A stretch of DNA of 64,000 bases from Chloroflexota bacterium (lineage in GTDB: Bacteria > Chloroflexota > Anaerolineae > Anaerolineales > Anaerolineaceae). Positions 1 to 64,000 of this stretch are shown here, one piece after another. The stretch covers positions 1 to 64,000 of the forward strand of contig JAKAFP010000005.1 of NCBI GenBank assembly GCA_021825925.1. Reading direction: 5' to 3'. The number at the start of each line of letters is the position of its first letter. The stretch's first letter is position 1. Below the pieces are notes generated by a model. The model did not search any database and was not told where the DNA came from. It saw nothing but the letters and a program-made list of their open reading frames with translations. Both the position numbers and the translations under genes were made by a program.

Positions 1-59
1 AGAGACTTGAACAATCACTATTCTAGCAATCTAGGTGATTTGTGGTTTAACCTCGGGTC

Positions 60-80
60 ACCACCCGCATAGCGGGTGGT
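60..80. terminator. hairpin at left edge, probable terminator of an upstream gene
   Basis: A perfect 9-bp stem (ACCACCCGC / GCGGGTGGT) has a 3-nt ATA loop. A T-rich but not uniform tail follows on the plus strand. It probably ends a gene lying left of the window. No coding region is visible in the first 176 bases. Confidence 0.45.
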
Positions 81-130
81 TGCTTGTTTCGTTCGCTTCG
101 CTCTCTCAACAGGCTAAAGCCCATTAAGAC

Positions 131-160
131 AAAACCAGCCGGATCGCTCCGGCTGGTTTT
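131..160 (-). terminator. intrinsic terminator of the MBG-repeat protein gene
   Basis: A 13-bp perfect stem (arms 131-143 and 148-160, loop TCGC) lies 17 bases past the stop codon of the minus-strand gene. T-runs sit on both sides, so it could work in either direction. Confidence 0.8.
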
Positions 161-176
161 TTAGTCAATTGAAGAT

Positions 177-3100
177 TTACTTGACGGCGAGGATGAAGAG
201 GCCGGGGAAGTTGGTGACAAATTCAAAGCGGGTTCCCAGGTCGTTCTTCTTGACGCCCTCGAGGGTCATTCTCAATTCAGAGGGTTCGTCTTCGTGCAAG
301 GAGGTGATCACAGGGGTGCCATCTTCTTCTTCAGCGTAGGCAGGCAGTTCAACCCAGTCGCCAGCTCCCAATTTCAGGGTGGGATCCCAGAAGTACACAG
401 TCAATTCCTTGTCGCGCAGTTCAGCAGGGATCCTGAATGAGTAGGTCAGGCGACCGGGATCGGCGATGTAGGTGATCGGGGTCAGGTTATCCAAAACGGT
501 CAGGTTCATGCCAAACTCGAAGGCGGGGCCGCCGGCAGGCAGATCAGCAGGCAAGACTTCTTTCAACTCTTCGGTCAATTCGCCCTGCATGTTGCAGAAG
601 TCAGAGGTAGCCATAACGAAGTCACTGGAGGGCAGTCTCAAAATGGTTTCAGCATTGCAGTTGAAGAGGCTGAAGTTGCCAGCGCCGCCGGTGACAGGCA
701 CGAGCAGGGGCCGCAAATTGCCATAGGGAGTGCTGTCGCAGGCATCGCCAATTCCGTCTTTATCGCTGTCTTTCTGGTTGGCGTTGGCAACATATACGCA
801 GTTGTCTTTATCGTCTTTGATGCCGTCATTGTCGCTATCCATCTGGCCTTTGGTCATGTAGATGGTGTAGAGATTGCCAATGAAGGTCAAAGCATAATTG
901 TTGCTCAGTTTCAAGGACCCTTGTTCGATCTGGTAGGTTCCGACAGCGGAGATGCCGTTATTCGTGGCGGTCAAGGCACCGGTGAAGGTGTCTGGGCTGA
1001 TCAGGTTGCCACTGGTGATCTGATAGGTGAACACGGGATCGGGAGCAGTCCAAACCTGTGAAGATGGGTCCGCTGTTACGGTGATGGGGCGGGGGGTTAT
1101 GGTCAGATCGCGATAGTTTGTTGAGATGGTGTAGTTGCTGAGTACACTACTGGGGCTGAGTGTTGCGCTGATCTTATAGGTACCAACATTCTCACCATCT
1201 TCGCGATCATAGACTGCGGTCACATTGTCGCCAGCCAAAAAGCCATCAAGAGTTCCCGTCAAAGATGGATCAGCATTTCCATAAATCTTGGTTTGCGTGT
1301 CAGTAGTGACACTTGCGGATTTCTTCACAATTTCGAAAACAGCAGGTGTATTGGTGATTTTATAGTTGCCAAGCACAGCTGAGGGGCTCAGGGTGGCATT
1401 GATAGCATATTTGCCAACCGTTTCTCCGGTCTCACGTGAATAAGCTGCAGTTACATTGTCTGAAGCAAGGAAGCCAGAAAGGACTCCGGTGAAGGTTGGA
1501 TCGCCTGATCCATATACTTTAGAGGCGGCATCAACTGTAACTGATGCGGCTTTTTGTGTAATTGCGAAATTTGCGGTATTGTAGACGATTTCGTAATTGG
1601 ACAGCACAGCAGCGGGGCTGAGTTGAGCACTGATGACGTAGCTATCTCCAACTGTTTCTCCTGTTGTGCGAGAGTAAGTTGCAGAAACACCATCGGCAGG
1701 TAAGAATCCTTCAAGCAATCCAGTCAAGCTTGGGTCTGAGGAGCCATATTCTTTACTGTTCTTATAAGGAGTAACAACAGCAACTTTTGTTCCAATAACG
1801 AACTTAGCAGTACTGTATGTGATATTGTAGTTTGAAAGGACAGATGAGGGGCTCAATACTGCACTAATAACATAGGTTCCACCCACGGTTTCACCCGGTG
1901 TGCGTGAGTAGGCGGCGGTTACATTATCTGATGCAATAAAACCTGTCAATTCACCTAAAAGGGTCGGTTCAGCTGCACCATAACTCTTGCCACTGTTATA
2001 GGGAGTGACCGAGGCATCTCTTTTAGTTATGGATAGAAGCGCCGTGTTGTAGGTGATGTTGTAATTAGTGAGAACTTCTGCAGGACTGAGTACTGCACTG
2101 ATTGTATAGGTTCCACCGACGGTTTCGCCAGACGTGCGTGAGTAAACTGCCGACACACCATCTGCACTCAAAAATCCTGCAAGTGAACCCGTGAAAGTAG
2201 GGTCATCTGAACCATAAACTTTGGTTTGAGCAGCAGGAGTTACTGAGGCATCTTTTTTGGTGATGGTAAATTTTGCAGTTTTATAAGTAATATCATAGTT
2301 CGAAAGCACACTGGTAGGGCTGAGTTTTGCATTGATGACATAGGTGTCAGCAACGGTTTCACCAACCGTGCGTGAGTATGTTGCGGTAACGCCATCCGCG
2401 GGTAGGAATCCATCGAGGGAACCCTTTAAGGTCGGATCATCAGATCCATAAACCTTTGAGTTCGCTTCGGGGGTAACGGATGCTGATTTCTTGGTGATGG
2501 TAAATTTTGCAGTGTTGTAAGTGATTTCATAATTTGAAAGCACAGATACAGGTTTGAGAGTGGCGCTGATCGAATAAGTTCCATTAACAGTCTCACCCGA
2601 AGTACGTGAGTAAGTAGCAGAAACCCCGTCAGCAGTCAAGAATCCACTCAGGGAACCGGTTAAAGAAGGATCAATAGAACCATAAACCTTGGAATTAGCT
2701 GCGGGAGTAACTGAAGCAGCTTTTTTGAGTGCAACAGTAGAGCTGTTAATTGTTGGAGCAGGATTATATGAGCTGTTACCGGGTTGTGCATAAGAAATGC
2801 TGCAAGAAGTCGTCCCACTGATCATAGTGATAGTAGCAGAACCTAAACCAACACCACTGCATCCACCAGAGGCTAAGATTGATACAGCGAGTCCAGATGT
2901 GGCTGTGGCTGCCACGTCAAAAGTTGATCCATAAGTAGCGCTTGCAGGAGCAGCTTTTGAAATATTGATGCTTTGTTCAGCCATTGTTACTGTCTCGCAA
3001 ACATCGCCGATACCATCATGATCAGTATCTTTTTGATCAGGATTGTAAACAGTCTGGCAGTTGTCTATCGGGAAGATTCCATCGCCATCAGGGTCAACAG

Positions 3101-4649
3101 CAACGGGTGTTCCTAAAGGCACATAGATATCAGATTTATCTAAACCATCGAGTTTGGCTGAAGATTGGAAGGTTCCCCAATCAAATTCAGATGTGGAGAA
3201 ATATCCCCATTCTTCGTCATACCAGTTACCATCTTTGACCAATTGACATTCAGTGTGCCAAAAACCCCATTTTCCATGTTTGTGAGATTCGCACTTATAT
3301 GCAGAAGATGAAGGATAATCAACGCCACCAGCATTAAAGTGGTAATCCATGTGTCCCACATTCATATAAGGAATGGTTGTTCCCCAATAATTACTCTGTA
3401 AATCGCCATCAGAAGACGATGTGAATTCTGCATTATGATCAGTGTTACCAAAGATATTATTGTTACTTCCATTAATTTCACTATGGTTGGATGCATAAAG
3501 TCCATCTTCGTTTCCGGTGATCTGATTCCCAGAAATAGAAACGGTGGACCAATCGTTTACCTGGATACCATCATTGCCATCGTTTGAAACAACGTGATTG
3601 GCCGCATTGCTTACGGTGTTATTAGCGATATAGTTGCCGGTGATGGATACATCCTCAGAGTTGTTGATGATGATCCCGTTCTCGTTGTTGTGAATGTAGT
3701 TATTGGTAATATTAACATCCCGATCATTGTCAACAACGATAATTCCTGCCCCTTCATCGTTTTCTTCTCCTGAACTTTCTGATTCAGAGAAATCCATGAT
3801 TTCAACATGATTGATCGTAACTGAAGCATTATGGATCAAAATACCTGCAACATAAGAGTAACCATCATAATCATCTGTTGAAATTGTGTCAGAGTCACTG
3901 TGACCATCAAGGAGGAGGTTTGAGATCGTCACACCGATTGCGTCATGGATATAAATTAATCCATAATAAGAGAATCCCCATGGGGTGTAGTCTGCATTAT
4001 CTCCAAAATTAGTTGGGGCTTGAATGGTGGTAACTCCACCGCCATCCAAAGTTACACTTTTGTGAATGTTAATAGTTTCGTTAGTAAACAAACCAGAGAG
4101 GTGAATGGTTTGACCAGTGGAAAGATTATCATCAATCGCGGCCTGTATTGGGGTTGTGCTGACATTACAAACATAATCAGCTTTCCCTGCAGGAACCCTG
4201 GCACTCTTCCATGAATTACAAGCTGACTGTGTCGCAAAATAAGCATAAGCCACATTGCCATTAACAAACCAAGGATCCGCCTCTGACAATGCTTCTGCTG
4301 TCTGTTCAGAGGCTAATGGTAGAGGATTGCCGTTTTCATCAAACAACACCAGGTCTTCTTCTGCCAAGGCATCCACCACATCAGCCACAGTCTCTTCTTC
4401 AACTACTGGAGCCTCGGTGGGTTCAGCCGTTTCTTCCACGACGGGAGCTTCTGTCGCCACGTCGGTGGCAACTTCAGTTGCAGCTTCGGTGGCAACTTCG
4501 GTCGGAACGTCAGTGACCACGACATCCGTGGCAGCCGGTTCAGTTGTCGGCTGGGCATCTTGCGCAAATACAGATTGCGGCACTGCCAGCGCTGTGATCA
4601 TAATAAAGACAAATAAAACTTTGACAAATCTTTTCAATGCAGTTTTCAT
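177..4649 (-). CDS. large secreted protein: parallel beta-helix, TSP3 calcium repeats and MBG repeats
   Basis: A predicted secreted or surface-anchored protein of 1490 residues; its function is unknown. Seen in order: a Sec signal peptide ending near VFAQ (residue 30); a Thr/Glu/Ala/Val-rich low-complexity stretch (about 33-90); a right-handed beta-helix with NNxI/ITGNxI rungs (about 160-460); an aspartate-rich thrombospondin type 3 repeat (DPDGDG...DTDHDGIGD, near 520); an Ig-like segment; seven MBG-type repeats of about 78 residues plus one divergent copy (about 640-1265); a second TSP3 repeat ([10 protein letters not shown]); and a C-terminal beta-rich domain. AGGAG lies 7 bases before the ATG. 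Proteins of this build are usually adhesins or cell-surface glycan-binding proteins. It is monocistronic and has its own terminator. No sortase motif or PEP-CTERM is visible at the C terminus ([10 protein letters not shown]). Confidence 0.85.
850..2735 (-). repeat. tandem MBG-domain coding repeats (about 234 bp each)
   Basis: Seven consecutive in-frame units encode the pattern YGS.DP.L.G.L.GF, then YSR..GETV, then LSP..VLSNY.ITY. An eighth, strongly diverged unit follows. Adjacent copies differ at many synonymous positions, so the expansion is not very recent. Confidence 0.85.
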
Positions 4650-5171
4650 TTTTTATCTCCTGTTTCTAGCCGTAGTTAGACAAACATAAATAGTTTGAAA
4701 TTGATCCGTCAATTTCAAAGCTACCAATATTTTTTTATATTCTCAAAACCAATAATATGGAAAAACCAGGAACTATCTACTACCCACCAATAATGAGGCC
4801 TTAATAACAAAAAACCGACCTATAAAGGCCGGTTTCGCAATTAGCTCCTCACGCCCCTACTTCTCCTCGAAGTCTGCGACCAAATTCAGGGTGTGTATCA
4901 TCGCTGCCAAAATAACAACTATTCTGTTATTTACCACTAATGTTACTTTATTATAACGAATAACTAACGAATGTCTAGTGGTATTTAACGCAGATTTAAC
5001 GCCAATAATTGCGATTTGTCATTATACCTCACTTTGACCAGGATGACGTAGCCCGAAATAGCCTCGATATTTTCTTCAATCTCATCGTCTGGTACTCTAC
5101 CAGGATCAACTCTACCATAGCCGCCGACTCAATCATTTGCCACGAACCGGGTTTACCCATACAATTAACGC
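4650..5171. other. 522-bp divergent intergenic region with an orphan reading-frame tail and terminator
   Basis: No complete gene was found. On the minus strand a frame stays open from about 5017 to a TAG at 4857-4859 (53 codons). It ends in MIHTLNLVADFEEK and is followed 22 bases later by a good terminator. This looks like the 3' tail of a lost gene, or a short transcript. The stretch 4920-5030 is AT-rich and contains two GCGTTAAAT direct repeats (minus strand). Confidence 0.4.
4812..4835 (-). terminator. minus-strand terminator with no intact gene upstream
   Basis: The stem AAACCG.CC / GG.CGGTTT (one mismatch) has a 6-nt loop. On the minus strand it is followed by a run of six T. The only candidate upstream on that strand is the open frame tail ending at 4857. 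Confidence 0.6.
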
Positions 5172-5783
5172 ATGACAGATAATTCACCAGATAAAAGCAA
5201 ACCCAACCCCACCCGCTCCAGGCAGCAGATCGTCGCCGCTGCACACCGCCTCTTTTTGGAACAGGGTTTTCATGGCAGCACCATGCGCCAGATCGCCAGG
5301 GAATCTGGCATGGCACTGGGATCGCTTTACAACCATTTTGTGGATAAGGATGATCTGTTTAGGGCGGTCTTTGAAGCCTATAACCCCTACCCTCTTCTCT
5401 TGCTGGCGCTTGAAAATTCACAGGGTGCCACCGCCGAAGATTTGGCGCGTACCGCTGCCCGGCGCCTGGTGACTCAACTGAACGCCCGTCCGGACCTGAT
5501 CAAGCTGGTCTTCATTGATGTAGTCGAGTTCCAGGGCAAACATCTGCGGCTCGCCTGGCCGCAGGTCGCCCCCGGCATGGAAAAATTCGCGCTCAAACTC
5601 AGGCGTGATCCCTCCGCCCTGCGGCCACTTTCAAACGACGGATTGCTGCGCGCATTCTTCGGTTTGTTCTACACCTTTCATATGACCGAAATGTTGCTGG
5701 GTAAACCCCCCGACCCTGAGTCACAATCCGCGGCACTGCAGGAATTGACCGAAGTCTACCTTTTTGGGATCATGGCAAAATAA
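5172..5783 (+). CDS. TetR/AcrR family transcriptional regulator
   Basis: A DNA-binding repressor of 203 residues, the usual size for this family. The N-terminal HTH is clear: RQQIVAAAHRLFLEQGF, then TMRQIARESGMALGSLYNHF (about residues 15-60), with the hallmark G.LYNHF.DK.. ending. The remaining 140 residues form the variable ligand-binding helical domain, and no ligand can be inferred. It stands alone, between a divergent surface-protein gene and a convergent membrane-protein gene, so its target is unclear. It may regulate itself, since TetR proteins commonly bind their own promoter region. It has its own terminator. Confidence 0.9.
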   Translation: MTDNSPDKSKPNPTRSRQQIVAAAHRLFLEQGFHGSTMRQIARESGMALGSLYNHFVDKDDLFRAVFEAYNPYPLLLLALENSQGATAEDLARTAARRLVTQLNARPDLIKLVFIDVVEFQGKHLRLAWPQVAPGMEKFALKLRRDPSALRPLSNDGLLRAFFGLFYTFHMTEMLLGKPPDPESQSAALQELTEVYLFGIMAK

Positions 5784-5791
5784 ATAACATA

Positions 5792-5815
5792 ACGGCCGAT
5801 CACTCGGCCGTTTTT
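5792..5815 (+). terminator. intrinsic terminator of the TetR gene
   Basis: An 8-bp perfect stem ACGGCCGA / TCGGCCGT with a TCAC loop is followed by TTTT. It begins 9 bases after the stop codon. Confidence 0.85.
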
Positions 5816-5848
5816 CTATCTTATCGTAAAACACCTATACGCAACTCT

Positions 5849-7510
5849 TTAAGGGGATGTCAGTTGCACGGGGTCCAGCACAGGTTCCACCGCACTGATG
5901 GATCCCACGCCATAATATGATGCGGCACAGTGATTAACCCAAAATCCTTCATAGTCAGACAGTTCCAGAATGCCTGCCAGGCTGTTCATGGCCGGTACAA
6001 CCAATTGCGTCTCACCCGCCGCCTGCATCTGCCTGATCTGCGTGTCGCGTCCATCCCACAGCTCGGCCCTTTGATGCATGAGCGGATATTCTGCCACGAA
6101 CCGGGCGCCAATGATCAGTGCCGGAATACCCATCAGCACCAGCCAGAGGCAAAGCATCGTTTGTTTATTGGTCTTCCAGGTTATCAAACCAGCCAACAGC
6201 AGCGAAACTAGTAAAACCAACAAACTCACCAACAGGTTCGCCTTGACCCATACGCGCATCTCGGGGAAAACCGGTGGATGGAAGTTGGCCTTCATGCCGG
6301 ATAGCCAGAATATTATTACCAAAAGCCCGGCAGTCCCGATCAGGGTTAATAGCAGTGAAGACAGCCAGCGTTTCTTGATGCCGGCACAGGCGTTGCCGGC
6401 GAGCAGACCCAACCCCAATGCCAGCAGCAAACTGACAAAGCGCGGCACAATTTGTGCCCGATCGCTGGGATAGGAATTCTCGGCGTAAAAACCGGGCGCC
6501 ATGGCCGCGGAAGTGACAAGATATGCCGCAATGATCAACCCTGCAGCCAGGAGTAGGGACCGCTTTATCGTCAGAGCAGCGATCCCCTGTCGAACATTGA
6601 TCATCCAACCCAGCAGGGTGAAGATCAACAAGGCAGACATGTAATATAGCGTTGGCCGGTAAAGCGTGGCCAGGTAAAAGGTCAGCCCGCCTTTGAAAGC
6701 GTTCAGCAATGTTTGCAGCAGCGGTGATGATTCACTATATGAGCGCTGCAAACGCAACATGTTCATGGGTGAAAGCACGATCAAGGCCAAAGCCGCGGCA
6801 CATCCCAGGAGCGCCAACCCAAAAGGTAAAATGAGCGCTTTATTGGGTTTCTTCATTATAAGCAAGGCAACCAGGCCAAGTGCGAGCATGGCCAGTTCAG
6901 CCACCACCGCGATCTCAGAAAATCCCCCGGTAAGAAAGGCAGTTAATAATATCAGGGCTAACCACACCCAGCGAAGTTTTTTAGCGGAAATACTTTTGGC
7001 TAACAACCCCATTAACAGTGAACCGGTCACCAAAGGCGCCAGGTAGGGGAACATTCCTGCCCGCCAGAAATAGACCTGCACCCAGTTTGGCGCCATCCCC
7101 AGGGTGAACAAGACCACCCCTTCGACCACCACAAATGCCTCAAGCCTGTTCAACCATTGTTTGCCATTAAACCAGGGGAGCTGCCGGATGAAGAAATACA
7201 GGCATCCAAGCCAGGCCAACAGCATGAAGACAGGAACATAACGGGTGGCGGTCGGTCCGAACAGTTCGCTCACCCCCATGAAAAGGGTTAAGGCAAAGCG
7301 GTTTCCTGAAAATGTGGTCTCGTGTAAATAGGCATTGATCTGCTGCTGCCAGAAATTTCCGCGCAGCAAGGCGGCATAACAATAATCATCCTGCATATAT
7401 CGTGATGTGGTTCCCATGGTCGCTATGGCAGCCAAAGCGCAGGTGAGCATCACTCCAAACAGGATGAGCAGATAAGGGTAAAATTTGGAAGTCGTTTTGG
7501 TTTCGGTCAT
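5849..7510 (-). CDS. polytopic membrane protein, GT-C-like (DUF6056-type)
   Basis: An inner-membrane protein of 553 residues with about 11-12 hydrophobic segments. After the first segment (about 13-33) a short external loop carries the acidic pair in SRYMQDDYCYA (about 37-47). An acidic motif in the first loop is typical of GT-C fold glycosyltransferases that use polyprenyl-phosphate sugars. The overall pattern resembles DUF6056/GtrII-type proteins. The C-terminal 70 residues are soluble and may face outward. The donor and acceptor cannot be predicted. Its start lies 76 bp from the likely start of the divergent GrpB-family gene, so the two probably share a promoter region. A role in cell-surface glycosylation is an inference. 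Confidence 0.65.
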   Translation of the reverse strand: MTETKTTSKFYPYLLILFGVMLTCALAAIATMGTTSRYMQDDYCYAALLRGNFWQQQINAYLHETTFSGNRFALTLFMGVSELFGPTATRYVPVFMLLAWLGCLYFFIRQLPWFNGKQWLNRLEAFVVVEGVVLFTLGMAPNWVQVYFWRAGMFPYLAPLVTGSLLMGLLAKSISAKKLRWVWLALILLTAFLTGGFSEIAVVAELAMLALGLVALLIMKKPNKALILPFGLALLGCAAALALIVLSPMNMLRLQRSYSESSPLLQTLLNAFKGGLTFYLATLYRPTLYYMSALLIFTLLGWMINVRQGIAALTIKRSLLLAAGLIIAAYLVTSAAMAPGFYAENSYPSDRAQIVPRFVSLLLALGLGLLAGNACAGIKKRWLSSLLLTLIGTAGLLVIIFWLSGMKANFHPPVFPEMRVWVKANLLVSLLVLLVSLLLAGLITWKTNKQTMLCLWLVLMGIPALIIGARFVAEYPLMHQRAELWDGRDTQIRQMQAAGETQLVVPAMNSLAGILELSDYEGFWVNHCAASYYGVGSISAVEPVLDPVQLTSP

Positions 7511-7586
7511 GAATAATACTCAGTTCGAGATACCTATTTATAACATAGAGACAACCCTTTCAAAGTCCACCTTCAAAAGAGAACCC

Positions 7587-8117
7587 ATGCCAAAAAATCC
7601 CTCACCCATAGTCATTTCGACCTATCAGCCAAACTGGCCTGAGCTTTTCGACCAGGAGGCTGCTGTGATCCAAAACTTGATCGGTTCCTACATAACGATC
7701 ATCGAACACATCGGCAGCACGGCCGTCCCCGGGTTGGCCGCCAAACCCATCATTGATATGCTGATCGGGATCAACCGCCTTTCAGATTCTCCCTTGTTCA
7801 TCCCACCCCTCCAGAAACTAGGCTATATTTACGTCCCCGAACATGAGGTGGATCTGCCTGAACGCCGTTACCTCTACAAACAAGAACGCGGCGAAGACAC
7901 TTTCCATCTGCATATGGTTGAACCCCAAAGCGATTTCTTCTGCAGGCACCTCGCTTTCAGAGATTACCTGCGAACCCATCCTGAAGCGGTGGGAGAGTAT
8001 GCCGCTCTCAAGATCAGGCTTGCCGGCGAGTTTGGCTCGGACCGGTCGGGTTACACAGACGCAAAAACGGATTTTATCCACTCAATCGAACATAAAGCCC
8101 AGCGCCTAGCGCTTTAA
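7587..8117 (+). CDS. GrpB family protein (UPF0157, nucleotidyltransferase fold)
   Basis: A soluble protein of 176 residues from the chosen start MPKNPSP. It shows the family signature: YQPNWPELFDQEA, then IEHIGSTAVPGLAAKPIIDM (about 35-55), and later HLHMVEPQSDFF and FRDYLRTHP. The family adopts a nucleotidyltransferase-like fold, with GS and D.D-type positions in GSTAVPGLAAKPIIDM, but its reaction is not well established; some members are fused to dephospho-CoA kinase. The frame is open upstream to 7485, which would overlap the divergent gene. The start at 7587 gives the usual family length and follows a weak AGAGAA. Confidence 0.85.
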   Translation: MPKNPSPIVISTYQPNWPELFDQEAAVIQNLIGSYITIIEHIGSTAVPGLAAKPIIDMLIGINRLSDSPLFIPPLQKLGYIYVPEHEVDLPERRYLYKQERGEDTFHLHMVEPQSDFFCRHLAFRDYLRTHPEAVGEYAALKIRLAGEFGSDRSGYTDAKTDFIHSIEHKAQRLAL

Positions 8118-8186
8118 TCCAAAAGAGGAGAGATTTACTCCCTCCTCCTTCGGCAATTGAAGCCTGGTCAGAGCTTCACGAAAAAA

Positions 8187-9353
8187 TCAACGTGTTCCGG
8201 TGATGATATCTATGGTCAACTGATCCAGCCGTTCGTATTTCAAACCGCGGCTGGCAATTTTGGCGCGATCAAAGGATTGTGCCTTGAGTCCGTCTGCTTT
8301 AGCCTTGGAGTATTTTCCAAAGAAACCAGCCATTGAAACATCCTGAGCATTAATTTCTGCCAGCAGCGCTTGCACTTCGGGGTCCGCATTGAATTGTTGG
8401 GCCTTGTCTTTGAGCAGCAGGTAGGTGCGCATGCAGCCGCGTGCAAAATCCTTGACCCCTTCAAAATCTTCGGTACGATAGGCGTGGGCGTCAAAATGAC
8501 GGGAACCATCATAATTAACGTCCTCAAGAAATTTGACCAGGTAGAAGTTGGCTTTGAGATCCCTTGAGCCGAATCGCAGATCCTGGTCGTAACGGCCTGG
8601 ATATTGATCGTTCAGGTCAATATGCCAGAGTTTGCCGGCTTCCCAGGCTTGCGCCACATTGTGCATGAAATTCAACCCAGCCATGGTCTCGTGGGCCACT
8701 TCGGGATTCACACCCACCATTTCAGGATGATCAAGCGTGGCGATGAAGGCCAGCATGTGGCCGGTGGTCGCATTGTAAATATCACCGCGCGGTTCGTTGG
8801 GTTTGGCTTCAAGCACAAATTTCATATCGTACTTGTTTTCAAGGGCATATTCGCACAAGAAGTTCATGGCTTCGCGGTTGCGTTTGATGGCTTCGACTGC
8901 ACTCTTGCTTGAATCGGTCTCGACCCCTTCGCGTCCGCCCCAGAAATCATAGATGGGAGCCCCGAATTCGGCGCCAAGGTCTATGGCACGCATAGTTTTC
9001 TGCAATGCATAGGCGCGAACTTTTGCATCATTACTAGTAAAGGCGCCGTCCTTGAAGATGGGATCATAAAAAAGGTTGGTGGTGGCCATGGGAACCTTGA
9101 GTCCGGTATCGGCCAGGGCTTTACGGAATTCCTTCTTGATGGCTTCGGCTTCGGCCGGTGTGGCATCAATCGGGATCAGGTCGTTGTCATGAAAATTCAC
9201 GCCGTAGGCGCCAACTTCGCCGAGCAGGTAGACCAATTCTGCCGGGGTCCGTGAAGCACGCACCTCCGCCCCAAACGGATCCCGTCCGCGGCTGCCTACT
9301 GTCCACAATCCAAAGGTAAATTTGTCTTCAGGTTTCGGTTGATAAAGTGTCAT
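8187..9353 (-). CDS. xylA: xylose isomerase, class I (short, actinobacterial-type)
   Basis: Cytoplasmic enzyme converting D-xylose to D-xylulose; it also acts on D-glucose. The 388-residue length matches the class I (short) isomerases. Visible active-site elements are FHDNDLIP near residue 55 (catalytic His and its Asp partner), the signature [13 protein letters not shown] near 180 (metal ligand Glu and catalytic Lys), [11 protein letters not shown] near 215 (Glu and His metal ligands) and LWHIDLNDQ near 244 (Asp ligands). It is the last gene of the xylR-F-G-H-A operon, 40 bases after xylH. The start is taken as the ATG at 9353, with an in-frame GTG just before it. A xylulokinase gene is not in this window, so the pathway must be completed elsewhere. 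Confidence 0.96.
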
Positions 9354-9393
9354 CACATTTCTTCTTTCATAAAAGTTATTGATTCGAGATCAT

Positions 9394-10566
9394 TTAATTG
9401 TTCTGTTTCTTGAAATATACATCCACAATGACTGCTATGACCAAAACCAAACCCCTGAGCACATACTGAAAGGCGGGTGCCACATTCATCATTTGAAGCC
9501 CTGTGTTTAGACTGGCCATGATCAAGGCGCCCACTAAAGCACCAAAGATCGTGCCTGATCCACCCAGTGTGGAAGTGCCGCCCAGTACGCAGCTGGCAAT
9601 GGCATCAAGTTCGTAACCCTGCCCGGCTGCAATTGTTCCGTAGCCCACATATGACGCCAAAACAACACCGCCAATTCCAGACAAAAGCCCCATCAAGGTA
9701 AACACCAAGAATAGCTGCTTTTTGATATTGATACCCGAGAGTCTGGCAGCTTCTCTATTTCCACCAATAGCATAGGCATAACGTCCAAACCGGGTGTTGG
9801 TCGAGACATATGACACAATGATAGCTGTCAATGCAAGAAGTAAAACCGGAACTTGGACACCATTGTATTTATTTACAATGGCAACATAAAGCAAGACGAG
9901 AAAAGAGAAAAAGGCGGTACGTAAAAGATCTTGATAAAACGGTTTCAGTTCAAAACCATATTTCCTCTTTGTGCGTCTATTGGCAAACATTAAGAGTACC
10001 AAAATGGCCACCACAACTATTCCCAAGATCCAACCAATGGTCGGTTTTAGATATCCTTGAGCAATGTAGCTAAAACCTGGTTGGTTGGCGGCTATGGTTT
10101 GTCCGCCGGTGGCCAGCAGGATGCCTCCATTAAGGATGAACATACCGCCCAAGGTCACAATAAAGGCAGGCACACGCAAGTACGCCGTAACATAGGCCTG
10201 GTACATACCAAATAATGTGCCTACCAGCATGGAGACAAAAACAGTTAGCACTGCCGAGAGGACGGGTTCATTTGGAATCAGTTTGAACCAAATATCTCGT
10301 TGAAATAATGCAGCAACGACAGAAACAAAACCCGCCAGTTTTCCCACTGAGAGGTCAATTCCACCGGTCACCATTACCAATACCATACCTACCGCGAGAA
10401 AACCGGTAACGGTCATCTGGCGGAAGAGGTTGGAGATGTTTTGAGGCATGAAATAGCCACCTTTGGTGATGATGGCGAAAACGCCCCAAATGACCACCAA
10501 TGCAATAATGATGATGTAAGTTTGAATGTTCTTGCGAAACCGTTGACCTAATTCGGAAAAATTCAT
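9394..10566 (-). CDS. xylH: D-xylose ABC transporter permease (XylH-type)
   Basis: Membrane-spanning subunit of a CUT2-family sugar importer, 390 residues with about 10 hydrophobic segments. Family motifs are GMVLVMVTGGIDLSVG (about 60-75), PAFIVTLGGMFILNG (about 133-147), the EAA-like loop GGNREAARLSGINIKK (about 262-278) and the final GG.STLGG.GTIFGALVGAL block. It forms the channel energised by the upstream xylG product and fed by the tandem XylF lipoprotein. GAGGTG precedes the ATG. The length is normal for XylH; the longer loop with the FANRRTKRKYGF segment matches XylH rather than RbsC. Confidence 0.93.
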   Translation of the reverse strand: MNFSELGQRFRKNIQTYIIIIALVVIWGVFAIITKGGYFMPQNISNLFRQMTVTGFLAVGMVLVMVTGGIDLSVGKLAGFVSVVAALFQRDIWFKLIPNEPVLSAVLTVFVSMLVGTLFGMYQAYVTAYLRVPAFIVTLGGMFILNGGILLATGGQTIAANQPGFSYIAQGYLKPTIGWILGIVVVAILVLLMFANRRTKRKYGFELKPFYQDLLRTAFFSFLVLLYVAIVNKYNGVQVPVLLLALTAIIVSYVSTNTRFGRYAYAIGGNREAARLSGINIKKQLFLVFTLMGLLSGIGGVVLASYVGYGTIAAGQGYELDAIASCVLGGTSTLGGSGTIFGALVGALIMASLNTGLQMMNVAPAFQYVLRGLVLVIAVIVDVYFKKQNN

Positions 10567-10596
10567 TGTTCACCTCTTGAATGAAATAAGTACTGC

Positions 10597-12120
10597 TCAG
10601 GCCATGCCCGTTGCCAGTGTCATAATGCGTTCTTGTGTTGCTTCAGAAATATCCAGAATGCCATTGGAACTTCCGTGACACATCACCATGATGCGATCAC
10701 TCATTCCGATCACTTCTTGCAGATCACTCGAGATCATGATGATCGAAATTCCTTGTTCGGCAAGTTCATTCATGAGCTTATAAATCTCATATTTGGCACC
10801 TACATCAATACCCCTGGTTGGGTCATCCATGATCAGAACTTTTGGACCTGACATTAACCACTTGGAAATGACCACTTTTTGCTGGTTCCCACCAGACAGC
10901 GATTCAACTGGCACAAGAAGGCTTGGAGTCTTGATCGCAAGTTCCTTGGCAAATTTCAAACTCTCGGCAAGTTCGGCATCCTGATCGATACGCATAAAGG
11001 AGGCAAACCGATCCAAATTAGGCAGGGAAATATTTTTTAAGATGGACTGGATCAGAATCAAACCATGCCGTTTTCGATCTTCAGGCACCAGACTGATGCC
11101 ATGTTCCATGGCAGAATGTCCATTTGTGATAAAAATCTCTTTCCCTTCCATCTTGATCGTGCCTTGTGTGATCTTGGCGAATTCACCAAAAATCGTCATC
11201 ACAAGTTCGGTACGGCCTGAACCCATCAATCCGGCAATTCCAAGGATTTCTCCTTTACGCAGATCGAAGGTAACTCCCTTAAGTACTTCTTTGCCCTTAT
11301 CAACGTCTTCTGCGTGAAGATCGTTGACTTCAAAAACAACATTGCCTGGGGTACGATTTCCTTTTGGAAAACGTTCCTTCATTTCACGGCCAACCATGTA
11401 TTGAACCAATTTTTCTGAGGTCAGATTTTTGGTGGGTTGAGTCGTAACAACCTTGCCATCGCGTAAAACGGTCACACTGTCAGTGATTCTGAAAAATTCT
11501 TCAAGCTTGTGGGTAATATATATGCAGGTTACCCCATGTTCCTTTAAGGTCTTGAGAATCTCCATTAACTGGGTGACTTCAGCTTCAGAAAGCGCACTCG
11601 TGGGTTCATCCAGGATCAAGATTTTCGCGTTTTCTGACAACGCTTTGGCGATTTCCGTCATCTGCATTTTTCCAACACCCAGGTTTTTTACAATATCCTG
11701 AGGTTGAACGTCGAGATGATACTCATCCAAAATTTTTTGAGTGTCTGAATAAACGCGAGACCAATTAATGATTCCACGTTCTACTGGCTCTTTTCCAAGG
11801 AAAATATTTTCTCCAACAGTCATCCCGGGCACAAGGGTTAATTCTTGATAAACAATGGCGATGCCTTTTTCAGCGGCCTGATGGATGGCACTTCCTTCAA
11901 GCTTCAGGAGCTCACCATTGTAGTAAATGTCTCCCTCATAGGTATCGTGAGGGTACACTCCAGACAGAATTTTCATTAACGTAGACTTGCCAGCGCCGTT
12001 TTCTCCGCACAAACCATGGATCTCACCACGTTTAACTTGAAAACTGACATCACTAAGCGCAGTCACGCCAGGAAATTCTTTTGTTACCTGTTGAAAATCT
12101 AGAATAATGTTTTCGTCCAT
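10597..12120 (-). CDS. xylG: D-xylose ABC transporter ATP-binding protein (XylG, two ABC domains)
   Basis: Cytoplasmic ATPase of the sugar importer with two fused nucleotide-binding domains, as in all CUT2 systems (about 507 residues). Domain 1 has Walker A GENGAGKST, a degenerate signature LGVGKMQMTEIAKAL and Walker B ILILDEPTSAL. Domain 2 has the degenerate Walker A GLMGSGRTEL, the canonical signature LSGGNQQKVVISKWL and Walker B VLIMDDPTRGID. One competent and one degenerate site is usual for the family. The ATG at 12120 follows GGAT with good spacing; an in-frame TTG lies two codons earlier. It follows xylF after a 190-bp gap that contains a stable hairpin. Confidence 0.95.
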   Translation of the reverse strand: MDENIILDFQQVTKEFPGVTALSDVSFQVKRGEIHGLCGENGAGKSTLMKILSGVYPHDTYEGDIYYNGELLKLEGSAIHQAAEKGIAIVYQELTLVPGMTVGENIFLGKEPVERGIINWSRVYSDTQKILDEYHLDVQPQDIVKNLGVGKMQMTEIAKALSENAKILILDEPTSALSEAEVTQLMEILKTLKEHGVTCIYITHKLEEFFRITDSVTVLRDGKVVTTQPTKNLTSEKLVQYMVGREMKERFPKGNRTPGNVVFEVNDLHAEDVDKGKEVLKGVTFDLRKGEILGIAGLMGSGRTELVMTIFGEFAKITQGTIKMEGKEIFITNGHSAMEHGISLVPEDRKRHGLILIQSILKNISLPNLDRFASFMRIDQDAELAESLKFAKELAIKTPSLLVPVESLSGGNQQKVVISKWLMSGPKVLIMDDPTRGIDVGAKYEIYKLMNELAEQGISIIMISSDLQEVIGMSDRIMVMCHGSSNGILDISEATQERIMTLATGMA

Positions 12121-12251
12121 CGGCAAAATCCTATTTTGTATGAATCTCGAGAAACTTCTTTTAATGTAAAGGCGAAAAACTGGACCTGGTTATCAGCAGT
12201 GGATCTTCGATAAAAAAACAGCCTTACGTCTTTCCACTAAACTTTTTGTGA

Positions 12252-12288
12252 ATTCTTCCGCGCCTGAAATAATCAAGCGCGGAAGAAT
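12252..12288 (-). other. 12-bp stem-loop between xylF and xylG
   Basis: The perfect stem ATTCTTCCGCGC / GCGCGGAAGAAT has a 13-nt loop and lies 23 bases after the xylF stop. In the direction of transcription it is followed by A-rich rather than T-rich sequence. It therefore fits a 3'-end mRNA-stabilising hairpin better than a full terminator. Such hairpins after binding-protein genes keep the binding protein in excess over the permease. Confidence 0.6.
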
Positions 12289-12310
12289 AATTACTAACTT
12301 ACCTTAATTA

Positions 12311-14485
12311 TTAAGGTTTCGGAGGCAGTTGATCGGCAGGAATGTCGCGATAGACTGCATCGTAGGGTTGGAATTTGCTGACAACGATCTCTTGGTAGAC
12401 ATTGTCTTTGTTGACCTGAACAACAGGCAGGAAAACGCAAGCCATATCGCCGGTCAGAGTATCATCACCGAAGAGGGTCTTGAGGGGGATGGTCTGAACG
12501 CCTTCAATTGCATTACCTTTGATCAAAGCGTCCATTGTTTCAACAGCTTTTGGAACCAACAGGCGGAAGTCTTTGTAGACGGTCACGGTCTGTTCGCCCT
12601 TGACGATGCTATTGCAGCCGTCGGCTGAAGCGTCCTGTCCAGAAATGGGTACCTTGCCGGCCAATCCCTGGGCTTTCAAAGCGGTCAATTCACCGAGTGC
12701 GGTGCCGTCATTGGAGGCGATCACTGCATCGATCTTGTTTTGGTTGGCGGTCAGGGTATTTTCCATCTGAGAAAGAGCCTTGGCGGCATCCCAGTTTTCA
12801 ACCCAGAAATCGGCCACGATTTTGATCACACCGGAATCAATGTAGGGTTGAATGACTTCCATTTGACCATTTCTGACCAAGTGAGCGTTGTTATCAGTGG
12901 GGGAACCACCAGATAACACCACTTTTGCGGGATTGTCGGCGGTCCAGGTGGTGCTACCGGGAAGACCCAAAGCAGTCATCACACCCAATGCCTCCTGGCG
13001 GCCAACCTCAGTATTGTCAAAGGTCAGGTACGCAGAGACACTTGAACTCTTGATCGGGCGATCATAGGCGATCACTTTCACGCCGGCAGCTGCGGCTTTG
13101 TCAGCAGCAGTCACGACAGCAGCACCATCTTCTGCAATGATGATCAAGCCTTTGGCGCCCTGGGCAACCATGTTGTCAATTTGGTCATTCTGTAATTTGA
13201 CATCGTGGGCAGCTTCTTGAACGACGACTTTATAGCCCAGTGCTTCAAGTGCAGTTGTGAGCAGTTCAGATTCTGGTTTCCAACGTTCGGTTGCGAAATC
13301 TGAGAAAGAGAGACCAATGAGAATGGGTTCAGTCGCAGCGGGTGCTTCAGTGGCTGCAGCAGCTTCGCCGGGTTTCGGAGGAAGTTGGTCAGCGGGGATA
13401 TCACGATAGACTGCATCGTAGGGTTGGAACCCACTGACAACGATTTCCTGGTAGACATTGTCTTTGTTGACCTGAACAACAGGCAGGAAGACGCAGGCCA
13501 TATCACCGGTCAGTTTGTCATCACCAAAGAGAGTCTTGAGGGGGATAGTCTGAACACCTTCCAAGGTTTTGCCATTGATGAGGGCATCCAATGAATCAAC
13601 AGCTTTCGGGGCCAACAGGCGGAAATCTTTGTAGACGGTCACGGTCTGTTCGCCCTTGACGATGCTATTGCAGCCGTCGGCGGTGGCATCTTGACCAGAG
13701 ATGGGGACCTTACCGGCCAATCCCTGGGCTTTCAAAGCGGTCAACTCACCGAGTGCGGTGCCGTCATTGGAGGCGATCACTGCATCAATCTTATTCTGGT
13801 TTGCGGTCAGAGTGTTTTCCATCTGAGAAAGAGCCTTGGCTGCATCCCAGTTTTCAACCCAGAAATCAGCCACAACTTTGATCACACCTGAATCAATGTA
13901 GGGTTGAATGACTTCCATTTGCCCATTTCTGACCAAATGTGCGTTATTATCAGTAGGTGAACCTCCAGACAGTACCACTTTGGCGGGATTGTCGGCGGTC
14001 CAAGTAGTGCTTCCAGGCAGGCCTAAGGCGGTCATGACGCCGAGGGCCTCCTGGCGGCCAACCTCAGTATTATCAAAGGTCAGGTACGCAGAGACACTTG
14101 CGGTTTTGATCGGGCGGTCATATGCGATCACTTTCACACCAGCTTTGACAGCTTTATCCACAGAGGTGACGGCTGCTTCGCCATCTTCAGCAACAATGAT
14201 CAAGCCTTTGACACCCTGGGCAACCATGTTGTCAATCTGATCATTCTGTAATTTGACATCGTGGGCAGCTTCTTGCACTAATACTTCATACCCTTTTGCT
14301 TCAAGTGCCTTTTTCATAATTTCAGATTCGGGTTTCCAACGTTCGGTCGCGAAATCTGAGAATGAAAGACCAACTTTTACCTTATCGGCGGGGGCGGCTG
14401 CGCCACCCTTGCAAGCGCTCAAGCCGGCAGTGAGCATTACCAATACCGTGATGAGCATGAAAACACGTACGATATTCCTTTTCAT
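12311..14485 (-). CDS. xylF: xylose-binding lipoprotein with two tandem XylF-type domains
   Basis: Substrate-binding protein of the xylose importer, 724 residues, about twice the normal XylF length. It has a lipoprotein signal peptide with lipobox LSAC (Cys about residue 25). Domain 1 (about 35-365) and domain 2 (about 388-724) are each a complete periplasmic-binding-protein type 1 domain, and both contain FSDFATERWKPESE, DNTEVGRQEALG, GGSPTDNNAHLVRNGQ and ASNDGTALGE. By eye they are about 90% identical. They are joined by an Ala/Thr/Glu/Pro linker (GEAAAATEAPAATEP). GGAGGA precedes the ATG. It lies between xylR and xylG. Both domains look intact, so the protein should bind two sugars per lipid anchor; this is inferred. 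Confidence 0.95.
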   Translation of the reverse strand: MKRNIVRVFMLITVLVMLTAGLSACKGGAAAPADKVKVGLSFSDFATERWKPESEIMKKALEAKGYEVLVQEAAHDVKLQNDQIDNMVAQGVKGLIIVAEDGEAAVTSVDKAVKAGVKVIAYDRPIKTASVSAYLTFDNTEVGRQEALGVMTALGLPGSTTWTADNPAKVVLSGGSPTDNNAHLVRNGQMEVIQPYIDSGVIKVVADFWVENWDAAKALSQMENTLTANQNKIDAVIASNDGTALGELTALKAQGLAGKVPISGQDATADGCNSIVKGEQTVTVYKDFRLLAPKAVDSLDALINGKTLEGVQTIPLKTLFGDDKLTGDMACVFLPVVQVNKDNVYQEIVVSGFQPYDAVYRDIPADQLPPKPGEAAAATEAPAATEPILIGLSFSDFATERWKPESELLTTALEALGYKVVVQEAAHDVKLQNDQIDNMVAQGAKGLIIIAEDGAAVVTAADKAAAAGVKVIAYDRPIKSSSVSAYLTFDNTEVGRQEALGVMTALGLPGSTTWTADNPAKVVLSGGSPTDNNAHLVRNGQMEVIQPYIDSGVIKIVADFWVENWDAAKALSQMENTLTANQNKIDAVIASNDGTALGELTALKAQGLAGKVPISGQDASADGCNSIVKGEQTVTVYKDFRLLVPKAVETMDALIKGNAIEGVQTIPLKTLFGDDTLTGDMACVFLPVVQVNKDNVYQEIVVSKFQPYDAVYRDIPADQLPPKP
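12314..14372 (-). repeat. in-frame tandem duplication inside xylF (1,056-bp period)
   Basis: Landmarks in the two halves are offset by exactly 1,056 bp (352 codons). For example, the words at 12315 and 13371, and those at 12661 and 13717, match. No gap is needed. The copies share long identical DNA stretches in the centre but differ clearly at the two ends, including many synonymous changes. This argues against an assembly duplication. Confidence 0.9.
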
Positions 14486-14635
14486 TTGCTTTCCTCCAAA
14501 AGTTGTGAACGGATAGGGATGTCTTGCGAAGTACGATCGGAAAATTTGTTGATTTCTTCCTCCTTCCTGAATTGTGATTGGTACGATGTGGACTGTTTTG
14601 TGAAAGTGGTTTATTTAAAACCGCGGGTTCCAAGA

Positions 14636-15862
14636 TCACATCAGAGCAGGTTCGCTCAAGATATCATCAAGAACAAGGGTTATCGCACCCATAATACAAG
14701 CATCAGAACCATGCGCCGAGGGGATGATCCTGAGGTGTTCGCGACCGGGAATAAGAGTGTTTTCCAAAACGATACGTTCAACATCTTTCAAAAGTATTGG
14801 ACTGGCGTTGTTTAGCGCCCCGCCCAAAACGATCACTTCTACATTGAACAAGTTGACAAGGTTGGCAATGCCAACTCCCAGGTAATAAGCCACTTCACTT
14901 AATGCATCCCTGGCGATCTGATCGCCGGCTGTGGCCGCCTGTATGACATCATCCATGACAATGTTTTCCAAATCCCCTTTAGCCATGTCATGTAAAACAG
15001 ATTTCGCACCGTTGCTTAATGAACGCCGTACCCGCTGTTCAACCGCCCGCGGACCTACAAAGGTTTCCCAGCAGCCGCGTTTTCCGCAGCCGCACATATC
15101 ACCGTTGATATCCAGGGTCATGTGACCGGCTTCACCGGCAAATCCGAACATGCCGCGAAAGAGTTTGCCATCCATGACAATGCCGCTGCCCAAGCCGACA
15201 CCGGCGCTCAGGTAGATGAAATCTTTGACGTTCTGTACTGCACCAAAATAGTATTCCCCCAGGGCGGCCGCGTTGGCCTCGTTTTCGACATAAATCGGGC
15301 AGTCAAAATAGCTTGCCAGAATTTTGCGGATGGGGACGTTTTCCCAATGCAGGTTCGGAGCAAGCCTCAACAGGCCGCCGGCCACATCCACCATACCCGG
15401 AACACCCACCCCGATCCCCAGCAGACGTGAATCATGTGTGGTAATGAAATCAGCGGCTTGTTTGGCCAACGTCAACACCTGGTCCATGATGCCATCCTGG
15501 CCGGTTTCAGGTTTCGAAGCCTGCCGTTGGCGCCATAAAACATTCGCTGAAAAATCAGCCACCAATAACTCGATGTAATCCACATTAATTTCAATCCCCA
15601 TGGCACATCCCCCCCCGGGGTTGATCTCAAGCAGACGGCCTGGCCGGCCTGTGCTGGACTGGATCAAGTCAGTCTCGCGGATCAGGTTCTCATTGATCAA
15701 TTCGCTGATGATGCTTGAAACCGTGCTTGGATTTAATCCGGTTTCAGTGGCTAACCGAGCTCTCGAAAGCGTTTTTTGGGTCCGAAAGACACCCAGGATG
15801 ATGGCCCGGTTCATTCTTCTGACCCAAACTTGATCTGCCGTGTTGAGCTTGGAGGTAATCAT
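14636..15862 (-). CDS. xylR: ROK family repressor, XylR-type
   Basis: Xylose-responsive transcriptional repressor of 408 residues. An N-terminal winged HTH (LSRARLATETGLNPSTVSSI, about 33-52) is followed by a ROK sugar-kinase-like domain. That domain holds LLGIGVGVPGMVDVAGG (about 145), VENEANAAALGEYYFG (about 195) and the zinc motif CGCGKRGCWETF (about 258-269). It heads the xylR-F-G-H-A gene set, 150 bp before xylF. A palindrome close to the known Bacillus XylR operator lies 47-75 bp before the start codon. This supports the xylose assignment and autoregulation independently of gene order. GAGGGGG precedes the ATG. Confidence 0.92.
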   Translation of the reverse strand: MITSKLNTADQVWVRRMNRAIILGVFRTQKTLSRARLATETGLNPSTVSSIISELINENLIRETDLIQSSTGRPGRLLEINPGGGCAMGIEINVDYIELLVADFSANVLWRQRQASKPETGQDGIMDQVLTLAKQAADFITTHDSRLLGIGVGVPGMVDVAGGLLRLAPNLHWENVPIRKILASYFDCPIYVENEANAAALGEYYFGAVQNVKDFIYLSAGVGLGSGIVMDGKLFRGMFGFAGEAGHMTLDINGDMCGCGKRGCWETFVGPRAVEQRVRRSLSNGAKSVLHDMAKGDLENIVMDDVIQAATAGDQIARDALSEVAYYLGVGIANLVNLFNVEVIVLGGALNNASPILLKDVERIVLENTLIPGREHLRIIPSAHGSDACIMGAITLVLDDILSEPALM

Positions 15863-15908
15863 GGCCCCCTCAATAAAGAGAAAAAGATACGAACAAGAAG
15901 AAGAGAAG

Positions 15909-15968
15909 AGTTAGTTTATTGCCGCAATAAACTAACTACATAATAGAGATTTATTTTTAAAAAGTCAA
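15909..15968 (-). promoter_or_regulatory. xylR promoter with xylO-like operator at the transcription start
   Basis: Reading the minus strand, TTGACT (15963-15968) and TATTAT (15940-15945) are separated by exactly 17 bases. They are followed at once by a perfect inverted repeat with 12-bp arms, AGTTAGTTTATT and AATAAACTAACT, around a 5-bp centre (15909-15937). The inner arms TTAGTTTATT / AATAAACTAA differ from the Bacillus xylO arms TTAGTTTGTT / AACAAACTAA at one position per arm. The site covers the expected start point, so bound repressor should block initiation. Confidence 0.85.
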
Positions 15969-16066
15969 TAGGGAATTTTTTCGATCAACCTATACACCCC
16001 CTTCCCTCACACCGACATTAGGAGTACCCTTGATGTGAGGATTATCTTTAGAGATCTGGAGTGACC

Positions 16067-16441
16067 ATGGCAAATCTGGAAATGTTCAAAAAAGAACAAT
16101 ATATCAACGTCGAAACTTTTCGAAAAAATGGCGTGGGGGTCAAGACCCCCGTTTGGTTTGTAGAAGTAAACGGAGAATTATGTTTCGCAACCGAACCCTA
16201 TTCAGGTAAGGTAAAACGCATGCATAATAATGCGGTCGTTAACGTCGCCCCCTGCAAAATGGACGGCACTGTGACCGGCGAATGGGTGCCTGCCTCCATC
16301 CGCTTCATGCAGGGGGATGAAATTCAAATCGTTGACAAACAATACTCAAAAAAATACGGACTGATGAAAACCCTGTTCGAACTACCGAAGATCTTCAGCA
16401 AGAAACCTGAACGATCGTTCATTGCAATAAAATTACAATAA
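16067..16441 (+). CDS. PPOX-class F420/FMN-dependent oxidoreductase (Rv2061-like)
   Basis: A small split-barrel flavin or F420-binding protein of 124 residues. The core FRKNGVGVKTPVWFVEVNGELCFAT, with GK..R...N..V..APC (residues about 18-70), is typical of the Rv2061/PPOX subgroup that reduces unknown substrates with F420H2. Cofactor choice cannot be settled from sequence alone. The ATG at 16067 has GGAG at the right distance; an in-frame GTG lies two codons earlier. It is a single gene with its own terminator, divergent from xylR. The C terminus is lysine-rich. Confidence 0.8.
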   Translation: MANLEMFKKEQYINVETFRKNGVGVKTPVWFVEVNGELCFATEPYSGKVKRMHNNAVVNVAPCKMDGTVTGEWVPASIRFMQGDEIQIVDKQYSKKYGLMKTLFELPKIFSKKPERSFIAIKLQ

Positions 16442-16450
16442 CTCTTGCAA

Positions 16451-16480
16451 AAAGAGGAAAGGGATCACCCTTTCCTCTTT
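16451..16480. terminator. bidirectional terminator
   Basis: A perfect 13-bp stem (AAAGAGGAAAGGG / CCCTTTCCTCTTT) has a 4-nt loop. It sits between two convergent genes whose stops are at 16441 and 16498, with T-runs on both strands. Confidence 0.9.
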
Positions 16481-16497
16481 TTCATTCATATTTCGAA

Positions 16498-18996
16498 TTA
16501 AGGCATGTACGATCTCTCAACCCAATCCGGGTTTTCAACCACCCAGCCTTCAATATCCTGCTGAGCCCAGGATTTGATCTTCCACCAGGTGTATCCATTG
16601 GCGGTCATCGGTCCGTCTAAAATTTCAATGTAATCACCGATGGTTAATTGTGTCACGATCTTACCGGCAGTGGAGGCTTCTGAACGAACGTTCAGCTTGT
16701 CTCCAGCTTCAGTGATGATGTAGATATCATTTTTTCGAAACGCCAACGCCTGGGCGGGGGTCCCGCCTGTGAAGAGAAATTGAGATGTCCAATCAGGGGG
16801 CAATGGGGCGCTACCATTCGCCAATTTATCGCGCCACTCCTCGTCGGTCAGGCGTTGATCCCGCGGCTGTGCGAATTCGAAATATGAATAAACTCCGCCT
16901 TGGGCTACTTCAAACGTGTTTTCGAGCGGCACAACCACATAGATGCGGTCCACATACCCGACCCCGACTTCCAACACCTTTTCTCCGGCGCCGGAGACAG
17001 CCGCAATTACGGGCGCTTTGGGCATCTCGCTGTTCGGAAAGTTGGAGGGTGTTTCTTGTGACATGCATTCCACCAGCCCGAGGCACCTGGTGATCGCATC
17101 ATTTTCTTCCATGCTGACGGGTTCAGCGGATAATTCCTTGGCAGCGATATCCCCAAACAGAGTGAACCTTTCCGCCAGGTCAACCATTCCGCGGATTTGC
17201 GTATAGATCGGTACAGTGCTATTGTCTGACGCAGTACCGCTTATAACAGCCAGAAATTTTGTATCCAACCCTGCGGCCAGGGCTTCCGCGACATACGCCA
17301 TCCGGTAAAAGGCCTGCGGATCCGGCTCCACATAACTGGGGGCAGGTGACGACATGGGGGGACCCCCGCCGCCCGCACCTTCGGGCAACTTCGTATAAAG
17401 AATGGTGTCGTGTTTCATTTCAGCCCAACTGCCCAGAACGGTGTTCATTTCTCTATACGCCCAGGCATTTGACTGCATGACCTGCGGATAGGAAGAATCC
17501 TTTGATCGCAGAATCGGCAGGAAAGAATACAACCAACCATCGTAAAAACGGCTGGTCCATTGCCCTTCAGGTTGTGCCTGCACGGCGTCTTTCATTTTTG
17601 CCATCTGCTCAGGATAGTTTTGATAACCCTCTGCGCCCATGAGGGTAAGTTCCTGCTGAGCAGCGGCGGATCCAAAAGCAGCCGCGACATCCAAACCAGA
17701 AGGGAGCTCCCTCCTCTGCCCGTCAGCATTCAGCAAGACTTTATCAAAGATCAGGTTTTGAAAGATCATCCCGTCCATGGTAAACCGCTGCCCCATGAAG
17801 CGCCAGCCAATTTCAGGAGACAGGTCCACGGTTGAATTGACAAACAGAGAATTAATTTGAGGGACCGGAAGCATTTCTTTTTGGTTTTGAAATTCTGTCC
17901 ATTTAGCCTCATCCGCCAAATCCAACAAGGCAGGGGTCAGCCCATAAACCTTGTCCATCAAGGCAGCGTATTCGAGCGGACCTGCGTCATCCGTTGGACC
18001 GATGACAAAGTTTAATAATTGATGGAGCTCACCCCACAAGTCCGAAGCCGGCCGCCCTTCAACATCAGCCCGTCGCATGGCCAGGGTGATGATCAACGGC
18101 ACCCGCGAAGGGACGAACCCTGGCTGGTCTGGGTTCTCAAGTCGGAAGTGCATCCTTCCAAACCAGATCATTCCCCTGAAATAATTTTCAAGGAGTGGAT
18201 CGCCGGCATAATGCCCCACGGGTTTGTATGCGCCGTAATCATCCTTGAAATCCGGGAAGAGCACGGAAAAAGAAGGTCCGCTGGCCGCCAAGATCTGATC
18301 CACCTGACTGCCGACAATATCGCTCACCAAAGGGTCCACTTCTTGAACTGGATCAAACAGTTTTAGACCCACTGAAAGGTACGCCATGGCTTGCATCGTC
18401 TCCGGTTCCAGAGGGGTGCCTTTCACTTGTGGTAGCGAAGCGGAGATCTCTGCCAGGGTTGATCTTGAGATCTGAAGCATCTGCGGACGAATTATTTCTT
18501 TTTCGATGGTTTTCAATAACTCGTCGAAGTTCAAATGAAGTGCGTGGTAGGCGGCATCGGTAGTCAGGTAATAGGGCTGGCCTGTTTTTTTGGCGGCCTC
18601 CAGGGCAATATCACTGAACTGTGGTTCCTGGCTGTGAATGACCACAAATCCGTTCTTTTGCAGGAAGGCGGTTTCTTCTGCGGTCAACCCCTTTATCACC
18701 GCAGGGTTTGCGACAGCCGACATATCCAGCGGCAACGGGATTTCAATGCCGTTAAATGGTTCTTCATTCCAGATTTTTAAAACAACGGCCTGCCCATCCA
18801 TGGCTGTGGAAACAAAAGGCTGGGTTAGGTCCACTTGAAAAATGGGGAGTGTTTTTTCGGAATTTGAAATTTGTGGTGGTGCTTGTACGGTGGTCGTCTC
18901 CGTCTCAGGGGTCGGCCCGACTGGCGTGGATGAAACCTCACCCGTCTGGCAGGCTGATAAAAGCAAAACCAAGGCAATTACCCATGATCGTTTCAT
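16498..18996 (-). CDS. DUF3160 lipoprotein with C-terminal SH3b domain
   Basis: A predicted surface lipoprotein of about 832 residues. From the chosen ATG (18996, preceded by GAAGG) the signal peptide MKRSWVIALVLLLSAC ends in a lipobox. A long DUF3160 region follows (about 90-690), with the signature TTDAAYHALHLNFDELL near 160 and HDTILYTKLPEG near 545. The last 75 residues form an SH3b module (LNVRSEASTAGKIVTQL...WWKI...GWVVE), which usually binds peptidoglycan or other wall polymers. The function of DUF3160 is not known. The gene is monocistronic, faces the F420/FMN-type gene, and shares a bidirectional terminator with it. Confidence 0.85.
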   Translation of the reverse strand: MKRSWVIALVLLLSACQTGEVSSTPVGPTPETETTTVQAPPQISNSEKTLPIFQVDLTQPFVSTAMDGQAVVLKIWNEEPFNGIEIPLPLDMSAVANPAVIKGLTAEETAFLQKNGFVVIHSQEPQFSDIALEAAKKTGQPYYLTTDAAYHALHLNFDELLKTIEKEIIRPQMLQISRSTLAEISASLPQVKGTPLEPETMQAMAYLSVGLKLFDPVQEVDPLVSDIVGSQVDQILAASGPSFSVLFPDFKDDYGAYKPVGHYAGDPLLENYFRGMIWFGRMHFRLENPDQPGFVPSRVPLIITLAMRRADVEGRPASDLWGELHQLLNFVIGPTDDAGPLEYAALMDKVYGLTPALLDLADEAKWTEFQNQKEMLPVPQINSLFVNSTVDLSPEIGWRFMGQRFTMDGMIFQNLIFDKVLLNADGQRRELPSGLDVAAAFGSAAAQQELTLMGAEGYQNYPEQMAKMKDAVQAQPEGQWTSRFYDGWLYSFLPILRSKDSSYPQVMQSNAWAYREMNTVLGSWAEMKHDTILYTKLPEGAGGGGPPMSSPAPSYVEPDPQAFYRMAYVAEALAAGLDTKFLAVISGTASDNSTVPIYTQIRGMVDLAERFTLFGDIAAKELSAEPVSMEENDAITRCLGLVECMSQETPSNFPNSEMPKAPVIAAVSGAGEKVLEVGVGYVDRIYVVVPLENTFEVAQGGVYSYFEFAQPRDQRLTDEEWRDKLANGSAPLPPDWTSQFLFTGGTPAQALAFRKNDIYIITEAGDKLNVRSEASTAGKIVTQLTIGDYIEILDGPMTANGYTWWKIKSWAQQDIEGWVVENPDWVERSYMP

Positions 18997-19134
18997 CTTC
19001 AACCTTCTTCTATATCGCACCAACTAAATAAAACAAATAAGATACACATTAACCATTATAGGACATTTCCTTCGTCAAATAGTAAAGAACAGATCATTCG
19101 AAAGAACCATTTTAGAAATTGAAGTGTTTCAATA

Positions 19135-19163
19135 TTGACATAGTACTAACTTAGTAGTATTAT
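19135..19163 (+). promoter_or_regulatory. padR promoter with operator filling the -35/-10 spacer
   Basis: TTGACA (19135-19140) and TATTAT (19158-19163) are 17 bases apart, a near-consensus promoter. The spacer is almost wholly a 21-bp inverted repeat, ATAGTACTAA-c-TTAGTAGTAT (19140-19160, one mismatch). The site suits autorepression by the PadR protein encoded 38 bases downstream. Confidence 0.8.
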
Positions 19164-19200
19164 CTGTTTATCATTATTTAGAAACAGAAAGGAGAGCGCT

Positions 19201-19566
19201 TTGGACGACAAAGAAGGTACGTTAAAGAAGTTCCAGAAAGAATTGAACTCCGGCATTGCATCCCTTGTTTTGCTGGGCGTCATGGCAAATTCGAGTGAAC
19301 CACTTTACGGGTATCAGATCGCACGACAGATCGGCGCAGGTCAAAAAGAAGGCTTATCCATGAAACAGGGAGCGCTTTATCCAGTGCTGCGTTCGCTTGA
19401 AAACAGCGCACTGCTGCAGAGCCATGTGGAACCTTCCATCTCGGCACCGCCAAGAAGATATTACCAGATCACTCCCGCCGGAAAAGAAGCCTACCAGGAA
19501 TGGAAAACCGTTTGGGAGCAAACCCGCGATTACGTGGATGCCACGCTGAAAGGAACCCGATCATGA
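19201..19566 (+). CDS. PadR family transcriptional regulator
   Basis: A winged-helix repressor of 121 residues. Family features are LLGVMANSSEPLYGYQIARQ (about 22-41), the core MKQGALYPVLRSLENSALLQS (about 56-76) and the wing PRRYYQITPAGKEAYQEW (about 83-100). Translation appears to start at TTG 19201, preceded by AGGAGA; no ATG fits. It overlaps the next gene by 4 bases (ATGA), so the two are translationally coupled. PadR regulators paired with HAAS membrane proteins are common in Gram-positives and Chloroflexota and usually sense membrane or antibiotic stress; the signal here is unknown. Confidence 0.9.
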   Translation: MDDKEGTLKKFQKELNSGIASLVLLGVMANSSEPLYGYQIARQIGAGQKEGLSMKQGALYPVLRSLENSALLQSHVEPSISAPPRRYYQITPAGKEAYQEWKTVWEQTRDYVDATLKGTRS

Positions 19567-20435
19567 GTCAGACCATTGAAAATTATCTCGCTCAATTAAA
19601 AGTGTTGATGAAAGACTGCGACCCCGCCACCGTGCGCGATGCGCAGGCTGATGCCGAAGAATACTTACGCAGCGCCATGGCCATGGAGGGGCAGGAAGCC
19701 CCTTCACTGGACACTATCATCGAGGAGTACGGCACCCCCGAAGAGACTGCTGCGGCCTATCAAATGATGGAGAAAAAAATGAACCCAAGTTTAACAATGC
19801 CTCAAACCAAAATTGACCGCCCCTGGCTGGGTCGCTTTTTTGGCATCTTTGGAGACGCCCGCGCCTGGGGATCTGTGCTCTATATGCTCATTTCATTGAT
19901 CACAGGTACCCTCTACTTCAGCTGGGCGGTCACCGGTATTTCGTTATCAGTATCAATGATCATCATGATCTTCGGCATCCCGCTGGCTGCGTTGATCTTC
20001 CTCTCCTTCCGCGGGCTCGCCTGGCTGGAAGGCCGCATTGTGGAAGCCCTGCTCGGGGTGCGCATGCCGAGACGCCCGGTCTTCACCCGCAAGGACATCA
20101 CTTGGGTGGAAAAATTGAAAGCCATTTTCGGCTCAAAGATCACCTGGTTCTCCACCCTCTTCCTCTTCGTGCAGTTTCCGCTGGGCATCATCTATTTTGT
20201 GCTCTTCATCACCCTCTTTGCCGTAGGGCTGGCTTTTATCGCAGTGCCGGTACTTCAATATGTTTATCATATTCCCATGTTCATGTGGGATGGCGTGGCA
20301 CACGTTTTTGAACCCTGGACCATGCCCCTCTTCGTCCTGGCCGGGATCATCCTTCTCACCACCAACATGCACATTGCCAAAGGGCTCGGAAGCCTGCATG
20401 CCAAATTGGCCCGCGCCCTGCTTGTGGCTGAATAA
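19563..20435 (+). CDS. HAAS-domain membrane protein (PadR partner)
   Basis: A membrane protein of 290 residues. The N-terminal helical HAAS domain (about 1-75, with YLAQLKVLMKDCDPATVRD and IIEEYGTPEETAAAYQ) precedes an amphipathic stretch. About five hydrophobic segments follow (around 100-120, 125-150, 195-220, 222-240, 255-280). The ATG overlaps the padR stop as ATGA. HAAS proteins are thought to act with PadR regulators as membrane-linked sensors; this is inferred from context. A strong terminator follows. Confidence 0.85.
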   Translation: MSQTIENYLAQLKVLMKDCDPATVRDAQADAEEYLRSAMAMEGQEAPSLDTIIEEYGTPEETAAAYQMMEKKMNPSLTMPQTKIDRPWLGRFFGIFGDARAWGSVLYMLISLITGTLYFSWAVTGISLSVSMIIMIFGIPLAALIFLSFRGLAWLEGRIVEALLGVRMPRRPVFTRKDITWVEKLKAIFGSKITWFSTLFLFVQFPLGIIYFVLFITLFAVGLAFIAVPVLQYVYHIPMFMWDGVAHVFEPWTMPLFVLAGIILLTTNMHIAKGLGSLHAKLARALLVAE

Positions 20436-20438
20436 AGC

Positions 20439-20457
20439 GTAACCCTGGTTACACTTT
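20439..20457 (+). repeat. GTAACC-CT-GGTTAC palindrome, copy A
   Basis: A 14-bp palindrome is followed by ACTTT, just after the HAAS gene stop. Copies B (23164) and C (24450, inverted) share the arms and the ACTTT extension. The arms are too close together to form a hairpin, so a protein-binding site is more likely. Confidence 0.65.
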
Positions 20458-20467
20458 AGAATTCCAT

Positions 20468-20498
20468 AAAAAGGAGTCTGCCAAACAGACTCCTTTTT
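20468..20498 (+). terminator. intrinsic terminator of padR-HAAS operon
   Basis: A perfect 13-bp stem (AAAAAGGAGTCTG / CAGACTCCTTTTT) has a CCAAA loop and a T-run. It lies 33 bases past the stop. Confidence 0.9.
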
Positions 20499-20627
20499 GG
20501 TTTTAATAAATATTAGGTAATATTTTTATTTGAAAGGGAAAAACCCCTCCAGAGAAGGTGTTTTTGGTCGCTCAACGGCCTATACTCAATTAAGCAGACT
20601 GTCATTTGAAGCATAAGGAGAACCTAT

Positions 20628-21395
20628 ATGACTGCTCACTCCCCGGATTATCTCGATATTCAAGCTGAAGTTGGCATTACCAAGCATCTTGGCGGATTTA
20701 TAGCCACGGATGAACTGTTAGCCCTCTGCCATGTTGAGGATGCCAAATCGGTATTATATGTAGGCAGTGGTATTGGCGTGGGACCGGCCTACATCGCTCG
20801 AAAGATCGGGTGCCAGGTGGTGGCCGTGGACATTTCTGAAAAGATGCTTTCATGGACGACCCAACGAGCCTTCGAGGAAGGTGTTTCGGCAAAAGTCGAA
20901 ACCCGGTTGGCAAACGTTCTCGCTTTGCCCTTTGAAGACAACCGTTTCGATGCCGTCCTGGTGGAATCCGTTTTGGCGTTTGTTGAACCCAAGGAGAAAG
21001 CAATTTTGGAATGCCTGCGCGTGATCCGCCCTGGAGGATATGTTGGCCTCAACGAGGTTTTTTGGTCGGAACAACCCTCACCCGAAATGATCGAAGCCAA
21101 CCGGCGCATCCAGATGGGGATCGAGTTATTGACACTGATCGAGTGGCGGAATTTGTGGCAACAGATCCCGCTTAACGATAAGACGATCAAGACATATGAA
21201 ATCAATTTACAAAGAGAAACCAGAGACCGAATTCAGTGGGTTGGGCGGCGTTGGATATTTCGTGCATGGGGACGATTGATCAAACTCTACTTTTCCAATC
21301 CCCTCGCCCGGCGGGCCATTAATTCTCAAACCAAAGAAACAACCCAATCCTATAAATCCATGGGGTTTGGTCTATTCAGCGGACAAAAAATATGA
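20628..21395 (+). CDS. class I SAM-dependent methyltransferase
   Basis: A cytoplasmic methyltransferase of 255 residues; the substrate is unknown. The Rossmann motifs are clear: motif I SVLYVGSGIGVGPAYIA (about 40-56), the acidic ribose-binding residue in VVAVDISEKML (about 63-73), motif II-like LPFEDNRFDAVLVESVL (about 103-119) and RVIRPGGYVGLNE (about 130-142). The C-terminal third is basic and may contact the substrate or membrane. AAGGAG precedes the ATG. The gene stands alone at the left edge of the plasmid-like module. Confidence 0.88.
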   Translation: MTAHSPDYLDIQAEVGITKHLGGFIATDELLALCHVEDAKSVLYVGSGIGVGPAYIARKIGCQVVAVDISEKMLSWTTQRAFEEGVSAKVETRLANVLALPFEDNRFDAVLVESVLAFVEPKEKAILECLRVIRPGGYVGLNEVFWSEQPSPEMIEANRRIQMGIELLTLIEWRNLWQQIPLNDKTIKTYEINLQRETRDRIQWVGRRWIFRAWGRLIKLYFSNPLARRAINSQTKETTQSYKSMGFGLFSGQKI

Positions 21396-21442
21396 TGATA
21401 AAGCAAAAGGGCCAACACCTCCTGACTGCAAATAATTCACCC

Positions 21443-21517
21443 TGGCCAACAGGCAATTATTGCATTCTGGCCTGCGGGCAAACTTTTCCTTTTGGCCAAA
21501 GGGCAAAATTCTCCTCC
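21443..21517 (+). repeat. three 25-bp direct repeats (TGGCC-N4-GGCAA type)
   Basis: Units begin at 21443 (TGGCCAACAGGCAA), 21468 (TGGCCTGCGGGCAA) and 21493 (TGGCCAAAGGGCAA), each exactly 25 bp apart and followed by T/C-rich filler. Weaker copies may flank the block. Regular spacing near 2.4 helical turns is typical of iteron-like binding sites. Confidence 0.7.
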
Positions 21518-21652
21518 ACGCCAGAGTTAAAAAGCTGCACCCCGGCGAGGGTGAAAGATTTGCCTTAAGGCAGCCGGAGTGCAGAAATGAGCTTTCTGTG
21601 GAGTGCAAAAGATGCACGTCTTAATCGTGCAGAATTTGCACATGTTTCAATG

Positions 21653-21685
21653 ACTACTTAATTACTACTTAACAACCACTTGTTA
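21653..21685 (+). repeat. three tandem 11-bp repeats, AT-rich
   Basis: ACTACTTAATT, ACTACTTAACA and the diverged ACCACTTGTTA follow one another without gaps, immediately beside the end of the minus-strand gene that stops at 21689. Confidence 0.6.
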
Positions 21686-21688
21686 AAT

Positions 21689-22081
21689 CTAACTCTTCTT
21701 CTTTTTGACACGAATTAACTCATCCGGAAAGATCAGGTTCCAATCATAACGCGGACTTCGTGATGGTTGTTTGTATTTTCCGAGGTCAATGCTGCCGGAA
21801 CCGTAATCATTCAAAAAACGGGCAAGCGCCAGGGTGACCAGTTGGCTGGCCGGGATACGCAGTTCTTCAGATAGAGACATGATCTCTTCACGAAGGGTGG
21901 GTGGCAGATCATAAGTGGCGCGTTGATCGCGGCGTGACTGGATCTTGGCGCGTTCACGCCCGAGGCGTTCGCGTTCCTTGCGCGGAAGCTGACTCTCGGC
22001 CTGGCGCTGCTCCATGCCGCTCAGCAGGTCCGCCACGGCGGGGTCCAGGGTGGTGCGACGTTCAAATTTTTTCTCAGCCAT
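21689..22081 (-). CDS. small ribbon-helix-helix-like protein paired with ParA
   Basis: A highly charged protein of 130 residues with no close named family. The first 60 residues are Arg/Glu/Gln-rich and probably disordered or helical. Residues about 57-93 (RATYDLPPTLREEIMSLSEE, then PASQLVTLALARFL) fit a beta-strand plus two helices of the MetJ/Arc type used by centromere-binding ParG/omega-like adaptors. The C terminus ends in KKKKS. The start overlaps the upstream parA by 8 bases, so the two are translated together. By analogy with type Ib partition operons it would bind the centromere and the parA promoter operators; this is inferred from position and fold. Confidence 0.65.
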   Translation of the reverse strand: MAEKKFERRTTLDPAVADLLSGMEQRQAESQLPRKERERLGRERAKIQSRRDQRATYDLPPTLREEIMSLSEELRIPASQLVTLALARFLNDYGSGSIDLGKYKQPSRSPRYDWNLIFPDELIRVKKKKS

Positions 22082-22844
22082 TTATTACCTCCAGCATGCG
22101 TCCGAGTACTTGTTTGTAGCCACCCAACCGCTGCTTGCCATCCTTGTAGCCGTTCATCGCCACGGAATTGGGGGAGTAATCCCACAGGGTCTGGCCGTAA
22201 GCCACTGTCTCCCGCACGCGCGTATCCTGCGGGATGGGCGGCCAGAGGTGTTCGCCAAAGGTCTTGGCCAGGTCCTGGAACTGCAGAAAGGTTTCGCGGG
22301 TGGTGCGGTCAAAGAAGGTGGGCAGGATACTGTAACCGCGGTAACGATGTCCGCTCTGGTTGATCTCGGCCATGGTGGTCAGGATTTCCTTGACCCCGTC
22401 CACAGCCAAAGCGTCAGGCCGGGTGGGGATGATCACCCAATCCGCGGCGATCAATCCGTTGATGTGCAGCACATCCAGCGAGGGTGCCAGGTCGAGCAGT
22501 ACCGCGTCGTAAGGCGCATCCTGCAACAGGTCTGAAAGGATGCTTTCGCGGAAATCAGAAAGTGTGATCTGCCGTTTCACTTTTTCGGTTTGTTTGTCGC
22601 CTGTGACCAGGTCCAGGTTTGGCCGGATGGAGATGGTCACTTTTTCGAGCGGTTCATCCAGACAGACCAGGCGGTAAAGTCCTGGGGATTTTTCAAGACC
22701 GAAAGAGAGCGCCAGATGGCCCTGCGGATCAAGATCCACCAGTAACGTTTTAACTTTCATGCGCGCCAATCCGTCGGCCAGAGTGACAGCGGTGGTGGTT
22801 TTTCCGACCCCGCCTTTTTGGTTTGCGAAAGCAAAAATTTTCAT
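22074..22844 (-). CDS. parA: ParA family partition ATPase (first copy)
   Basis: A deviant-Walker ATPase of 256 residues. It shows the variant Walker A KGGVGKTTTAV (about 10-20), Walker A' LLVDLDPQGHLALS (about 36-49) and the Walker B-like DAVLLDLAPSLD. It lacks an N-terminal HTH, as expected of the short type Ib ParA. It is followed by an RHH-like gene overlapping by 8 bases. Upstream lie two promoter-like sequences, each with an AGGGTCGCCCCT-type site in its spacer, suggesting operon autoregulation. AAGGAAA precedes the ATG. MinD-like or capsule/flagellar ATPases are less likely given the pairing. Confidence 0.9.
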   Translation of the reverse strand: MKIFAFANQKGGVGKTTTAVTLADGLARMKVKTLLVDLDPQGHLALSFGLEKSPGLYRLVCLDEPLEKVTISIRPNLDLVTGDKQTEKVKRQITLSDFRESILSDLLQDAPYDAVLLDLAPSLDVLHINGLIAADWVIIPTRPDALAVDGVKEILTTMAEINQSGHRYRGYSILPTFFDRTTRETFLQFQDLAKTFGEHLWPPIPQDTRVRETVAYGQTLWDYSPNSVAMNGYKDGKQRLGGYKQVLGRMLEVING

Positions 22845-22908
22845 TTAAGAGAGTTTCCTTGTCGCGGGCGGAGAGTGGCGTTGCGGACATTAATGATTTC
22901 CGCGCGTA

Positions 22909-23009
22909 AGGGTCGCCTCTGGATATTATACAGGGTCACCCCTTGAAAAACAAGGGTCGCCCCTGAAAAAATATCCTCCGATTATACAGGGTCGCCCCTA
23001 GTCTGTTGT
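22909..23009 (-). promoter_or_regulatory. two parA promoters with four AGGGTCGCCCCT operators
   Basis: Near-identical 12-mers lie at 22909-22920, 22932-22943, 22953-22964 and 22988-22999. On the minus strand two TATAAT boxes occur (22925-22930 and 22981-22986). The first is paired with TTGTTT at 22948-22953 with a 17-bp spacer. The second has only a weak -35 (ACAACA). In both promoters one 12-mer lies inside the spacer. The rest of the 471-bp gap 22845-23315 holds no gene, only one GTAACC palindrome. Confidence 0.75.
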
Positions 23010-23163
23010 AATGGGCTAAAAGCGGCTGAAATCAGCAGAAAAGCAGTATTTGGACAGACCTTCATTTTGGCTCTCCAAAATCGGTATTTTATGATCTCTC
23101 TCCCGCGTTATTAATATCCGTGAGTATCTGCCTTGGTTGGCGAACTTTAACTTCTATCCATCA

Positions 23164-23182
23164 GTAACCACGGTTACACTTT
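23164..23182 (+). repeat. GTAACC-AC-GGTTAC palindrome, copy B
   Basis: It has the same arms and ACTTT extension as copies A and C. It lies in non-coding DNA between parA and the PD40 lipoprotein gene. Confidence 0.65.
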
Positions 23183-23315
23183 TTTAGAAATACAGGTTTA
23201 CCGATTCCCAGTTCGTTATTGCTCAGTCGGGAACTAAATGGTGGCATAATCAGTCCAAAGGGAGGGCAATGGCCGTCTGGCCAAAAAAGGCTGCCCAAAT
23301 GTCCACGGAGGCAGG

Positions 23316-24365
23316 ATGACAAAAGGACTAGTAATTTCTCTTTATGGGTTGACCGGTATTCTCATTTTGCTGGTGGGGTGTACTCAAAAGATCATTCCTA
23401 ACCAGGAAGTTGTAATGAATACCACAGCAGTTACAACCGTAATGGCTGCTCCTTTGCGAGACGTAGGATCCACAACTTTGGAACCAACATTGCCTGTACC
23501 CACGCTGACTGCACCTGTAGAATACATAACAGGGGACTGCAATAAAATAGCATTTTCGCAATATGATGGACAGAGTTACGATATTTATTCTGTCTGCCCA
23601 GATGGAAGCCGGTTGATGAATTTGACCAATGATCCGTCAGATGATGTTGATCCGGTCTGGTCACCGGATGGGACGCAGCTTGCATTCTCCTCAACACGTT
23701 CCGGGCATTTTCAAATTTATTTGATGTATGCGGATGGAACCGGGGTCTCAGCCTTGACCGCTGATTTTGAGAATCTAAAACCCATCTGGCTGCCGGACGG
23801 CAGACACATCGCCTTCAGAACAGATGACGGTAAGGGCCTTTATTGGTGGAGAATAATAAATCTTGATAATTCTGAACTGGTCACCCTTAGCGAACCCTCA
23901 TATGACTTCTTCTATCAAACCCCAGCCTGGTCGCCTGACGGAACGCGTATTGCTTACATGTCCCTGGTTGAACAACAGGAGCGGAATGATGGGGCAAGCC
24001 AGATCCATGTAAAAAATACGGATGGCACAAATGATGTGGCGCTGACCAATGATACCTGGGCGAACTTCAACCCAAAATGGTCGCCGGATGGAAAGAAGAT
24101 CGCTTTTCTCTCCGAGCGGGGAGCTTTGGATAAGTTTGCCTTATATCTGATGAACGCCGATGGTACTGAGGTACAGCAACTCACCGATGTCGGTTACCCA
24201 GCGGATGTGGTTTACTCCTGGTCCCCGGATGGCAACCAGATTGCGATTGGCGGCAATAATCTGTTCAACGGAATAAATATCATTGATATCAAATCAAAAA
24301 CTTCCCGTCCTTTGATGGAATGGTCTAACCCGGCGAACGTTATCTCTCCTTCCTGGCAGCCTTAG
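23316..24365 (+). CDS. TolB-like PD40 beta-propeller lipoprotein
   Basis: An exported lipoprotein of 349 residues. Its signal peptide ends in the lipobox LLVGC (Cys about 27), and a Thr/Pro-rich linker follows. Five or more PD40/WD40-like blades carry WSPDGT.IAF motifs (DPVWSPDGTQLAFSSTRSG, then TPAWSPDGTRIAYMS, then NPKWSPDGKKIAFLSERG, then YSWSPDGNQIAIGG). Such propellers usually mediate protein-protein contacts at the cell surface. GGAGG lies before the ATG. It is the only gene in the par module with no obvious link to DNA maintenance and may be cargo. A bidirectional terminator separates it from parB. Confidence 0.85.
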   Translation: MTKGLVISLYGLTGILILLVGCTQKIIPNQEVVMNTTAVTTVMAAPLRDVGSTTLEPTLPVPTLTAPVEYITGDCNKIAFSQYDGQSYDIYSVCPDGSRLMNLTNDPSDDVDPVWSPDGTQLAFSSTRSGHFQIYLMYADGTGVSALTADFENLKPIWLPDGRHIAFRTDDGKGLYWWRIINLDNSELVTLSEPSYDFFYQTPAWSPDGTRIAYMSLVEQQERNDGASQIHVKNTDGTNDVALTNDTWANFNPKWSPDGKKIAFLSERGALDKFALYLMNADGTEVQQLTDVGYPADVVYSWSPDGNQIAIGGNNLFNGINIIDIKSKTSRPLMEWSNPANVISPSWQP

Positions 24366-24449
24366 TTGATCAGAGCAAGTTTCGATTTCCTTGAGGAAGA
24401 TGGAAAGGTTCCCTGCAGATTGTAGTTCCGCGGAGGACTGCTTTTTAAT

Positions 24450-24468
24450 AAAGTGTAACCACGGTTAC
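24450..24468 (-). repeat. GTAACC-GT-GGTTAC palindrome, copy C (inverted)
   Basis: On the minus strand it reads GTAACCGTGGTTAC followed by ACTTT, as in copies A and B. It lies in the gap between the PD40 gene and parB. Confidence 0.65.
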
Positions 24469-24476
24469 TAATAATA

Positions 24477-24504
24477 AAAACCCGGTGATTAATCACCGGG
24501 TTTT
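24477..24504. terminator. bidirectional terminator between PD40 gene and parB
   Basis: A 28-bp perfect palindrome (half AAAACCCGGTGATT) can fold into a 12-bp stem with a TTAA loop and T-runs on both strands. It sits between convergent genes. Confidence 0.9.
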
Positions 24505-24539
24505 ACAATTCTCGATTATCTACTCTCTATTCTCTGAAA

Positions 24540-25679
24540 TTATTTCCGATCCAACCTTGCCTTGATCAGCCTGGCCAGTTCTTCAATCAGCGTCAGGGAT
24601 TCTTTTCCGTTGCCCTTGACCACCAGGGTGTCGGCGATCTCGTCCAGGGCTTCGTCGCGGCTTAAGCGATCCAGTTCTGAGAGGGTCTGCACAAAACGTC
24701 GCATGGAGCGTGCGGCCTGGCGGCCCGGTTCGGGCAGGATGGGGGTGGGAGGTTTACGGTTCGTTCCTTCATTGACTTGCGGCAGGGTGACCATTTCCGA
24801 GACCTCGTCCGAGGTTAACTGGTTTTGAATGCTCAGACGGATCATGCGATCCCACTGCTCACGTGGGGCAGAAAGGATCTCGCGCAGGACGCGTTCTGAA
24901 AGACGATAGCGGTCGGCCATATCCAGCTGCTGGGTTGAGAGCTGCAGAATATTGAGCAACTGCACCATACGCGGACGGGTGAGCTGCATGACGGGCATCA
25001 GTTTTTCCCACAAGCCGGAGGGCATGCGCGAGTTGCGTGCCTGTCTGAAAAACTCGTAATCATCTTCCACTTCGGGGTCGGGTTCGATCCCCAATTCTGC
25101 CAAAATTAACGAAGCCACTTCGCAGGCCTGCTCCACCGCGGAAGGTGGTTCGGCATGGCGGTTCTCAAGTACCTGGCGCTGTCGGGTGGGATGGTCCACC
25201 ACTTCCACCCGCAGTTGAGGTTCATCCGCAGCGCCGGAGGAGGCGTATTGTAAACAGGCCGCCCAGAAGCGACGTTCGCCTGTCTCGATCTGAAAGACAT
25301 AATCGCCGTTCGCGCCGCTGACCCACTTGCCGGTGATGGATTTGATCTGCCCGTGTTCTTCAAAGGAAGATCCCATCAGCAGCAGCTTTTCGATCTCGGC
25401 AGCCGCACCCTGGTCGGCGCGTGCCAGCGCCAGCCATTCCATGGCAGCCTGGTAGCAATTCAAACGCCCGCTAAAAAAGTCCGCGCGCAGAGAGGGGGGC
25501 AGCAAACGGCGCGGTTGAAAACGGTCGGGGATCATCTGGCTGGGGGCCAGACGTTCGATCCGCTCAACAGCGGACGCTTGCTGTGGCTGCTCAATGATTG
25601 AAGGGGTCTGGATCTTGGTCTTTTCGGAGGCAGAAGCGGAAAGGTCGTCAAAGGCGCTGAAGCGTTTTTTAGGTGGCAT
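24540..25679 (-). CDS. parB: ParB-like partition protein
   Basis: A protein of 379 residues with the ParB layout. It has a flexible N terminus, then a core (about 105-150) in which GSSFEEHGQIKSITGKWV and YVFQIETGERRFWAACLQ match the ParB boxes, including the GERR nucleotide-binding motif. A central HTH region follows (about 225-290, with LTRPRMVQLLNILQLS and RYRLSERVLREIL). A linker and a charged C-terminal helix (LIEELARLIKARLDRK) suitable for dimerisation complete it. It is 23 bases downstream of a ParA gene, forming a type Ia-like pair. Its site is unknown; the GTAACC palindromes nearby are candidates. AAGGAAG precedes the ATG. Confidence 0.85.
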   Translation of the reverse strand: MPPKKRFSAFDDLSASASEKTKIQTPSIIEQPQQASAVERIERLAPSQMIPDRFQPRRLLPPSLRADFFSGRLNCYQAAMEWLALARADQGAAAEIEKLLLMGSSFEEHGQIKSITGKWVSGANGDYVFQIETGERRFWAACLQYASSGAADEPQLRVEVVDHPTRQRQVLENRHAEPPSAVEQACEVASLILAELGIEPDPEVEDDYEFFRQARNSRMPSGLWEKLMPVMQLTRPRMVQLLNILQLSTQQLDMADRYRLSERVLREILSAPREQWDRMIRLSIQNQLTSDEVSEMVTLPQVNEGTNRKPPTPILPEPGRQAARSMRRFVQTLSELDRLSRDEALDEIADTLVVKGNGKESLTLIEELARLIKARLDRK

Positions 25680-25702
25680 AAAAAGTCTTCCTTTTCAGGT
25701 GC

Positions 25703-26542
25703 TTAGCCGGACTTGGTCTTTTTGAGAATGGACTCCACCAGATCGGCATACTCGTGGGTGGCGCGTGAACTGGAGGCGATATTTTCGGCGGTGCGTGACC
25801 GGGGTGGACGATAGGTGAAGACATCCATGTGGCTGGAGTGGGCGTAAGCCAGGTCCGAGGCTTTGTGGATCGGAGGCAGCAGGTTTTGTTTGAAACGCTG
25901 CTGCAGTTCGCCAAGGATCTCCTGAGCTTCGGCACGCTGCTCTTCACACAAGGTGGGCAAATAACCAAGGATCTTAAGGTCAGGGCGGAAATGCATCTGT
26001 ACCTGTTCGATGGTGCGCTGCAGTTCGATCAAGCCTGAGACCCCCAGGTAGCTGGTCTCGACCGGGATCAGCACATGGCTGGCGGCTACGAGGGCGTTAA
26101 TCAGAAGGTCTCCGGTGGTCGGGGGGGTGTCAATAATGATGAAGGCGTAATCGTTTTGCACGCCTGCCAGGGCGCGCTGCAGTCGCGTTTCATTGGCCAT
26201 CAGGGCGGGTAGTTCGCGGGCGGCCTTGATCATCTCCCCGTGGTCCGAGGGGATGAAGAACAGGTTGGGATGATGGTCGCTCTTTTGAATGATGCGCTGG
26301 ATAGAAGGCGGCGGGGTCTCGGTGAGCAATGCTGCCAGAGAGGCGGGTAGTTTTTGCTGACCTTTTTCAAACGCGGTGGCGAGCAGGGCGTGTCCCTGGG
26401 GGTCCATGTCCACCAGCAGCACACGGCTGGCGGGTCCGGTTTTATCAGACAGGCGCAAGGCTAATCCCGCGGCCAGGTTGACTGCTGTGGTGGTTTTACC
26501 CACTCCACCCTTTTCATTTGCGATCGAAATCGTGATTGCCAT
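25703..26542 (-). CDS. parA: ParA family partition ATPase (second copy)
   Basis: A deviant-Walker ATPase of 279 residues. It has KGGVGKTTTAVNLAAG (about 11-26), LLVDMDPQGHALLA (about 43-56), the Walker B-like AFIIIDTPPTTGDLLINALV (about 130-149) and the Soj-like block ETSYLGVSGLIELQ.TIEQV. No N-terminal HTH is present. It is followed after 23 bases by parB. It is clearly distinct in sequence from the ParA at 22074-22844, so the two are separate systems rather than a recent duplication. The divergent 203-bp region shared with the AAA ATPase gene probably carries its promoter; ATTATA at 26588 gives a TATAAT on the minus strand. Confidence 0.92.
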   Translation of the reverse strand: MAITISIANEKGGVGKTTTAVNLAAGLALRLSDKTGPASRVLLVDMDPQGHALLATAFEKGQQKLPASLAALLTETPPPSIQRIIQKSDHHPNLFFIPSDHGEMIKAARELPALMANETRLQRALAGVQNDYAFIIIDTPPTTGDLLINALVAASHVLIPVETSYLGVSGLIELQRTIEQVQMHFRPDLKILGYLPTLCEEQRAEAQEILGELQQRFKQNLLPPIHKASDLAYAHSSHMDVFTYRPPRSRTAENIASSSRATHEYADLVESILKKTKSG

Positions 26543-26679
26543 GCGAGTTCTTACCCTTCTTTTCTCATATTTGTTGATTTTGAGAAGATTATACTCATTT
26601 TTCTTGCTTCCGATATCATATTAGCATAAAATAATTGGTACTTCAACTAATTGCGCTAAATCATGTTTTAAAACCAGAA

Positions 26680-26738
26680 ATTACCGTAATTCTATTGATT
26701 TGATTCCGATTTCGTGCGATAATTCATGTGCAGGAGGA
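26680..26738 (+). promoter_or_regulatory. promoter of the AAA ATPase / Rep-like operon
   Basis: TTGATT (26695-26700) and GATAAT (26718-26723) are 17 bases apart. Just upstream lies the palindrome ATTACCGTAAT (26680-26690). The expected start point falls directly before the ribosome site GGAGGA (26733-26738), giving a very short leader. Confidence 0.6.
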
Positions 26739-26745
26739 AGAACAC

Positions 26746-27564
26746 ATGTTTGATTCCATGAATGATAACGAGTGGCGCCTGATCCGGCTTGAACGCCTGG
26801 GTCTGAAAGAGGATCCATTTAAACTTTCAGCCGATCCGCGTTACCTCTACCTTGGCCCTGAGCACCTGGCGGTTTATCGTCAGGCACAGGGTGTCATTTC
26901 GCGCCGCCGCGGATTGGCCCTCATCACCGGCGACATGGGCATGGGCAAGAGTTCACTTGCCCGGCGCCTCTATGATGTGTATGCCTCCGAAGAGAATATT
27001 GATATCTGCTACATTCATACAGCGGCCTTTAAGTCAGCCATGGACGCCGCCCGCCAGATCTCACAAACCCTGGGGGTGCCTCCCCAACGCTCCTTCCAGC
27101 GTCAGATGGAGGGGCTGGAAAAATTCATGGCCGATGCCTATGCCGCCAACCACAACGTAATTGTACTGCTGGATGACGCTCAGTTGATGGAAGGCGAAGC
27201 GCTTGAAGTGCTACACCGTCTTTACAATTTTGATTATGACGCCAAGGTGGTTCAAGTGCTGGCTTTCGGCCAGTCTGAAATGTCTGGCGTGTTCGAGTTG
27301 AACAAATCGGTCAACGCACGCGTCTTTGTGCGTCTAGCCCTGCCTCCCCTCACCCTCTCCAGTGCGTTGCAGATGGTGGTTTTCAGGCTGCGGGTGGCTG
27401 GCCGGTCAGAGCCGTTGATCAATGATGATGCTTTTGAAGTCTTGTACGAAAAATCGCAAGGTGTGCCACGCGAGATCATCCGTCTGTGTGCCCTTTCGAT
27501 GGACCATTTGCTGCAGAGTGAAGATTCCATGATCAGCGTGGAAATCGCTCGGAAGGTGAAGTGA
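26746..27564 (+). CDS. ExeA/TniB-like AAA ATPase
   Basis: An AAA ATPase of 272 residues. It starts with the typical LGLKEDPFKLSADPRYLYLG (about 15-34). Walker A is GDMGMGKSSLARRL (about 63-76) and Walker B VIVLLDDAQLM (about 136-146), followed by the ExeA-type LEVLHRLYNFDY and a C-terminal helical lid (YEKSQGVPREIIRLCALSMD). Relatives serve in type II secretion (ExeA/GspA), in transposition (TniB, MuB-like) and in plasmid functions; no transposase or secretin lies nearby. The ATG at 26746 follows GGAGGAAG. It shares a 4-base overlap with the next gene and heads a three-gene operon ending in the DnaA-domain-I protein, so a DNA-replication role is inferred. Confidence 0.85.
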   Translation: MFDSMNDNEWRLIRLERLGLKEDPFKLSADPRYLYLGPEHLAVYRQAQGVISRRRGLALITGDMGMGKSSLARRLYDVYASEENIDICYIHTAAFKSAMDAARQISQTLGVPPQRSFQRQMEGLEKFMADAYAANHNVIVLLDDAQLMEGEALEVLHRLYNFDYDAKVVQVLAFGQSEMSGVFELNKSVNARVFVRLALPPLTLSSALQMVVFRLRVAGRSEPLINDDAFEVLYEKSQGVPREIIRLCALSMDHLLQSEDSMISVEIARKVK

Positions 27565-27896
27565 GTATGGCTGCTAACACGAACTCCAACCGGAGTGCCT
27601 GGGTGCAACTCTATGAAGCCCGCAGCGTGCCCAGCGAACCCGAAAGTCGTTCGCCGGGTCGTCCGCCGGGTATTGTGCCGCGGCGCAAAGTCGGGCTTAC
27701 CCTGTCACAGGGTGAGATCACCGAAATTGAACATTGGCAGGATCGTTTTTCCAATTTAATGGGACGCAAAGTATCCGTCGGTGAGACCGTCGGTATTCTG
27801 GTGCGTATTTGTTCTGCCCGTTTGGCGAATCTTGAAGAAGAACTGGATACCCAGGTTCTTTCGATGTTCGTGGAGAAATTGGTTGGCGAGGAATGA
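27561..27896 (+). CDS. small basic protein of the Rep-like operon, unrecognised
   Basis: An unrecognised protein of 111 residues (GTG start overlapping the previous stop as GTGA), or 109 from the ATG at 27567. The first 45 residues are Ser/Pro/Arg-rich (SRSPGRPPGIVPRRK) and look disordered and DNA- or RNA-binding. The remainder (LTLSQGEITEIEHWQDRFSN, then KVSVGETVGILVRICSARLA) could form a ribbon-helix-helix or a short helical domain. Tight coupling to the AAA ATPase suggests that the two products work together. The function is unknown. Confidence 0.7.
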   Translation: MSMAANTNSNRSAWVQLYEARSVPSEPESRSPGRPPGIVPRRKVGLTLSQGEITEIEHWQDRFSNLMGRKVSVGETVGILVRICSARLANLEEELDTQVLSMFVEKLVGEE

Positions 27897-28078
27897 ATTA
27901 TTTCTTCCAAAAACCCAGGGGTTTTCCGGTAGAAAAAATTATTCAACAGGTTGATGAACGGAAGATTTCGCGAAGAGACCAGTAAAGAGAAATTAGAATA
28001 AATGTTCTGAATTAGTAATACTTGGGATAAAACAACGGCGGCAGGGTGGGGTTGCCGAGAATTCAGGAAAGGGTCTGC

Positions 28079-29014
28079 ATGGACCAGCCGTTACAAAACC
28101 GATCATTGGGAGTGAACCTGCCTGGGCATAAAGAAGCCTGGGAAATGGTGCTCGGGGAGCTGCGCCACGATATGTCGCGTGCCCTTTACGAGACCTGGGT
28201 TCAACCCCTGCGTTTGATCGGTTACGAGAACAAGACCTTTACGGTGGGGGCATACAACACTTACGGCAAGGCCTGGGTGGAAGAGCGCCTCAGCGCCCAG
28301 ATTTCCCGTATTCTCGAAGGACTTTACAGCGAACCGGTGGCCTTTAAGGTGATTGTGCAAAACGGTTTCTATAAGGGCAACAATGCTTCAGCCTCGGTCA
28401 GCTCACTGCAACCGTCGTACCAGGTGGCGGGTGATTTCAAAGAACCAACCATCAAAGTCGAAGAAGACGAACCTTCCATTTTGGTCTCGACCAAAACAGA
28501 TCTTTTTGCAGAAGAAGACGAAACCCCGGCAGGCGCAGCGCCGGTGAACGATCGTTCACGCAAGTTCATGCTGCAGCGCGCCTACGGCAGCGAAAGGGCA
28601 CGCCTCATCCAGCCCGAGCGCGGCATGTTCCTCACCAATTACTTTTTCAATAACTGGCTGCCCCTGTTGGGGCATTCCGCTTTTACCGTCATCATGGCTG
28701 CCCGCTCGCTGTGCTTCTGGAACCCCATGACCGGCGAACTGCGCAACGTGGTCGAAACCGAAATGGGCGAACTGGCCGAAAGGGCCGCCGTCTCCGTCCG
28801 CACCGTCAAGGATGTGCTCAACAACGAACTGGTGCAGCGCTACTTTTTACGCTACCGCGTGCGCCGGGTGATGACCTCCAACGGTGTCAGAACCGCCGGC
28901 ATTAGCCTGCAGGTGCGCATGGACGATCCCCTCACGCCGCTGGATCAGGTCACTTCCGGGCTGATGGAAGAAGAGGAATGGTACTTCCCCGAGTTCTCGG
29001 GGGAGAAAGAATAG
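28079..29014 (+). CDS. DnaA domain I fused to a Rep-like winged-helix region
   Basis: A protein of 311 residues from ATG 28079, preceded by GAAAGGG; an in-frame GTG lies at 28046. Residues about 18-90 match DnaA domain I: WEMVLGELRHDMSRALYETW, then VGAYNTYGKAWVEERL, then a final F.V.V strand. That domain self-associates and contacts the replicative helicase. An acidic linker follows (about 105-155). The C-terminal part (about 160-295) has FLTNYFFNNWLPLLGHSAF and a predicted HTH (MGELAERAAVSVRTVKDVL), like plasmid Rep or primosomal DnaD-type winged helices. There is no AAA+ domain and no DnaA domain IV signature. It ends the operon and may recruit helicase to a local origin; this is inferred. 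Confidence 0.8.
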   Translation: MDQPLQNRSLGVNLPGHKEAWEMVLGELRHDMSRALYETWVQPLRLIGYENKTFTVGAYNTYGKAWVEERLSAQISRILEGLYSEPVAFKVIVQNGFYKGNNASASVSSLQPSYQVAGDFKEPTIKVEEDEPSILVSTKTDLFAEEDETPAGAAPVNDRSRKFMLQRAYGSERARLIQPERGMFLTNYFFNNWLPLLGHSAFTVIMAARSLCFWNPMTGELRNVVETEMGELAERAAVSVRTVKDVLNNELVQRYFLRYRVRRVMTSNGVRTAGISLQVRMDDPLTPLDQVTSGLMEEEEWYFPEFSGEKE

Positions 29015-29017
29015 CAT

Positions 29018-29065
29018 AATACAAAAAAGGATCCTTTTCATTGAGAAGGATCCTTTTTTTGTATT
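29018..29065. terminator. strong bidirectional terminator
   Basis: Arms 29018-29036 and 29046-29065 form an 18-19 bp stem around GGATCC with a 9-nt loop and long A/T runs. It separates the Rep-like operon from the convergent pullulanase gene. Confidence 0.92.
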
Positions 29066-29104
29066 GTTTAGATGTGTTTATTGAAGAAGTAGAAAAAATC
29101 TTTT

Positions 29105-32100
29105 CTATTTGTATATTACAAAAACACTTGTGGATAACGCCGGGATTATGAATGACCCGCTGGAAGCGACATAAGCTGATATTTTTACAATTGGATCAAC
29201 AGAATCAACAAGAACCGGGTGTAATTGAAAAGCCTGACCAACCAGTGTTTCTTCAGTGAAGGAAATGCTTTTCTGATTTGAATTAAAGAAGACCAAAATA
29301 TCACTATATTTGGGGTCCAAATCATTTTTATCTTGAATTCTCATAACGATCAATCCAGGAATTTGTATGGTGCCGGTATTATAAAAACTCACACAATTAG
29401 AAACCTGTTCTGCTGTAGTTAATCTAAATAGAAGTGAACTTTTTCGGATCTCAAGATACTCTTTGAATACATTCGAAGCAAAAGCAATCTGGGTGGAACT
29501 GGGTTTAAGCTGGGTATTGCCGAGAAGGGGACGGTAAATCTCCCAATTGCTTGAACCTTCTATGGGTAAACCGATCCCCCAATTATTACTCTTATAGGTC
29601 CAATCCAGGGCATTGAACCAATCTCCTGAGTCATACGAATTATCATCCAGCGATTTTGAACGCAGCAGATCATCTCCCGCATGAAAGAAAGGAATGCCCT
29701 GACTGAACATCGGAAAACTCAAAGCCAAGTTGTTCATGCGGATGCGGTTGTCTAAATTTATTTTGGCTGATGCTTTTACTTGGATTGCATCAAAAAGGGT
29801 TTGATTGTCGTGAGCTGAAACATAGGCGATATTCTCCTGCGGGTCCAGTGTATAACCCGCCTGCAAGCCGCCATATAAGACACGAGTCCCATCGGCTAAA
29901 TCACCATTTGAGCGCATGATCACATAATTTTCAAGATTACCTGCCAGAGTGAGACGAATCCAGTCAGTATAATCCAGCAGTTTTTCAAGTTGTTTGGCTG
30001 GTTTTCTTGTTTCAGCTGCGTTGGGATTCAAATAGAGACCTGTACTGAAACCCTGCAGGCGTAAATCATCGAATGGATTTCCACCCCTTACCGCGTCTCT
30101 CATTCTATCGTTGAATACGCCAATTCCCGTCCCCCCTATATTCAATTGAGTGGAATTGATTCCACGGGCATTTTTGGCAACCTCTCCAAAATCCCATCCT
30201 TCGCCATAGATATAGATGGCTTTCCCGTCCACTCCATCATTTTCAAGTGTCAACGCATCCAGGGCGGCCCTTACGGCTTTCATATTCGATAGCATATGGT
30301 GTCCCATTAAGTCAAATCTGAATCCATCAACTTTGTATTTGGTTGCCCAAGTGACAACCGAATCTACCATCAGTTTTTGCATCATTTTATGTTCAGTAGC
30401 AGTGTTTTGACAGCATGTACTGGTGGTCACATTTCCTTCGGTATCCAGTCGGTAATAATAGCCAGGAACGATCTTGTCCAATACCGATTTGGGGTCTTGG
30501 CCCGCTTGAGAAGTATGGTTATAGACTACATCCATCACCACGCGCAAACCACTCTCATTAATGGCTTTGACCATTTCTCTGAACTCTTCGATTCTTGTTG
30601 ATCCATCTGGATTCGTTGCATAGCTGCCTTCAGGAACAGTGTAATGGTAGGGATCATATCCCCAGTTGAATCCATCTTCTCCTTTGACCAATGAAACGGC
30701 AAGCGATTGTTGATCGGAATTGGAAGGATATTTTTTTAACAAGGTTTCATCAACGTTTAACCAGGTGGAACTGTCTTCATTCACACTCGCAATATCGAAA
30801 ACCGGTAAAAGATGAATGTGAGTCAATCCAGCTTCAGCCAAAGAAGTCAGGTGTTTCATTCCATCTGACTCTGGAACCGTAAAAGCCATGAATTTTCCAC
30901 GTAGGTTTTCAGGCACAGTTTCGTCATGGATACTGAAATCGCGAACATGCAACTCATAAATCACTATGTCTTCAGGGTTAAGAAGTTCCGGTTTTACGAG
31001 GTTATCCCATCCTTCCGGTTTTAATGACAAATCATCCAAATCAACCATTTGACTCTTCAAGCTGTTTGTCGAAAGACTGAATGAATAGGGATCGGTAACC
31101 AGATTTTTTTCAATCTTGCCTGTCTTGGGGCTAAAAACTTGCACTTCATACAGGTAAAATTTATTTTTCCACTCTTTTTCGCCTTTGATACTCCACACAC
31201 CAGATACATCATCGCGAATCATCGGGAAATATTTACCGACAATTACGCTTGAACTTTCATAGATCCTGACACCAACAGAGATTGCAGAAGGAGCCCACAA
31301 TCTTAAGGTCGGGGTTTGCTCGGTGAACTCCACACCTAGTATTCCTGAATAATCGTATACCGCATCAAGAACACCTGCAATTTGAATTCCTGAGGCATCC
31401 ACCACTTTCCCATTATTATCACGAACAACAACCGCACATTGACTGCGCAAGATATCGGGAATTTTTGAAAAATCGTCCTTTGCCAGTTTAAAAGTAGAGA
31501 ATCCAGAGAGATACGGATTTTGAATCAATACGTCACCACCTGGACCGGATTTACTGAAAGTGAGCGGAATCTCTTTTCCGCCAGCGATACCGTCTGAGGT
31601 CAATTCAAGAGTTGCATCGGCTGAATAGAACAAAGAATACTTATATTTGGAGGAACCAGCAATATTCCACAAAATGGTGTCTTGATTAACCCAAATTGCT
31701 TTTTGTTTTGCAAGACTTCCCTTGGGGGCACCAGTTGTGCTGATAATTAATTCTTGTTTAACCATATCATATCCAAAATAGATTTCATCATTATCCTTAG
31801 AAACATCAAAGGTTGTTGATTTCCCTGTTGTACTATTCGTCTTTTGGTTTATAACAAGTGAGACTGAATAGGTGCCTGATTTTAATGCCTTGGTCACGAA
31901 AGTAAAATTTCCGTCCCCTTCAGGGTCCTGAAGCCAGGTTCGCATACATCCAGGATCATTATTTTTTTCACACCCCAATTGATCTTGAAAATCACCGACA
32001 ACCACTGGAATCGGCGTATTGTAATCATCAGCAATAACATGAGTCAGGTGATCGTAATAAAAAGTTACCTCAATTTGTTGATCCACGACCAGAGGAATGT

Positions 32101-32443
32101 CGGCTCCGCCCCTTGAAGCATTTTTCCCGTAGTTTTCATCCCAAGATCCATTAAGGGCAACCTTATAGCGCGGACCTTTCTTATCTTGATCGTTGCCAGG
32201 TGCGACAATAAAAGTTGCCTTCCAAATATTTGAGATGGGATCAAAAACTAAATTTGTTTTTTCACAGCCTGGCATCCAATCTCCGCTGCAACCCAATTCT
32301 GATTGCATTGTTCCTGCAATCGTGGCTGAGTCAGGTTGACTTGTTTCTTGGGCCGATGCTTTATTGATGGATCCTGGGAAAAGTGATGCAAACGAGAAGG
32401 ATAAAATGAAGCTGACTCTTAATATCTTTCCAATTCCAACCAT
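29105..32443 (-). CDS. pulA: secreted type I pullulanase
   Basis: Extracellular debranching enzyme cleaving alpha-1,6 links in pullulan and starch, about 1112 residues. A Sec signal peptide (ending near KASA, about 31) is followed by two X25-type beta modules, each with an LGC..D..PGC motif (about 38-125 and 130-220). Further beta modules and a CBM48-like domain come next (about 365-450). The GH13 catalytic region shows DVVYNHT (about 638), GFRFDLMGHH (nucleophile Asp about 709), IYGEGWDF (acid Glu about 748) and SAHDNQT (Asp about 879), then a C-terminal beta domain. The ATG at 32443 has GGAG at 7 bases and gives a better signal peptide than the frame opening at 32479. It is monocistronic, about 1 kb larger than minimal PulA, and fits a polysaccharide-fermenting lifestyle. 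Confidence 0.93.
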   Translation of the reverse strand: MVGIGKILRVSFILSFSFASLFPGSINKASAQETSQPDSATIAGTMQSELGCSGDWMPGCEKTNLVFDPISNIWKATFIVAPGNDQDKKGPRYKVALNGSWDENYGKNASRGGADIPLVVDQQIEVTFYYDHLTHVIADDYNTPIPVVVGDFQDQLGCEKNNDPGCMRTWLQDPEGDGNFTFVTKALKSGTYSVSLVINQKTNSTTGKSTTFDVSKDNDEIYFGYDMVKQELIISTTGAPKGSLAKQKAIWVNQDTILWNIAGSSKYKYSLFYSADATLELTSDGIAGGKEIPLTFSKSGPGGDVLIQNPYLSGFSTFKLAKDDFSKIPDILRSQCAVVVRDNNGKVVDASGIQIAGVLDAVYDYSGILGVEFTEQTPTLRLWAPSAISVGVRIYESSSVIVGKYFPMIRDDVSGVWSIKGEKEWKNKFYLYEVQVFSPKTGKIEKNLVTDPYSFSLSTNSLKSQMVDLDDLSLKPEGWDNLVKPELLNPEDIVIYELHVRDFSIHDETVPENLRGKFMAFTVPESDGMKHLTSLAEAGLTHIHLLPVFDIASVNEDSSTWLNVDETLLKKYPSNSDQQSLAVSLVKGEDGFNWGYDPYHYTVPEGSYATNPDGSTRIEEFREMVKAINESGLRVVMDVVYNHTSQAGQDPKSVLDKIVPGYYYRLDTEGNVTTSTCCQNTATEHKMMQKLMVDSVVTWATKYKVDGFRFDLMGHHMLSNMKAVRAALDALTLENDGVDGKAIYIYGEGWDFGEVAKNARGINSTQLNIGGTGIGVFNDRMRDAVRGGNPFDDLRLQGFSTGLYLNPNAAETRKPAKQLEKLLDYTDWIRLTLAGNLENYVIMRSNGDLADGTRVLYGGLQAGYTLDPQENIAYVSAHDNQTLFDAIQVKASAKINLDNRIRMNNLALSFPMFSQGIPFFHAGDDLLRSKSLDDNSYDSGDWFNALDWTYKSNNWGIGLPIEGSSNWEIYRPLLGNTQLKPSSTQIAFASNVFKEYLEIRKSSLLFRLTTAEQVSNCVSFYNTGTIQIPGLIVMRIQDKNDLDPKYSDILVFFNSNQKSISFTEETLVGQAFQLHPVLVDSVDPIVKISAYVASSGSFIIPALSTSVFVIYK

Positions 32444-32479
32444 TTTTCCGCTCCTTAAAGCAAGATAATTTGCTTTCAT

Positions 32480-32933
32480 ATTAAGACTACGGGTTTTCTA
32501 TTTACCTATTATTGCATCGTTTTATGGGTATTCCTCAATAAAATATTACTTGAAATGAATGAAAAAGATTATGTAACAAAAAGAGAACCAATTGTTTTTA
32601 GTTATTATTCATAATTTGAACAACATACAATTATTAAAATAAAAAATGTTAATAAAAACGGCTGATCAGGTTAGTATAAAAGAAGTGAATTCAAAATCAG
32701 CCAGAGATGAAATCAGAAAATTAATAGCGATATGTAATAAAAAATAGCAGTTTTATTAACCTTATGGCTTAAAAAGGGTCCTTAGCTCATCAAACGCAGC
32801 ATCATCCAACCTCTTCAAGCCTTTTTCCATGGGGCGATACTTCCCCGAGTTTTTCAGTGAGAAGGATTTGGTTAATAAAAGCAGAGATCCTCATAAAAAT
32901 GAGGATCTCTGCTTATTGTAAGTTGATGGGTTT
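32480..32933. other. 454-bp AT-rich intergenic region
   Basis: No gene is supported. Bases 32510-32760 are strongly AT-rich and presumably hold the pullulanase promoter. On the minus strand a short frame is open from 32853 to a stop at 32762-32764, reading M-EKGLKRLDDAAFDELRT from 32830. It may be the 3' remnant of a lost gene. A terminator for the MCP gene lies at the right end. Confidence 0.4.
32879..32914 (-). terminator. terminator of the MCP gene
   Basis: A 16-bp perfect stem (AAGCAGAGATCCTCAT and its complement) has a 4-nt AAAA loop. It lies 20 bases past the stop; the sequence leaving it on the minus strand is T-rich. Confidence 0.9.
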
Positions 32934-35042
32934 CTATGCAAGTTGAAACATGGATACCGCTTCAGTCAGCGATTTTGCAATTTCAGCCGCGGAGTGAGCC
33001 AGGTCGGCTACTTCTCTGGCCTGGGCGGAGATTTCTTCCGTGGAGGCGGATACCTCTTCCACTGCCGCGCTGTTCTCTTCACTGACGCTCGAAATATTTT
33101 CGATTGCCGAAACAACAGTTTGAGAACCGGCGGACATTTCTTCAGTGGCGGCCGTGTTCTCCTCGACGACGGCTGACACGCGGTCAACAGAACTGGTCAA
33201 GGCTTCGGCAGCGGCGCGCATGCTGACGGCGGCATTGTTCACGACGCCGGCCTGGTCGTTCACCTTTTGAACGGATTCCATGATCTGGGTTAAAGCCTGG
33301 TTAGCCAGGTTGGAATACTCAACGCCCCGATCCACTTCGGCAGTACTGGCATGCATGGCGGTGACCGCATCACCGACTGTAGTTTGAATATTATTGATCA
33401 AAGTACCAATCTCTTTTGTAGCAACGCTAGAACGTTCTGCCAGTTTTCTAACTTCATCTGCTACAACGGCAAAACCTTTACCTGCTTCACCAGCCCGGGC
33501 AGCCTCGATGGCAGCATTCAATGCTAGTAAATTGGTTTGACTGGCGATCTCAGAGATGGTCTCCAGGATCATGCCGATGTTCTTGCTGAGTTCACCCATC
33601 TCTTCCACTTTGTGGGTGGATTGCATGACCTGTTGCTTGATGGAGTTCATTCCCTCCAGGTTGGTCTGCATGACCTTTTGACCTTCATTGGCTGTTATGG
33701 CGGCGCTGTTGGAGTTTTGAGCCACGACCCCAATACCTTCGATGACTTGCTCAATATCAGCATTAATGCGAACTGCTACTTCTGAGGTCTCATTGATCGC
33801 TATTGATTGATCTGACGCGCCTTTGGCTACTCCGTCAATTGCCCGAGCCATATGTTCGACAGATTGAGAGGTTAAGGTTACAGATTCAGTTTCCTGGGTG
33901 ATACCACGGGCTACTTGTTGGATGGTGTCGGCGATTTGAGCCGTGGCAGTCCCTGAGGTTTCGGCGGTTTGTTCAAGTTGTTGTGAAGCCAGATCTAATG
34001 ATTGCGCGTTTTCAACAACCTTTGAAATCGAGTGATTTAAGCTGGTCAACATGTGCTTGTAGGCAAGCCCAAGTGTGTCTCGATCAGACAGGGTCTGTAT
34101 GTTTTCTGTCAGATCCCCTTTGGAAAGACGGGTGGCCGTGGCAGCCTTGTTTTGGATGTATCCAATCAAGCTGTAAAGGGATCTTCCCAGGGCACCAATT
34201 TCGTCTTGTGAATCCGATTCGATTTTGCAGTTTAGATCGCCGGTAGCGACAACAGCATCCACCTCTTTGACCATGGAGCGCAACGGTTTGGTGGTAATGT
34301 TCGCGATCAGCTGACCCAATAGTGAAGCAATGGTCATTCCAAGACTGCCGAGAAACGCCAGCGTTTGGTTGTTTTTCCTTACCAACGCTTCAACTGCATT
34401 CATATCTTGGGATAGTGAAGCAAGTTTTTGTGAAAAGTTGGTATGCGAAAAAACAATAAAGATTTGAATGATTGAAATGGCAAAAAGTGTGGATACCAAA
34501 AGTGAAACCACCATTTTGGTTGAAAAATTAAAATCTTTCCAATAACGAATAATCACGAAAGCTCCAGCAGCGGCCAGGATCATGGTAAATAGAAGCATGA
34601 CCTTCTCAGTGGAATTGTCGGCGAATGGTCTTGAAGCAGGGCCCCAAAAGTCAATTGCTGCAGTGAGGTTGGCGAGAAGCACACTGGCAATAATTCCTTT
34701 GGCAACGTGTTTGGTTTTTAAAAGCAGGACTGCATACACAATTCCGATTACAATCACCATGGTGGCCATGTGAAAGCTGATGCCTGCCCTGTCCAGAGGT
34801 TGCATGATTCCCATCTGGAAAAAGGAGGCACTCAATCCAAGAATGAAGGCGGCGGAGTAATGCTTTCTCCGGATGAGAACCATAATGATGATGGTCGCCA
34901 AAAATGTACCAATATTTGAAAAAGTGGAAACGTTAAAGTTTTTTCGCAGGAGCGCGGTAATCATGCTGGCTATGCTGAAAAAAGCCAGGAATACTGAAAG
35001 CCCGATAGCACCGGCTTTCTTGCCATCTTTGTTGTTATTCAT
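32934..35042 (-). CDS. methyl-accepting chemotaxis protein with eight-TM sensor
   Basis: A chemoreceptor-like signalling protein of 702 residues. Instead of the usual two helices and a periplasmic domain, the N terminus has about seven hydrophobic segments in the first 200 residues. A short loop and an eighth segment (about 228-247) follow, then HAMP (about 250-302) and a second HAMP-like linker. The cytoplasmic MA domain spans about 345-700, with the hairpin [21 protein letters not shown] near 505 and the [17 protein letters not shown] tip. The sensor probably detects a signal within the membrane (lipid, redox or proton state). No other chemotaxis gene is close by. It could regulate something other than motility. 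Confidence 0.9.
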
Positions 35043-35221
35043 TTTATTTTCCTCGAATTAGTAATGTAGGCGGCGATAAAAAAAGTTGCAAAATTCAACA
35101 ATATAAATATAGCCACTTATTGTGATAAAAATAATAAAAAAAGGGTTAATTTGAATTAATCATCAATAAAATAAAAGTTCCATCTAACAAGATCAGCAAA
35201 CAAAATGAATACCTAATATGG

Positions 35222-35244
35222 TATAATCTAGACAGACTAGACAG
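35222..35244 (+). promoter_or_regulatory. promoter and repeated operator of the toxin-antitoxin pair
   Basis: TATAAT (35222-35227) is followed by two direct copies of CTAGACAG (35228-35235 and 35237-35244). No good -35 is visible. Phd-type antitoxins usually repress their own operon through sites placed like this. Confidence 0.55.
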
Positions 35245-35269
35245 GCTATTTATAAAATTAGAGGTGAAA

Positions 35270-35512
35270 ATGGAAAACGAGTGGCAATTGCAAGATGCAA
35301 AAAATAAATTCAGCGAAGTGGTCAATCAGGCCCTCTCAAAAGGCCCTCAGCTCATTACACGCCGTGGCGAGAAGACCGTTGTTTTGCTTTCTTTTGTGGA
35401 CTATGAAAAGTTATGTAAAGCCCAGGGCAAACTCTCAGATTTCTTTCGCGCTTCACCTCTCGCAGATTCCGCCGTCAGCCGGGATAACGGTAAGCGGGGT
35501 GAGGACATTTAG
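35270..35512 (+). CDS. Phd/YefM-family antitoxin
   Basis: An antitoxin of 80 residues. The N-terminal Phd fold is clear (WQLQDAKNKFSEVVNQALSK, then GPQLITRRGEKTVVLLSFVDYEKL, about 4-48). The C-terminal tail (LSDFFRASPLADSAVSRDNG) would wrap the toxin. The ATG at 35270 has GAGG at 5 bases; an in-frame GTG lies two codons earlier. The stop overlaps or abuts the toxin start. It is predicted to repress its own promoter and neutralise the PIN toxin. Confidence 0.9.
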   Translation: MENEWQLQDAKNKFSEVVNQALSKGPQLITRRGEKTVVLLSFVDYEKLCKAQGKLSDFFRASPLADSAVSRDNGKRGEDI

Positions 35513-35514
35513 TG

Positions 35515-35937
35515 ATGAAATACTTATTGGACACACCACTTTTGGGAGAGTTGATGCACGCCCATGCTGATGACTGGCTGGTAAGGTGGATGGATGCTTT
35601 AAATGAGGATGAAGTCTGCCTCAGTGTTTTAACCATTGGTGAGATCGTAAAGACCATCGAATCGGAACCTGAGTTGCCCCGAAAAACTGATCTGTATCGC
35701 TGGTTGGAAGATGAATTGTTGGTTCGATTTCATGGCAGGATCATTCCACTGGATATGGAGATCATCATGGAATGGGGCAGGGTGAGTGCGCAATGCGAAG
35801 AAAAGGGCAAACCCATTTCTGCTCTGGACGGAATGATTGCAGCCACTGTTCGTGCAAGAAACCTGGTACTGATAACTTATGATCGAGAGATCTATTCTGA
35901 GGCAGGGATCGAAGTCTCTGACCCGTGGCAGGGATAA
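35515..35937 (+). CDS. PIN-domain toxin (VapC-like ribonuclease)
   Basis: A PIN-domain endoribonuclease of 140 residues, partner of the Phd-type antitoxin. The four acidic metal-binding positions are visible: Asp6 in YLLDT, Glu43 in LTIGEIVK, the Asp in ISALDGMIAAT and the Asp in LITYDREIY. The usual DTN motif near the N terminus is DTP here. RNA cleavage and growth control are inferred from the family. A GTG three bases earlier is an alternative start. There is no terminator before the convergent gene 23 bases away. Confidence 0.88.
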   Translation: MKYLLDTPLLGELMHAHADDWLVRWMDALNEDEVCLSVLTIGEIVKTIESEPELPRKTDLYRWLEDELLVRFHGRIIPLDMEIIMEWGRVSAQCEEKGKPISALDGMIAATVRARNLVLITYDREIYSEAGIEVSDPWQG

Positions 35938-35959
35938 ATGTCTTCAAACAAGGCTGGAT

Positions 35960-36553
35960 CTACCCATCTACTTCTTTGCCCTGATGATAGGCCATCATAA
36001 TCCCGGCCGCCAAGGCCAGACGGTGATCGAGTAACCCTGAAACATCCTTACTCAGATCAATCACAAGTTCGTAGCTGATCGGTTTTACCTTTTGCCGTAA
36101 TTCTCCCACCTCGATCTCTCCGACCTTGATATCCATTTGTTGGGGTAGATCATGGGTGACCAACTCCCTCATCAGCGATTTGCTGAGTGATTTTTCATAA
36201 ACTTTCCCACACGTCTTGCCCTCGGCATCTAGAATCGCCCATACATCCTTGAAAATCTCGGAAATCGAATCGGCATCAGAAATCAGGCTGCCGATCTTTT
36301 CTCCGCTCTGAGCGTCAAAGATATCCATATTCTCTGAAGGATCATCTGGCCGATCTTTCAGCGTCAGTACTTCGCGGGTTTTCTTTTCATCTTCATAAGC
36401 GCGATAAGAAATTGAAGGTGGAAGCCATTTGGATTTTTCTTCAATGAAGAGAAGAGGTTCCTTGCCTTGGGAATCAAAGAGACGATATTTGCCGCTGATG
36501 GCCAAGCCTTGACGTTTCAACACAAACACGGATTCGGAAAAGAGCTTATTCAT
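35960..36553 (-). CDS. LURP-one/phospholipid-scramblase-like protein
   Basis: A protein of 197 residues with a tubby-like beta-barrel profile seen in LURP-one and scramblase relatives. Features are YRLFDSQGKEPLLFIEEK, then DIFDAQSGEKIGSL, then VWAILDAEGKTCGKVYE, and a final hydrophobic helix (LDHRLALAAGIMMAYHQ, about 175-191). That buried C-terminal helix is characteristic of the fold. Its biochemical role is unknown; membrane-lipid binding is possible. AGGAGGAAA precedes the ATG. It is 51 bases downstream of the flippase-like gene and likely co-transcribed with it. Confidence 0.65.
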   Translation of the reverse strand: MNKLFSESVFVLKRQGLAISGKYRLFDSQGKEPLLFIEEKSKWLPPSISYRAYEDEKKTREVLTLKDRPDDPSENMDIFDAQSGEKIGSLISDADSISEIFKDVWAILDAEGKTCGKVYEKSLSKSLMRELVTHDLPQQMDIKVGEIEVGELRQKVKPISYELVIDLSKDVSGLLDHRLALAAGIMMAYHQGKEVDG

Positions 36554-36604
36554 TAATTTCCTCCTGTTTTTGATTACTTATTTGTCCAAAGGAAAAACAT
36601 GTTT

Positions 36605-37621
36605 TTATGTTTCGTGCCGGCTTTGCAAAACTCTGAAAGAGAAAAAACCGATCAATAACGGCAGCCAAAGTGTGATCGCGCGGTAAGTAAAAGTGATCAA
36701 AACAGCTTTGCCAAAAGGCACCCTTAGAGTGGTTAAAATTAAGGGGAAGAGGCCCTCAACCACACCAACACCACCGGGCGTGGGGGAGATATAGTAAAAC
36801 AATTGGCCGATACTAAATCCACCAATGATGGTCCCCACAGAGTAAGGAACATTCATGGCCATGAAGGTGAATGCCAAGATACAGATCAGAATGGCTTTGT
36901 TATTGAGAGCAAACAAGAAGGGCCAGATCAGTTTTTTGGGTTTTGCCCGAATGGTGGATATGCCATCGGCAATTTCGGTTGAAAGGAAATAGGCATTGCC
37001 TACATTGATCAGGTCGCGGTGGAAGAAGCGTCGCACTCTTCTATTTGCCCACCTGGAAAGTCCCGTGAGCAGCAACCCCAGGCGTTTCTGTGAAATATAC
37101 CCCAGATAAAGTACCACGCCCACGCCCAGGGCAATGGCCAGCATGAAGAGCGCTGCAGATATCTCGCCTACGCCCAAATGACCGCGGCGGAGCAGCACCA
37201 CGAATCCAACCGTCACCACGCATAACAAAGAGGCGTATTCATAAAGCAGGTAGAGGATGCCCACCACCAGCACCCGGCCTGACGAAAGTTTGCGTTGTTT
37301 GGCTGAATCAATGATCACAGCCAGACCACTCATCCCACCACTGGGGGCGATCATACTGATGAAGGTGGAGGCGGTGGTCTGAAGCAACAAATTCCAACGA
37401 GTTTCTCTCATACCAACCAGTTGGTAGAGTGAACCATAAACTGCGGTTGCGTTGAATAGGCAGATGAATTCAAAAATAAAAGCGACTACCAGGAATGGAA
37501 AATTTCCCAGACGCAGCGTCTCAATAATGGATTGGATTTGGGTGAAACTGACCACCACATAGAGGACAGCAAGGAGGATCACGATCAGTTGAATGATTCT
37601 TCTCATTGAAAGTCTTTGCAT
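36605..37621 (-). CDS. flippase-like membrane protein (UPF0104, LPG-synthase TM region)
   Basis: An integral membrane protein of 338 residues with about eight hydrophobic segments. It matches the MprF/AglD2-type TM domain: FEFICLFNATAVYGSLYQLVG (helix 2), then ISMIAPSGGMSGLAVII (about 98-114), then YYISPTPGGVGVVEGLFP (about 272-289), which is the characteristic PGG.G..E motif. Relatives flip or hold lipid-linked substrates such as lysyl-phosphatidylglycerol or polyprenyl sugars. The soluble synthase domain of MprF is absent, so it is a stand-alone transporter domain. AGGGA precedes the ATG. The scramblase-like gene follows, suggesting a shared membrane-lipid role. Confidence 0.82.
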   Translation of the reverse strand: MQRLSMRRIIQLIVILLAVLYVVVSFTQIQSIIETLRLGNFPFLVVAFIFEFICLFNATAVYGSLYQLVGMRETRWNLLLQTTASTFISMIAPSGGMSGLAVIIDSAKQRKLSSGRVLVVGILYLLYEYASLLCVVTVGFVVLLRRGHLGVGEISAALFMLAIALGVGVVLYLGYISQKRLGLLLTGLSRWANRRVRRFFHRDLINVGNAYFLSTEIADGISTIRAKPKKLIWPFLFALNNKAILICILAFTFMAMNVPYSVGTIIGGFSIGQLFYYISPTPGGVGVVEGLFPLILTTLRVPFGKAVLITFTYRAITLWLPLLIGFFSFRVLQSRHET

Positions 37622-37750
37622 TGATTTCCCTGGCTAATGTTTGCAGCTTGAGCAGATATCTAACTATAACTTTTTTCTATAAAACTGGAAAGGTGAAATT
37701 CCATGACATTCCAAAATCTGCCGATCCGGGTCTGTTTGGAGTAAAATTGG

Positions 37751-37806
37751 GCACGCGGCGATGGAGTCCGCCCTTAACCGCCTCGTTGCTGATGACTCCT
37801 GATTTT
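37751..37806 (+). ncRNA. fluoride riboswitch (crcB motif)
   Basis: The conserved blocks are present in order and spacing: GGCGATGGAGTCCGCC, then AACCGCC, then GCTGATGACTCCTGA. The gene downstream encodes the fluoride channel CrcB, which matches the known function of this RNA class. The 3' part TGATGACTCC (37790-37799) is complementary, with one bulge, to the ribosome-binding segment at 37813-37823. This suggests translational control. Confidence 0.95.
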
Positions 37807-37824
37807 GTTATTGGAGTTCATCAC

Positions 37825-38208
37825 ATGCGTGACATCATTATCATTGGAACAGGCGGCTTTATTGGTGCAGTATTGCGCTACTTTGCGATCCTCTCCATGC
37901 AGCTTTTCAAATCAAAAACACATATCCCCATGGGCACCCTGTTGGTGAACGTGGTTGGCTGCCTCTTGATCGGATTTTTGGCAGTAACGGCCGAGAACAG
38001 CAAATTGATCTCGGCCGATACCCGTAACTTTTTGGTGGTCGGCATTTTGGGTGCCTTCACCACTTTCTCGACTTTTGGCTATGAGTCGGTCAGCTTGTTA
38101 AAAAGCGGCTTGAACATCCAATTCGCGCTCAACATTGCTTTGCAGCTTGTGCTGGGCTTTGCCGCCGTTTGGGGCGGCATGCACCTCGCCAAACTCATTG
38201 CCAGGTAA
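37825..38208 (+). CDS. crcB: fluoride efflux channel CrcB/Fluc
   Basis: Inner-membrane fluoride channel subunit of 127 residues with four TM segments. It works as an antiparallel dimer and protects against cytoplasmic fluoride. Conserved elements are GTGGFIGAVLRY (about 6-17), GTLLVNVVGCLLIGF (about 34-48) and the Phe-box GAFTTFSTFGYE (about 76-87). The start at 37825 follows GGAG and gives the usual length. The frame is open further upstream, but that part overlaps the fluoride riboswitch and cannot be coding. The single gene converges on acr3. Confidence 0.96.
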   Translation: MRDIIIIGTGGFIGAVLRYFAILSMQLFKSKTHIPMGTLLVNVVGCLLIGFLAVTAENSKLISADTRNFLVVGILGAFTTFSTFGYESVSLLKSGLNIQFALNIALQLVLGFAAVWGGMHLAKLIAR

Positions 38209-38209
38209 T

Positions 38210-39274
<1,065 letters not shown>

Positions 39275-39295
39275 GATACCCTCCCAAAGATCAAG

Positions 39296-39661
39296 TTATG
39301 GTTTGTATTCACAATCTTCTATTGCGGGTAATTTGTATTCGGGCAGCTCGACCCCTTGTATGGAGGCGGCTTGTTGAATGAGTCCGAGCCAGCGTTGATC
39401 CGGTATGAAGTAAAAAATGTGGCGGCCGACCCTTTCGGTTTCGACCAGACCTACTTCCCGCAGCAGCATTAATTGTTGAGAAATATAGGCCTGCCGGCTG
39501 CCCAGCAATCGTTCCAGTTGACAGACGCACACTTTTTCATTACCAATTGCCAGTACGATCTGTAATCGGGCTGGTTGGCCGAGCAGGGCAAAAACATCCG
39601 TAATTTGTGGAGCGGTAGGTTTATCACTTGACACATTCATAATATTGAATGTATTATACAT
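39296..39661 (-). CDS. arsR: ArsR family metalloregulator
   Basis: A winged-helix repressor of about 121 residues. The arsenic-sensing motif KVCVCQLERLLG (Cys-x-Cys in helix alpha3) is followed by the recognition helix RQAYISQQLMLLREVGLVE and the wing RVGRHIFYFIPD. A further cysteine near the C terminus (EDCEYKP) may be a third ligand. The start is uncertain: ATG 39661, or ATG 39640, which would lie inside the operator and leave almost no leader. It regulates itself and the divergent operon through the dyad between the two. It precedes acr3. Confidence 0.92.
   Translation of the reverse strand: MYNTFNIMNVSSDKPTAPQITDVFALLGQPARLQIVLAIGNEKVCVCQLERLLGSRQAYISQQLMLLREVGLVETERVGRHIFYFIPDQRWLGLIQQAASIQGVELPEYKLPAIEDCEYKP
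39628..39657 (+). promoter_or_regulatory. shared ars operator inside the plus-strand promoter
   Basis: TTGACA (39628-39633) and TATTAT (39652-39657) have an 18-bp spacer. The spacer is exactly the dyad CATTCA-N6-TGAATG (39634-39651). A protein bound there would block the thioredoxin/permease operon. On the minus strand it also overlaps the arsR start region. Confidence 0.75.
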
Positions 39662-39706
39662 CAAACATGAAAAAGATAATACGAGAAGTTTTACAGGAGT
39701 GAAATA

Positions 39707-39946
39707 ATGCTAAATATAAAGTTTTTGGGCGGTGGATGCGCCAACTGTAAAAGGCTTGAACAGATCACCCGCAAAGTGACTGAAGAGAATCAGATCGCGG
39801 CTGAGTTTGATCATGTGACAGACTTTGCCGATATTATGAAATTTGGCGTCATGAGCACACCCGCCCTGGTGGTGGATGGAAAAGTATTGAGCTCGGGACG
39901 CATCCCCTCTGAAACTGAGATTGCCGGTTGGTTGAAAGCTGCCTGA
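39707..39946 (+). CDS. small thioredoxin-like protein (MTH895/TM0996 type)
   Basis: A compact thioredoxin-fold protein of 79 residues. It has the redox motif GGGCANCKRLE (CxxC, about 8-18) and the cis-proline region MSTPALVVDGKVLSSGRIPS (about 48-67). Members are often encoded beside ArsP/DUF318 permeases and arsenic genes, as here, 4 bases before the permease. It probably delivers electrons, or handles organoarsenical or metal thiols; this is inferred from context. Confidence 0.9.
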   Translation: MLNIKFLGGGCANCKRLEQITRKVTEENQIAAEFDHVTDFADIMKFGVMSTPALVVDGKVLSSGRIPSETEIAGWLKAA

Positions 39947-39950
39947 ACCC

Positions 39951-41003
39951 ATGACAAATACTGGTTTACCGGTGCAGTCAAAACCTTCAATCTCGGTCAA
40001 ACTGATCTTAATTCTGGTGGGGGTGGTTATTGTTTGGGTAGTTGCGTATAGCTTTATTCAACCTTTAGCGAATTGGTTGGCTTATGGGTTGTTTGGACTG
40101 GCGAAGGATTCACACCTTGGGGAGTCAATCGCATTTTTTTTGTATGATGTACCCAAGATCCTGCTGCTATTATCCGGTATGATCTTCTTGATCTCAATCT
40201 TGCGGACTTTCTTCAGCCCCGAACGCACCCGCGTCTTGTTGGGTGGTAAACGCCAAGGGGTGGGGAATGTGCTGGCCGCGATGCTGGGAATTGTCACGCC
40301 TTTCTGTTCCTGTTCTGCGGTGCCGCTCTTTATTGGTTTTGTTGAAAGCGGCATTCCTTTGGGCGTGACCTTTTCATTTTTGATCGCCGCTCCCACGATC
40401 AACGAGGTGGCAGTGGTCATGCTCTTCGGCCTTTTTGGCTGGAAGGTGGCCGGGCTATATGTGGTGACCGGTTTGATCATCGCCATTATGGCAGGCATGT
40501 TGATCGGTCGGCTGCATCTTGAGAAACAGGTAGAAGATTTTGTCTGGCAGATCCAATCCACGGGTGGGGGGATGGTGGAGCACCTTACCTGGTCAGATCG
40601 TGTTCAACGTGCCTGGCAATCGGTGCGCGAAATTGTTGGTAAAGTATGGCTTTATGTCATTGTTGGCATCGCCGTTGGCGCCGCCATTCACGGTTATGTA
40701 CCTGAAACCGCCCTGGCGGGGATCATGGGTAAGCGGGCCAGGTGGAGTGTGCCAGCCGCGGTGCTGTTGGGTGTGCCGTTATATTCCAATGCTGCCGGGG
40801 TTATTCCCATCGTCAGCGCATTGATGGAAAAAGGTGCGTCGTTGGGGACCGTGCTGGCTTTCATGATGTCCGTGGTGGGGTTGAGCCTGCCCGAAATGAT
40901 CATTTTACGCAGGGTGCTCAAACCAAAACTGCTGGCTATCTTCATCGCAATTTTGGCAGCCGCCTTTATTCTTACGGGTTATCTGTTCAATATAATATTA
41001 TAA
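39951..41003 (+). CDS. ArsP/DUF318-type permease
   Basis: A membrane permease of 350 residues with about eight to ten TM segments. The hallmark TPFCSCSAVPLFIGFVESGI (about 117-136) carries the paired cysteines thought to contact the substrate. A second half has GVPLYSNAAGVIPIVSALM (about 272-290) and LPEMIILRRV. The family includes ArsP, an exporter of trivalent organoarsenicals, and permeases of unknown substrate. Its position 4 bases after a thioredoxin-like gene, opposite arsR-acr3 and under the shared operator, supports an arsenic role. Confidence 0.88.
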   Translation: MTNTGLPVQSKPSISVKLILILVGVVIVWVVAYSFIQPLANWLAYGLFGLAKDSHLGESIAFFLYDVPKILLLLSGMIFLISILRTFFSPERTRVLLGGKRQGVGNVLAAMLGIVTPFCSCSAVPLFIGFVESGIPLGVTFSFLIAAPTINEVAVVMLFGLFGWKVAGLYVVTGLIIAIMAGMLIGRLHLEKQVEDFVWQIQSTGGGMVEHLTWSDRVQRAWQSVREIVGKVWLYVIVGIAVGAAIHGYVPETALAGIMGKRARWSVPAAVLLGVPLYSNAAGVIPIVSALMEKGASLGTVLAFMMSVVGLSLPEMIILRRVLKPKLLAIFIAILAAAFILTGYLFNIIL

Positions 41004-41025
41004 AATGAAGTTTCTCTTAAGAACT

Positions 41026-41059
41026 AAGCACCAGAGGAAAAATTCTCTGGTGCTTTTTT
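41026..41059 (+). terminator. terminator of the thioredoxin/permease operon
   Basis: An 11-bp stem (AAGCACCAGAG / CTCTGGTGCTT) has an 8-nt loop and is followed by six T. Confidence 0.9.
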
Positions 41060-41122
41060 AATGAATTGGTTGTGATAATTGTTATTATGAATAGAAAGCC
41101 ATGATCTGCGTGGAGGGGTTAC

Positions 41123-42295
41123 ATGAAATATCAGTTCGATTTCCAGGTTGGCTACCATGATCACTTGCATCCGGAACCCTCCATCAATTTTCAGCTAAAC
41201 CGATGGATCAGTTATCTTGGACAAAGCGTTTTGGAAGATATCACTGCAGTTACTTCCAAGCTGATAAACATTCCCTCATATCGAAAGGAGTTTTCATCTC
41301 TGGCAGGAGAGGCTCTTAAAAAAGGGGAAAAAATGAAAGCGGCTTATTTTTGTCGGGCTGCTGAATTCTTTATGAGAATAGATGATCCTGAAAAGAAAAT
41401 TATGCGACAACGATTTTTACAATTGATCAGGACTCATTTCGATGTGTCCGAAAATGAGTTTTTTGAAATCCCTTACAAACAAAATGGAGAGGCAGGCTTA
41501 CTACCAGCCTACTACTTTCGGCATGATCTTGCAAAAGAGACGATTGTCATTCATGGCGGTTTTGATAGTTACATTGAAGAATTCTTTCCCATCATCTTTT
41601 ATATTCGTGACAAGGGATTTAATGTCATTTGTTTTGACGGACCAGGTCAGGGGGGAGCCTTTCACGAATCAGAATTATTACTGACTCATGACTGGCATCA
41701 ACCGGTAAGTACGATTTTGGATTATTTCAATTTAACCGGAATTACACTCATAGGTATCTCGATGGGTGGTTGTCTGGCATTAAGAGCGGCTGCTTTTGAA
41801 AAACGGATCAAACGGGTTGTTGCTTATGATGTGTTTTATGATTGGATGGATACAACACTAAGCAAACTTGCTCCCATCAGTTTGATTCTTCGAGGTCTGC
41901 TGAAATTTCAACAACCACGCCTATTTAATTATCTTTTAAATATGATCATGAACCAAAGTCCGCTTTTTGACTGGGCGATGCATCAAGCCATGCCAATTCT
42001 TGGTGTATCAACTGCATACGAGGTATTTCAAAAAAGTAGGTTTTATACAACTCGAAATATCTCTTCAAAAATAGACCAGGACGTATTGATTTTGGCTGGA
42101 GCTGAAGACCACATAATTCCAATCAAGCATTTCTATGCGCAAATTAATGATTTGACTCATGCAAGGTTTTTACATTCTCGCCTTTTCACCCGAGCGGATA
42201 ACGCACAAAATCATTGTCAAATTGGAAACTTGAAATTGGTGATTGACACAATTCTTCAATGGATAGAAAGTTCCACAAAAAATCCAACTGTTTGA
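41123..42295 (+). CDS. alpha/beta hydrolase (FrsA / pseudooxynicotine-hydrolase-like)
   Basis: A cytoplasmic hydrolase of 390 residues; the substrate is unknown. An N-terminal helical cap (about 1-130) precedes the fold. The oxyanion region is IVIHGGFDSYIEEFF (about 140), with FDGPGQGGAFHE (about 170). The nucleophile elbow is GISMGGCLALRAAA (Ser about 214), the acid lies in LAGAEDHIIPIKHFY (about 327) and the likely catalytic His is in NAQNHCQIGN (about 364). The helical N-terminal cap with this triad layout resembles 2,6-dihydropseudooxynicotine hydrolase and FrsA-like proteins. It is monocistronic. Confidence 0.85.
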   Translation: MKYQFDFQVGYHDHLHPEPSINFQLNRWISYLGQSVLEDITAVTSKLINIPSYRKEFSSLAGEALKKGEKMKAAYFCRAAEFFMRIDDPEKKIMRQRFLQLIRTHFDVSENEFFEIPYKQNGEAGLLPAYYFRHDLAKETIVIHGGFDSYIEEFFPIIFYIRDKGFNVICFDGPGQGGAFHESELLLTHDWHQPVSTILDYFNLTGITLIGISMGGCLALRAAAFEKRIKRVVAYDVFYDWMDTTLSKLAPISLILRGLLKFQQPRLFNYLLNMIMNQSPLFDWAMHQAMPILGVSTAYEVFQKSRFYTTRNISSKIDQDVLILAGAEDHIIPIKHFYAQINDLTHARFLHSRLFTRADNAQNHCQIGNLKLVIDTILQWIESSTKNPTV

Positions 42296-42377
42296 TCAAT
42301 CACATCCATATCTTCCGGTCAAGTCAACGGTTTATCCGATTATTAGATTATTTAAATCCTGGCCACAAATTGGTGAC

Positions 42378-42428
42378 TTGACATTTTAAAAACCCGCTAT
42401 ATAATATAAATAACTTTGTAACACAAAG
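42378..42428 (+). promoter_or_regulatory. promoter with downstream dyad operator
   Basis: TTGACA (42378-42383) and TATAAT (42400-42405) have a 16-bp spacer. The inverted repeat CTTTGT-aac-ACAAAG (42414-42428) covers the expected start point. It is a candidate target of the wHTH regulator at the end of this operon. Confidence 0.75.
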
Positions 42429-42451
42429 ATATTAGTAATATGGAGGAAGAT

Positions 42452-43102
42452 ATGAGCGCGTCATTAAATCTCAAAGAAATTGAGAAGCGGGCATTTCGAT
42501 CTACTTATCAAGATGGATTGTGGGACATCTATTATGGATTGATCGTCATCTTTATGGCTGTTTTTATGGATCGCCCTGAAGAGGGATACGGCTGGTTGAA
42601 TATTGTCTTGATGGCCGGCTCTTTCCTGATCGCCTTTTTCTTGTTCCGACTGGGCAAGAAATTGATCACCACTCCCCGGTTGGGGCAGGTGGTTTTTGGC
42701 GAAGTCCGCAAAAAGAAAAAAAGGACCATGAGCATCATCCTTGGGATTTTTGTTGGCCTCCAATTCCTGTTGTTAATGATCACTGCTTTTGGCTGGCTTA
42801 ATCCCACTTTCGGCCGGCAGCTTGGCAGTTTGTTGGAGGGTAAAAATGAGCTTTTACTGGTTTCCACCATCGGTTCGATGATCGTCTGTGTTGGGATGTC
42901 AGTGACGGCGCACTTTTCCGATTTTCCAAGGGGATACTACATCAGTATCCTCATGTCTTTGGCGGTTTTCCTGATCCTGTATTTTGACCAGCCGCTGTTT
43001 CCGGCAATAATTGGCGTCTTGATCGTGCTTCCGGGCGTCCTTCTTTTAGTTCGCTTTCTCAAGCAGTATCCACTCGCCAAGGACGAGGTCAGCCATGAGT
43101 GA
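42452..43102 (+). CDS. five-TM membrane protein paired with a wHTH regulator
   Basis: A membrane protein of 216 residues without a recognised family name. A short cytoplasmic N terminus (LKEIEKRAFRSTYQDGLWDI) is followed by about six hydrophobic segments and a basic loop (EVRKKKKRTM, about 84-93). GGAGGAAG before ATG 42452 fixes the start. It overlaps the wHTH gene by 8 bases. Membrane-protein/wHTH couples of this sort often resemble the PadR/HAAS arrangement, with the membrane protein tuned by its partner; that is inference. Confidence 0.75.
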   Translation: MSASLNLKEIEKRAFRSTYQDGLWDIYYGLIVIFMAVFMDRPEEGYGWLNIVLMAGSFLIAFFLFRLGKKLITTPRLGQVVFGEVRKKKKRTMSIILGIFVGLQFLLLMITAFGWLNPTFGRQLGSLLEGKNELLLVSTIGSMIVCVGMSVTAHFSDFPRGYYISILMSLAVFLILYFDQPLFPAIIGVLIVLPGVLLLVRFLKQYPLAKDEVSHE

Positions 43103-43421
43103 GATAAAGGAACCGGCAGAAGGTTCAGGTTTTGCGGGGATTGACCGGGTGCTGCACGAGCCAGCCCGCATGCAGATCACCGCATTGCTCTATATGCTTG
43201 AAAGCGCGGATTATACTTTCGTCATGAATCAAACCGGGCTTTCATGGGGGAATCTCTCAGCGCATCTAAGCAAACTGGAAGAGGCGGGCTACCTGAATAT
43301 TGAAAAAAGCTTCAAAGGCAAACGCCCCAACACAACCCTGAGGCTGACGGAGGCAGGGAGAGAAGCTTTCAAAACGTACGCACAGAACATGAGGGCGCTG
43401 TTTGCAGATTTTCCTGTGTGA
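43095..43421 (+). CDS. winged-helix transcriptional regulator (HTH_34-type)
   Basis: A DNA-binding protein of 108 residues. The core runs DRVLHEPARMQITALLYMLE (about 14-33), TQTG-type recognition MNQTGLSWGNLSAHLSKLEE (about 42-61), then the wing GYLNIEKSFKGKRPNTTLRLTEAGREAF. This layout is typical of the MarR/ArsR-like HTH_34 group. The start overlaps the preceding membrane-protein gene by 8 bases. It may act at the CTTTGT-N3-ACAAAG dyad upstream of the operon. Confidence 0.88.
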   Translation: MSEIKEPAEGSGFAGIDRVLHEPARMQITALLYMLESADYTFVMNQTGLSWGNLSAHLSKLEEAGYLNIEKSFKGKRPNTTLRLTEAGREAFKTYAQNMRALFADFPV

Positions 43422-43447
43422 CAGTTTATTCCGCAGTCTTTCCAATA

Positions 43448-43494
43448 GCAATTTCCCCCGGAATTGCTTTTGCCGGGGGAATTTGCTGGTTTTT
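43448..43494 (+). terminator. terminator of the membrane protein/wHTH operon
   Basis: A 14-bp stem around CCCCCGG/CCGGGGG (one mismatch) has an 11-nt loop and is followed by TGGTTTTTAG. Confidence 0.8.
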
Positions 43495-43614
43495 AGTCTT
43501 GTAAAGGATAAATAATTAAAGGTAATATAAAAATTATTAATATCTATATTAATTAATTGAAACTTTATTCAAAGATGATCGTATATTCTTCATACTAATT
43601 ATTTGGAGAAGATC

Positions 43615-44910
43615 ATGGCACAAGCAGCAGCAATCCCAGTATCCACCCATCCGATGAAAAAGGTCCTTGGCATTCGAGATTTCAAGCTTTTATGGATCGG
43701 ACAGGCCACTTCCATGCTGGGGGATCAATTTCACAGTATTGCCGCTTCATGGCTGGTATTGAAAATGACGGGAGACCCCATGGCGTTGGGGATGGTCATG
43801 GCCATCAGCGGAATTCCACGGGCGCTTTTCACAGTGATTGGCGGCGCGGTTACCGACCGCATTTCACCGCGTAAATTAATGTTGATCACCGATTTTGTCA
43901 GGCTTTTCCTTTCGACCATGTTGGCGGTTCAAATTTTCACCGGCACACTTCAGGTGTGGATGGTTTACATCTATGCCGCAGTGACTGGCATCATGGGCGG
44001 TCTTTTTGGGCCGGCATCCATGTCCATTGTGCCGCACATCGTTCCAGAAGAGGATCTGCAGGCCGGCAATTCGCTCACTCAGGGTACCTCTTCATTAATT
44101 GGATTCGTCGGACCCGCAATTGCCGGAGCCATGATCGCAGCTTTTGCCAATGAAGCCACCGGCATGGGCATCGCCATTGCCGTGGATGCGCTGACCTTCG
44201 TAGTATCGGTGATCACCCTGTGGATGATGCATTCTGGCGAGATTGTTAAAACTACCGCAGAAAAAGAAGCCGCAGGCAATATCTTTGCTTCCGTCAAGGA
44301 AGGCTTTGCGTTTATGGTCAAGGACCCCGTACTGCGCATGATGTTCATTATGATTGCCCTGGCCAACCTGTGCTTTACCGGTCCGCTGCTGGTGGGCATT
44401 CCCTTCCTGGCGGATACCCGTTTCTCGGGCGGCGCCGCGGCCTACGGAATCATCATCTCTGGCTATGCCGGCGGCAACCTGCTCGGCATCATCCTCTCAG
44501 GGATCCTGCCCAAACCCAAGAAGAGTATGATCCGTCTGTTGATGGTGGTGATGTTCGCGGCTTTTGGTTTCGGTATCGCTGCCATGAGCTGGATCTCAGT
44601 AACCTGGCTGGCAACTGCTAACCTGTTCATCCTGGGTGTGCTAAATGGATATATTTCCATTCTCTTGATAACTGGTTTGCAACGCAGCACTCCCAAGGCG
44701 ATGTTGGGACGTTTGATGAGCATGATCCTGCTTGCCAATATGAGCATGATGCCGATCTCTCAGGCGCTTTCGGGGGCGGCCTTGCGTTGGAGTGTGATCG
44801 CTGTCTTTGTCACAGCCGGGTTGCTTCAATTGGGTCTCTCAGTGGTGATGGCTTTCAGCGCTTCGGTTTCAGATCTGAGTGACAGGTTGTTGGGCGAAGA
44901 GGGATCTTAA
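43615..44910 (+). CDS. MFS efflux transporter (MFS_3 / EntS-like)
   Basis: A 12-TM major facilitator of 431 residues. Features are the N-terminal FKLLWIGQATSMLGDQFHSI (about 23-42), motif A-like GGAVTDRISPRKLMLITDFV (about 75-94) and AGNSLTQGTSSLIGFVGPAI (about 147-166), all typical of the MFS_3/EntS branch that exports drugs or siderophores. The start at 43615 follows GGAGAAG. It is monocistronic and followed by a strong terminator. The substrate is unknown. Beyond the terminator lies a decayed tail of a different exporter type. Confidence 0.9.
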   Translation: MAQAAAIPVSTHPMKKVLGIRDFKLLWIGQATSMLGDQFHSIAASWLVLKMTGDPMALGMVMAISGIPRALFTVIGGAVTDRISPRKLMLITDFVRLFLSTMLAVQIFTGTLQVWMVYIYAAVTGIMGGLFGPASMSIVPHIVPEEDLQAGNSLTQGTSSLIGFVGPAIAGAMIAAFANEATGMGIAIAVDALTFVVSVITLWMMHSGEIVKTTAEKEAAGNIFASVKEGFAFMVKDPVLRMMFIMIALANLCFTGPLLVGIPFLADTRFSGGAAAYGIIISGYAGGNLLGIILSGILPKPKKSMIRLLMVVMFAAFGFGIAAMSWISVTWLATANLFILGVLNGYISILLITGLQRSTPKAMLGRLMSMILLANMSMMPISQALSGAALRWSVIAVFVTAGLLQLGLSVVMAFSASVSDLSDRLLGEEGS

Positions 44911-44928
44911 TTGGGATATCGTTGAACG

Positions 44929-44959
44929 AAAATAGGCCATGAAAATGGCCTATTTTTTT
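44929..44959 (+). terminator. terminator of the MFS gene
   Basis: A perfect 12-bp stem (AAAATAGGCCAT / ATGGCCTATTTT) has a GAAA loop followed by more T. It may also serve the remnant on the other strand. Confidence 0.92.
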
Positions 44960-44992
44960 GAAACTGGTCTAACTCAACCGAAGTTGAGTTCT

Positions 44993-45130
44993 TTAGATCG
45001 CCTGACCATTAAATTGGCTGACGTACAAATTGCAGTAAAAACCCTGCTTATCCAGCAGCTGTTGGTGGCTGCCCTGTTCCACGATCTCGCCCTGGTCAAT
45101 CACAAAGACTGGTTGATTTGGGACAGCTGT
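44993..45130 (-). pseudogene. C-terminal remnant of an MsbA-type ABC exporter
   Basis: On the minus strand a 3' fragment of about 40 codons reads FVIDQGEIVEQGSHQQLL, then GFYCNLYVSQFNG, and ends at TAA (44993-44995). This is the standard end of ABC-transporter ATPase domains (H-loop-distal D.G.IVEQG.H..LL). Everything upstream on that strand (Walker motifs, signature, TM domain) is missing; past about 45130 the similarity is lost. It is a deletion remnant, not an expressed protein. Confidence 0.8.
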
Positions 45131-45242
45131 TGCGCTATGATATTGATTATCGAAGCAGCCAAAAAATCAAAAATTCCGCAGCCAATTTATTGATCAATTT
45201 CATATTCTCTGTTTATTGCCTCAGTTAATAGGGGAGGTGGAC

Positions 45243-46247
45243 ATGAATAAGATCCGGGTTTTGGGCTTGATCTTTGTACTGGCGGTATCGCTCTCTTGCA
45301 ATCTTCCTTTTGTCCCCAAGATATCCAAAACGACGGTTGAAACCGTTTCAGTTGCACCGCCGGCCGGAGAAAGGGATTTCAGCCTGTCGGTCAAATATTC
45401 ATACTTGTATATTCGAGGAGAAAACTCCGCATCCATCCACTGCACATATACAACTCCAGGGGGGAGTGTGGTCGTGATTAAAATAATTGAACCTGCAAGT
45501 AAAGAGTTTAATATTGATGGAAAGACTTATTCAAATTCTGAAACGGTTCCCTTCCAGGTCAAAGCCATTAATGGCAAGATCGAAACAGGCATTTATACTG
45601 CAATCTGTTCAACGCTGTTTGAAGGCAGTGAGGTAAAAACCACTTTTGTGGTGGTTGAGGGCAGCCAACCTGACTCGGCGCCTCCTCAAAATGCGGTTAC
45701 CGAAGCGCCGATAATCGTGACCGAGCCCCCGGTAATAGCATTGCCTTCCCTCAACGGCAAGATCACCTTTGATTATTCGGGTTATCAATCTGATCGGCCA
45801 GGCGGCGCCGGGGAATTGGATAAAGTCACCAAGACCTGCATCCCCGAAGTGACCATTACTCCAACCGGCGAATTGACGGGGCATTGCGAGTTTTCAGGGG
45901 ATACAAGCCACATGCTTACAGTATCAACGGTTACTGTATACATCGTTGGCCTCGCCACTCGCGAGGGCAACTTTACCTTTTCCTATACAGTAAACGAAAC
46001 GGGTCCCAATGGGTGGAATTTACAACCGGGTGAGGTTCCTTCGGTTCCAGTGTGGAGTAATTATTATTTATGGAAGATTGTCTATAACGGTACGGGTACC
46101 TTCACCACGGATAATGAAGCCTCCGGTATTGCCAATTTCACTTATACCTGTGATTCAGGAGCTGATAATCTGTTTTGGTGCGTGCCGGCAACAAAGGAGA
46201 CTTTTTCAGGCTCCCTGCCATGGAAATTCACAGCCTCCCCTCAATAA
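45243..46247 (+). CDS. lipoprotein of unknown function
   Basis: A predicted surface lipoprotein of 334 residues. The signal peptide MNKIRVLGLIFVLAVSLSC ends in a lipobox (Cys 19). The N-terminal half (about 40-155) is a beta-rich domain with Ig-like spacing. A Pro/Thr/Glu linker follows (about 158-185). The C-terminal half (GKITFDYSGYQSDRPGGAG, then TREGNFTFSYTVNETGPNGW, and ending SGSLPWKFTASP) is again beta-rich, with paired cysteines that could be disulphide-bonded. No known family was recognised. GGGGAGG before ATG 45243 fixes the start. It is probably a cell-surface protein and stands alone. Confidence 0.8.
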   Translation: MNKIRVLGLIFVLAVSLSCNLPFVPKISKTTVETVSVAPPAGERDFSLSVKYSYLYIRGENSASIHCTYTTPGGSVVVIKIIEPASKEFNIDGKTYSNSETVPFQVKAINGKIETGIYTAICSTLFEGSEVKTTFVVVEGSQPDSAPPQNAVTEAPIIVTEPPVIALPSLNGKITFDYSGYQSDRPGGAGELDKVTKTCIPEVTITPTGELTGHCEFSGDTSHMLTVSTVTVYIVGLATREGNFTFSYTVNETGPNGWNLQPGEVPSVPVWSNYYLWKIVYNGTGTFTTDNEASGIANFTYTCDSGADNLFWCVPATKETFSGSLPWKFTASPQ

Positions 46248-46276
46248 ATTCATAAAAATATGCCATAATTAGACAT

Positions 46277-46810
46277 ATGGATACCTACATGAAAACCAGC
46301 AAGGGAGAGATCACCCTGCGTCCTGCACGGGTGACGGATGCGCCAGCCTTTCGAGATCTCAGGCTTGAGGCGCTGCATAACCACCCCGAGTCCTTCAGCT
46401 CGGATTACGCCACCAATTTTGCCTTCCCCACCACTTTTTGGGAGCAGCGTTTGAACGACCTTGGACAGGCCGGCTCGGTCTTTTTTGCCGATTTCGAAGG
46501 GGACCTGGTCGGCATGTGCGGCATTCACCGTGAAAGCTCGCCCAAATTGCAGCATACGGCCACCATCTGGGGGGTGTATGTGAAGGAAGACTTCCGCGGG
46601 CATCAGATCACCGAAGGGCTGATCTCGCGCTGTACCGCCTGGGCTATGGAGAAGGGCGTCAAGGTGGTCAAGCTGGCCGTGGTCACCAGTAATACCCGCG
46701 CCATCAAAACTTACACCCGCTGCGGCTTTACAGTCTACGGGGTGGAACCCATGGCCATCTGCATTGACGGCACCATGTACGACGAAATGCTCATGGCGTT
46801 GATGCTGTAA
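46277..46810 (+). CDS. GNAT family N-acetyltransferase
   Basis: An acyl-CoA-dependent acetyltransferase of 177 residues. It shows the opening ITLRPARVTDAPAFRDLRLEAL (about 11-32) and beta4-type TIWGVYVKEDFRGHQITEGL. The latter contains the acetyl-CoA pyrophosphate-binding R..G.. motif as VKEDFRGHQI (about 100-109). NTRAIKTYTRCGFTVYGVEP (about 138-157) is the usual closing block. The substrate is unknown. No clear ribosome site is seen. It may be co-transcribed with the gene 16 bases downstream. Confidence 0.88.
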   Translation: MDTYMKTSKGEITLRPARVTDAPAFRDLRLEALHNHPESFSSDYATNFAFPTTFWEQRLNDLGQAGSVFFADFEGDLVGMCGIHRESSPKLQHTATIWGVYVKEDFRGHQITEGLISRCTAWAMEKGVKVVKLAVVTSNTRAIKTYTRCGFTVYGVEPMAICIDGTMYDEMLMALML

Positions 46811-46826
46811 GGCGGATTTTCCATTG

Positions 46827-47306
46827 ATGATTGACCCCAAAATTTTGAAGGCTTTTAAAAGGATCTACCCAGAATTGACCAATCCGGCCAGAAAACCGAT
46901 CCATTGGGCGGTCACCGGCAGCCTGGGCATGGTGCTGCACGGCATGACGATGGAGATTCACGACATTGATATCCAAACCGACAAAGAGGGGGCTTACGAG
47001 ATCGAACGCCGCCTGGTTACCTCTTTGGTGAAACTGGTTCATTTCAAGGCTTCAGAAATTGTGCGATCATACTTTGGCGTCTTTGAGGTTGAGGGCATTA
47101 AGATCGAAGTAATGGGCGGATTGCAGCATCGTTCTCTCGATCAATCCTGGCTGCCCCCGGTTCAGGTGGAACTTCACAAAGAATGGATTGATTACGAAGG
47201 CATGTCCATCCCTGTGATGTCACTTACTCATGAAGCCGAAGCCTATGATCTTTACCGCCGCACCGAAAAAGCGCAAAAGATAAAAGAATTCATTGCGAAG
47301 AAATAG
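46827..47306 (+). CDS. nucleotidyltransferase-fold protein
   Basis: A soluble protein of 159 residues with a minimal nucleotidyltransferase core. HWAVTGSLGMVLHGM (about 28-42) resembles the G-S helix and HDIDIQTDKEGA (about 46-57) the D.D metal-binding pair. A later strand IKIEVMGGLQHR (about 92-103) could supply the third acidic residue. Relatives include MNT/AbiEii-type antitoxin or toxin nucleotidyltransferases and LinB-like enzymes. No HEPN or AbiEi partner is adjacent, so the assignment stops at the fold. It lies 16 bases after the GNAT gene. Confidence 0.7.
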   Translation: MIDPKILKAFKRIYPELTNPARKPIHWAVTGSLGMVLHGMTMEIHDIDIQTDKEGAYEIERRLVTSLVKLVHFKASEIVRSYFGVFEVEGIKIEVMGGLQHRSLDQSWLPPVQVELHKEWIDYEGMSIPVMSLTHEAEAYDLYRRTEKAQKIKEFIAKK

Positions 47307-47319
47307 AGTACATCAGTAA

Positions 47320-47348
47320 AAACCGGGAATCTGCCAGATTCCCGGTTT
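47320..47348 (+). terminator. terminator of the GNAT/nucleotidyltransferase genes
   Basis: A perfect 13-bp stem (AAACCGGGAATCT / AGATTCCCGGTTT) has a 3-nt loop and a short T-run. Confidence 0.85.
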
Positions 47349-47718
47349 CTGGGGTTTAAGAACCAATCAACTTTATGTTCAAATCCACGAGGGTCATTTA
47401 TTTACTCGTAGGGTGGCGTCAACGTCCCATAAACCAACTCTTTTAATAAATCAATAAATAAGAGGCGTTGAGCCACCATCAGGAAAAACCTTAATCCTAT
47501 ATTACCCACACCTCTCAGCAGGCACCGCGGTATGCGCTTGATCTTTCAATTCCGGGAGTTTTAAACCCAAATTCCAGGATACAGGGGTTGGTTTTTACGG
47601 AATCCAGTTTCGGATAGCTTGATTCTTTTATAAAAAATTCTATAATCATTAATAGTGGGAATAAAGCAACTCTCTTATTGGTAATCAACCAAGGGATGCA
47701 TTGCTTCAGGAGGGCAAT
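47349..47718. other. 370-bp intergenic region with a distant inverted repeat
   Basis: No gene is supported. It contains GGTGGCgTCAACG (47412-47424) and its near-complement CGTTGAGCCACC (47466-47477) about 40 bases apart. The word AATTCCGGGAGTTTTAAACC lies near 47550, and its first 14 bases recur at 48706. It could be the remains of a small mobile element or a structured RNA. Confidence 0.4.
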
Positions 47719-48000
47719 ATGAATTCCATGATTTTAAGTTTGACTGTTATTCTTGTCTTTGCCTTAATCGGCTGGCGGCTTTTTCGCAATGTGAAAGCAC
47801 CCAAAAAGTGGTGGGCCTGGGTGCTGGTTATTTGGGGTGTCATTGTGGCTGGCTTCGTGGGGACCAGCACCATCCTGATCGGTTTCCCCGGTTTTGAAAT
47901 CCATCTCAATGATGCATTGCAAGGGATAGCCATTGGTGCCCTTGCTCGTTTTATCCTCATGACCGGAAAACCCCGTAAGCTTGCTGAAAAAGGGGTTTAA
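47719..48000 (+). CDS. small two- or three-TM membrane protein
   Basis: A hydrophobic protein of 93 residues, not recognised. Segments lie at about 3-19 (ILSLTVILVFALIGW), 30-52 (WWAWVLVIWGVIVAGFVGT) and possibly 67-83. A short basic loop (RLFRNVKAPKKWW) and the C-terminal KPRKLAEKG set a likely orientation. AGGAGGG before ATG 47719 is a strong ribosome site, and a terminator follows the stop, so it is probably a real gene. Confidence 0.7.
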   Translation: MNSMILSLTVILVFALIGWRLFRNVKAPKKWWAWVLVIWGVIVAGFVGTSTILIGFPGFEIHLNDALQGIAIGALARFILMTGKPRKLAEKGV

Positions 48001-48050
48001 GAAGTAAGGTTCTGGTACTAATCTTTAAGCAATTCGTTTTATGGTTTTAA

Positions 48051-48084
48051 AAAACCGTGGGGGTTTATAGACTCCACGGTTTTT
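48051..48084 (+). terminator. terminator of the small membrane-protein gene
   Basis: A 10-bp stem (AAAACCGTGG / CCACGGTTTT) has a 14-nt loop and T-rich exit. It also overlaps the leader of the next gene. Confidence 0.8.
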
Positions 48085-48138
48085 CGTTTTATCAATTCGT
48101 GTAAAATGGTTATTATTCGACCATTCAAGGAGCCACCC

Positions 48139-48645
48139 ATGACCCACCCTCTCGTGGACCAACTACGTTTCACCCGCAGCGAATTCAAACGCTGCCTCAA
48201 GGGACTCACCCCTGAAGATGCCGCCAAACGCCACCTGCCCATGAACTGCATCGCCTGGAACGTCGGCCACCTGGCCTGGCATGAGCAGCGCTACTTTGTA
48301 ACCTATGCTCAAGATAAGATCCTCATGCCGGAACTCAATGATCTGTTTTCCTATGGCGCCCCTGCCTGTACACCCAATCTGGATGACATGCTGAAAGCCT
48401 GGAAGAAAATGACCAAGGCCGCTGATCCATTTCTGGATTCCATCACCACCGAAAAACTGCAAAGCGTGGTCATCAAGAACGGTAAACCCACCAAATACAT
48501 CTGGGGCAACCTGCTGCAGCGCATCATTTACCATTACTGGTATCACACTGGTGAGAACGCCGCCATCCGCCAGACCTTGGGGCATACCGACCTGCCGCAG
48601 TTTGTGGGCAGCATTGATTCCGAGGCGCCGTATCGTTCTGAATAA
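48139..48645 (+). CDS. DinB/YfiT superfamily protein
   Basis: A four-helix-bundle protein of 168 residues of the DinB type. WNVGHLAWHEQRYFVT (about 35-50) and IIYHYWYHTGENAAIRQTLG (about 132-151) carry the histidines that form the usual metal site. Relatives are thiol (mycothiol or bacillithiol) transferases or stress proteins; the cofactor thiol here is unknown. AAGGAG precedes ATG 48139. A hairpin terminator follows immediately. Confidence 0.85.
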   Translation: MTHPLVDQLRFTRSEFKRCLKGLTPEDAAKRHLPMNCIAWNVGHLAWHEQRYFVTYAQDKILMPELNDLFSYGAPACTPNLDDMLKAWKKMTKAADPFLDSITTEKLQSVVIKNGKPTKYIWGNLLQRIIYHYWYHTGENAAIRQTLGHTDLPQFVGSIDSEAPYRSE

Positions 48646-48651
48646 GCCAAA

Positions 48652-48674
48652 CCGGGAATCTTCAAGATTCCCGG
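48652..48674 (+). terminator. hairpin after the DinB gene
   Basis: A perfect dyad CCGGGAATC / GATTCCCGG starts 7 bases past the stop. The exit is not T-rich. The stem word matches that of the terminator at 47320, suggesting a duplicated element. Confidence 0.55.
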
Positions 48675-48705
48675 ATTATGGAGTTCTCGCGGGGGTCTGA
48701 TCTTG

Positions 48706-48739
48706 AATTCCGGGAGTTTGGTTTATAACTCCCGGAATT
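48706..48739. other. perfect 13-bp stem-loop
   Basis: AATTCCGGGAGTT / AACTCCCGGAATT has an 8-nt loop and lies between the DinB and HIT genes. There is no T-run on either side, so it is either a second weak terminator or a repeat-element hairpin. Confidence 0.5.
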
Positions 48740-48805
48740 TGCTCTAAATGATGATTATTCCACAACCATGTCAAAGTAAAGCTCGAATCGAAAGGATACC
48801 TTACC

Positions 48806-49255
48806 ATGCCCGAATCCAACTTCCTCACCCGCATTGAAACAGCCCGCAGCGGCAGCAACCCCACTATCATTTGCCGGGTCCCCTCCGGCTGGGTGGCACT
48901 GGCAGATATGCAGTACCTGCGCGGATACTGCATCCTTTTAGCTGACCCCGCGGTGGAATCCATCAATGCGCTTGACCATCAGGCCCGCTCCCGCTTCATG
49001 TTGGATATGAGTATCGTTGGCGATGCCCTGATCCAGGTCACCCATTCCTTCCGCATTAATTACGCCATGTTCAGCAATACGGATCCATATCTGCACGCCC
49101 ATATCATTCCTCGTTATTTGGAGGAGCCGGATGCCAACCGCCTTAATACAGCCTGGTCTTACTCAAAAGAACACATGGCTGCCACTCCCTTTAACCTTGA
49201 CCGGGACCGAACCTTGATGGTGGAGCTGAAGCAGGCCATCGAAACCCGTCTTTAA
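48806..49255 (+). CDS. HIT-family-like hydrolase
   Basis: A protein of 149 residues with a histidine-triad type fold. The motif DPYLHAHIIPRYLEEP (about 92-107) gives H-x-H followed by hydrophobics, although the third His of the classic HxHxHxx is replaced. WVALADMQYLRGYCILLADP (about 29-48) fits the first strand pair of HIT proteins. Relatives hydrolyse or transfer nucleotide phosphates such as Ap4A or act as uridylyltransferase-like enzymes. The loss of the third His suggests altered chemistry. It is monocistronic. Confidence 0.75.
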   Translation: MPESNFLTRIETARSGSNPTIICRVPSGWVALADMQYLRGYCILLADPAVESINALDHQARSRFMLDMSIVGDALIQVTHSFRINYAMFSNTDPYLHAHIIPRYLEEPDANRLNTAWSYSKEHMAATPFNLDRDRTLMVELKQAIETRL

Positions 49256-49260
49256 ACCCG

Positions 49261-49355
49261 ACACCCACTCCATGGAAAGAGTGGGTGTGCCTAAAGGGAG
49301 AAAAAGATGAATCCAAAATTGAGTTGGAAAGGCAGGTTGAAAGGCCTGCCTTTCC
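49261..49355. terminator. two hairpins between the HIT gene and amt
   Basis: The first has arms 49261-49270 and 49279-49288 (ACACCCACTC / GAGTGGGTGT) and probably ends the HIT gene. The second has arms 49326-49336 and 49345-49355 (GGAAAGGCAGG / CCTGCCTTTCC) and lies just past the amt stop on the minus strand. Neither has a clear T-run. Confidence 0.6.
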
Positions 49356-49382
49356 ACATGAGGAAAGCTTCAAAACGAGGGG

Positions 49383-50927
49383 TTATTTTTCACGGTCGTA
49401 GATGATGGCGTCTGGGGCGGGTTCCCAATCGACCGGGTAACCTAACGCACCCATTTCGGGGATGTCGAGGCCTTGCAATTCCACTTCACGAGAGACCCGC
49501 AGCAGTTTCAAGGCATTGAGCAGTTTGAAGAACAGGTAAGACAATCCGCCAACGAAGATGATCAAGGCCACGACTTCAAGTGCCTGGGCAGCAAGTTGAC
49601 CCCAGCCGCCGCCGTAAAACAATCCGGTCACAGGTGAGGCGATGCCGTTCCAGCCGGCGGTATCCGGGTTGCCATAGGCAAAGAGACCGACTGAAAGTAC
49701 CCCCAACACACCATTGCCCAAGTGCACCGGCACGGCACCCACCGGGTCGTCAATTTTCAGTTTTTCAAGCACGGGTCCGGCGATGCACACCCAAACCCCG
49801 GCGATCAGGCCGATCACCACAGCCGCCCAGGTTTCAACGAAGGCGCAGGGAGCCGTGATGGCGACCAACCCGGCCAAAATGCCGTTGACGCTGTATCCGG
49901 GGTCCGGTTTCCTGGTGGCGCCGAAGATCCACATATAGACCATGGCGGCACAACCACCCGCAGCGCCTGCCAAAAGGGTATTGACTGCTGCCAGTACCGC
50001 CAGGCTGCGTCCGGCACCGGAAAAGGAGAGGGAGGAACCGGGATTGAAGCCGAACCAGCCAAAGAAGAGGATAATCGTGCCCAACACTCCCAAGGAGATG
50101 TTGTGGCCCGGAATTGAATTTGCTGAACCATCCTTGTTAAACTTGCCGATACGTGGACCGATGACCAGGGCTCCTGCGAGTCCAACCAGACCGCCGATGG
50201 TATGGACGGCACCGCTGCCGGCGAAATCCACTGCGCCGTTGCCAAGCCCGAGAGAACGGCCCAGGTTGGCCAGCCATCCGCCGCCCCAGATCCAACCCGC
50301 CGCGACCGGGTAGATGAACATGCTGACCCACAGACCCATCAACACAAAGCCGATGAATTTCAACCGTTCAGCCATTGAGCCGGTGGGGATGGTGGCGGCT
50401 GTATCCATGAACACCATTTGAAAGAGGAAGAAAGCCAGAATGCCTGAGCTGGCGCCAAGGCCGCCGAGCATCCAGCCGCTCAAACCGGCCACGTTTTGTC
50501 CGGCGATCAACAGCGGACTTGCGAGAGAATCTGCCGCCCAGGCACTCAAACTGGTGGGTGCGAATGACCATGCGCCAAGATTACCAATGGCGGGGTAGGT
50601 GTAATTTACGCCGCCAAACTGCAGGGCAAAACCGGTCAGCCAGTAGCCTACCGCGCCAATGCAGAAGACCATCATGTTCATCAACATGGTGTGAGCCACG
50701 TTCTTGTTGCGGGTGAACCCGGTTTCAACCAACGCAAAACCGGCTTGCATGAAGAACACCAGAAAACCGGCCAGCAGCGTCCATAAGGTGTTCAGATCCA
50801 GGGTCAGATCTGTCACAGACTGGGCTGTGGCAGTGCCATCATCAGCATGCACTGGTGAGGCGATAAACAATGCTACAAGAACGATGATGGGAATTAATCC
50901 AAACAACTTTTTGCTTATGTTTTTCAT
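49383..50927 (-). CDS. amt: ammonium transporter
   Basis: Amt/MEP/Rh family channel for ammonium uptake. It is 514 residues from ATG 50927, with a cleavable N-terminal signal-like segment (ending near PVHA). About eleven TM helices follow. Family features are LWTLLAGFLVFFMQAGFALVE (first helix), the signature VDFAGSGAVHTIGGLVGLAG (about 215-234) with a pore His, and the late VPVHLGNGVLGVLSVGLF with the second pore His. The C-terminal tail is 50 residues long and more charged than usual (REVELQGLDIPEMG). No glnK/PII gene is next to it, which is uncommon. A small membrane-protein gene lies upstream. Confidence 0.96.
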   Translation of the reverse strand: MKNISKKLFGLIPIIVLVALFIASPVHADDGTATAQSVTDLTLDLNTLWTLLAGFLVFFMQAGFALVETGFTRNKNVAHTMLMNMMVFCIGAVGYWLTGFALQFGGVNYTYPAIGNLGAWSFAPTSLSAWAADSLASPLLIAGQNVAGLSGWMLGGLGASSGILAFFLFQMVFMDTAATIPTGSMAERLKFIGFVLMGLWVSMFIYPVAAGWIWGGGWLANLGRSLGLGNGAVDFAGSGAVHTIGGLVGLAGALVIGPRIGKFNKDGSANSIPGHNISLGVLGTIILFFGWFGFNPGSSLSFSGAGRSLAVLAAVNTLLAGAAGGCAAMVYMWIFGATRKPDPGYSVNGILAGLVAITAPCAFVETWAAVVIGLIAGVWVCIAGPVLEKLKIDDPVGAVPVHLGNGVLGVLSVGLFAYGNPDTAGWNGIASPVTGLFYGGGWGQLAAQALEVVALIIFVGGLSYLFFKLLNALKLLRVSREVELQGLDIPEMGALGYPVDWEPAPDAIIYDREK

Positions 50928-50958
50928 TTTTATACTCCCGTAAAATTTATCCATTCAG

Positions 50959-51429
50959 CTAATTTGCCGGAATGTGATTTTCAATATATTTGAGGGTCTG
51001 TTGATTTTTTGCCGGATCAACAAAAAGTACTATTTTGGAGAACATTGATTTATTTTTTAACTCAAGGCTGGATCTGTTCTGTTTGATGCCCGTGAATTCT
51101 TTCCACGGCTGGAAGAGGCCGTCACCCAATGCCAACCCTTGCGATGTGAGGGTCATTTTCATGGGCAGCAGCAGAATGACCAGCGCGAATGCGGCGACCA
51201 TGTAAACCATGCTAAGGGGCAGCCAGCCCGCCAGGCTGGTGAACACAAGCCCGGTGGCCAGTGCAGACAATCCAAAGCGGTGCAGCCATAGTTTGGATAA
51301 AATGGACAGCGGGGTGACCAACAGGGTCTTGCCGGGCAGCACCGTTTTGGAATAGGGCCGGGTTTTTGCCAGCATGCTCATTAAAATCATAGCCAGCAGC
51401 GCGAAGCTGATAACGGGAAGAATATTCAT
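50959..51429 (-). CDS. small membrane protein upstream of amt
   Basis: An unrecognised protein of 156 residues. Hydrophobic segments lie at about 4-22, 53-70 and 75-92, followed by a soluble C-terminal domain (MTLTSQGLALGDGLFQPWKE, then IVLFVDPAKNQQTLKYI). That domain resembles the PH-like DUF5673 type, in which a TM hairpin carries a small beta domain. AAGGAA precedes the ATG. It ends about 30 bases before the amt start on the same strand and is probably co-transcribed with it. The function is unknown. Confidence 0.7.
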   Translation of the reverse strand: MNILPVISFALLAMILMSMLAKTRPYSKTVLPGKTLLVTPLSILSKLWLHRFGLSALATGLVFTSLAGWLPLSMVYMVAAFALVILLLPMKMTLTSQGLALGDGLFQPWKEFTGIKQNRSSLELKNKSMFSKIVLFVDPAKNQQTLKYIENHIPAN

Positions 51430-51612
51430 AATGATTTCCTTTTTTATTTTTTCTGGATCGTTCTGATAATGCAGTTTTGAAGCGTTACGAGATGCTGCTT
51501 TTTGAAAGCCCAGGACCCATCCACTTAGCGACTTGGATTGGTAAAAGACCTTGTCTGATTGAGTGAGAATTGAAAGTACCGGACTATATTTGAAGTGGTT
51601 TGAAGAGCAATT

Positions 51613-51879
51613 CTAGAGATGCGCTTGTGAGGTTTCTTTTGGCTTGCTTCCTTCTTCAACCGGACCGGATTTTTCAAGCCAGCTTTGCGATTTTTCGATG
51701 AACAAAACCAGGGGCCACATAAAGACGATGCGCAAGACATCCACACCAAATTGCAGCCACTGCAGCCAGCGGAACCCGCGGGTGTTGGTTTTATCAAGCT
51801 GGATGCGGGTGATAAAAGCGCCCATCACGACGTAAATGATCACTGGAGTTGCAAAGGTTTTGAATGATTCAAAAAGCAT
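51613..51879 (-). CDS. small membrane protein
   Basis: A protein of 88 residues from ATG 51879, which has GAGG at a good distance. A hydrophobic segment lies at about 8-24 (TPVIIYVVMGAFITRIQL) and a second at about 43-62 (FGVDVLRIVFMWPLVLFIE). A charged tail follows (EEGSKPKETSQAHL). The pattern, with FMWPLV..IE, looks like a short membrane subunit or accessory peptide. No family was recognised. The 180 bp between it and the next minus-strand gene hold no other gene. Confidence 0.6.
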   Translation of the reverse strand: MLFESFKTFATPVIIYVVMGAFITRIQLDKTNTRGFRWLQWLQFGVDVLRIVFMWPLVLFIEKSQSWLEKSGPVEEGSKPKETSQAHL

Positions 51880-51962
51880 AATAAACCTCACGATCTTGCT
51901 TGCATCAAAATGAAAGTTGATTTCTTGATCTTAATTCTATGCCCTTCAGCGTTGCATTGAAA

Positions 51963-52063
51963 TTACCCATAAGGGCGAAATTTGCGTTTGTGTCATTCGT
52001 ATAGATATCGTTCAACTTCCGTTCCAATCACCAAACCAGCCATGAGGTTACCCAAACGGGTGA
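51963..52063. promoter_or_regulatory. two TTACCC-N4-GGG dyads right of the permease stop
   Basis: TTACCCATAAGGGCGA (51963-51978) and TTACCCAAACGGGTGA (52048-52063) lie between the permease stop and the start of the small membrane-protein gene. Matching sites occur at the permease promoter (53428 and 53502), suggesting one regulator acts on both. Confidence 0.55.
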
Positions 52064-52065
52064 CC

Positions 52066-53400
52066 CTAATACCAGCCGGTCAGACTTTTCAACAAGATAA
52101 GTGCTGATGCAACCACCATTGCCATCAGTGTGGCGGGAACGGCCAGTTTCAACCATTTTTTCCAACCCACGGGTTCAAGTCGGTGTTCAAGATAGCTGTA
52201 AGCGACCACGTTGGCAGAGGCGCCGATGGGGGTCATACTGCCGCCGATATCCACCCCCAGGGCCAATGACCAGACCATCAGTGATAATGCCGGCATGCCG
52301 GGGATGGCCGCCAGATCTTTCAGCACATAACTCATCGCCAAAGCCAGCGGCACATTATCCACCACACCGCTCAGCAGACCTGAACCCCAATTCAAAGTCA
52401 TGACCAACAAATTGGGATTGTAATTTGCCAATTTGGCAAACTCCCTGGCCAGACCCTCGAACAGATGGACTTTTTCCAGCCCGCCGATCAATATGAATAA
52501 TCCGCAAAAGAAAAGAATACTCTCGCCATCCAGTTTGAGGATGACTGCTTTTTTGTGATTGTCGCTCAATAAGAAAATGGCAATGGTTGCCGGGATCATG
52601 GCTGCTATGGCGGCATTTAACGGTATTCCGAGCAGATGGCTCAACGGCAGATGAAAGATCAGCAGTAACACCGCGCATAGAAAAGAAATCAAGCCCACTT
52701 TGGTCAGCCGTGGATCCAGTTCACGCCGATTGTTGAATTCAATTTCCATGATGGTGTAATCGGTCAACCACTGTTTGGAGGCCTTTAATTGTTTTCGATT
52801 GCTCAGGTAAAAAAAGAGCAAGATCACCAATGCAGAAATTATGGCAATCGGACCAGTGTGGGTGGCGAAATCAGAAAACGAAAACCCCAGGGTGGTGCCC
52901 AGGATCACATTTGGGGGGTCGCCCACCAATGTGGCAGAACCGCCGGTATTGGCGGCGCACACCTCCGCGATCACCAGCGGAACGGGATCAAACCTCAACA
53001 GATGGCAGAGCTGCACGGTCAAGGCAGCCAGGAACAGCATGACAGTGATGCTATCCATGAACATCGAGAGGAAGGTAGCCATCAAGATCAGCACCACAAA
53101 CAGTGGAGCAGGTCGGTATTTCACTTTTCGCACGGCCGCCATCGCCAGCCAGTGGAAGAACCCCGATTCGGTCAATATGGAAACCAGAACGAACATGCCG
53201 GCCAGCAGCCCCAATGTTTCCCAATTGATGGCATTCACCACGTCAGTGGGGGTCATGACCCCAAAGGCCATCAGCAGGCATCCGCCCAATAATGCCACCC
53301 AATGCCGCGGAAATTTCTCACTGGCAACGGCAACATAAACAATTATGAAAATAATGAGTGCGATCCACATGGGCAAGTCCTGACGGTTAATGTTAATCAT
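52066..53400 (-). CDS. ArsB/NhaD-type anion permease (IT superfamily)
   Basis: An integral membrane transporter of 444 residues with about eleven TM segments. The family blocks are PLVIAEVCAANTGGSATLVG followed by DPPNVILG (about 140-168, the N-terminal repeat) and VDIGGSMTPIGASANVVAY (about 390-410, the C-terminal repeat), both typical of the ArsB/NhaD/CitMHS superfamily. Candidate substrates are organic anions, arsenite or Na+/H+; they cannot be told apart here. A second possible start, ATG 53370, has a better ribosome site (CAGGA). Repeated TTACCC-N4-GGG dyads flank the gene on both sides. Confidence 0.88.
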   Translation of the reverse strand: MININRQDLPMWIALIIFIIVYVAVASEKFPRHWVALLGGCLLMAFGVMTPTDVVNAINWETLGLLAGMFVLVSILTESGFFHWLAMAAVRKVKYRPAPLFVVLILMATFLSMFMDSITVMLFLAALTVQLCHLLRFDPVPLVIAEVCAANTGGSATLVGDPPNVILGTTLGFSFSDFATHTGPIAIISALVILLFFYLSNRKQLKASKQWLTDYTIMEIEFNNRRELDPRLTKVGLISFLCAVLLLIFHLPLSHLLGIPLNAAIAAMIPATIAIFLLSDNHKKAVILKLDGESILFFCGLFILIGGLEKVHLFEGLAREFAKLANYNPNLLVMTLNWGSGLLSGVVDNVPLALAMSYVLKDLAAIPGMPALSLMVWSLALGVDIGGSMTPIGASANVVAYSYLEHRLEPVGWKKWLKLAVPATLMAMVVASALILLKSLTGWY

Positions 53401-53427
53401 TCTAGAGGACTGTGAATGGGAATGAAA

Positions 53428-53517
53428 TTACCCGATTGGGGGATATTTTGGGTTGGTTGGACTTCATTACCCCTGTTTTTATTTCGGATTGAGTTTTGGC
53501 ATGACCCGTTTGGGTGA
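53428..53517. promoter_or_regulatory. two TTACCC-N4-GGG dyads in the permease/pentapeptide divergent region
   Basis: TTACCCGATTGGGGGA (53428-53443) and TGACCCGTTTGGGTGA (53502-53517) are 74 bp apart, about seven helical turns, within the 208-bp divergent gap. They may control the permease, the pentapeptide protein gene, or both. Confidence 0.55.
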
Positions 53518-53608
53518 CCATTTTGGTGGTCTCAATCTTGCAACCAAAAGAGTGCTATATCCACCATTATCCGGTCATTAGTGTGTCTTTTAAAGGAGGG
53601 GTTTTCTT

Positions 53609-54223
53609 ATGGATGGTTCTCAATCAAACGAAACCGAATACAACCGGGTTGAATACAAGAATCTTGAGATCAAAGAATCCAAGATGCAAATGAAAGAGTT
53701 TAACTCGTGCACCTTCGTCAAATGTAATTTCACCGGAACATACTTTCAAAGGTGCAGCTTTCGCAACTGCGTATTTCAAAACTGCGATCTGAGCCTGGTA
53801 AATATTAAAGACAGCTCCTTTTCAAATACCAAATTTGAAGAATGTAAACTGGCCGGCATAAACTGGACCCAATCCGAGTGGGCGACCAGCAAGTTGATCC
53901 AAAAACCGGCTGATTTTATTGCATGTGTGCTTAATTACTCTTCGTTTATGGGACTAAATTTGGAAAAAATCGTCATGACCCGCTGCATTGCGCATGACGT
54001 CAGCTTTGAAGATGCAAACCTGTCTTTTATGGATTGCACCGGTACTGATTTTGAAAACAGCCGCTTTAACCATACCAACCTGACTTCCACGGATATGCGC
54101 GGGGCGAAGAATTACAACATTGATCCCATTCTCAATACCTTGAAAAAGACCAAATTCTCAATGCCCGAAGCAATGTCGCTGCTCTACAATTTGAATATTG
54201 TTTTAGATGACGTGGAACGATAA
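53609..54223 (+). CDS. pentapeptide-repeat protein
   Basis: A right-handed quadrilateral beta-helix protein of 204 residues. Repeats of the A(D/N)LXX type run from about 30 to 165, for example FNSCTFVKCNFTGTYFQRCS, then NCVFQNCDLSLVNIKDSSFS, and later ANLSFMDCTGTDFENSRFNH. Many members have unknown function; a few (Qnr, MfpA) mimic DNA and shield gyrase. This one is cysteine- and phenylalanine-rich and looks more like the general class. AAGGAGGGG before ATG 53609 is a strong ribosome site. It is followed 10 bases later by the RibD-C-like gene. Confidence 0.9.
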   Translation: MDGSQSNETEYNRVEYKNLEIKESKMQMKEFNSCTFVKCNFTGTYFQRCSFRNCVFQNCDLSLVNIKDSSFSNTKFEECKLAGINWTQSEWATSKLIQKPADFIACVLNYSSFMGLNLEKIVMTRCIAHDVSFEDANLSFMDCTGTDFENSRFNHTNLTSTDMRGAKNYNIDPILNTLKKTKFSMPEAMSLLYNLNIVLDDVER

Positions 54224-54232
54224 AATAAGATC

Positions 54233-54772
54233 ATGATCACTTGTTGGGTCTTTATCGCCACATCTCTGGATGGCTTTATTGCCCGCCAGGATGGTGATAT
54301 TTCATGGTTGACCAACCCCGCCTATACCATCGCATCTGAAGATTTTGGTTTTGCCGAATTCTATTCCACGGTGGATACACTGGTAATGGGACGCAAGACT
54401 TACGAAACCGCGCTTGGGTTTGCAGAGTGGCCCTATGCAGCCAAACGCGTGGTGGTGCTCAGCCACAAGACGATCACAATTCCACCCCATCTGACAACCA
54501 ACGTTGAACACATGACGGGCTCCCCCGGCGAAGTTGCAAAAAAACTTGAGGCTTCAGGTGCACGTCATGTTTATGTGGATGGTGGACAAACCATCCAGGG
54601 ATTCCTACGGGCGGGGTTGATTGGCGAGATGACCATTACCACCATCCCGATCCTGTTGGGTGGTGGCATTCCTCTCTTTGGCCCGCTCGAGCGGAACATT
54701 TATTTGAAGATCATCACTTCAAAAACCTTTTCAAACGGATTTGTCCAAACCAGATACCAAGTGAGCGTTTAG
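54233..54772 (+). CDS. RibD C-terminal / dihydrofolate-reductase-like protein
   Basis: A putative reductase of 179 residues with the DHFR/RibD-C fold. Motifs are CWVFIATSLDGFIARQDGDI (about 4-23), VDTLVMGRKTYETALGF (about 47-63), RHVYVDGGQTIQGFLRAGLI (about 103-122) and ITTIPILLGGGIPLFGPL (about 129-146), which closes the NADPH-binding core. The substrate is unknown; relatives include riboflavin-pathway reductases and YwjB/YyaP-type proteins. It lies 10 bases after the pentapeptide gene, probably in the same operon. Confidence 0.9.
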   Translation: MITCWVFIATSLDGFIARQDGDISWLTNPAYTIASEDFGFAEFYSTVDTLVMGRKTYETALGFAEWPYAAKRVVVLSHKTITIPPHLTTNVEHMTGSPGEVAKKLEASGARHVYVDGGQTIQGFLRAGLIGEMTITTIPILLGGGIPLFGPLERNIYLKIITSKTFSNGFVQTRYQVSV

Positions 54773-54812
54773 GATTCACCATTATTTGTATTGGGCTAAG
54801 GAGTAGTAAGGT

Positions 54813-55256
54813 ATGAAAACCACATTTACCACTACCATTCATCAAGAAGAGGGCCGACCGGTAACCGGCATCCGCGTGCCCGAAGAGATCATCCTTGCGT
54901 TTGGCAAAGGCAAGAAACCGCCGGTCAAGGTCACCCTGAATGGCTATACTTATCGTTCTACAGTGGCGGTCATGGGAGGCGTTTATATGATCTCACTGAG
55001 CGCAGAAAACCGCGCGGCTGCTCGCGTCAAAGGTGGAGATACCCTTGAGGTCACCCTCGAACTGGATGAAGAACCCCGTGTTGTTGAATTGCCGGCCGAT
55101 CTCGCAGAAAAGCTCGAATTGGCCGGTTTGACTGCAAAGTTCAATGCTCTGGCATTTTCTCATCGCAAGGAACATGTCCGCTCGGTGTTGGATGCGGTGG
55201 CGCCGGAAACTCGCGTCAGGCGTATTGATGCGGTGATCAAAAAACTATCTTCCTGA
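54813..55256 (+). CDS. YdeI/OmpD-associated protein with DUF1905 domain
   Basis: A protein of 147 residues. The first 85 residues fit DUF1905 (GIRVPEEIILAFGKGKKPPV, then VTLNGYTYRSTVAVMGGVYM, then GDTLEVTLELD). The C-terminal 60 residues fit the YdeI helical domain (DLAEKLELAGLTAKFNALAF, then SHRKEHVRSVLDA..PETR..RIDAVIKKL). The YdeI family is linked in some species to bacteriocin resistance or surface stress, but the activity is not known. It is followed 42 bases later by the FliG-C-like gene. Confidence 0.9.
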   Translation: MKTTFTTTIHQEEGRPVTGIRVPEEIILAFGKGKKPPVKVTLNGYTYRSTVAVMGGVYMISLSAENRAAARVKGGDTLEVTLELDEEPRVVELPADLAEKLELAGLTAKFNALAFSHRKEHVRSVLDAVAPETRVRRIDAVIKKLSS

Positions 55257-55297
55257 TTTAAAGAAGGTTCATCTCAAATTTAGAATAGGAGAGAATT

Positions 55298-55552
55298 ATG
55301 GCAAATCTTGACCGGATATTAAGCCTGACTGACAGCAGCATCCAATTCTGGCTGCGAACCATTGACGAACAGGATCTTCTAAACGGCATGGTGGGGGTGA
55401 GCGCTGAAGTGCGGCAGCGGGTGACCAATAACCTTTCACCGCGTGCAAAAGTGGCTGTGCGAGATTATGTTGAAGCCCACTCGGATCTGAATCAACGGAT
55501 CATTGATGCCAGTCTTGCCCGGCTTGTATCTGCGCTTAACATGATCAGGTGA
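55298..55552 (+). CDS. orphan FliG C-terminal-domain-like protein
   Basis: A small helical protein of 84 residues that reads like a free-standing FliG C-terminal domain: ILSLTDSSIQFWLRTIDEQDLLNGMVGVS, continuing EVRQRVTNNLSPRAKVAVRD. In FliG this region forms the rotor face that contacts MotA. No flagellar gene is near, so a motility role is doubtful; short proteins of this type occur in Chloroflexota-like genomes outside flagellar operons. An AGGAGA-type ribosome site precedes the ATG. The similarity was judged by eye only. Confidence 0.65.
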   Translation: MANLDRILSLTDSSIQFWLRTIDEQDLLNGMVGVSAEVRQRVTNNLSPRAKVAVRDYVEAHSDLNQRIIDASLARLVSALNMIR

Positions 55553-55809
55553 TCTTCCCGGCAAAAAAGCTATATCTCAAGAGGAATTTCCTTGGCAGCC
55601 TTGTAAAACAGGCTGATTTGATATTAACTGAATGATGAGTTAAAGATATAATTTGATAAGTAACACAAGTGGTTTGTTCTTCAGGGGATATTTATTTTTC
55701 ATCATCTTCATACAGCAGAACCATGCATTGATTTAAAACCAACATTTCACGTTTGTGTTGTTTAACCGTTCGATTTCAATCATTTCATTGCTTGCTTTCA
55801 AAGGATAAA

Positions 55810-56793
55810 ATGGATTCTTTTGCGATCGAAACAAATTCACTTAACAAGGTATTTAAAACAAAAACGGGATTGTGGCGGAATAAGACCAAATCCACTACGG
55901 CCGTTGAGAATATTTCCTTTTCAGTGGAACGCGGCGAATTGTTCGGATTGCTCGGACCCAACGGCGCAGGCAAAACCACCACCGTTAAAATGCTGACCAC
56001 TTTGCTGCTGCCCACTGGTGGCACTGCCAGGATCCTCGGGTTGGATGTGGTCAAACAAACCGCTGAAGTACGTAAACACATTGGTTTTGCATTCAGCGGC
56101 AGCCGTGGATTGTATAACCGCCTTACCGCCTTTCAAAACCTCAAATATTTTGCCGAACTTTATGCGCTCAAGGATAATTACGCTGATAAACGCATCCCCA
56201 TGCTGCTTGAGTTGGTGGGGTTGGCAGACCGGGCAGATGACCGGGTAGAAACCTACTCCAGCGGCATGACCCAGCGTCTGCACCTTGCCCGGGCATTGCT
56301 GCATGATCCTGAAGTCCTGTTTTTGGATGAACCCACGGTAGGTATTGATCCGGTCGGGTCGCGTGAGCTTCGCAAGACCATCAAAAATCTGCTCTCGCTG
56401 GGCAAGACCATTTTGTTGACCACTCATTACATGGCCGAAGCTGAAGAGTTATGTCATCGCATTGCCATTGTAAAAAAAGGGAATATCGTGGCGCTTGACA
56501 CCCCGGATGCGCTTAAACGCCGCATCAGCGGGGAATCCGTGATCGAGGCCAGCGTTCAATCTACCCAGGTACAGGTGCTGCTTGATAAATTGAAGGTCAT
56601 GGATTCTCGCACGGTGATCGAACACGACACCAGTACCGAACCTGAGAAGCTGCGCATCCGTACCACTGAACCGGGCAAGGTGTTGGAACTTCTATCCCCC
56701 TTCCTGAATCCCCAATTCATCCTCAATCTTGAAGCACGCTCGCAGACTTTGGAGGATGTTTATGTTGCCATCATCCAGGGAGACCAGGCATGA
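55810..56793 (+). CDS. ABC-2 type exporter, ATP-binding protein
   Basis: A cytoplasmic ATPase of 327 residues. Walker A is LLGPNGAGKTTTVKML (about 50-65), the signature YSSGMTQRLHLARALL (about 156-171), Walker B VLFLDEPTVGIDPVGS (about 176-191), and the switch His lies in LLTTHYMAEAEEL. The C-terminal DUF4162-like extension (about 240-325) is typical of DrrA/NodI-type drug or lipid exporters. The start at 55810 follows AAAGGAT. It overlaps the next gene by 4 bases (ATGA) and leads a three-gene operon. The 257-bp upstream gap holds no gene. Confidence 0.93.
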   Translation: MDSFAIETNSLNKVFKTKTGLWRNKTKSTTAVENISFSVERGELFGLLGPNGAGKTTTVKMLTTLLLPTGGTARILGLDVVKQTAEVRKHIGFAFSGSRGLYNRLTAFQNLKYFAELYALKDNYADKRIPMLLELVGLADRADDRVETYSSGMTQRLHLARALLHDPEVLFLDEPTVGIDPVGSRELRKTIKNLLSLGKTILLTTHYMAEAEELCHRIAIVKKGNIVALDTPDALKRRISGESVIEASVQSTQVQVLLDKLKVMDSRTVIEHDTSTEPEKLRIRTTEPGKVLELLSPFLNPQFILNLEARSQTLEDVYVAIIQGDQA

Positions 56794-57581
56794 TAAAGTT
56801 ACGCTGGGGGCTGATCAAACAACAAATGTCGGTTCAGTTCCTTGTCCGCACGTTGAACCCTTTTTCATTGGGGTTGTTCGTGATTCAACCAGCGGTTTTT
56901 TCGGCGGTGGGCATGCTGCTTTCACGCGCTGCAGGCAACTCCACCCCCGACCTGGTCTATAACGTGATCGGCGGCGGTATCATGGGCATGTGGAGTGGAT
57001 TGGTTTTCACTTCCACTTTCGACATTGCCGGCGATCGCCGCAATGGTATGCTCGAACTGATAGTCGGCAGCCCCACCTCGCTTAATCTGATCGAAGCCAT
57101 CCGCACCCTGACCAATGTGCTCTCCGGTCTTTTTAGCCTGGCTCTGGCATTTTTGGCGGCCAGCCTCATTTTTGGCTACTCTTTTGCAGGGGTCAATTAC
57201 TGGGGGGTGTTGATTTCTTTGGTGCTGTTATTGTTTGCCATGTGGTCCATTGGGGTTTTCCTGGCCAACTTTTTAGCCTGGTCGCGGCTTTCCGGAACCT
57301 TCGTTGATTATCTCGAAATGCCGATCGCCTTTTTGTGCGGATTTATGTACCCGATTCGCGTTTTACCTGTCTGGCTTCAAACCCTTTCCGGGGCAGTACC
57401 CATCCGTTGGGCATTGGAAGCCATGAATGAGAGTCTGCTCGGTTCATTTGATTTGAAATATCTGGCCATCCATTGGGCAATGGCAATAGGGCTTTCGTTG
57501 GTATTGATCATGCTAACCAATTGGTTGCAAGTGAAGGTTCATGACAAAATTAGACTCAGCGGCGAGTTGAGCTCGATATGA
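56790..57581 (+). CDS. ABC-2 type exporter, first membrane subunit
   Basis: A permease of 263 residues with about six TM segments. DIAGDRRNGMLELIVGSPTS (about 72-91) is the usual DrrB-like cytoplasmic motif, and FVDYLEMPIAFLCGFMYPIR with LPVWLQTLSGAVPIRWALEA marks the ABC-2 signature near the C terminus. It overlaps both neighbours by 4 bases, so ATPase and both permeases are made together. A heterodimeric membrane half is inferred. The substrate is unknown. Confidence 0.9.
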   Translation: MIKLRWGLIKQQMSVQFLVRTLNPFSLGLFVIQPAVFSAVGMLLSRAAGNSTPDLVYNVIGGGIMGMWSGLVFTSTFDIAGDRRNGMLELIVGSPTSLNLIEAIRTLTNVLSGLFSLALAFLAASLIFGYSFAGVNYWGVLISLVLLLFAMWSIGVFLANFLAWSRLSGTFVDYLEMPIAFLCGFMYPIRVLPVWLQTLSGAVPIRWALEAMNESLLGSFDLKYLAIHWAMAIGLSLVLIMLTNWLQVKVHDKIRLSGELSSI

Positions 57582-58378
57582 TCACTAAACTCAATCACAT
57601 CATCCGTATCTATTTTGCCGAAGCCTGGCTGTCTTATCAGGGGCGATTTGCCATCACGTCCCCATTTGGTTACATCGCGGCAAAATTGGGTTTCCCCTTC
57701 TTTCTGATGCTCTTTTTTATTTTCATGGGTAAATATGTGGGTTTCAGTGACCCGGTTTATATCGTCATAGGCAATATTTTACTTATCCCGGCATCAAGCG
57801 GCATGGGTGGTGTTACCCTGGCCATCGGGGATGAGCGGCAATGGGGCACGCTCTCTTATGTATTGGGCAGTCCGGCGCCGCGCAGCCCTGTTTTCATGGG
57901 TCGCGCTTTTTACTATACTTTGGATGGTTTTGTGACCACCCTGATCGGGTTTGGCATCGCAGCTGGTATATTTCATTTGAATTTGTCCAATATAAATGTT
58001 CTTCTGCTTATGGCTTGCAGCTTATTAATTGCAATAACTTCTTGTGGGCTCGGGTTCTTATTTGGCAGCATTTCACTCGTGACGCGTGACGGTTGGATGA
58101 TCCTGAACACTTTCCTTTCATTCCTTTATATACTGGTCGGGGTGAATTTCCCGGTAACATCCCTGCCGCTAGTGCTGCAAAAGCTGTCTTGGGGGCTGCC
58201 GCTCACGCGGGGCATCATGGCTGCCCGACTCGTAATGGAGGGCAAGGGGTGGTCTGCCATCAGTTCTTTGATCACTGGCGAAGTGTTGGTGGGGATCATT
58301 TATATCTTTATCGGATACTTCTTCTTCCTGTTCCTCGAAAAGCGCAGCATGAAATCTGGCACCCTGGATGCGATGTAA
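57578..58378 (+). CDS. ABC-2 type exporter, second membrane subunit
   Basis: A permease of 266 residues with about six TM segments. It has the same layout as the first subunit (AIGDERQWGTLSYVLGSPAP, about 88-107, then VGVNFPVTSLPLVLQKLSWG followed by LPLTRGIMAARLV near 190-225), but the two are only distantly alike. It ends the operon and is followed by a bidirectional terminator. Two different permeases with one ATPase gene suggest a 2:1:1 complex. Confidence 0.9.
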   Translation: MITKLNHIIRIYFAEAWLSYQGRFAITSPFGYIAAKLGFPFFLMLFFIFMGKYVGFSDPVYIVIGNILLIPASSGMGGVTLAIGDERQWGTLSYVLGSPAPRSPVFMGRAFYYTLDGFVTTLIGFGIAAGIFHLNLSNINVLLLMACSLLIAITSCGLGFLFGSISLVTRDGWMILNTFLSFLYILVGVNFPVTSLPLVLQKLSWGLPLTRGIMAARLVMEGKGWSAISSLITGEVLVGIIYIFIGYFFFLFLEKRSMKSGTLDAM

Positions 58379-58398
58379 ATCGTTTTGGGAATGCCATA

Positions 58399-58443
58399 TA
58401 AAAAGAGTTCCTTTCACCAATTCAAGTGAAGGGAACTCTTTTT
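58399..58443. terminator. bidirectional terminator between the ABC operon and the CPBP gene
   Basis: An 18-bp stem (AAAAAGAGTTCC.TTCAC and its complement, one G-T pair) has an 8-nt loop and T-runs on both strands. Confidence 0.92.
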
Positions 58444-58458
58444 CAAATTCGATCAGGA

Positions 58459-59328
58459 TTATGCGGCCTGTTTTCCCAGATCTTTCCCTTTGCGGATGAA
58501 GATCACGGCCAGCACGATCCCGGCCAGAGCTAGACCGACCCCGAATTCATCAATGATGAAGGGGGTGATCTTGTGTTGAAGGGTCAGCGGGGTGAACACG
58601 GATTGAACAAACAGGTTGTGACTGGCATGCATGATGGCTGCCGGCCACCAACTTTTAGATTTCAGGCACAGCCAGCTAAACACGGTGTTAATACCCAGCA
58701 CCATGATGGTAAACATGAGAACCGAAAACCATTTCGGGATGCCCGGCATGCTGTAATCTGCAAACAGGATGAGCGGCAGGTGCCATACCGTCCAAACCAC
58801 GCCGCTGATTAAGGTGGTTTTAGTAAAAGAGGTCACTTTGGCAAGTTCCGGCACGAACAAACCACGCCAACCGATCTCTTCACCGGCGCCTGAAAGCAGC
58901 CCCATGACCACCCCAAGGGTGCTCATCTCAAGCAAGTATAGGATCACATAGAGCGTGGTGGCCGAACCGGTGACATTAAACCCTTTTTGGATGTCTGCAA
59001 TAAAGGCAGGGTTGGGTACTCCGCCCAATCCGGTCAGCCAGGTGATACCGTAAACTACCAGACTATAGATGACAGGGATAAGGTACCCCAGAAGCAGGTA
59101 TTTTGCTTTCCCAAATTTCCACCCCATGCCGCGCAGGCTTTTTTCAAAGATCAACTGAGTGATCATGCCTGACACGCCTGGCATCCACATAAGCGCCAGA
59201 GTAAACAATCCACCACTGGTTTGGATGCTGCCTGTTTTAATAATGATCGAATAAAAAATGATGGATAAACCAAAGGTGAGGGTTAAAAAGGTAATGATCT
59301 TTCGTATGGATTTTTGATAGGGAGACAT
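58459..59328 (-). CDS. CPBP family intramembrane glutamic protease
   Basis: An intramembrane protein of 289 residues with about eight TM segments. The catalytic motifs are present: GAGEEIGWRGLFVPEL (EExxxR, about 145-160), VWTVWHLPLILF (second motif His, about 175-186) and IMHASHNLFVQS (third motif with H and N, about 231-242). Members process or bind membrane substrates, including prenyl-protein-like or bacteriocin-immunity targets. It converges on the ABC-2 operon, which may or may not be meaningful. Confidence 0.9.
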   Translation of the reverse strand: MSPYQKSIRKIITFLTLTFGLSIIFYSIIIKTGSIQTSGGLFTLALMWMPGVSGMITQLIFEKSLRGMGWKFGKAKYLLLGYLIPVIYSLVVYGITWLTGLGGVPNPAFIADIQKGFNVTGSATTLYVILYLLEMSTLGVVMGLLSGAGEEIGWRGLFVPELAKVTSFTKTTLISGVVWTVWHLPLILFADYSMPGIPKWFSVLMFTIMVLGINTVFSWLCLKSKSWWPAAIMHASHNLFVQSVFTPLTLQHKITPFIIDEFGVGLALAGIVLAVIFIRKGKDLGKQAA

Positions 59329-59747
59329 TGTTTTTTCCTAAACCGAGATTGAACAATTATTTTACGTTATTAATAAAAATAAGTCTCATTTTTGGTTTCT
59401 TTATCCCATAGGAATATAGAAAATTTAAGAATTAATTATGAGTAAAGATAGAGTACATCTAAACCCATGTTTTTTTATTAAATAATTACATACCAGGTTC
59501 TTTTTTTGGCATACAATCAAAGTCAGGGTTCTCTTAGTCAATATTATTTGTAACTAGCGATTCTATGGAATGGCGCAGTTTTTCATTTGGTATCTTGTTA
59601 CTCACTAAACCTCTCATCGCGCAATGTTCAACAAATTATGAGCCAAGCATTACTCAGGGAATCGTGTTTTTAAATGGACAACTCATTATTTATTATTAAT
59701 GTTAGTGATTATTAATAATTATGGTTGGTAAAAAGGTGAGAAAAACC
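59329..59747. other. 419-bp AT-rich intergenic region
   Basis: No gene was found between the divergent protease and histidine-kinase genes. The DNA is strongly AT-rich with many A and T runs, and no clear -35/-10 pair or dyad stands out. Confidence 0.4.
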
Positions 59748-62700
59748 ATGAGAAAAAAGTTGAATCAGGATGATGACCTTAATCTTCATGACTCAATAAT
59801 CAGTCAAGCTGAGGATGGATTTCAAGAGGCTTCGATAAAACGTCTTTCAGAATATTCTCATGATAAAGTGTCTGATGAGGGTATTGACTTATCTCTTATT
59901 CGATTTGAAGATTTATTTGACCTTGATGATATTCAACATATTCAAGATACATTTGCAAATGCCAATGGGGTTGCTTCTATCATAACTGACACGAAAGGCA
60001 AACCCATAACCAAGCCGAGCAATTTCACATTCCTTTGTAACAACATAATTCGTCAAACCAACTTTGGATTAATGAACTGCATGAAATCTGATGCCCAGAT
60101 CGGCCGTTACAATCCAGAGGGACCAGTTGTTCAACCTTGCTTGAGCGGAGGTTTATGGGACGCTGGCGCGAGTATAAGTGTAGGCAAACACCATATTGCC
60201 AATTGGCTGATCGGACAGGTTCGAGACCAAAATAAGAGCGATGAAGAAATGTTGGCTTACGCAAAAATAATTGGTGCTGATCCAGAACAGTTTACTCAGG
60301 CTTTGCGAAGTATTCCAGTAATGCCAATTGAACGTTTTAGAGAAATTTCCAATTCATTGTTCTTGATTGCCAATATGATGTCAAATGCTGCATATCAAAA
60401 CTTAAAGCTGGCAAAGGTAGTCACACAACAAAAAGTGGTTGAAAATGAATTATTGCTTCTAAAAAGCCAACTTGAAATTCGGATTGAAGAACGTACAAAT
60501 CAGATAAGACAACTAATTACAGATCTTGAAAAAAATTATAATTTTCTTGATCGCTTGGTTGATACTTCGCCATACCAGGTTTTTTGCTTAAACCCAAATG
60601 ATGAGATCACTTTTTGCAATGCTCAATTCATTCATGAGTACGGTATTTCAGAAAAGAAAACCGTCCTTGGTAAACCATTGAAATCGGTTTTCCAAGGACT
60701 CGATCATGGATTTTGCTCACAATTGATAACAATTAATCACAACGATAACAGATCAGGTCAATATGATTGTACTTTCAAACTTAACCGGGGATTAGAAAAA
60801 CAATATCTGGTTAATAAAGCGACATTTTTCTCTTCAGAGAATCATCCAAATGAGAATATTTTCATAATAATTAACTTGACGAAACAGAAAAGGCAAGAAG
60901 AAAAGCTAAAGAATAGTGAACTAAGATTGAAGACATTATTTGAGTCTATGCCTGTAGTTCTTTTTGAAGAAGACCACTCAAAAATAAAGGCTGAGATTGA
61001 CAACTTGATCAATGTACATGGATCTGGATCCATTGATTTCCTTCGTGCCCATCCTGAATTAACCCACCAGATGGCCAGAATGATAGAAATTACTGATTGC
61101 AATCAAATGGCTTTAGATTTTTATGGTTTTTCCTCAAAGAAAGAGCTGTTCAACAAATTTCCTAAATTGGTTTCAGAAACAGCAGCCAACAGTTTTCAAA
61201 ACCAACTGGAAGAATATATTCGTGGAAAAACGGAATTTGAATCCGAGGATCTTCGCAAGCGTTATTCTGGTGAACAGGTTTTTGTACAGATGCGTTTGCA
61301 TATTCCGCCAGAAAACCTCACAGATTTTCGCCGTGTTTTGGTGTCAGTCGTAGATATTACGAAAAGGAAAAAAGCTGAAAATGCCCTGGCATATAGTGAA
61401 GAAAAATTCAGGAGTGTGATTCAACAATCTGTTGATGGAATTATCCTTTATGATCAGTTCGGAAAGATTATTGAATGGAACCATGCGGATGAAAGATTAA
61501 CAGGTTTTTCACGCAGTGAAGTAAAAGACCTGCATGTTTGGGACCTGATTTTGATGTTGACCAAAGAAACAAAAGAAAGAGATTTTAACGAAATAAAGGA
61601 TCAACTTAAAGATGCTTTATTTGCCCGTGTTTCGCCATTGCACGATGATATTATTGAAATGACGATCACCTCCAAAACAGGTGGGAAAACCATAATTGCT
61701 GCAACGCTTTCTAATATTCAAATAGAACAAAATTTTATAGGTTCGATCATTATCAGAGATGTTTCAATACTTAAGAAATCTCAATCTGAGGTACAAAAAC
61801 TTGCATCCGCCGTTCGAGAAATTAGTGAAGGACTTGTAATTGCCAACAGCCATGGCGAGAACGAATATGTGAACCTTGCGGTTGAAAGGATCACCGGATA
61901 CTCTTATGCCGAGTTGATCGGCAAGAATCTGTTGCACTTCTTAAAGGTTAATTTTTCGACTGATCAGATGCGTACAATTGAAACAGGCCTTCAAGAGGGC
62001 ATCATCCAACGTGGAAAAGTTGTGTGTACCAAGAAGGATGGCTCTCAATATACATTGCAATACAACATTGCTCCGATCATTGATCAACAAGGAAACAGAA
62101 ATTACGTTTCTGTAATATCAGATATTACGCAAAGCGAATTGCAAGAACAGCAAAATCGCCAGGCTCAAAAATTGGAAGCCATTGGTTCTTTAGCTGCCGG
62201 GGTGGCACATGAGATTAACACTCCCACACAATATGTAGGGAACAACCTGCTTTTCATTAAAAAGGAATTTGAGACCGTTGTTGATATTTTAAGAAAATCT
62301 CAGCAGTTGATTAATCAAGCACACAATGGTGAAAAGTTTGATGATCTTGTTGAGACACTGCATCTTGAAGAACAAGCGGCGGATTTGGATTATCTCACCA
62401 ATGAAATTCCGAAGGCTATAGATGAATCTCTTGAGGGTATTAGCCGGGTCACGAAAATTGTTCAGGCAATTAAGGAATTTTCACACCCGAGCATGGACGA
62501 AAAGACCCCTGTTGATTTGAATCGTGCAATTGATACGACCATCACCGTATCCCGAAATGAATGGAAATATGTTGCAGATCTGATTCCTCACTATGATGAA
62601 AAACTACCAACAGTCATGTGCTCGCCGGGTGAGATCAATCAGGTGATCCTAAATCTGATTACCAATGCTGCACATGCCATTAAGGAGCAAATTAGCAAAG

Positions 62701-62984
62701 GAGTCTACACAAAGGGATTGATTGAGATTTTTACCTTAGCCAAAGAAAGATCGGTTGAAATTCATGTTAAAGATAATGGCGGAGGCATTCCTGTCGAATT
62801 CCGGGAAAAGGTTTTTAATCCTTTCTTTACCACCAAACCTGTGGGAATGGGTACAGGCCAGGGACTCGCTATTTCACATAAAGTGATTGTCAATAAGCAT
62901 AATGGTTCTTTGATTTTTGATTCTGAAATTGGTAAGGGAACGACTTTTATAATTTCTCTACCGTTAACCGTTGGAGAAAAATAA
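59748..62984 (+). CDS. PocR/multi-PAS sensor histidine kinase
   Basis: A soluble sensor kinase of 1078 residues with no TM segment. An N-terminal PocR domain (about 37-200, with the motif CLSGGLWDAGASISVG and a likely metal- or cobalamin-type pocket) is followed by a coiled coil (about 220-255). Four PAS domains come next (about 260-370, 385-540, 545-670 and 675-800). The kinase core has the phospho-acceptor His in AAGVAHEINTPTQYVG (about 820), N-box NLITNAAHAI (about 969), G1 DNGGGIP (about 1008) and GTGQGLA (about 1034). ATG 59748 follows AAAGGTGAG. The response regulator gene is 48 bases downstream. The input signal is unknown. Confidence 0.93.
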   Translation: MRKKLNQDDDLNLHDSIISQAEDGFQEASIKRLSEYSHDKVSDEGIDLSLIRFEDLFDLDDIQHIQDTFANANGVASIITDTKGKPITKPSNFTFLCNNIIRQTNFGLMNCMKSDAQIGRYNPEGPVVQPCLSGGLWDAGASISVGKHHIANWLIGQVRDQNKSDEEMLAYAKIIGADPEQFTQALRSIPVMPIERFREISNSLFLIANMMSNAAYQNLKLAKVVTQQKVVENELLLLKSQLEIRIEERTNQIRQLITDLEKNYNFLDRLVDTSPYQVFCLNPNDEITFCNAQFIHEYGISEKKTVLGKPLKSVFQGLDHGFCSQLITINHNDNRSGQYDCTFKLNRGLEKQYLVNKATFFSSENHPNENIFIIINLTKQKRQEEKLKNSELRLKTLFESMPVVLFEEDHSKIKAEIDNLINVHGSGSIDFLRAHPELTHQMARMIEITDCNQMALDFYGFSSKKELFNKFPKLVSETAANSFQNQLEEYIRGKTEFESEDLRKRYSGEQVFVQMRLHIPPENLTDFRRVLVSVVDITKRKKAENALAYSEEKFRSVIQQSVDGIILYDQFGKIIEWNHADERLTGFSRSEVKDLHVWDLILMLTKETKERDFNEIKDQLKDALFARVSPLHDDIIEMTITSKTGGKTIIAATLSNIQIEQNFIGSIIIRDVSILKKSQSEVQKLASAVREISEGLVIANSHGENEYVNLAVERITGYSYAELIGKNLLHFLKVNFSTDQMRTIETGLQEGIIQRGKVVCTKKDGSQYTLQYNIAPIIDQQGNRNYVSVISDITQSELQEQQNRQAQKLEAIGSLAAGVAHEINTPTQYVGNNLLFIKKEFETVVDILRKSQQLINQAHNGEKFDDLVETLHLEEQAADLDYLTNEIPKAIDESLEGISRVTKIVQAIKEFSHPSMDEKTPVDLNRAIDTTITVSRNEWKYVADLIPHYDEKLPTVMCSPGEINQVILNLITNAAHAIKEQISKGVYTKGLIEIFTLAKERSVEIHVKDNGGGIPVEFREKVFNPFFTTKPVGMGTGQGLAISHKVIVNKHNGSLIFDSEIGKGTTFIISLPLTVGEK

Positions 62985-63032
62985 GGTTCATCCGGTTTGA
63001 TTATTGGGTAAATTCGTAGATAAGAGGGAAAA

Positions 63033-64000
63033 ATGCAAAAAGTGTTATTGGTTGATGATAATCCAAATGTTTTGTACTCATTTAAACGGGCGTTGCATTC
63101 TGAAAAAAAAGAATGGTTTATCTTTACTGCTGAAAACGCATCAGACGCTCTGGATATCATGTCTCAAGAGAATATTGACATCATCATATCTGATTTGCGC
63201 ATGCCGATCATGGATGGAGTGACGTTGTTGGGTATTGTATCCAAACGATCACCCTCAACACTTCGTATTGCCATCACCGGTGATGCCGACCCGGTTCTAT
63301 GTCAACAAGCCACGCTTGTAGCCCATCAATTCATTGCCAAACCAATTGAGCCACAGGAACTGGCAAGGATCATCAATGAGGCAGTGGGAGTAAGCAGTCT
63401 TGTGATGAATCCAGCAGTAAAGAAAACAATCCTGAGAATTGCCAATCTTCCCAGTCAACCCAGTTTGTATAACCAATTGTTGTTAGAATTGAACAAACCA
63501 GAGGTTGATCTGGAATATGTGGCATCGGTCATTTCACAAGACATTAGTATGACTGCCAAGATATTACAATTGGTCAATTCAGCCTATTTTGGGCTTGCCA
63601 GAGAGGTTAAAGATGTTTCTCACGCCGTTTTTTATCTCGGGGTTGAAACGATCCGTGACCTTTCATTTTCAGTGCATCTTTTTTCTCAATTTGACGAGGA
63701 TCTGATCGAGAGGGCTGGACTGGGAAACTTGTGGGATCATTCACTAAAGGTTGCTTCTTGTTCAAGAGCGATCACTGCATCTTCAATAGCTGATAAAAAA
63801 GTCGTTGCCGGCGCTTTCACTGCGGGCCTATTACATGATATTGGTAAGCTCATTCTCGGAACGACATCACCTGACTTTTATAGTTCACTGAATGCAAAAA
63901 AACAATATGATCCTGGGTTATCCCTTGAGCTTGAAAAAAAAGAGTTTGGATCAACTCATGCTGATATTGGAGCCTTTTTATTGGGAAGTTGGGGCTTGCC
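63033..64000 (+). CDS. response regulator with HDOD output domain (partial)
   Basis: At least 322 residues; the frame runs off the right edge without a stop. An N-terminal receiver has LLVDDNP (Asp8 and Asp9), phospho-acceptor Asp54 in IIISDLRMPIMDG and the conserved Lys in FIAKPIEP. It is joined to an HDOD domain (from about 130, VDLEYVASVISQDISMTAKI and LQLVNSAYFGLAREVKD) that keeps the HD pair in GLLHDIGKLILG. AGAGGG precedes the ATG. It is the natural partner of the adjacent PocR/PAS histidine kinase. HDOD outputs are thought to link signalling to nucleotide second messengers or protein contacts. Confidence 0.92.
   Translation, partial: MQKVLLVDDNPNVLYSFKRALHSEKKEWFIFTAENASDALDIMSQENIDIIISDLRMPIMDGVTLLGIVSKRSPSTLRIAITGDADPVLCQQATLVAHQFIAKPIEPQELARIINEAVGVSSLVMNPAVKKTILRIANLPSQPSLYNQLLLELNKPEVDLEYVASVISQDISMTAKILQLVNSAYFGLAREVKDVSHAVFYLGVETIRDLSFSVHLFSQFDEDLIERAGLGNLWDHSLKVASCSRAITASSIADKKVVAGAFTAGLLHDIGKLILGTTSPDFYSSLNAKKQYDPGLSLELEKKEFGSTHADIGAFLLGSWGL

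Follow-up and report, generated by a model that had tools for sequence, protein, structure and literature searches.

The locus at 21.7–29.0 kb very probably, judged from its sequence, serves a separate circular replicon (a large plasmid or chromid) as its centre of replication and segregation; contig C3 of genome G000 represents most of this replicon. The replicon is probably roughly 0.4 megabases in size. The window, that is, the whole 64-kb stretch of DNA analysed, is the start of this contig (402,660 bp). At the sequence level, the gene order of the module is kept in the family, the module resides on separate circles in three relatives (Leptolinea, Longilinea and G041), and in four of six replicons the GC-skew minimum coincides with it. 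The first-pass annotation is supported in describing a plasmid-like module for replication and partition, and the genes named there are all present, in place or a few bases off. Its placement inside a chromosomal window is not confirmed; the preferred reading of C3 is the greater part of a secondary circular replicon. The two ParA proteins, which had been called different in sequence, are 32% identical. The features of the locus are as follows.

20439..20452, no strand: parS-like palindrome GTAACCCTGGTTAC, directly after the HAAS/sensor gene
21689..22081, minus strand: RHH-like DNA-binding protein that may bind the centromere and act as repressor (Pfam RHH_3, E=5e-4)
22074..22844, minus strand: ParA1, small ParA ATPase (AAA_31, 1e-37)
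22332..22345, no strand: parS-like palindrome with one mismatch, within parA1
22909..22999, minus strand: four GGGGYGACCCT-like repeats upstream of parA1, among TATAAT-like sequence; candidate RHH operator/centromere
23164..23177, no strand: parS-like palindrome GTAACCACGGTTAC
23316..24365, plus strand: PD40 beta-propeller lipoprotein, probably cargo (PD40, 1e-29)
24455..24468, no strand: parS-like palindrome GTAACCACGGTTAC, immediately downstream of parB
24540..25679, minus strand: ParB, HTH type with GERRFWAA box (family profile finds Spo0J/Noc structures)
25703..26542, minus strand: ParA2 (AAA_31, 1.5e-41)
26543..26745, no strand: divergent AT-rich (0.67) region reaching to the ATG at 26746 and containing TTAGCATA at 26621; may be a control region or part of the origin
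26728..27564, plus strand: ExeA-type AAA ATPase (AAA_22, 1.8e-16)
27561..27896, plus strand: small basic protein, gene coupled to the ATPase gene (no Pfam match)
28046..29014, plus strand: Rep, with DnaA domain I, a linker and a conserved winged-helix-like block; candidate initiator (DnaA_N, 37.8 bits, cut-off 24.6)

Circularity and Origin of the Replicon

The module of Leptolinea sp. HRD-7 lies on AP024711.1, a circular plasmid record of 212,187 bp. The ends of the Longilinea arvoryzae contig (G044:C2, 293 kb) rejoin a single 455-codon frame, with the signal peptide at the contig start and the mature part at the contig end, and G041:C16 (287 kb) shows an exact 141-bp terminal repeat or overlap. 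These three are separate circular molecules, and G000:C3 joins them only by way of G013 and G010, in each of which both of its ends are found on a single contig. In the congener G013, contigs C3 and C27 are collinear with G000:C3, bridge both its ends and would tile a circle of ~429 kb, as deduced from collinearity. The match comprises 82 pieces of at least 500 bp that amount to 235 kb at a mean identity of 78%, with conserved order and no inverted piece, and G013:C27 carries the homologs of both ends in the same orientation. Closure of G000:C3 from its own ends was rejected, because the ends do not overlap and the junction is not crossed by any frame of 60 codons. The contig ends of Ornatilinea do not overlap either, and a long frame that crosses the junction stops 31 codons past it; this contig was not counted as closed. 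None of the core genes looked for (tRNA, rRNA, dnaA, S12) was found on the replicons examined: tRNA genes number zero on five replicons, rRNA was not found on G000:C3, dnaA is located on another contig in G000 and G044, and S12 on another contig in all six genomes.

Across all 402 kb of G000:C3 the GC skew is V-shaped, and the minimum lies at the module. The cumulative minimum is at most 5 kb away from the midpoint of the module in four of the six replicons, namely G000:C3 (20.5 kb; module at 21.7–29.0 kb), the Leptolinea plasmid (191 kb; 190.1–197.9 kb), Ornatilinea (G026; 74 kb; 73.2–80.0 kb) and G013 (16.5 kb; 15.7–22.6 kb). It lies 20 kb from the midpoint in Longilinea (G044), and the skew of G041 is not significant, as it is reached by 175 of 2000 shuffles (arm 0.79); the observed skew is reached by 6 of 2000 shuffles for the Leptolinea plasmid and by 1 of 2000 for Ornatilinea. 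The skew arms measure 0.478 in C3, 0.481 in Longilinea, 0.472 in the Leptolinea plasmid, 0.486 in Ornatilinea and 0.59 in G013. Over five replicons, with G013 left out as a congener, the distance between minimum and module gives a Fisher P of 3e-4. By this in silico evidence, the four replicons listed above probably have their own origin at a plasmid-type rep/par locus, from which two forks would travel to a terminus on the opposite side.

Distribution and Nature of the Replicon

Full-length Rep is present in 37 of 147 sampled Anaerolineaceae genomes, about a quarter, and ParB or full-length Rep in 13 of the 16 genomes of the genus; G012, a genus member that is 96% complete, carries neither. 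The single-contig family genomes G031 and G061 are without full-length Rep, and G031 is also without ParB. In the two-contig genomes with full-length Rep (G044 and G058), the gene is on C2, not on C1. Among the matches listed for a 400-genome sample of the phylum, the only full-length Rep was that of G000 itself; most of these matches were over domain I, and at least five places in four genomes (G321, G134, G351 and G132) matched the C-terminal block only.

A refinement that is compatible with the preferred reading is that the replicon goes beyond a large plasmid and qualifies as a true chromid that is inherited vertically and carries indispensable genes. We consider this possible, although somewhat doubtful. 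The collinearity of C3 and G013 extends across the whole molecule, the GC content is 0.454 in C3 versus 0.461 in 64.8 kb of other contigs, and the occurrence in 13 of 16 genus genomes points in the same direction. However, G012 and the single-contig G031 lack both ParB and Rep, G061 lacks Rep, and tRNA, rRNA and S12 are absent. Moreover, for 293 of the 331 ORFs of C3, none of four other replicons has a counterpart at a bit-score ratio of 0.35, and 20-kb pieces of C3 show delta* values of 19–58 against other contigs, whereas pieces of the other contigs differ among themselves by 13–24. The dinucleotide distance of G044:C2 is 41, measured against one 20-kb piece of C1.

The Candidate Initiator

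The N-terminus of Rep corresponds to DnaA domain I (PDB code 8btg, E=1.4e-10), the helicase-contact domain of DnaA, and DnaA_N matches 22 of 22 Reps. Only domain I matches; the AAA+ domain III and the DNA-binding domain IV of DnaA were not found. A Rep3_N protein is absent from six genomes searched for it. The ExeA-type ATPase is 72–100% identical among 20 aligned relatives. The small protein belongs to no Pfam family, and one of its 18 members matched ParB_C with an E-value of 0.19; its assignment as a second RHH protein was discarded, as the profile comparison with the RHH family gave a probability of 0.1%. DnaA boxes are absent from the window; the matches elsewhere are four scattered ones in the ParA2–ExeA region (L051, L052, L053 and L056) and a single one in the gap that separates the small gene from rep (L059). 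The C-terminal winged-helix-like block of Rep is anticipated to bind the origin at the module, while domain I would bring in the host replicative helicase, and the ExeA-type ATPase and its small partner perhaps act as a remodeller or loader.

Rep could instead be a regulator, with the ExeA-type ATPase or an unrecognised gene as the real initiator, which we regard as unlikely. The conservation of ExeA exceeds that of Rep, and ExeA has a weak similarity to Orc1/Cdc6, far under the cut-off. In addition, Rep-like proteins elsewhere adjoin chromosomal genes: another Chloroflexota class also has proteins that combine a Rep-like HTH block with a DnaA-I-like end, one of them beside serS- and thyX-like genes, and the architecture is therefore not exclusive to replicons. 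By contrast, the match to domain I in 22 of 22 Reps argues for an initiator, and Rep stays with the ExeA and small genes even where ParB and ParA2 are absent. The pairing also recurs in G114, which belongs to another family, where the same module slot holds one open frame with two HTH blocks followed by domain I, that is, in reverse order.

Two Partition Systems

ParB alone scores below the Pfam cut-offs, but the family profile matches Spo0J/Noc structures (6sdk, E=2.6e-6). Its GERR motif, which we take to be the mark of the CTP site, is invariant in 28 of 28 aligned rows, and the ParA2 ATPase is encoded beside a ParB with an HTH and this motif. Palindromes of the parS type lie near parB. The top de novo palindrome there, GTAACCNNGGTTAC, is exact in 20 of 24 loci and has one mismatch in L055 and L071; neither form was found in two family loci with this ParB, L050 and L058 (G039, with 19.9 kb read, and G003, a short contig). 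The one-mismatch site within parA1 also has equivalents in seven congener loci (L046–L049 and L051–L053). At up to three mismatches, and with both strands of the palindrome counted, the window contains 10 matches versus 2.5 expected, and none of 100 shuffles reaches 10. Three exact copies occur in the 402 kb, all at 20.4–24.5 kb, where 0.02 are expected. Genome-wide, a 15-base version at up to two mismatches does not exceed its reversed control in number (9 versus 16), and GTAACCNNGGTTAC is therefore unusual only by its clustering. ParB would load at the predicted sites beside parB, and ParA2 would separate the resulting complexes.

The second system consists of the small ParA1 followed by the RHH-like protein, whose match to RHH_3 is weak and just under the Pfam cut-off (20.4 versus 21.6 bits); this RHH kind of type I partition is type Ib. 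Of the 23 other family loci that have this ParB, 20 gave a tblastn match to the RHH protein, the one in G023 spanning only 34 residues, and two of the three loci without a match are short contigs. Upstream of parA1, one to four copies of the GGGGYGACCCT repeat are present in 18 of 19 ParA1 loci as candidate centromere repeats (shuffle means ≤0.015); L072 has none. Where parA1 is gone, the repeats stay upstream of rhh. The bare 12-mer count in the window is not significant (8 versus 3.7 expected; 6 of 100 shuffles reach 8), and this family stands on clustering and conservation rather than on the window count. The RHH protein is predicted to bind these repeats in the parA1/rhh promoter and to repress it, and the bound repeats may form a second, partly redundant centromere at which ParA1 can act.

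Where at least four non-coding repeat families had been proposed, two hold up, GTAACCNNGGTTAC and GGGGYGACCCT. The suggestion that the PD40 gene is cargo is mildly favoured, since among the family loci compared it occupies this site only in G000 and G007.

Overall Reading of the Module

A chromosomal location of the module, as an integrated plasmid or integrative element, is highly improbable: although the ends of G000:C3 are dispersed repeats also found on other contigs of the MAG, and none of eight window genes flanking the module was matched near it outside the genus, chromosomal flanks are excluded by the separate circles of three relatives (not in G000), both C3 ends share one contig in G013 and in G010, the skew forms a single V with its minimum at the module, full-length Rep is missing from the single contigs of G031 and G061 and sits on the second contig of G044 and G058, and the PF03432 relaxase is absent in six genomes. 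With three circles, and with four of six skew minima located at the module, both the integrated plasmid and the chromosomal region-organising system of the first-pass annotation lack support; because C3 is not closed and ends in such repeats, there is room for integration in G000 alone.

Returning to the separate replicon, we consider the following fuller reading to be evenly balanced between right and wrong. Anaerolineaceae would possess an old, largely vertical family of secondary replicons, whose initiator represents a new class that combines DnaA domain I with winged-helix origin-binding blocks in either order and recruits the helicase of the chromosome with a dedicated ExeA-type ATPase. 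The two type I partition systems (HTH-ParB and RHH) would back each other up and be lost or replaced singly. With the helicase recruited via a copy of the contact domain of the chromosomal initiator, the replicon could be coupled to the cycle of the chromosome.

In the 37 family genomes with full-length Rep, part of the undifferentiated draft sequence is probably a separate molecule. For secondary replicons of Chloroflexota, the module provides candidates for an initiator and for parS, and it offers a natural test of whether re-use of DnaA domain I alone suffices to load the helicase at a second origin. It is also a source of shuttle-vector parts for Anaerolineaceae, a group for which we know of no genetic tools.

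Comparison with Known Systems

No description of the replicon family, its Rep or its parS was found in the accessible portions of the open-licence literature searched, including PMC4574363, PMC4653792 and PMC10972752, and the words plasmid and replicon are absent from the available text of the genome announcements of Longilinea and Ornatilinea. The excerpts of a hot-spring metagenome study report 75 circular contigs, potentially chromids, with no tie to Anaerolineae (PMC9671151).

Among the closest known systems is the Leptolinea HRD-7 plasmid HRD7plasmid (AP024711.1), with identities of 68 and 67% for ParA1 and RHH, 74% for ExeA, 55% for the small protein and 50% for Rep, and with the genes sited where the skew of the circular molecule reaches its minimum. 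It differs in having no ParB match, no exact GTAACCNNGGTTAC, a sole ParA2 match that is its own ParA1 (32%), and two intervening genes that reach the cut-off of no Pfam family. In its annotation, Rep, ExeA, the small protein and RHH are only "hypothetical proteins". The plasmid plas-ZRK of cold-seep Chloroflexota (CP069395.1) has a ParA–ParB pair (ParB 29%), but in the 25 kb examined tblastn (1e-4) finds no counterpart of RHH, ExeA, the small protein or Rep. Rep shares the N-terminal domain I with chromosomal DnaA, whereas an HTH-containing winged-helix-like block is present and domains III/IV are not found.

The chromid-like ECEs of Ktedonobacteria are, in the accessible part of their description, also large Chloroflexota secondary replicons with V-shaped skew and parA near the putative origin; a canonical Rep was not found there by Pfam and parB is lacking (PMC13289182), whereas the Anaerolineaceae module has ParB, RHH and a Rep candidate. 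The view that a second partition system is rarely needed by a replicon is outdated: among PLSDB plasmids in which a partition system is recognisable, about 19% carry more than one, according to the available sections of PMC13245405. The same sections describe SCP1 of Streptomyces, a plasmid of about 0.36 Mb with two type I partition systems; SCP1 is linear and both its systems are of the HTH-ParB type, whereas the Anaerolineaceae replicon is a circle that combines one HTH-ParB system with one RHH system (PMC13245405).

Organization and conservation of the module

All the genes named in the first-pass annotation are present as stated there. On the minus strand lie rhh and parA1, with an 8-base overlap, and likewise parB followed by parA2. 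The plus strand carries, from the parA2-flanking intergenic region onward, the genes of an ExeA-type ATPase, of a small basic protein coupled to it and of a DnaA-domain-I protein (Rep, 28046–29014), the candidate initiator. The two ParA proteins share 32% identity, in agreement with their initial description as distinct in sequence. Two repeat families are prominent at the locus, GTAACCNNGGTTAC and GGGGYGACCCT. The GC content of the module genes (window 21689–29014) is 0.54–0.58, with 0.47 for the PD40 lipoprotein gene and 0.454 for the whole contig.

A ParB search gave matches in 36 of 121 genomes, including the one under study (G000), and wider loci were read for 28 of the other 35. The gene-order comparison across relatives proposed at first pass shows that family loci of sufficient length share the gene order RHH-ParA1-[cargo]-ParB-ParA2 / ExeA-small-Rep, apart from some gene losses. 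None of the eight window genes flanking the module (0/8) was matched near the module outside the genus. Full-length Rep (at least 413 bits; next match, 100 bits) was found in 37/147 genomes of the family (Anaerolineaceae) and, across a phylum sample of 400 genomes, in G000 only. A search of genome contigs with the ExeA family returned 37 loci, 36 labelled Chloroflexota-type and one Verrucomicrobia; among them are Longilinea arvoryzae KOME-1 (293,070 bp), Ornatilinea apprima P3M-1 contig_2 (357,091 bp) and the Leptolinea sp. HRD-7 plasmid. The ExeA on the contig of the Verrucomicrobia-labelled MAG (L134) is 82% identical, and probably reflects a mis-binned contig or transfer.

A second, divergent dual-partition cassette is found in G040:C11 (locus L072, 7015–11134; ParB 35%, ParA2 38%, ParA1 50% and RHH 54% identical), with no ExeA or Rep match beside it in 17 kb; this genome also carries the main module.

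Evidence for separate circular molecules

The window is the start of C3, a contig of 402,660 bp in a draft genome of 3.4 Mb and 15 contigs, in which dnaA is located on C15 and ribosomal S12 on C1. No tRNA was found on C3, and Rfam searches of its stretches gave no match besides the fluoride riboswitch of the window (RF01734, 37748–37808, plus strand, 46 bits), which lies within the start of the open frame 37606–38208. C3 is unclosed, and both its ends are repeats common to other G000 contigs. The dispersed repeat at window 1–133, which recurs at the starts of C2, C7, C9, C12 and C14, near the C15 end and in C5, probably broke the assembly.

The Leptolinea sp. HRD-7 record (AP024711.1) is deposited as a circular plasmid of 212,187 bp. 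The second of the two Longilinea contigs (G044:C2) closes on itself, since its last and first bases join one lipoprotein frame with a signal peptide at the contig start. G041:C16 has an exact terminal repeat of 141 bp, which would mark a circular contig of a k=141 assembly; a contig name has k141. In the congener G013, C3 and C27 are collinear with G000:C3 over 82 pieces of at least 500 bp (235 kb in total, 0 inverted, three secondary pieces dropped), with identities of 67–89% (mean 78%). G013:C27 carries the homolog of the C3 end, then 32 kb without match, then homologs of the C3 start, and G010:C6 has homologs of both C3 ends, 37 kb apart. This bridging of the C3 ends and the collinearity in G013, together with the same end pair in G010:C6, suggest that the G013 replicon is a circle of ~429 kb, with two contig junctions unread, and that G000 has a similar one.

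GC skew and the putative replication proteins

Cumulative GC skew was tested against 2000 permutations of 10-kb blocks.

Cumulative GC skew minimum, module position and permutations reaching the observed range
C3: minimum 20.5 kb; module 21.7–29.0 kb; 0/2000
Leptolinea plasmid: minimum 191 kb; module 190.1–197.9 kb; 6/2000
Ornatilinea: minimum 74 kb; module 73.2–80.0 kb; 1/2000
Longilinea: minimum 226.5 kb; module 203.0–209.5 kb; 0/2000
G041: minimum 15.5 kb; module 21.9–28.8 kb; 175/2000, not significant
G013: minimum 16.5 kb; module 15.7–22.6 kb; 0/2000

The minimum lies at most 5 kb from the module midpoint in four of the six replicons, and the combined P value for the minimum-to-module distance is 3e-4 (five replicons, with G013 outside). 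In C3, Longilinea, Leptolinea and Ornatilinea the skew maximum is roughly opposite the minimum (0.47–0.49 of the circle); in G013 (0.59) and G041 (0.79) it is farther from that position.

Putative functions are assigned to Rep, ExeA and the small protein. All 22 Reps compared match DnaA_N, followed by a variable linker and a strongly conserved block, with most invariant columns within residues 171–311. This C-terminal block gives a weak HTH match (LacI) in 17/22 Reps, and is read as a putative winged helix. In G114, from another family of the same order, one open frame (L065:9003–11083) takes the place of Rep downstream of ExeA and the small gene; it encodes two Rep-type HTH blocks followed by DnaA domain I, the reverse of the order in Rep. 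Proteins of other Chloroflexota classes also have the HTH block first and, by eye, a DnaA-domain-I-like end last (L259:4232–5818, L260:4444–5865). The recurrence of both domain types together, in either order, supports a functional pairing, but one of the genes from the other classes adjoins serS- and thyX-like genes and is probably chromosomal. Searches of six genomes for Rep3_N proteins and PF03432 relaxases gave no match, and PLSDB typing of the HRD-7 plasmid gives no replicon type or relaxase. The ParA2-ExeA intergenic region has an AT content of 0.55–0.74 and spans 170–258 bases in 20/21 loci; TTAGCATA is present in 15/21.

Two partition systems

The ParB family profile matches Spo0J and Noc structures; GERR is invariant and a box-I-like GQIKPITG is present. 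A search of all palindromes with 6-base half-sites and spacers of 0–10, up to 3 kb from parB, ranked GTAACC-NN-GGTTAC first (20/24 loci; 14/17 with the genus thinned). The next five palindromes are shifted versions of it, and the best-ranked palindrome unrelated to it (TGAACG, spacer 2) occurs in 7 loci. The majority consensus over 40 exact sites is AAAGTGTAACCRYGGTTACACTTT. C3 has three exact copies of this parS-like palindrome, all within 20.4–24.5 kb (expected, 0.02), and Ornatilinea has three, all inside the module or at most 1.5 kb from it. Two one-mismatch sites in Longilinea are both inside the module, and the single exact site of G041 adjoins rhh. No exact site occurs on the Leptolinea plasmid, from which this ParB and ParA2 are absent. 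Against the palindrome as the site of this ParB count G039, with ParB and no parS-like site within 19.9 kb, and the short G003, likewise with ParB and no site. At the ParB/ParA2 position, the Leptolinea plasmid has two genes of 351 and 449 aa (L099:10980–13381) with no Pfam family at cut-off, possibly another partition system.

GGGGYGACCCT occurs upstream of parA1 in 1–4 copies (up to one mismatch) in 18/19 loci, the Leptolinea plasmid among them, and is absent there in the divergent paralogue L072. In Longilinea, G039 and G033, rhh has no adjoining parA1, and a ParA search of the whole Longilinea replicon finds ParA2 only; G023 is perhaps a further case, with an rhh match of only 34 residues. 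Two copies each (up to one mismatch) are kept upstream of rhh in Longilinea, G039 and G033, where parA1 is missing, and the repeats thus track the RHH protein rather than ParA1. This distribution suggests a putative autorepressor operator that may also serve as centromere. Both rhh and parA1 are missing in G015 (18 kb read), and ParB and ParA2 in Leptolinea; because either system can be absent, the data point to partial redundancy.

Comparison with known replicons

Among the open-licence papers listed in searches on Anaerolineae and Chloroflexota secondary replicons, none describes this replicon family, the Rep or the parS. Multiple partition systems on a single plasmid are common: among PLSDB plasmids in which any such system is recognisable, ~19% have more than one (PMC13245405). 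Ktedonobacteria are known to have chromid-like replicons (PMC13289182), and a 375-kb chromid is known from another Chloroflexota order (PMC10972752).
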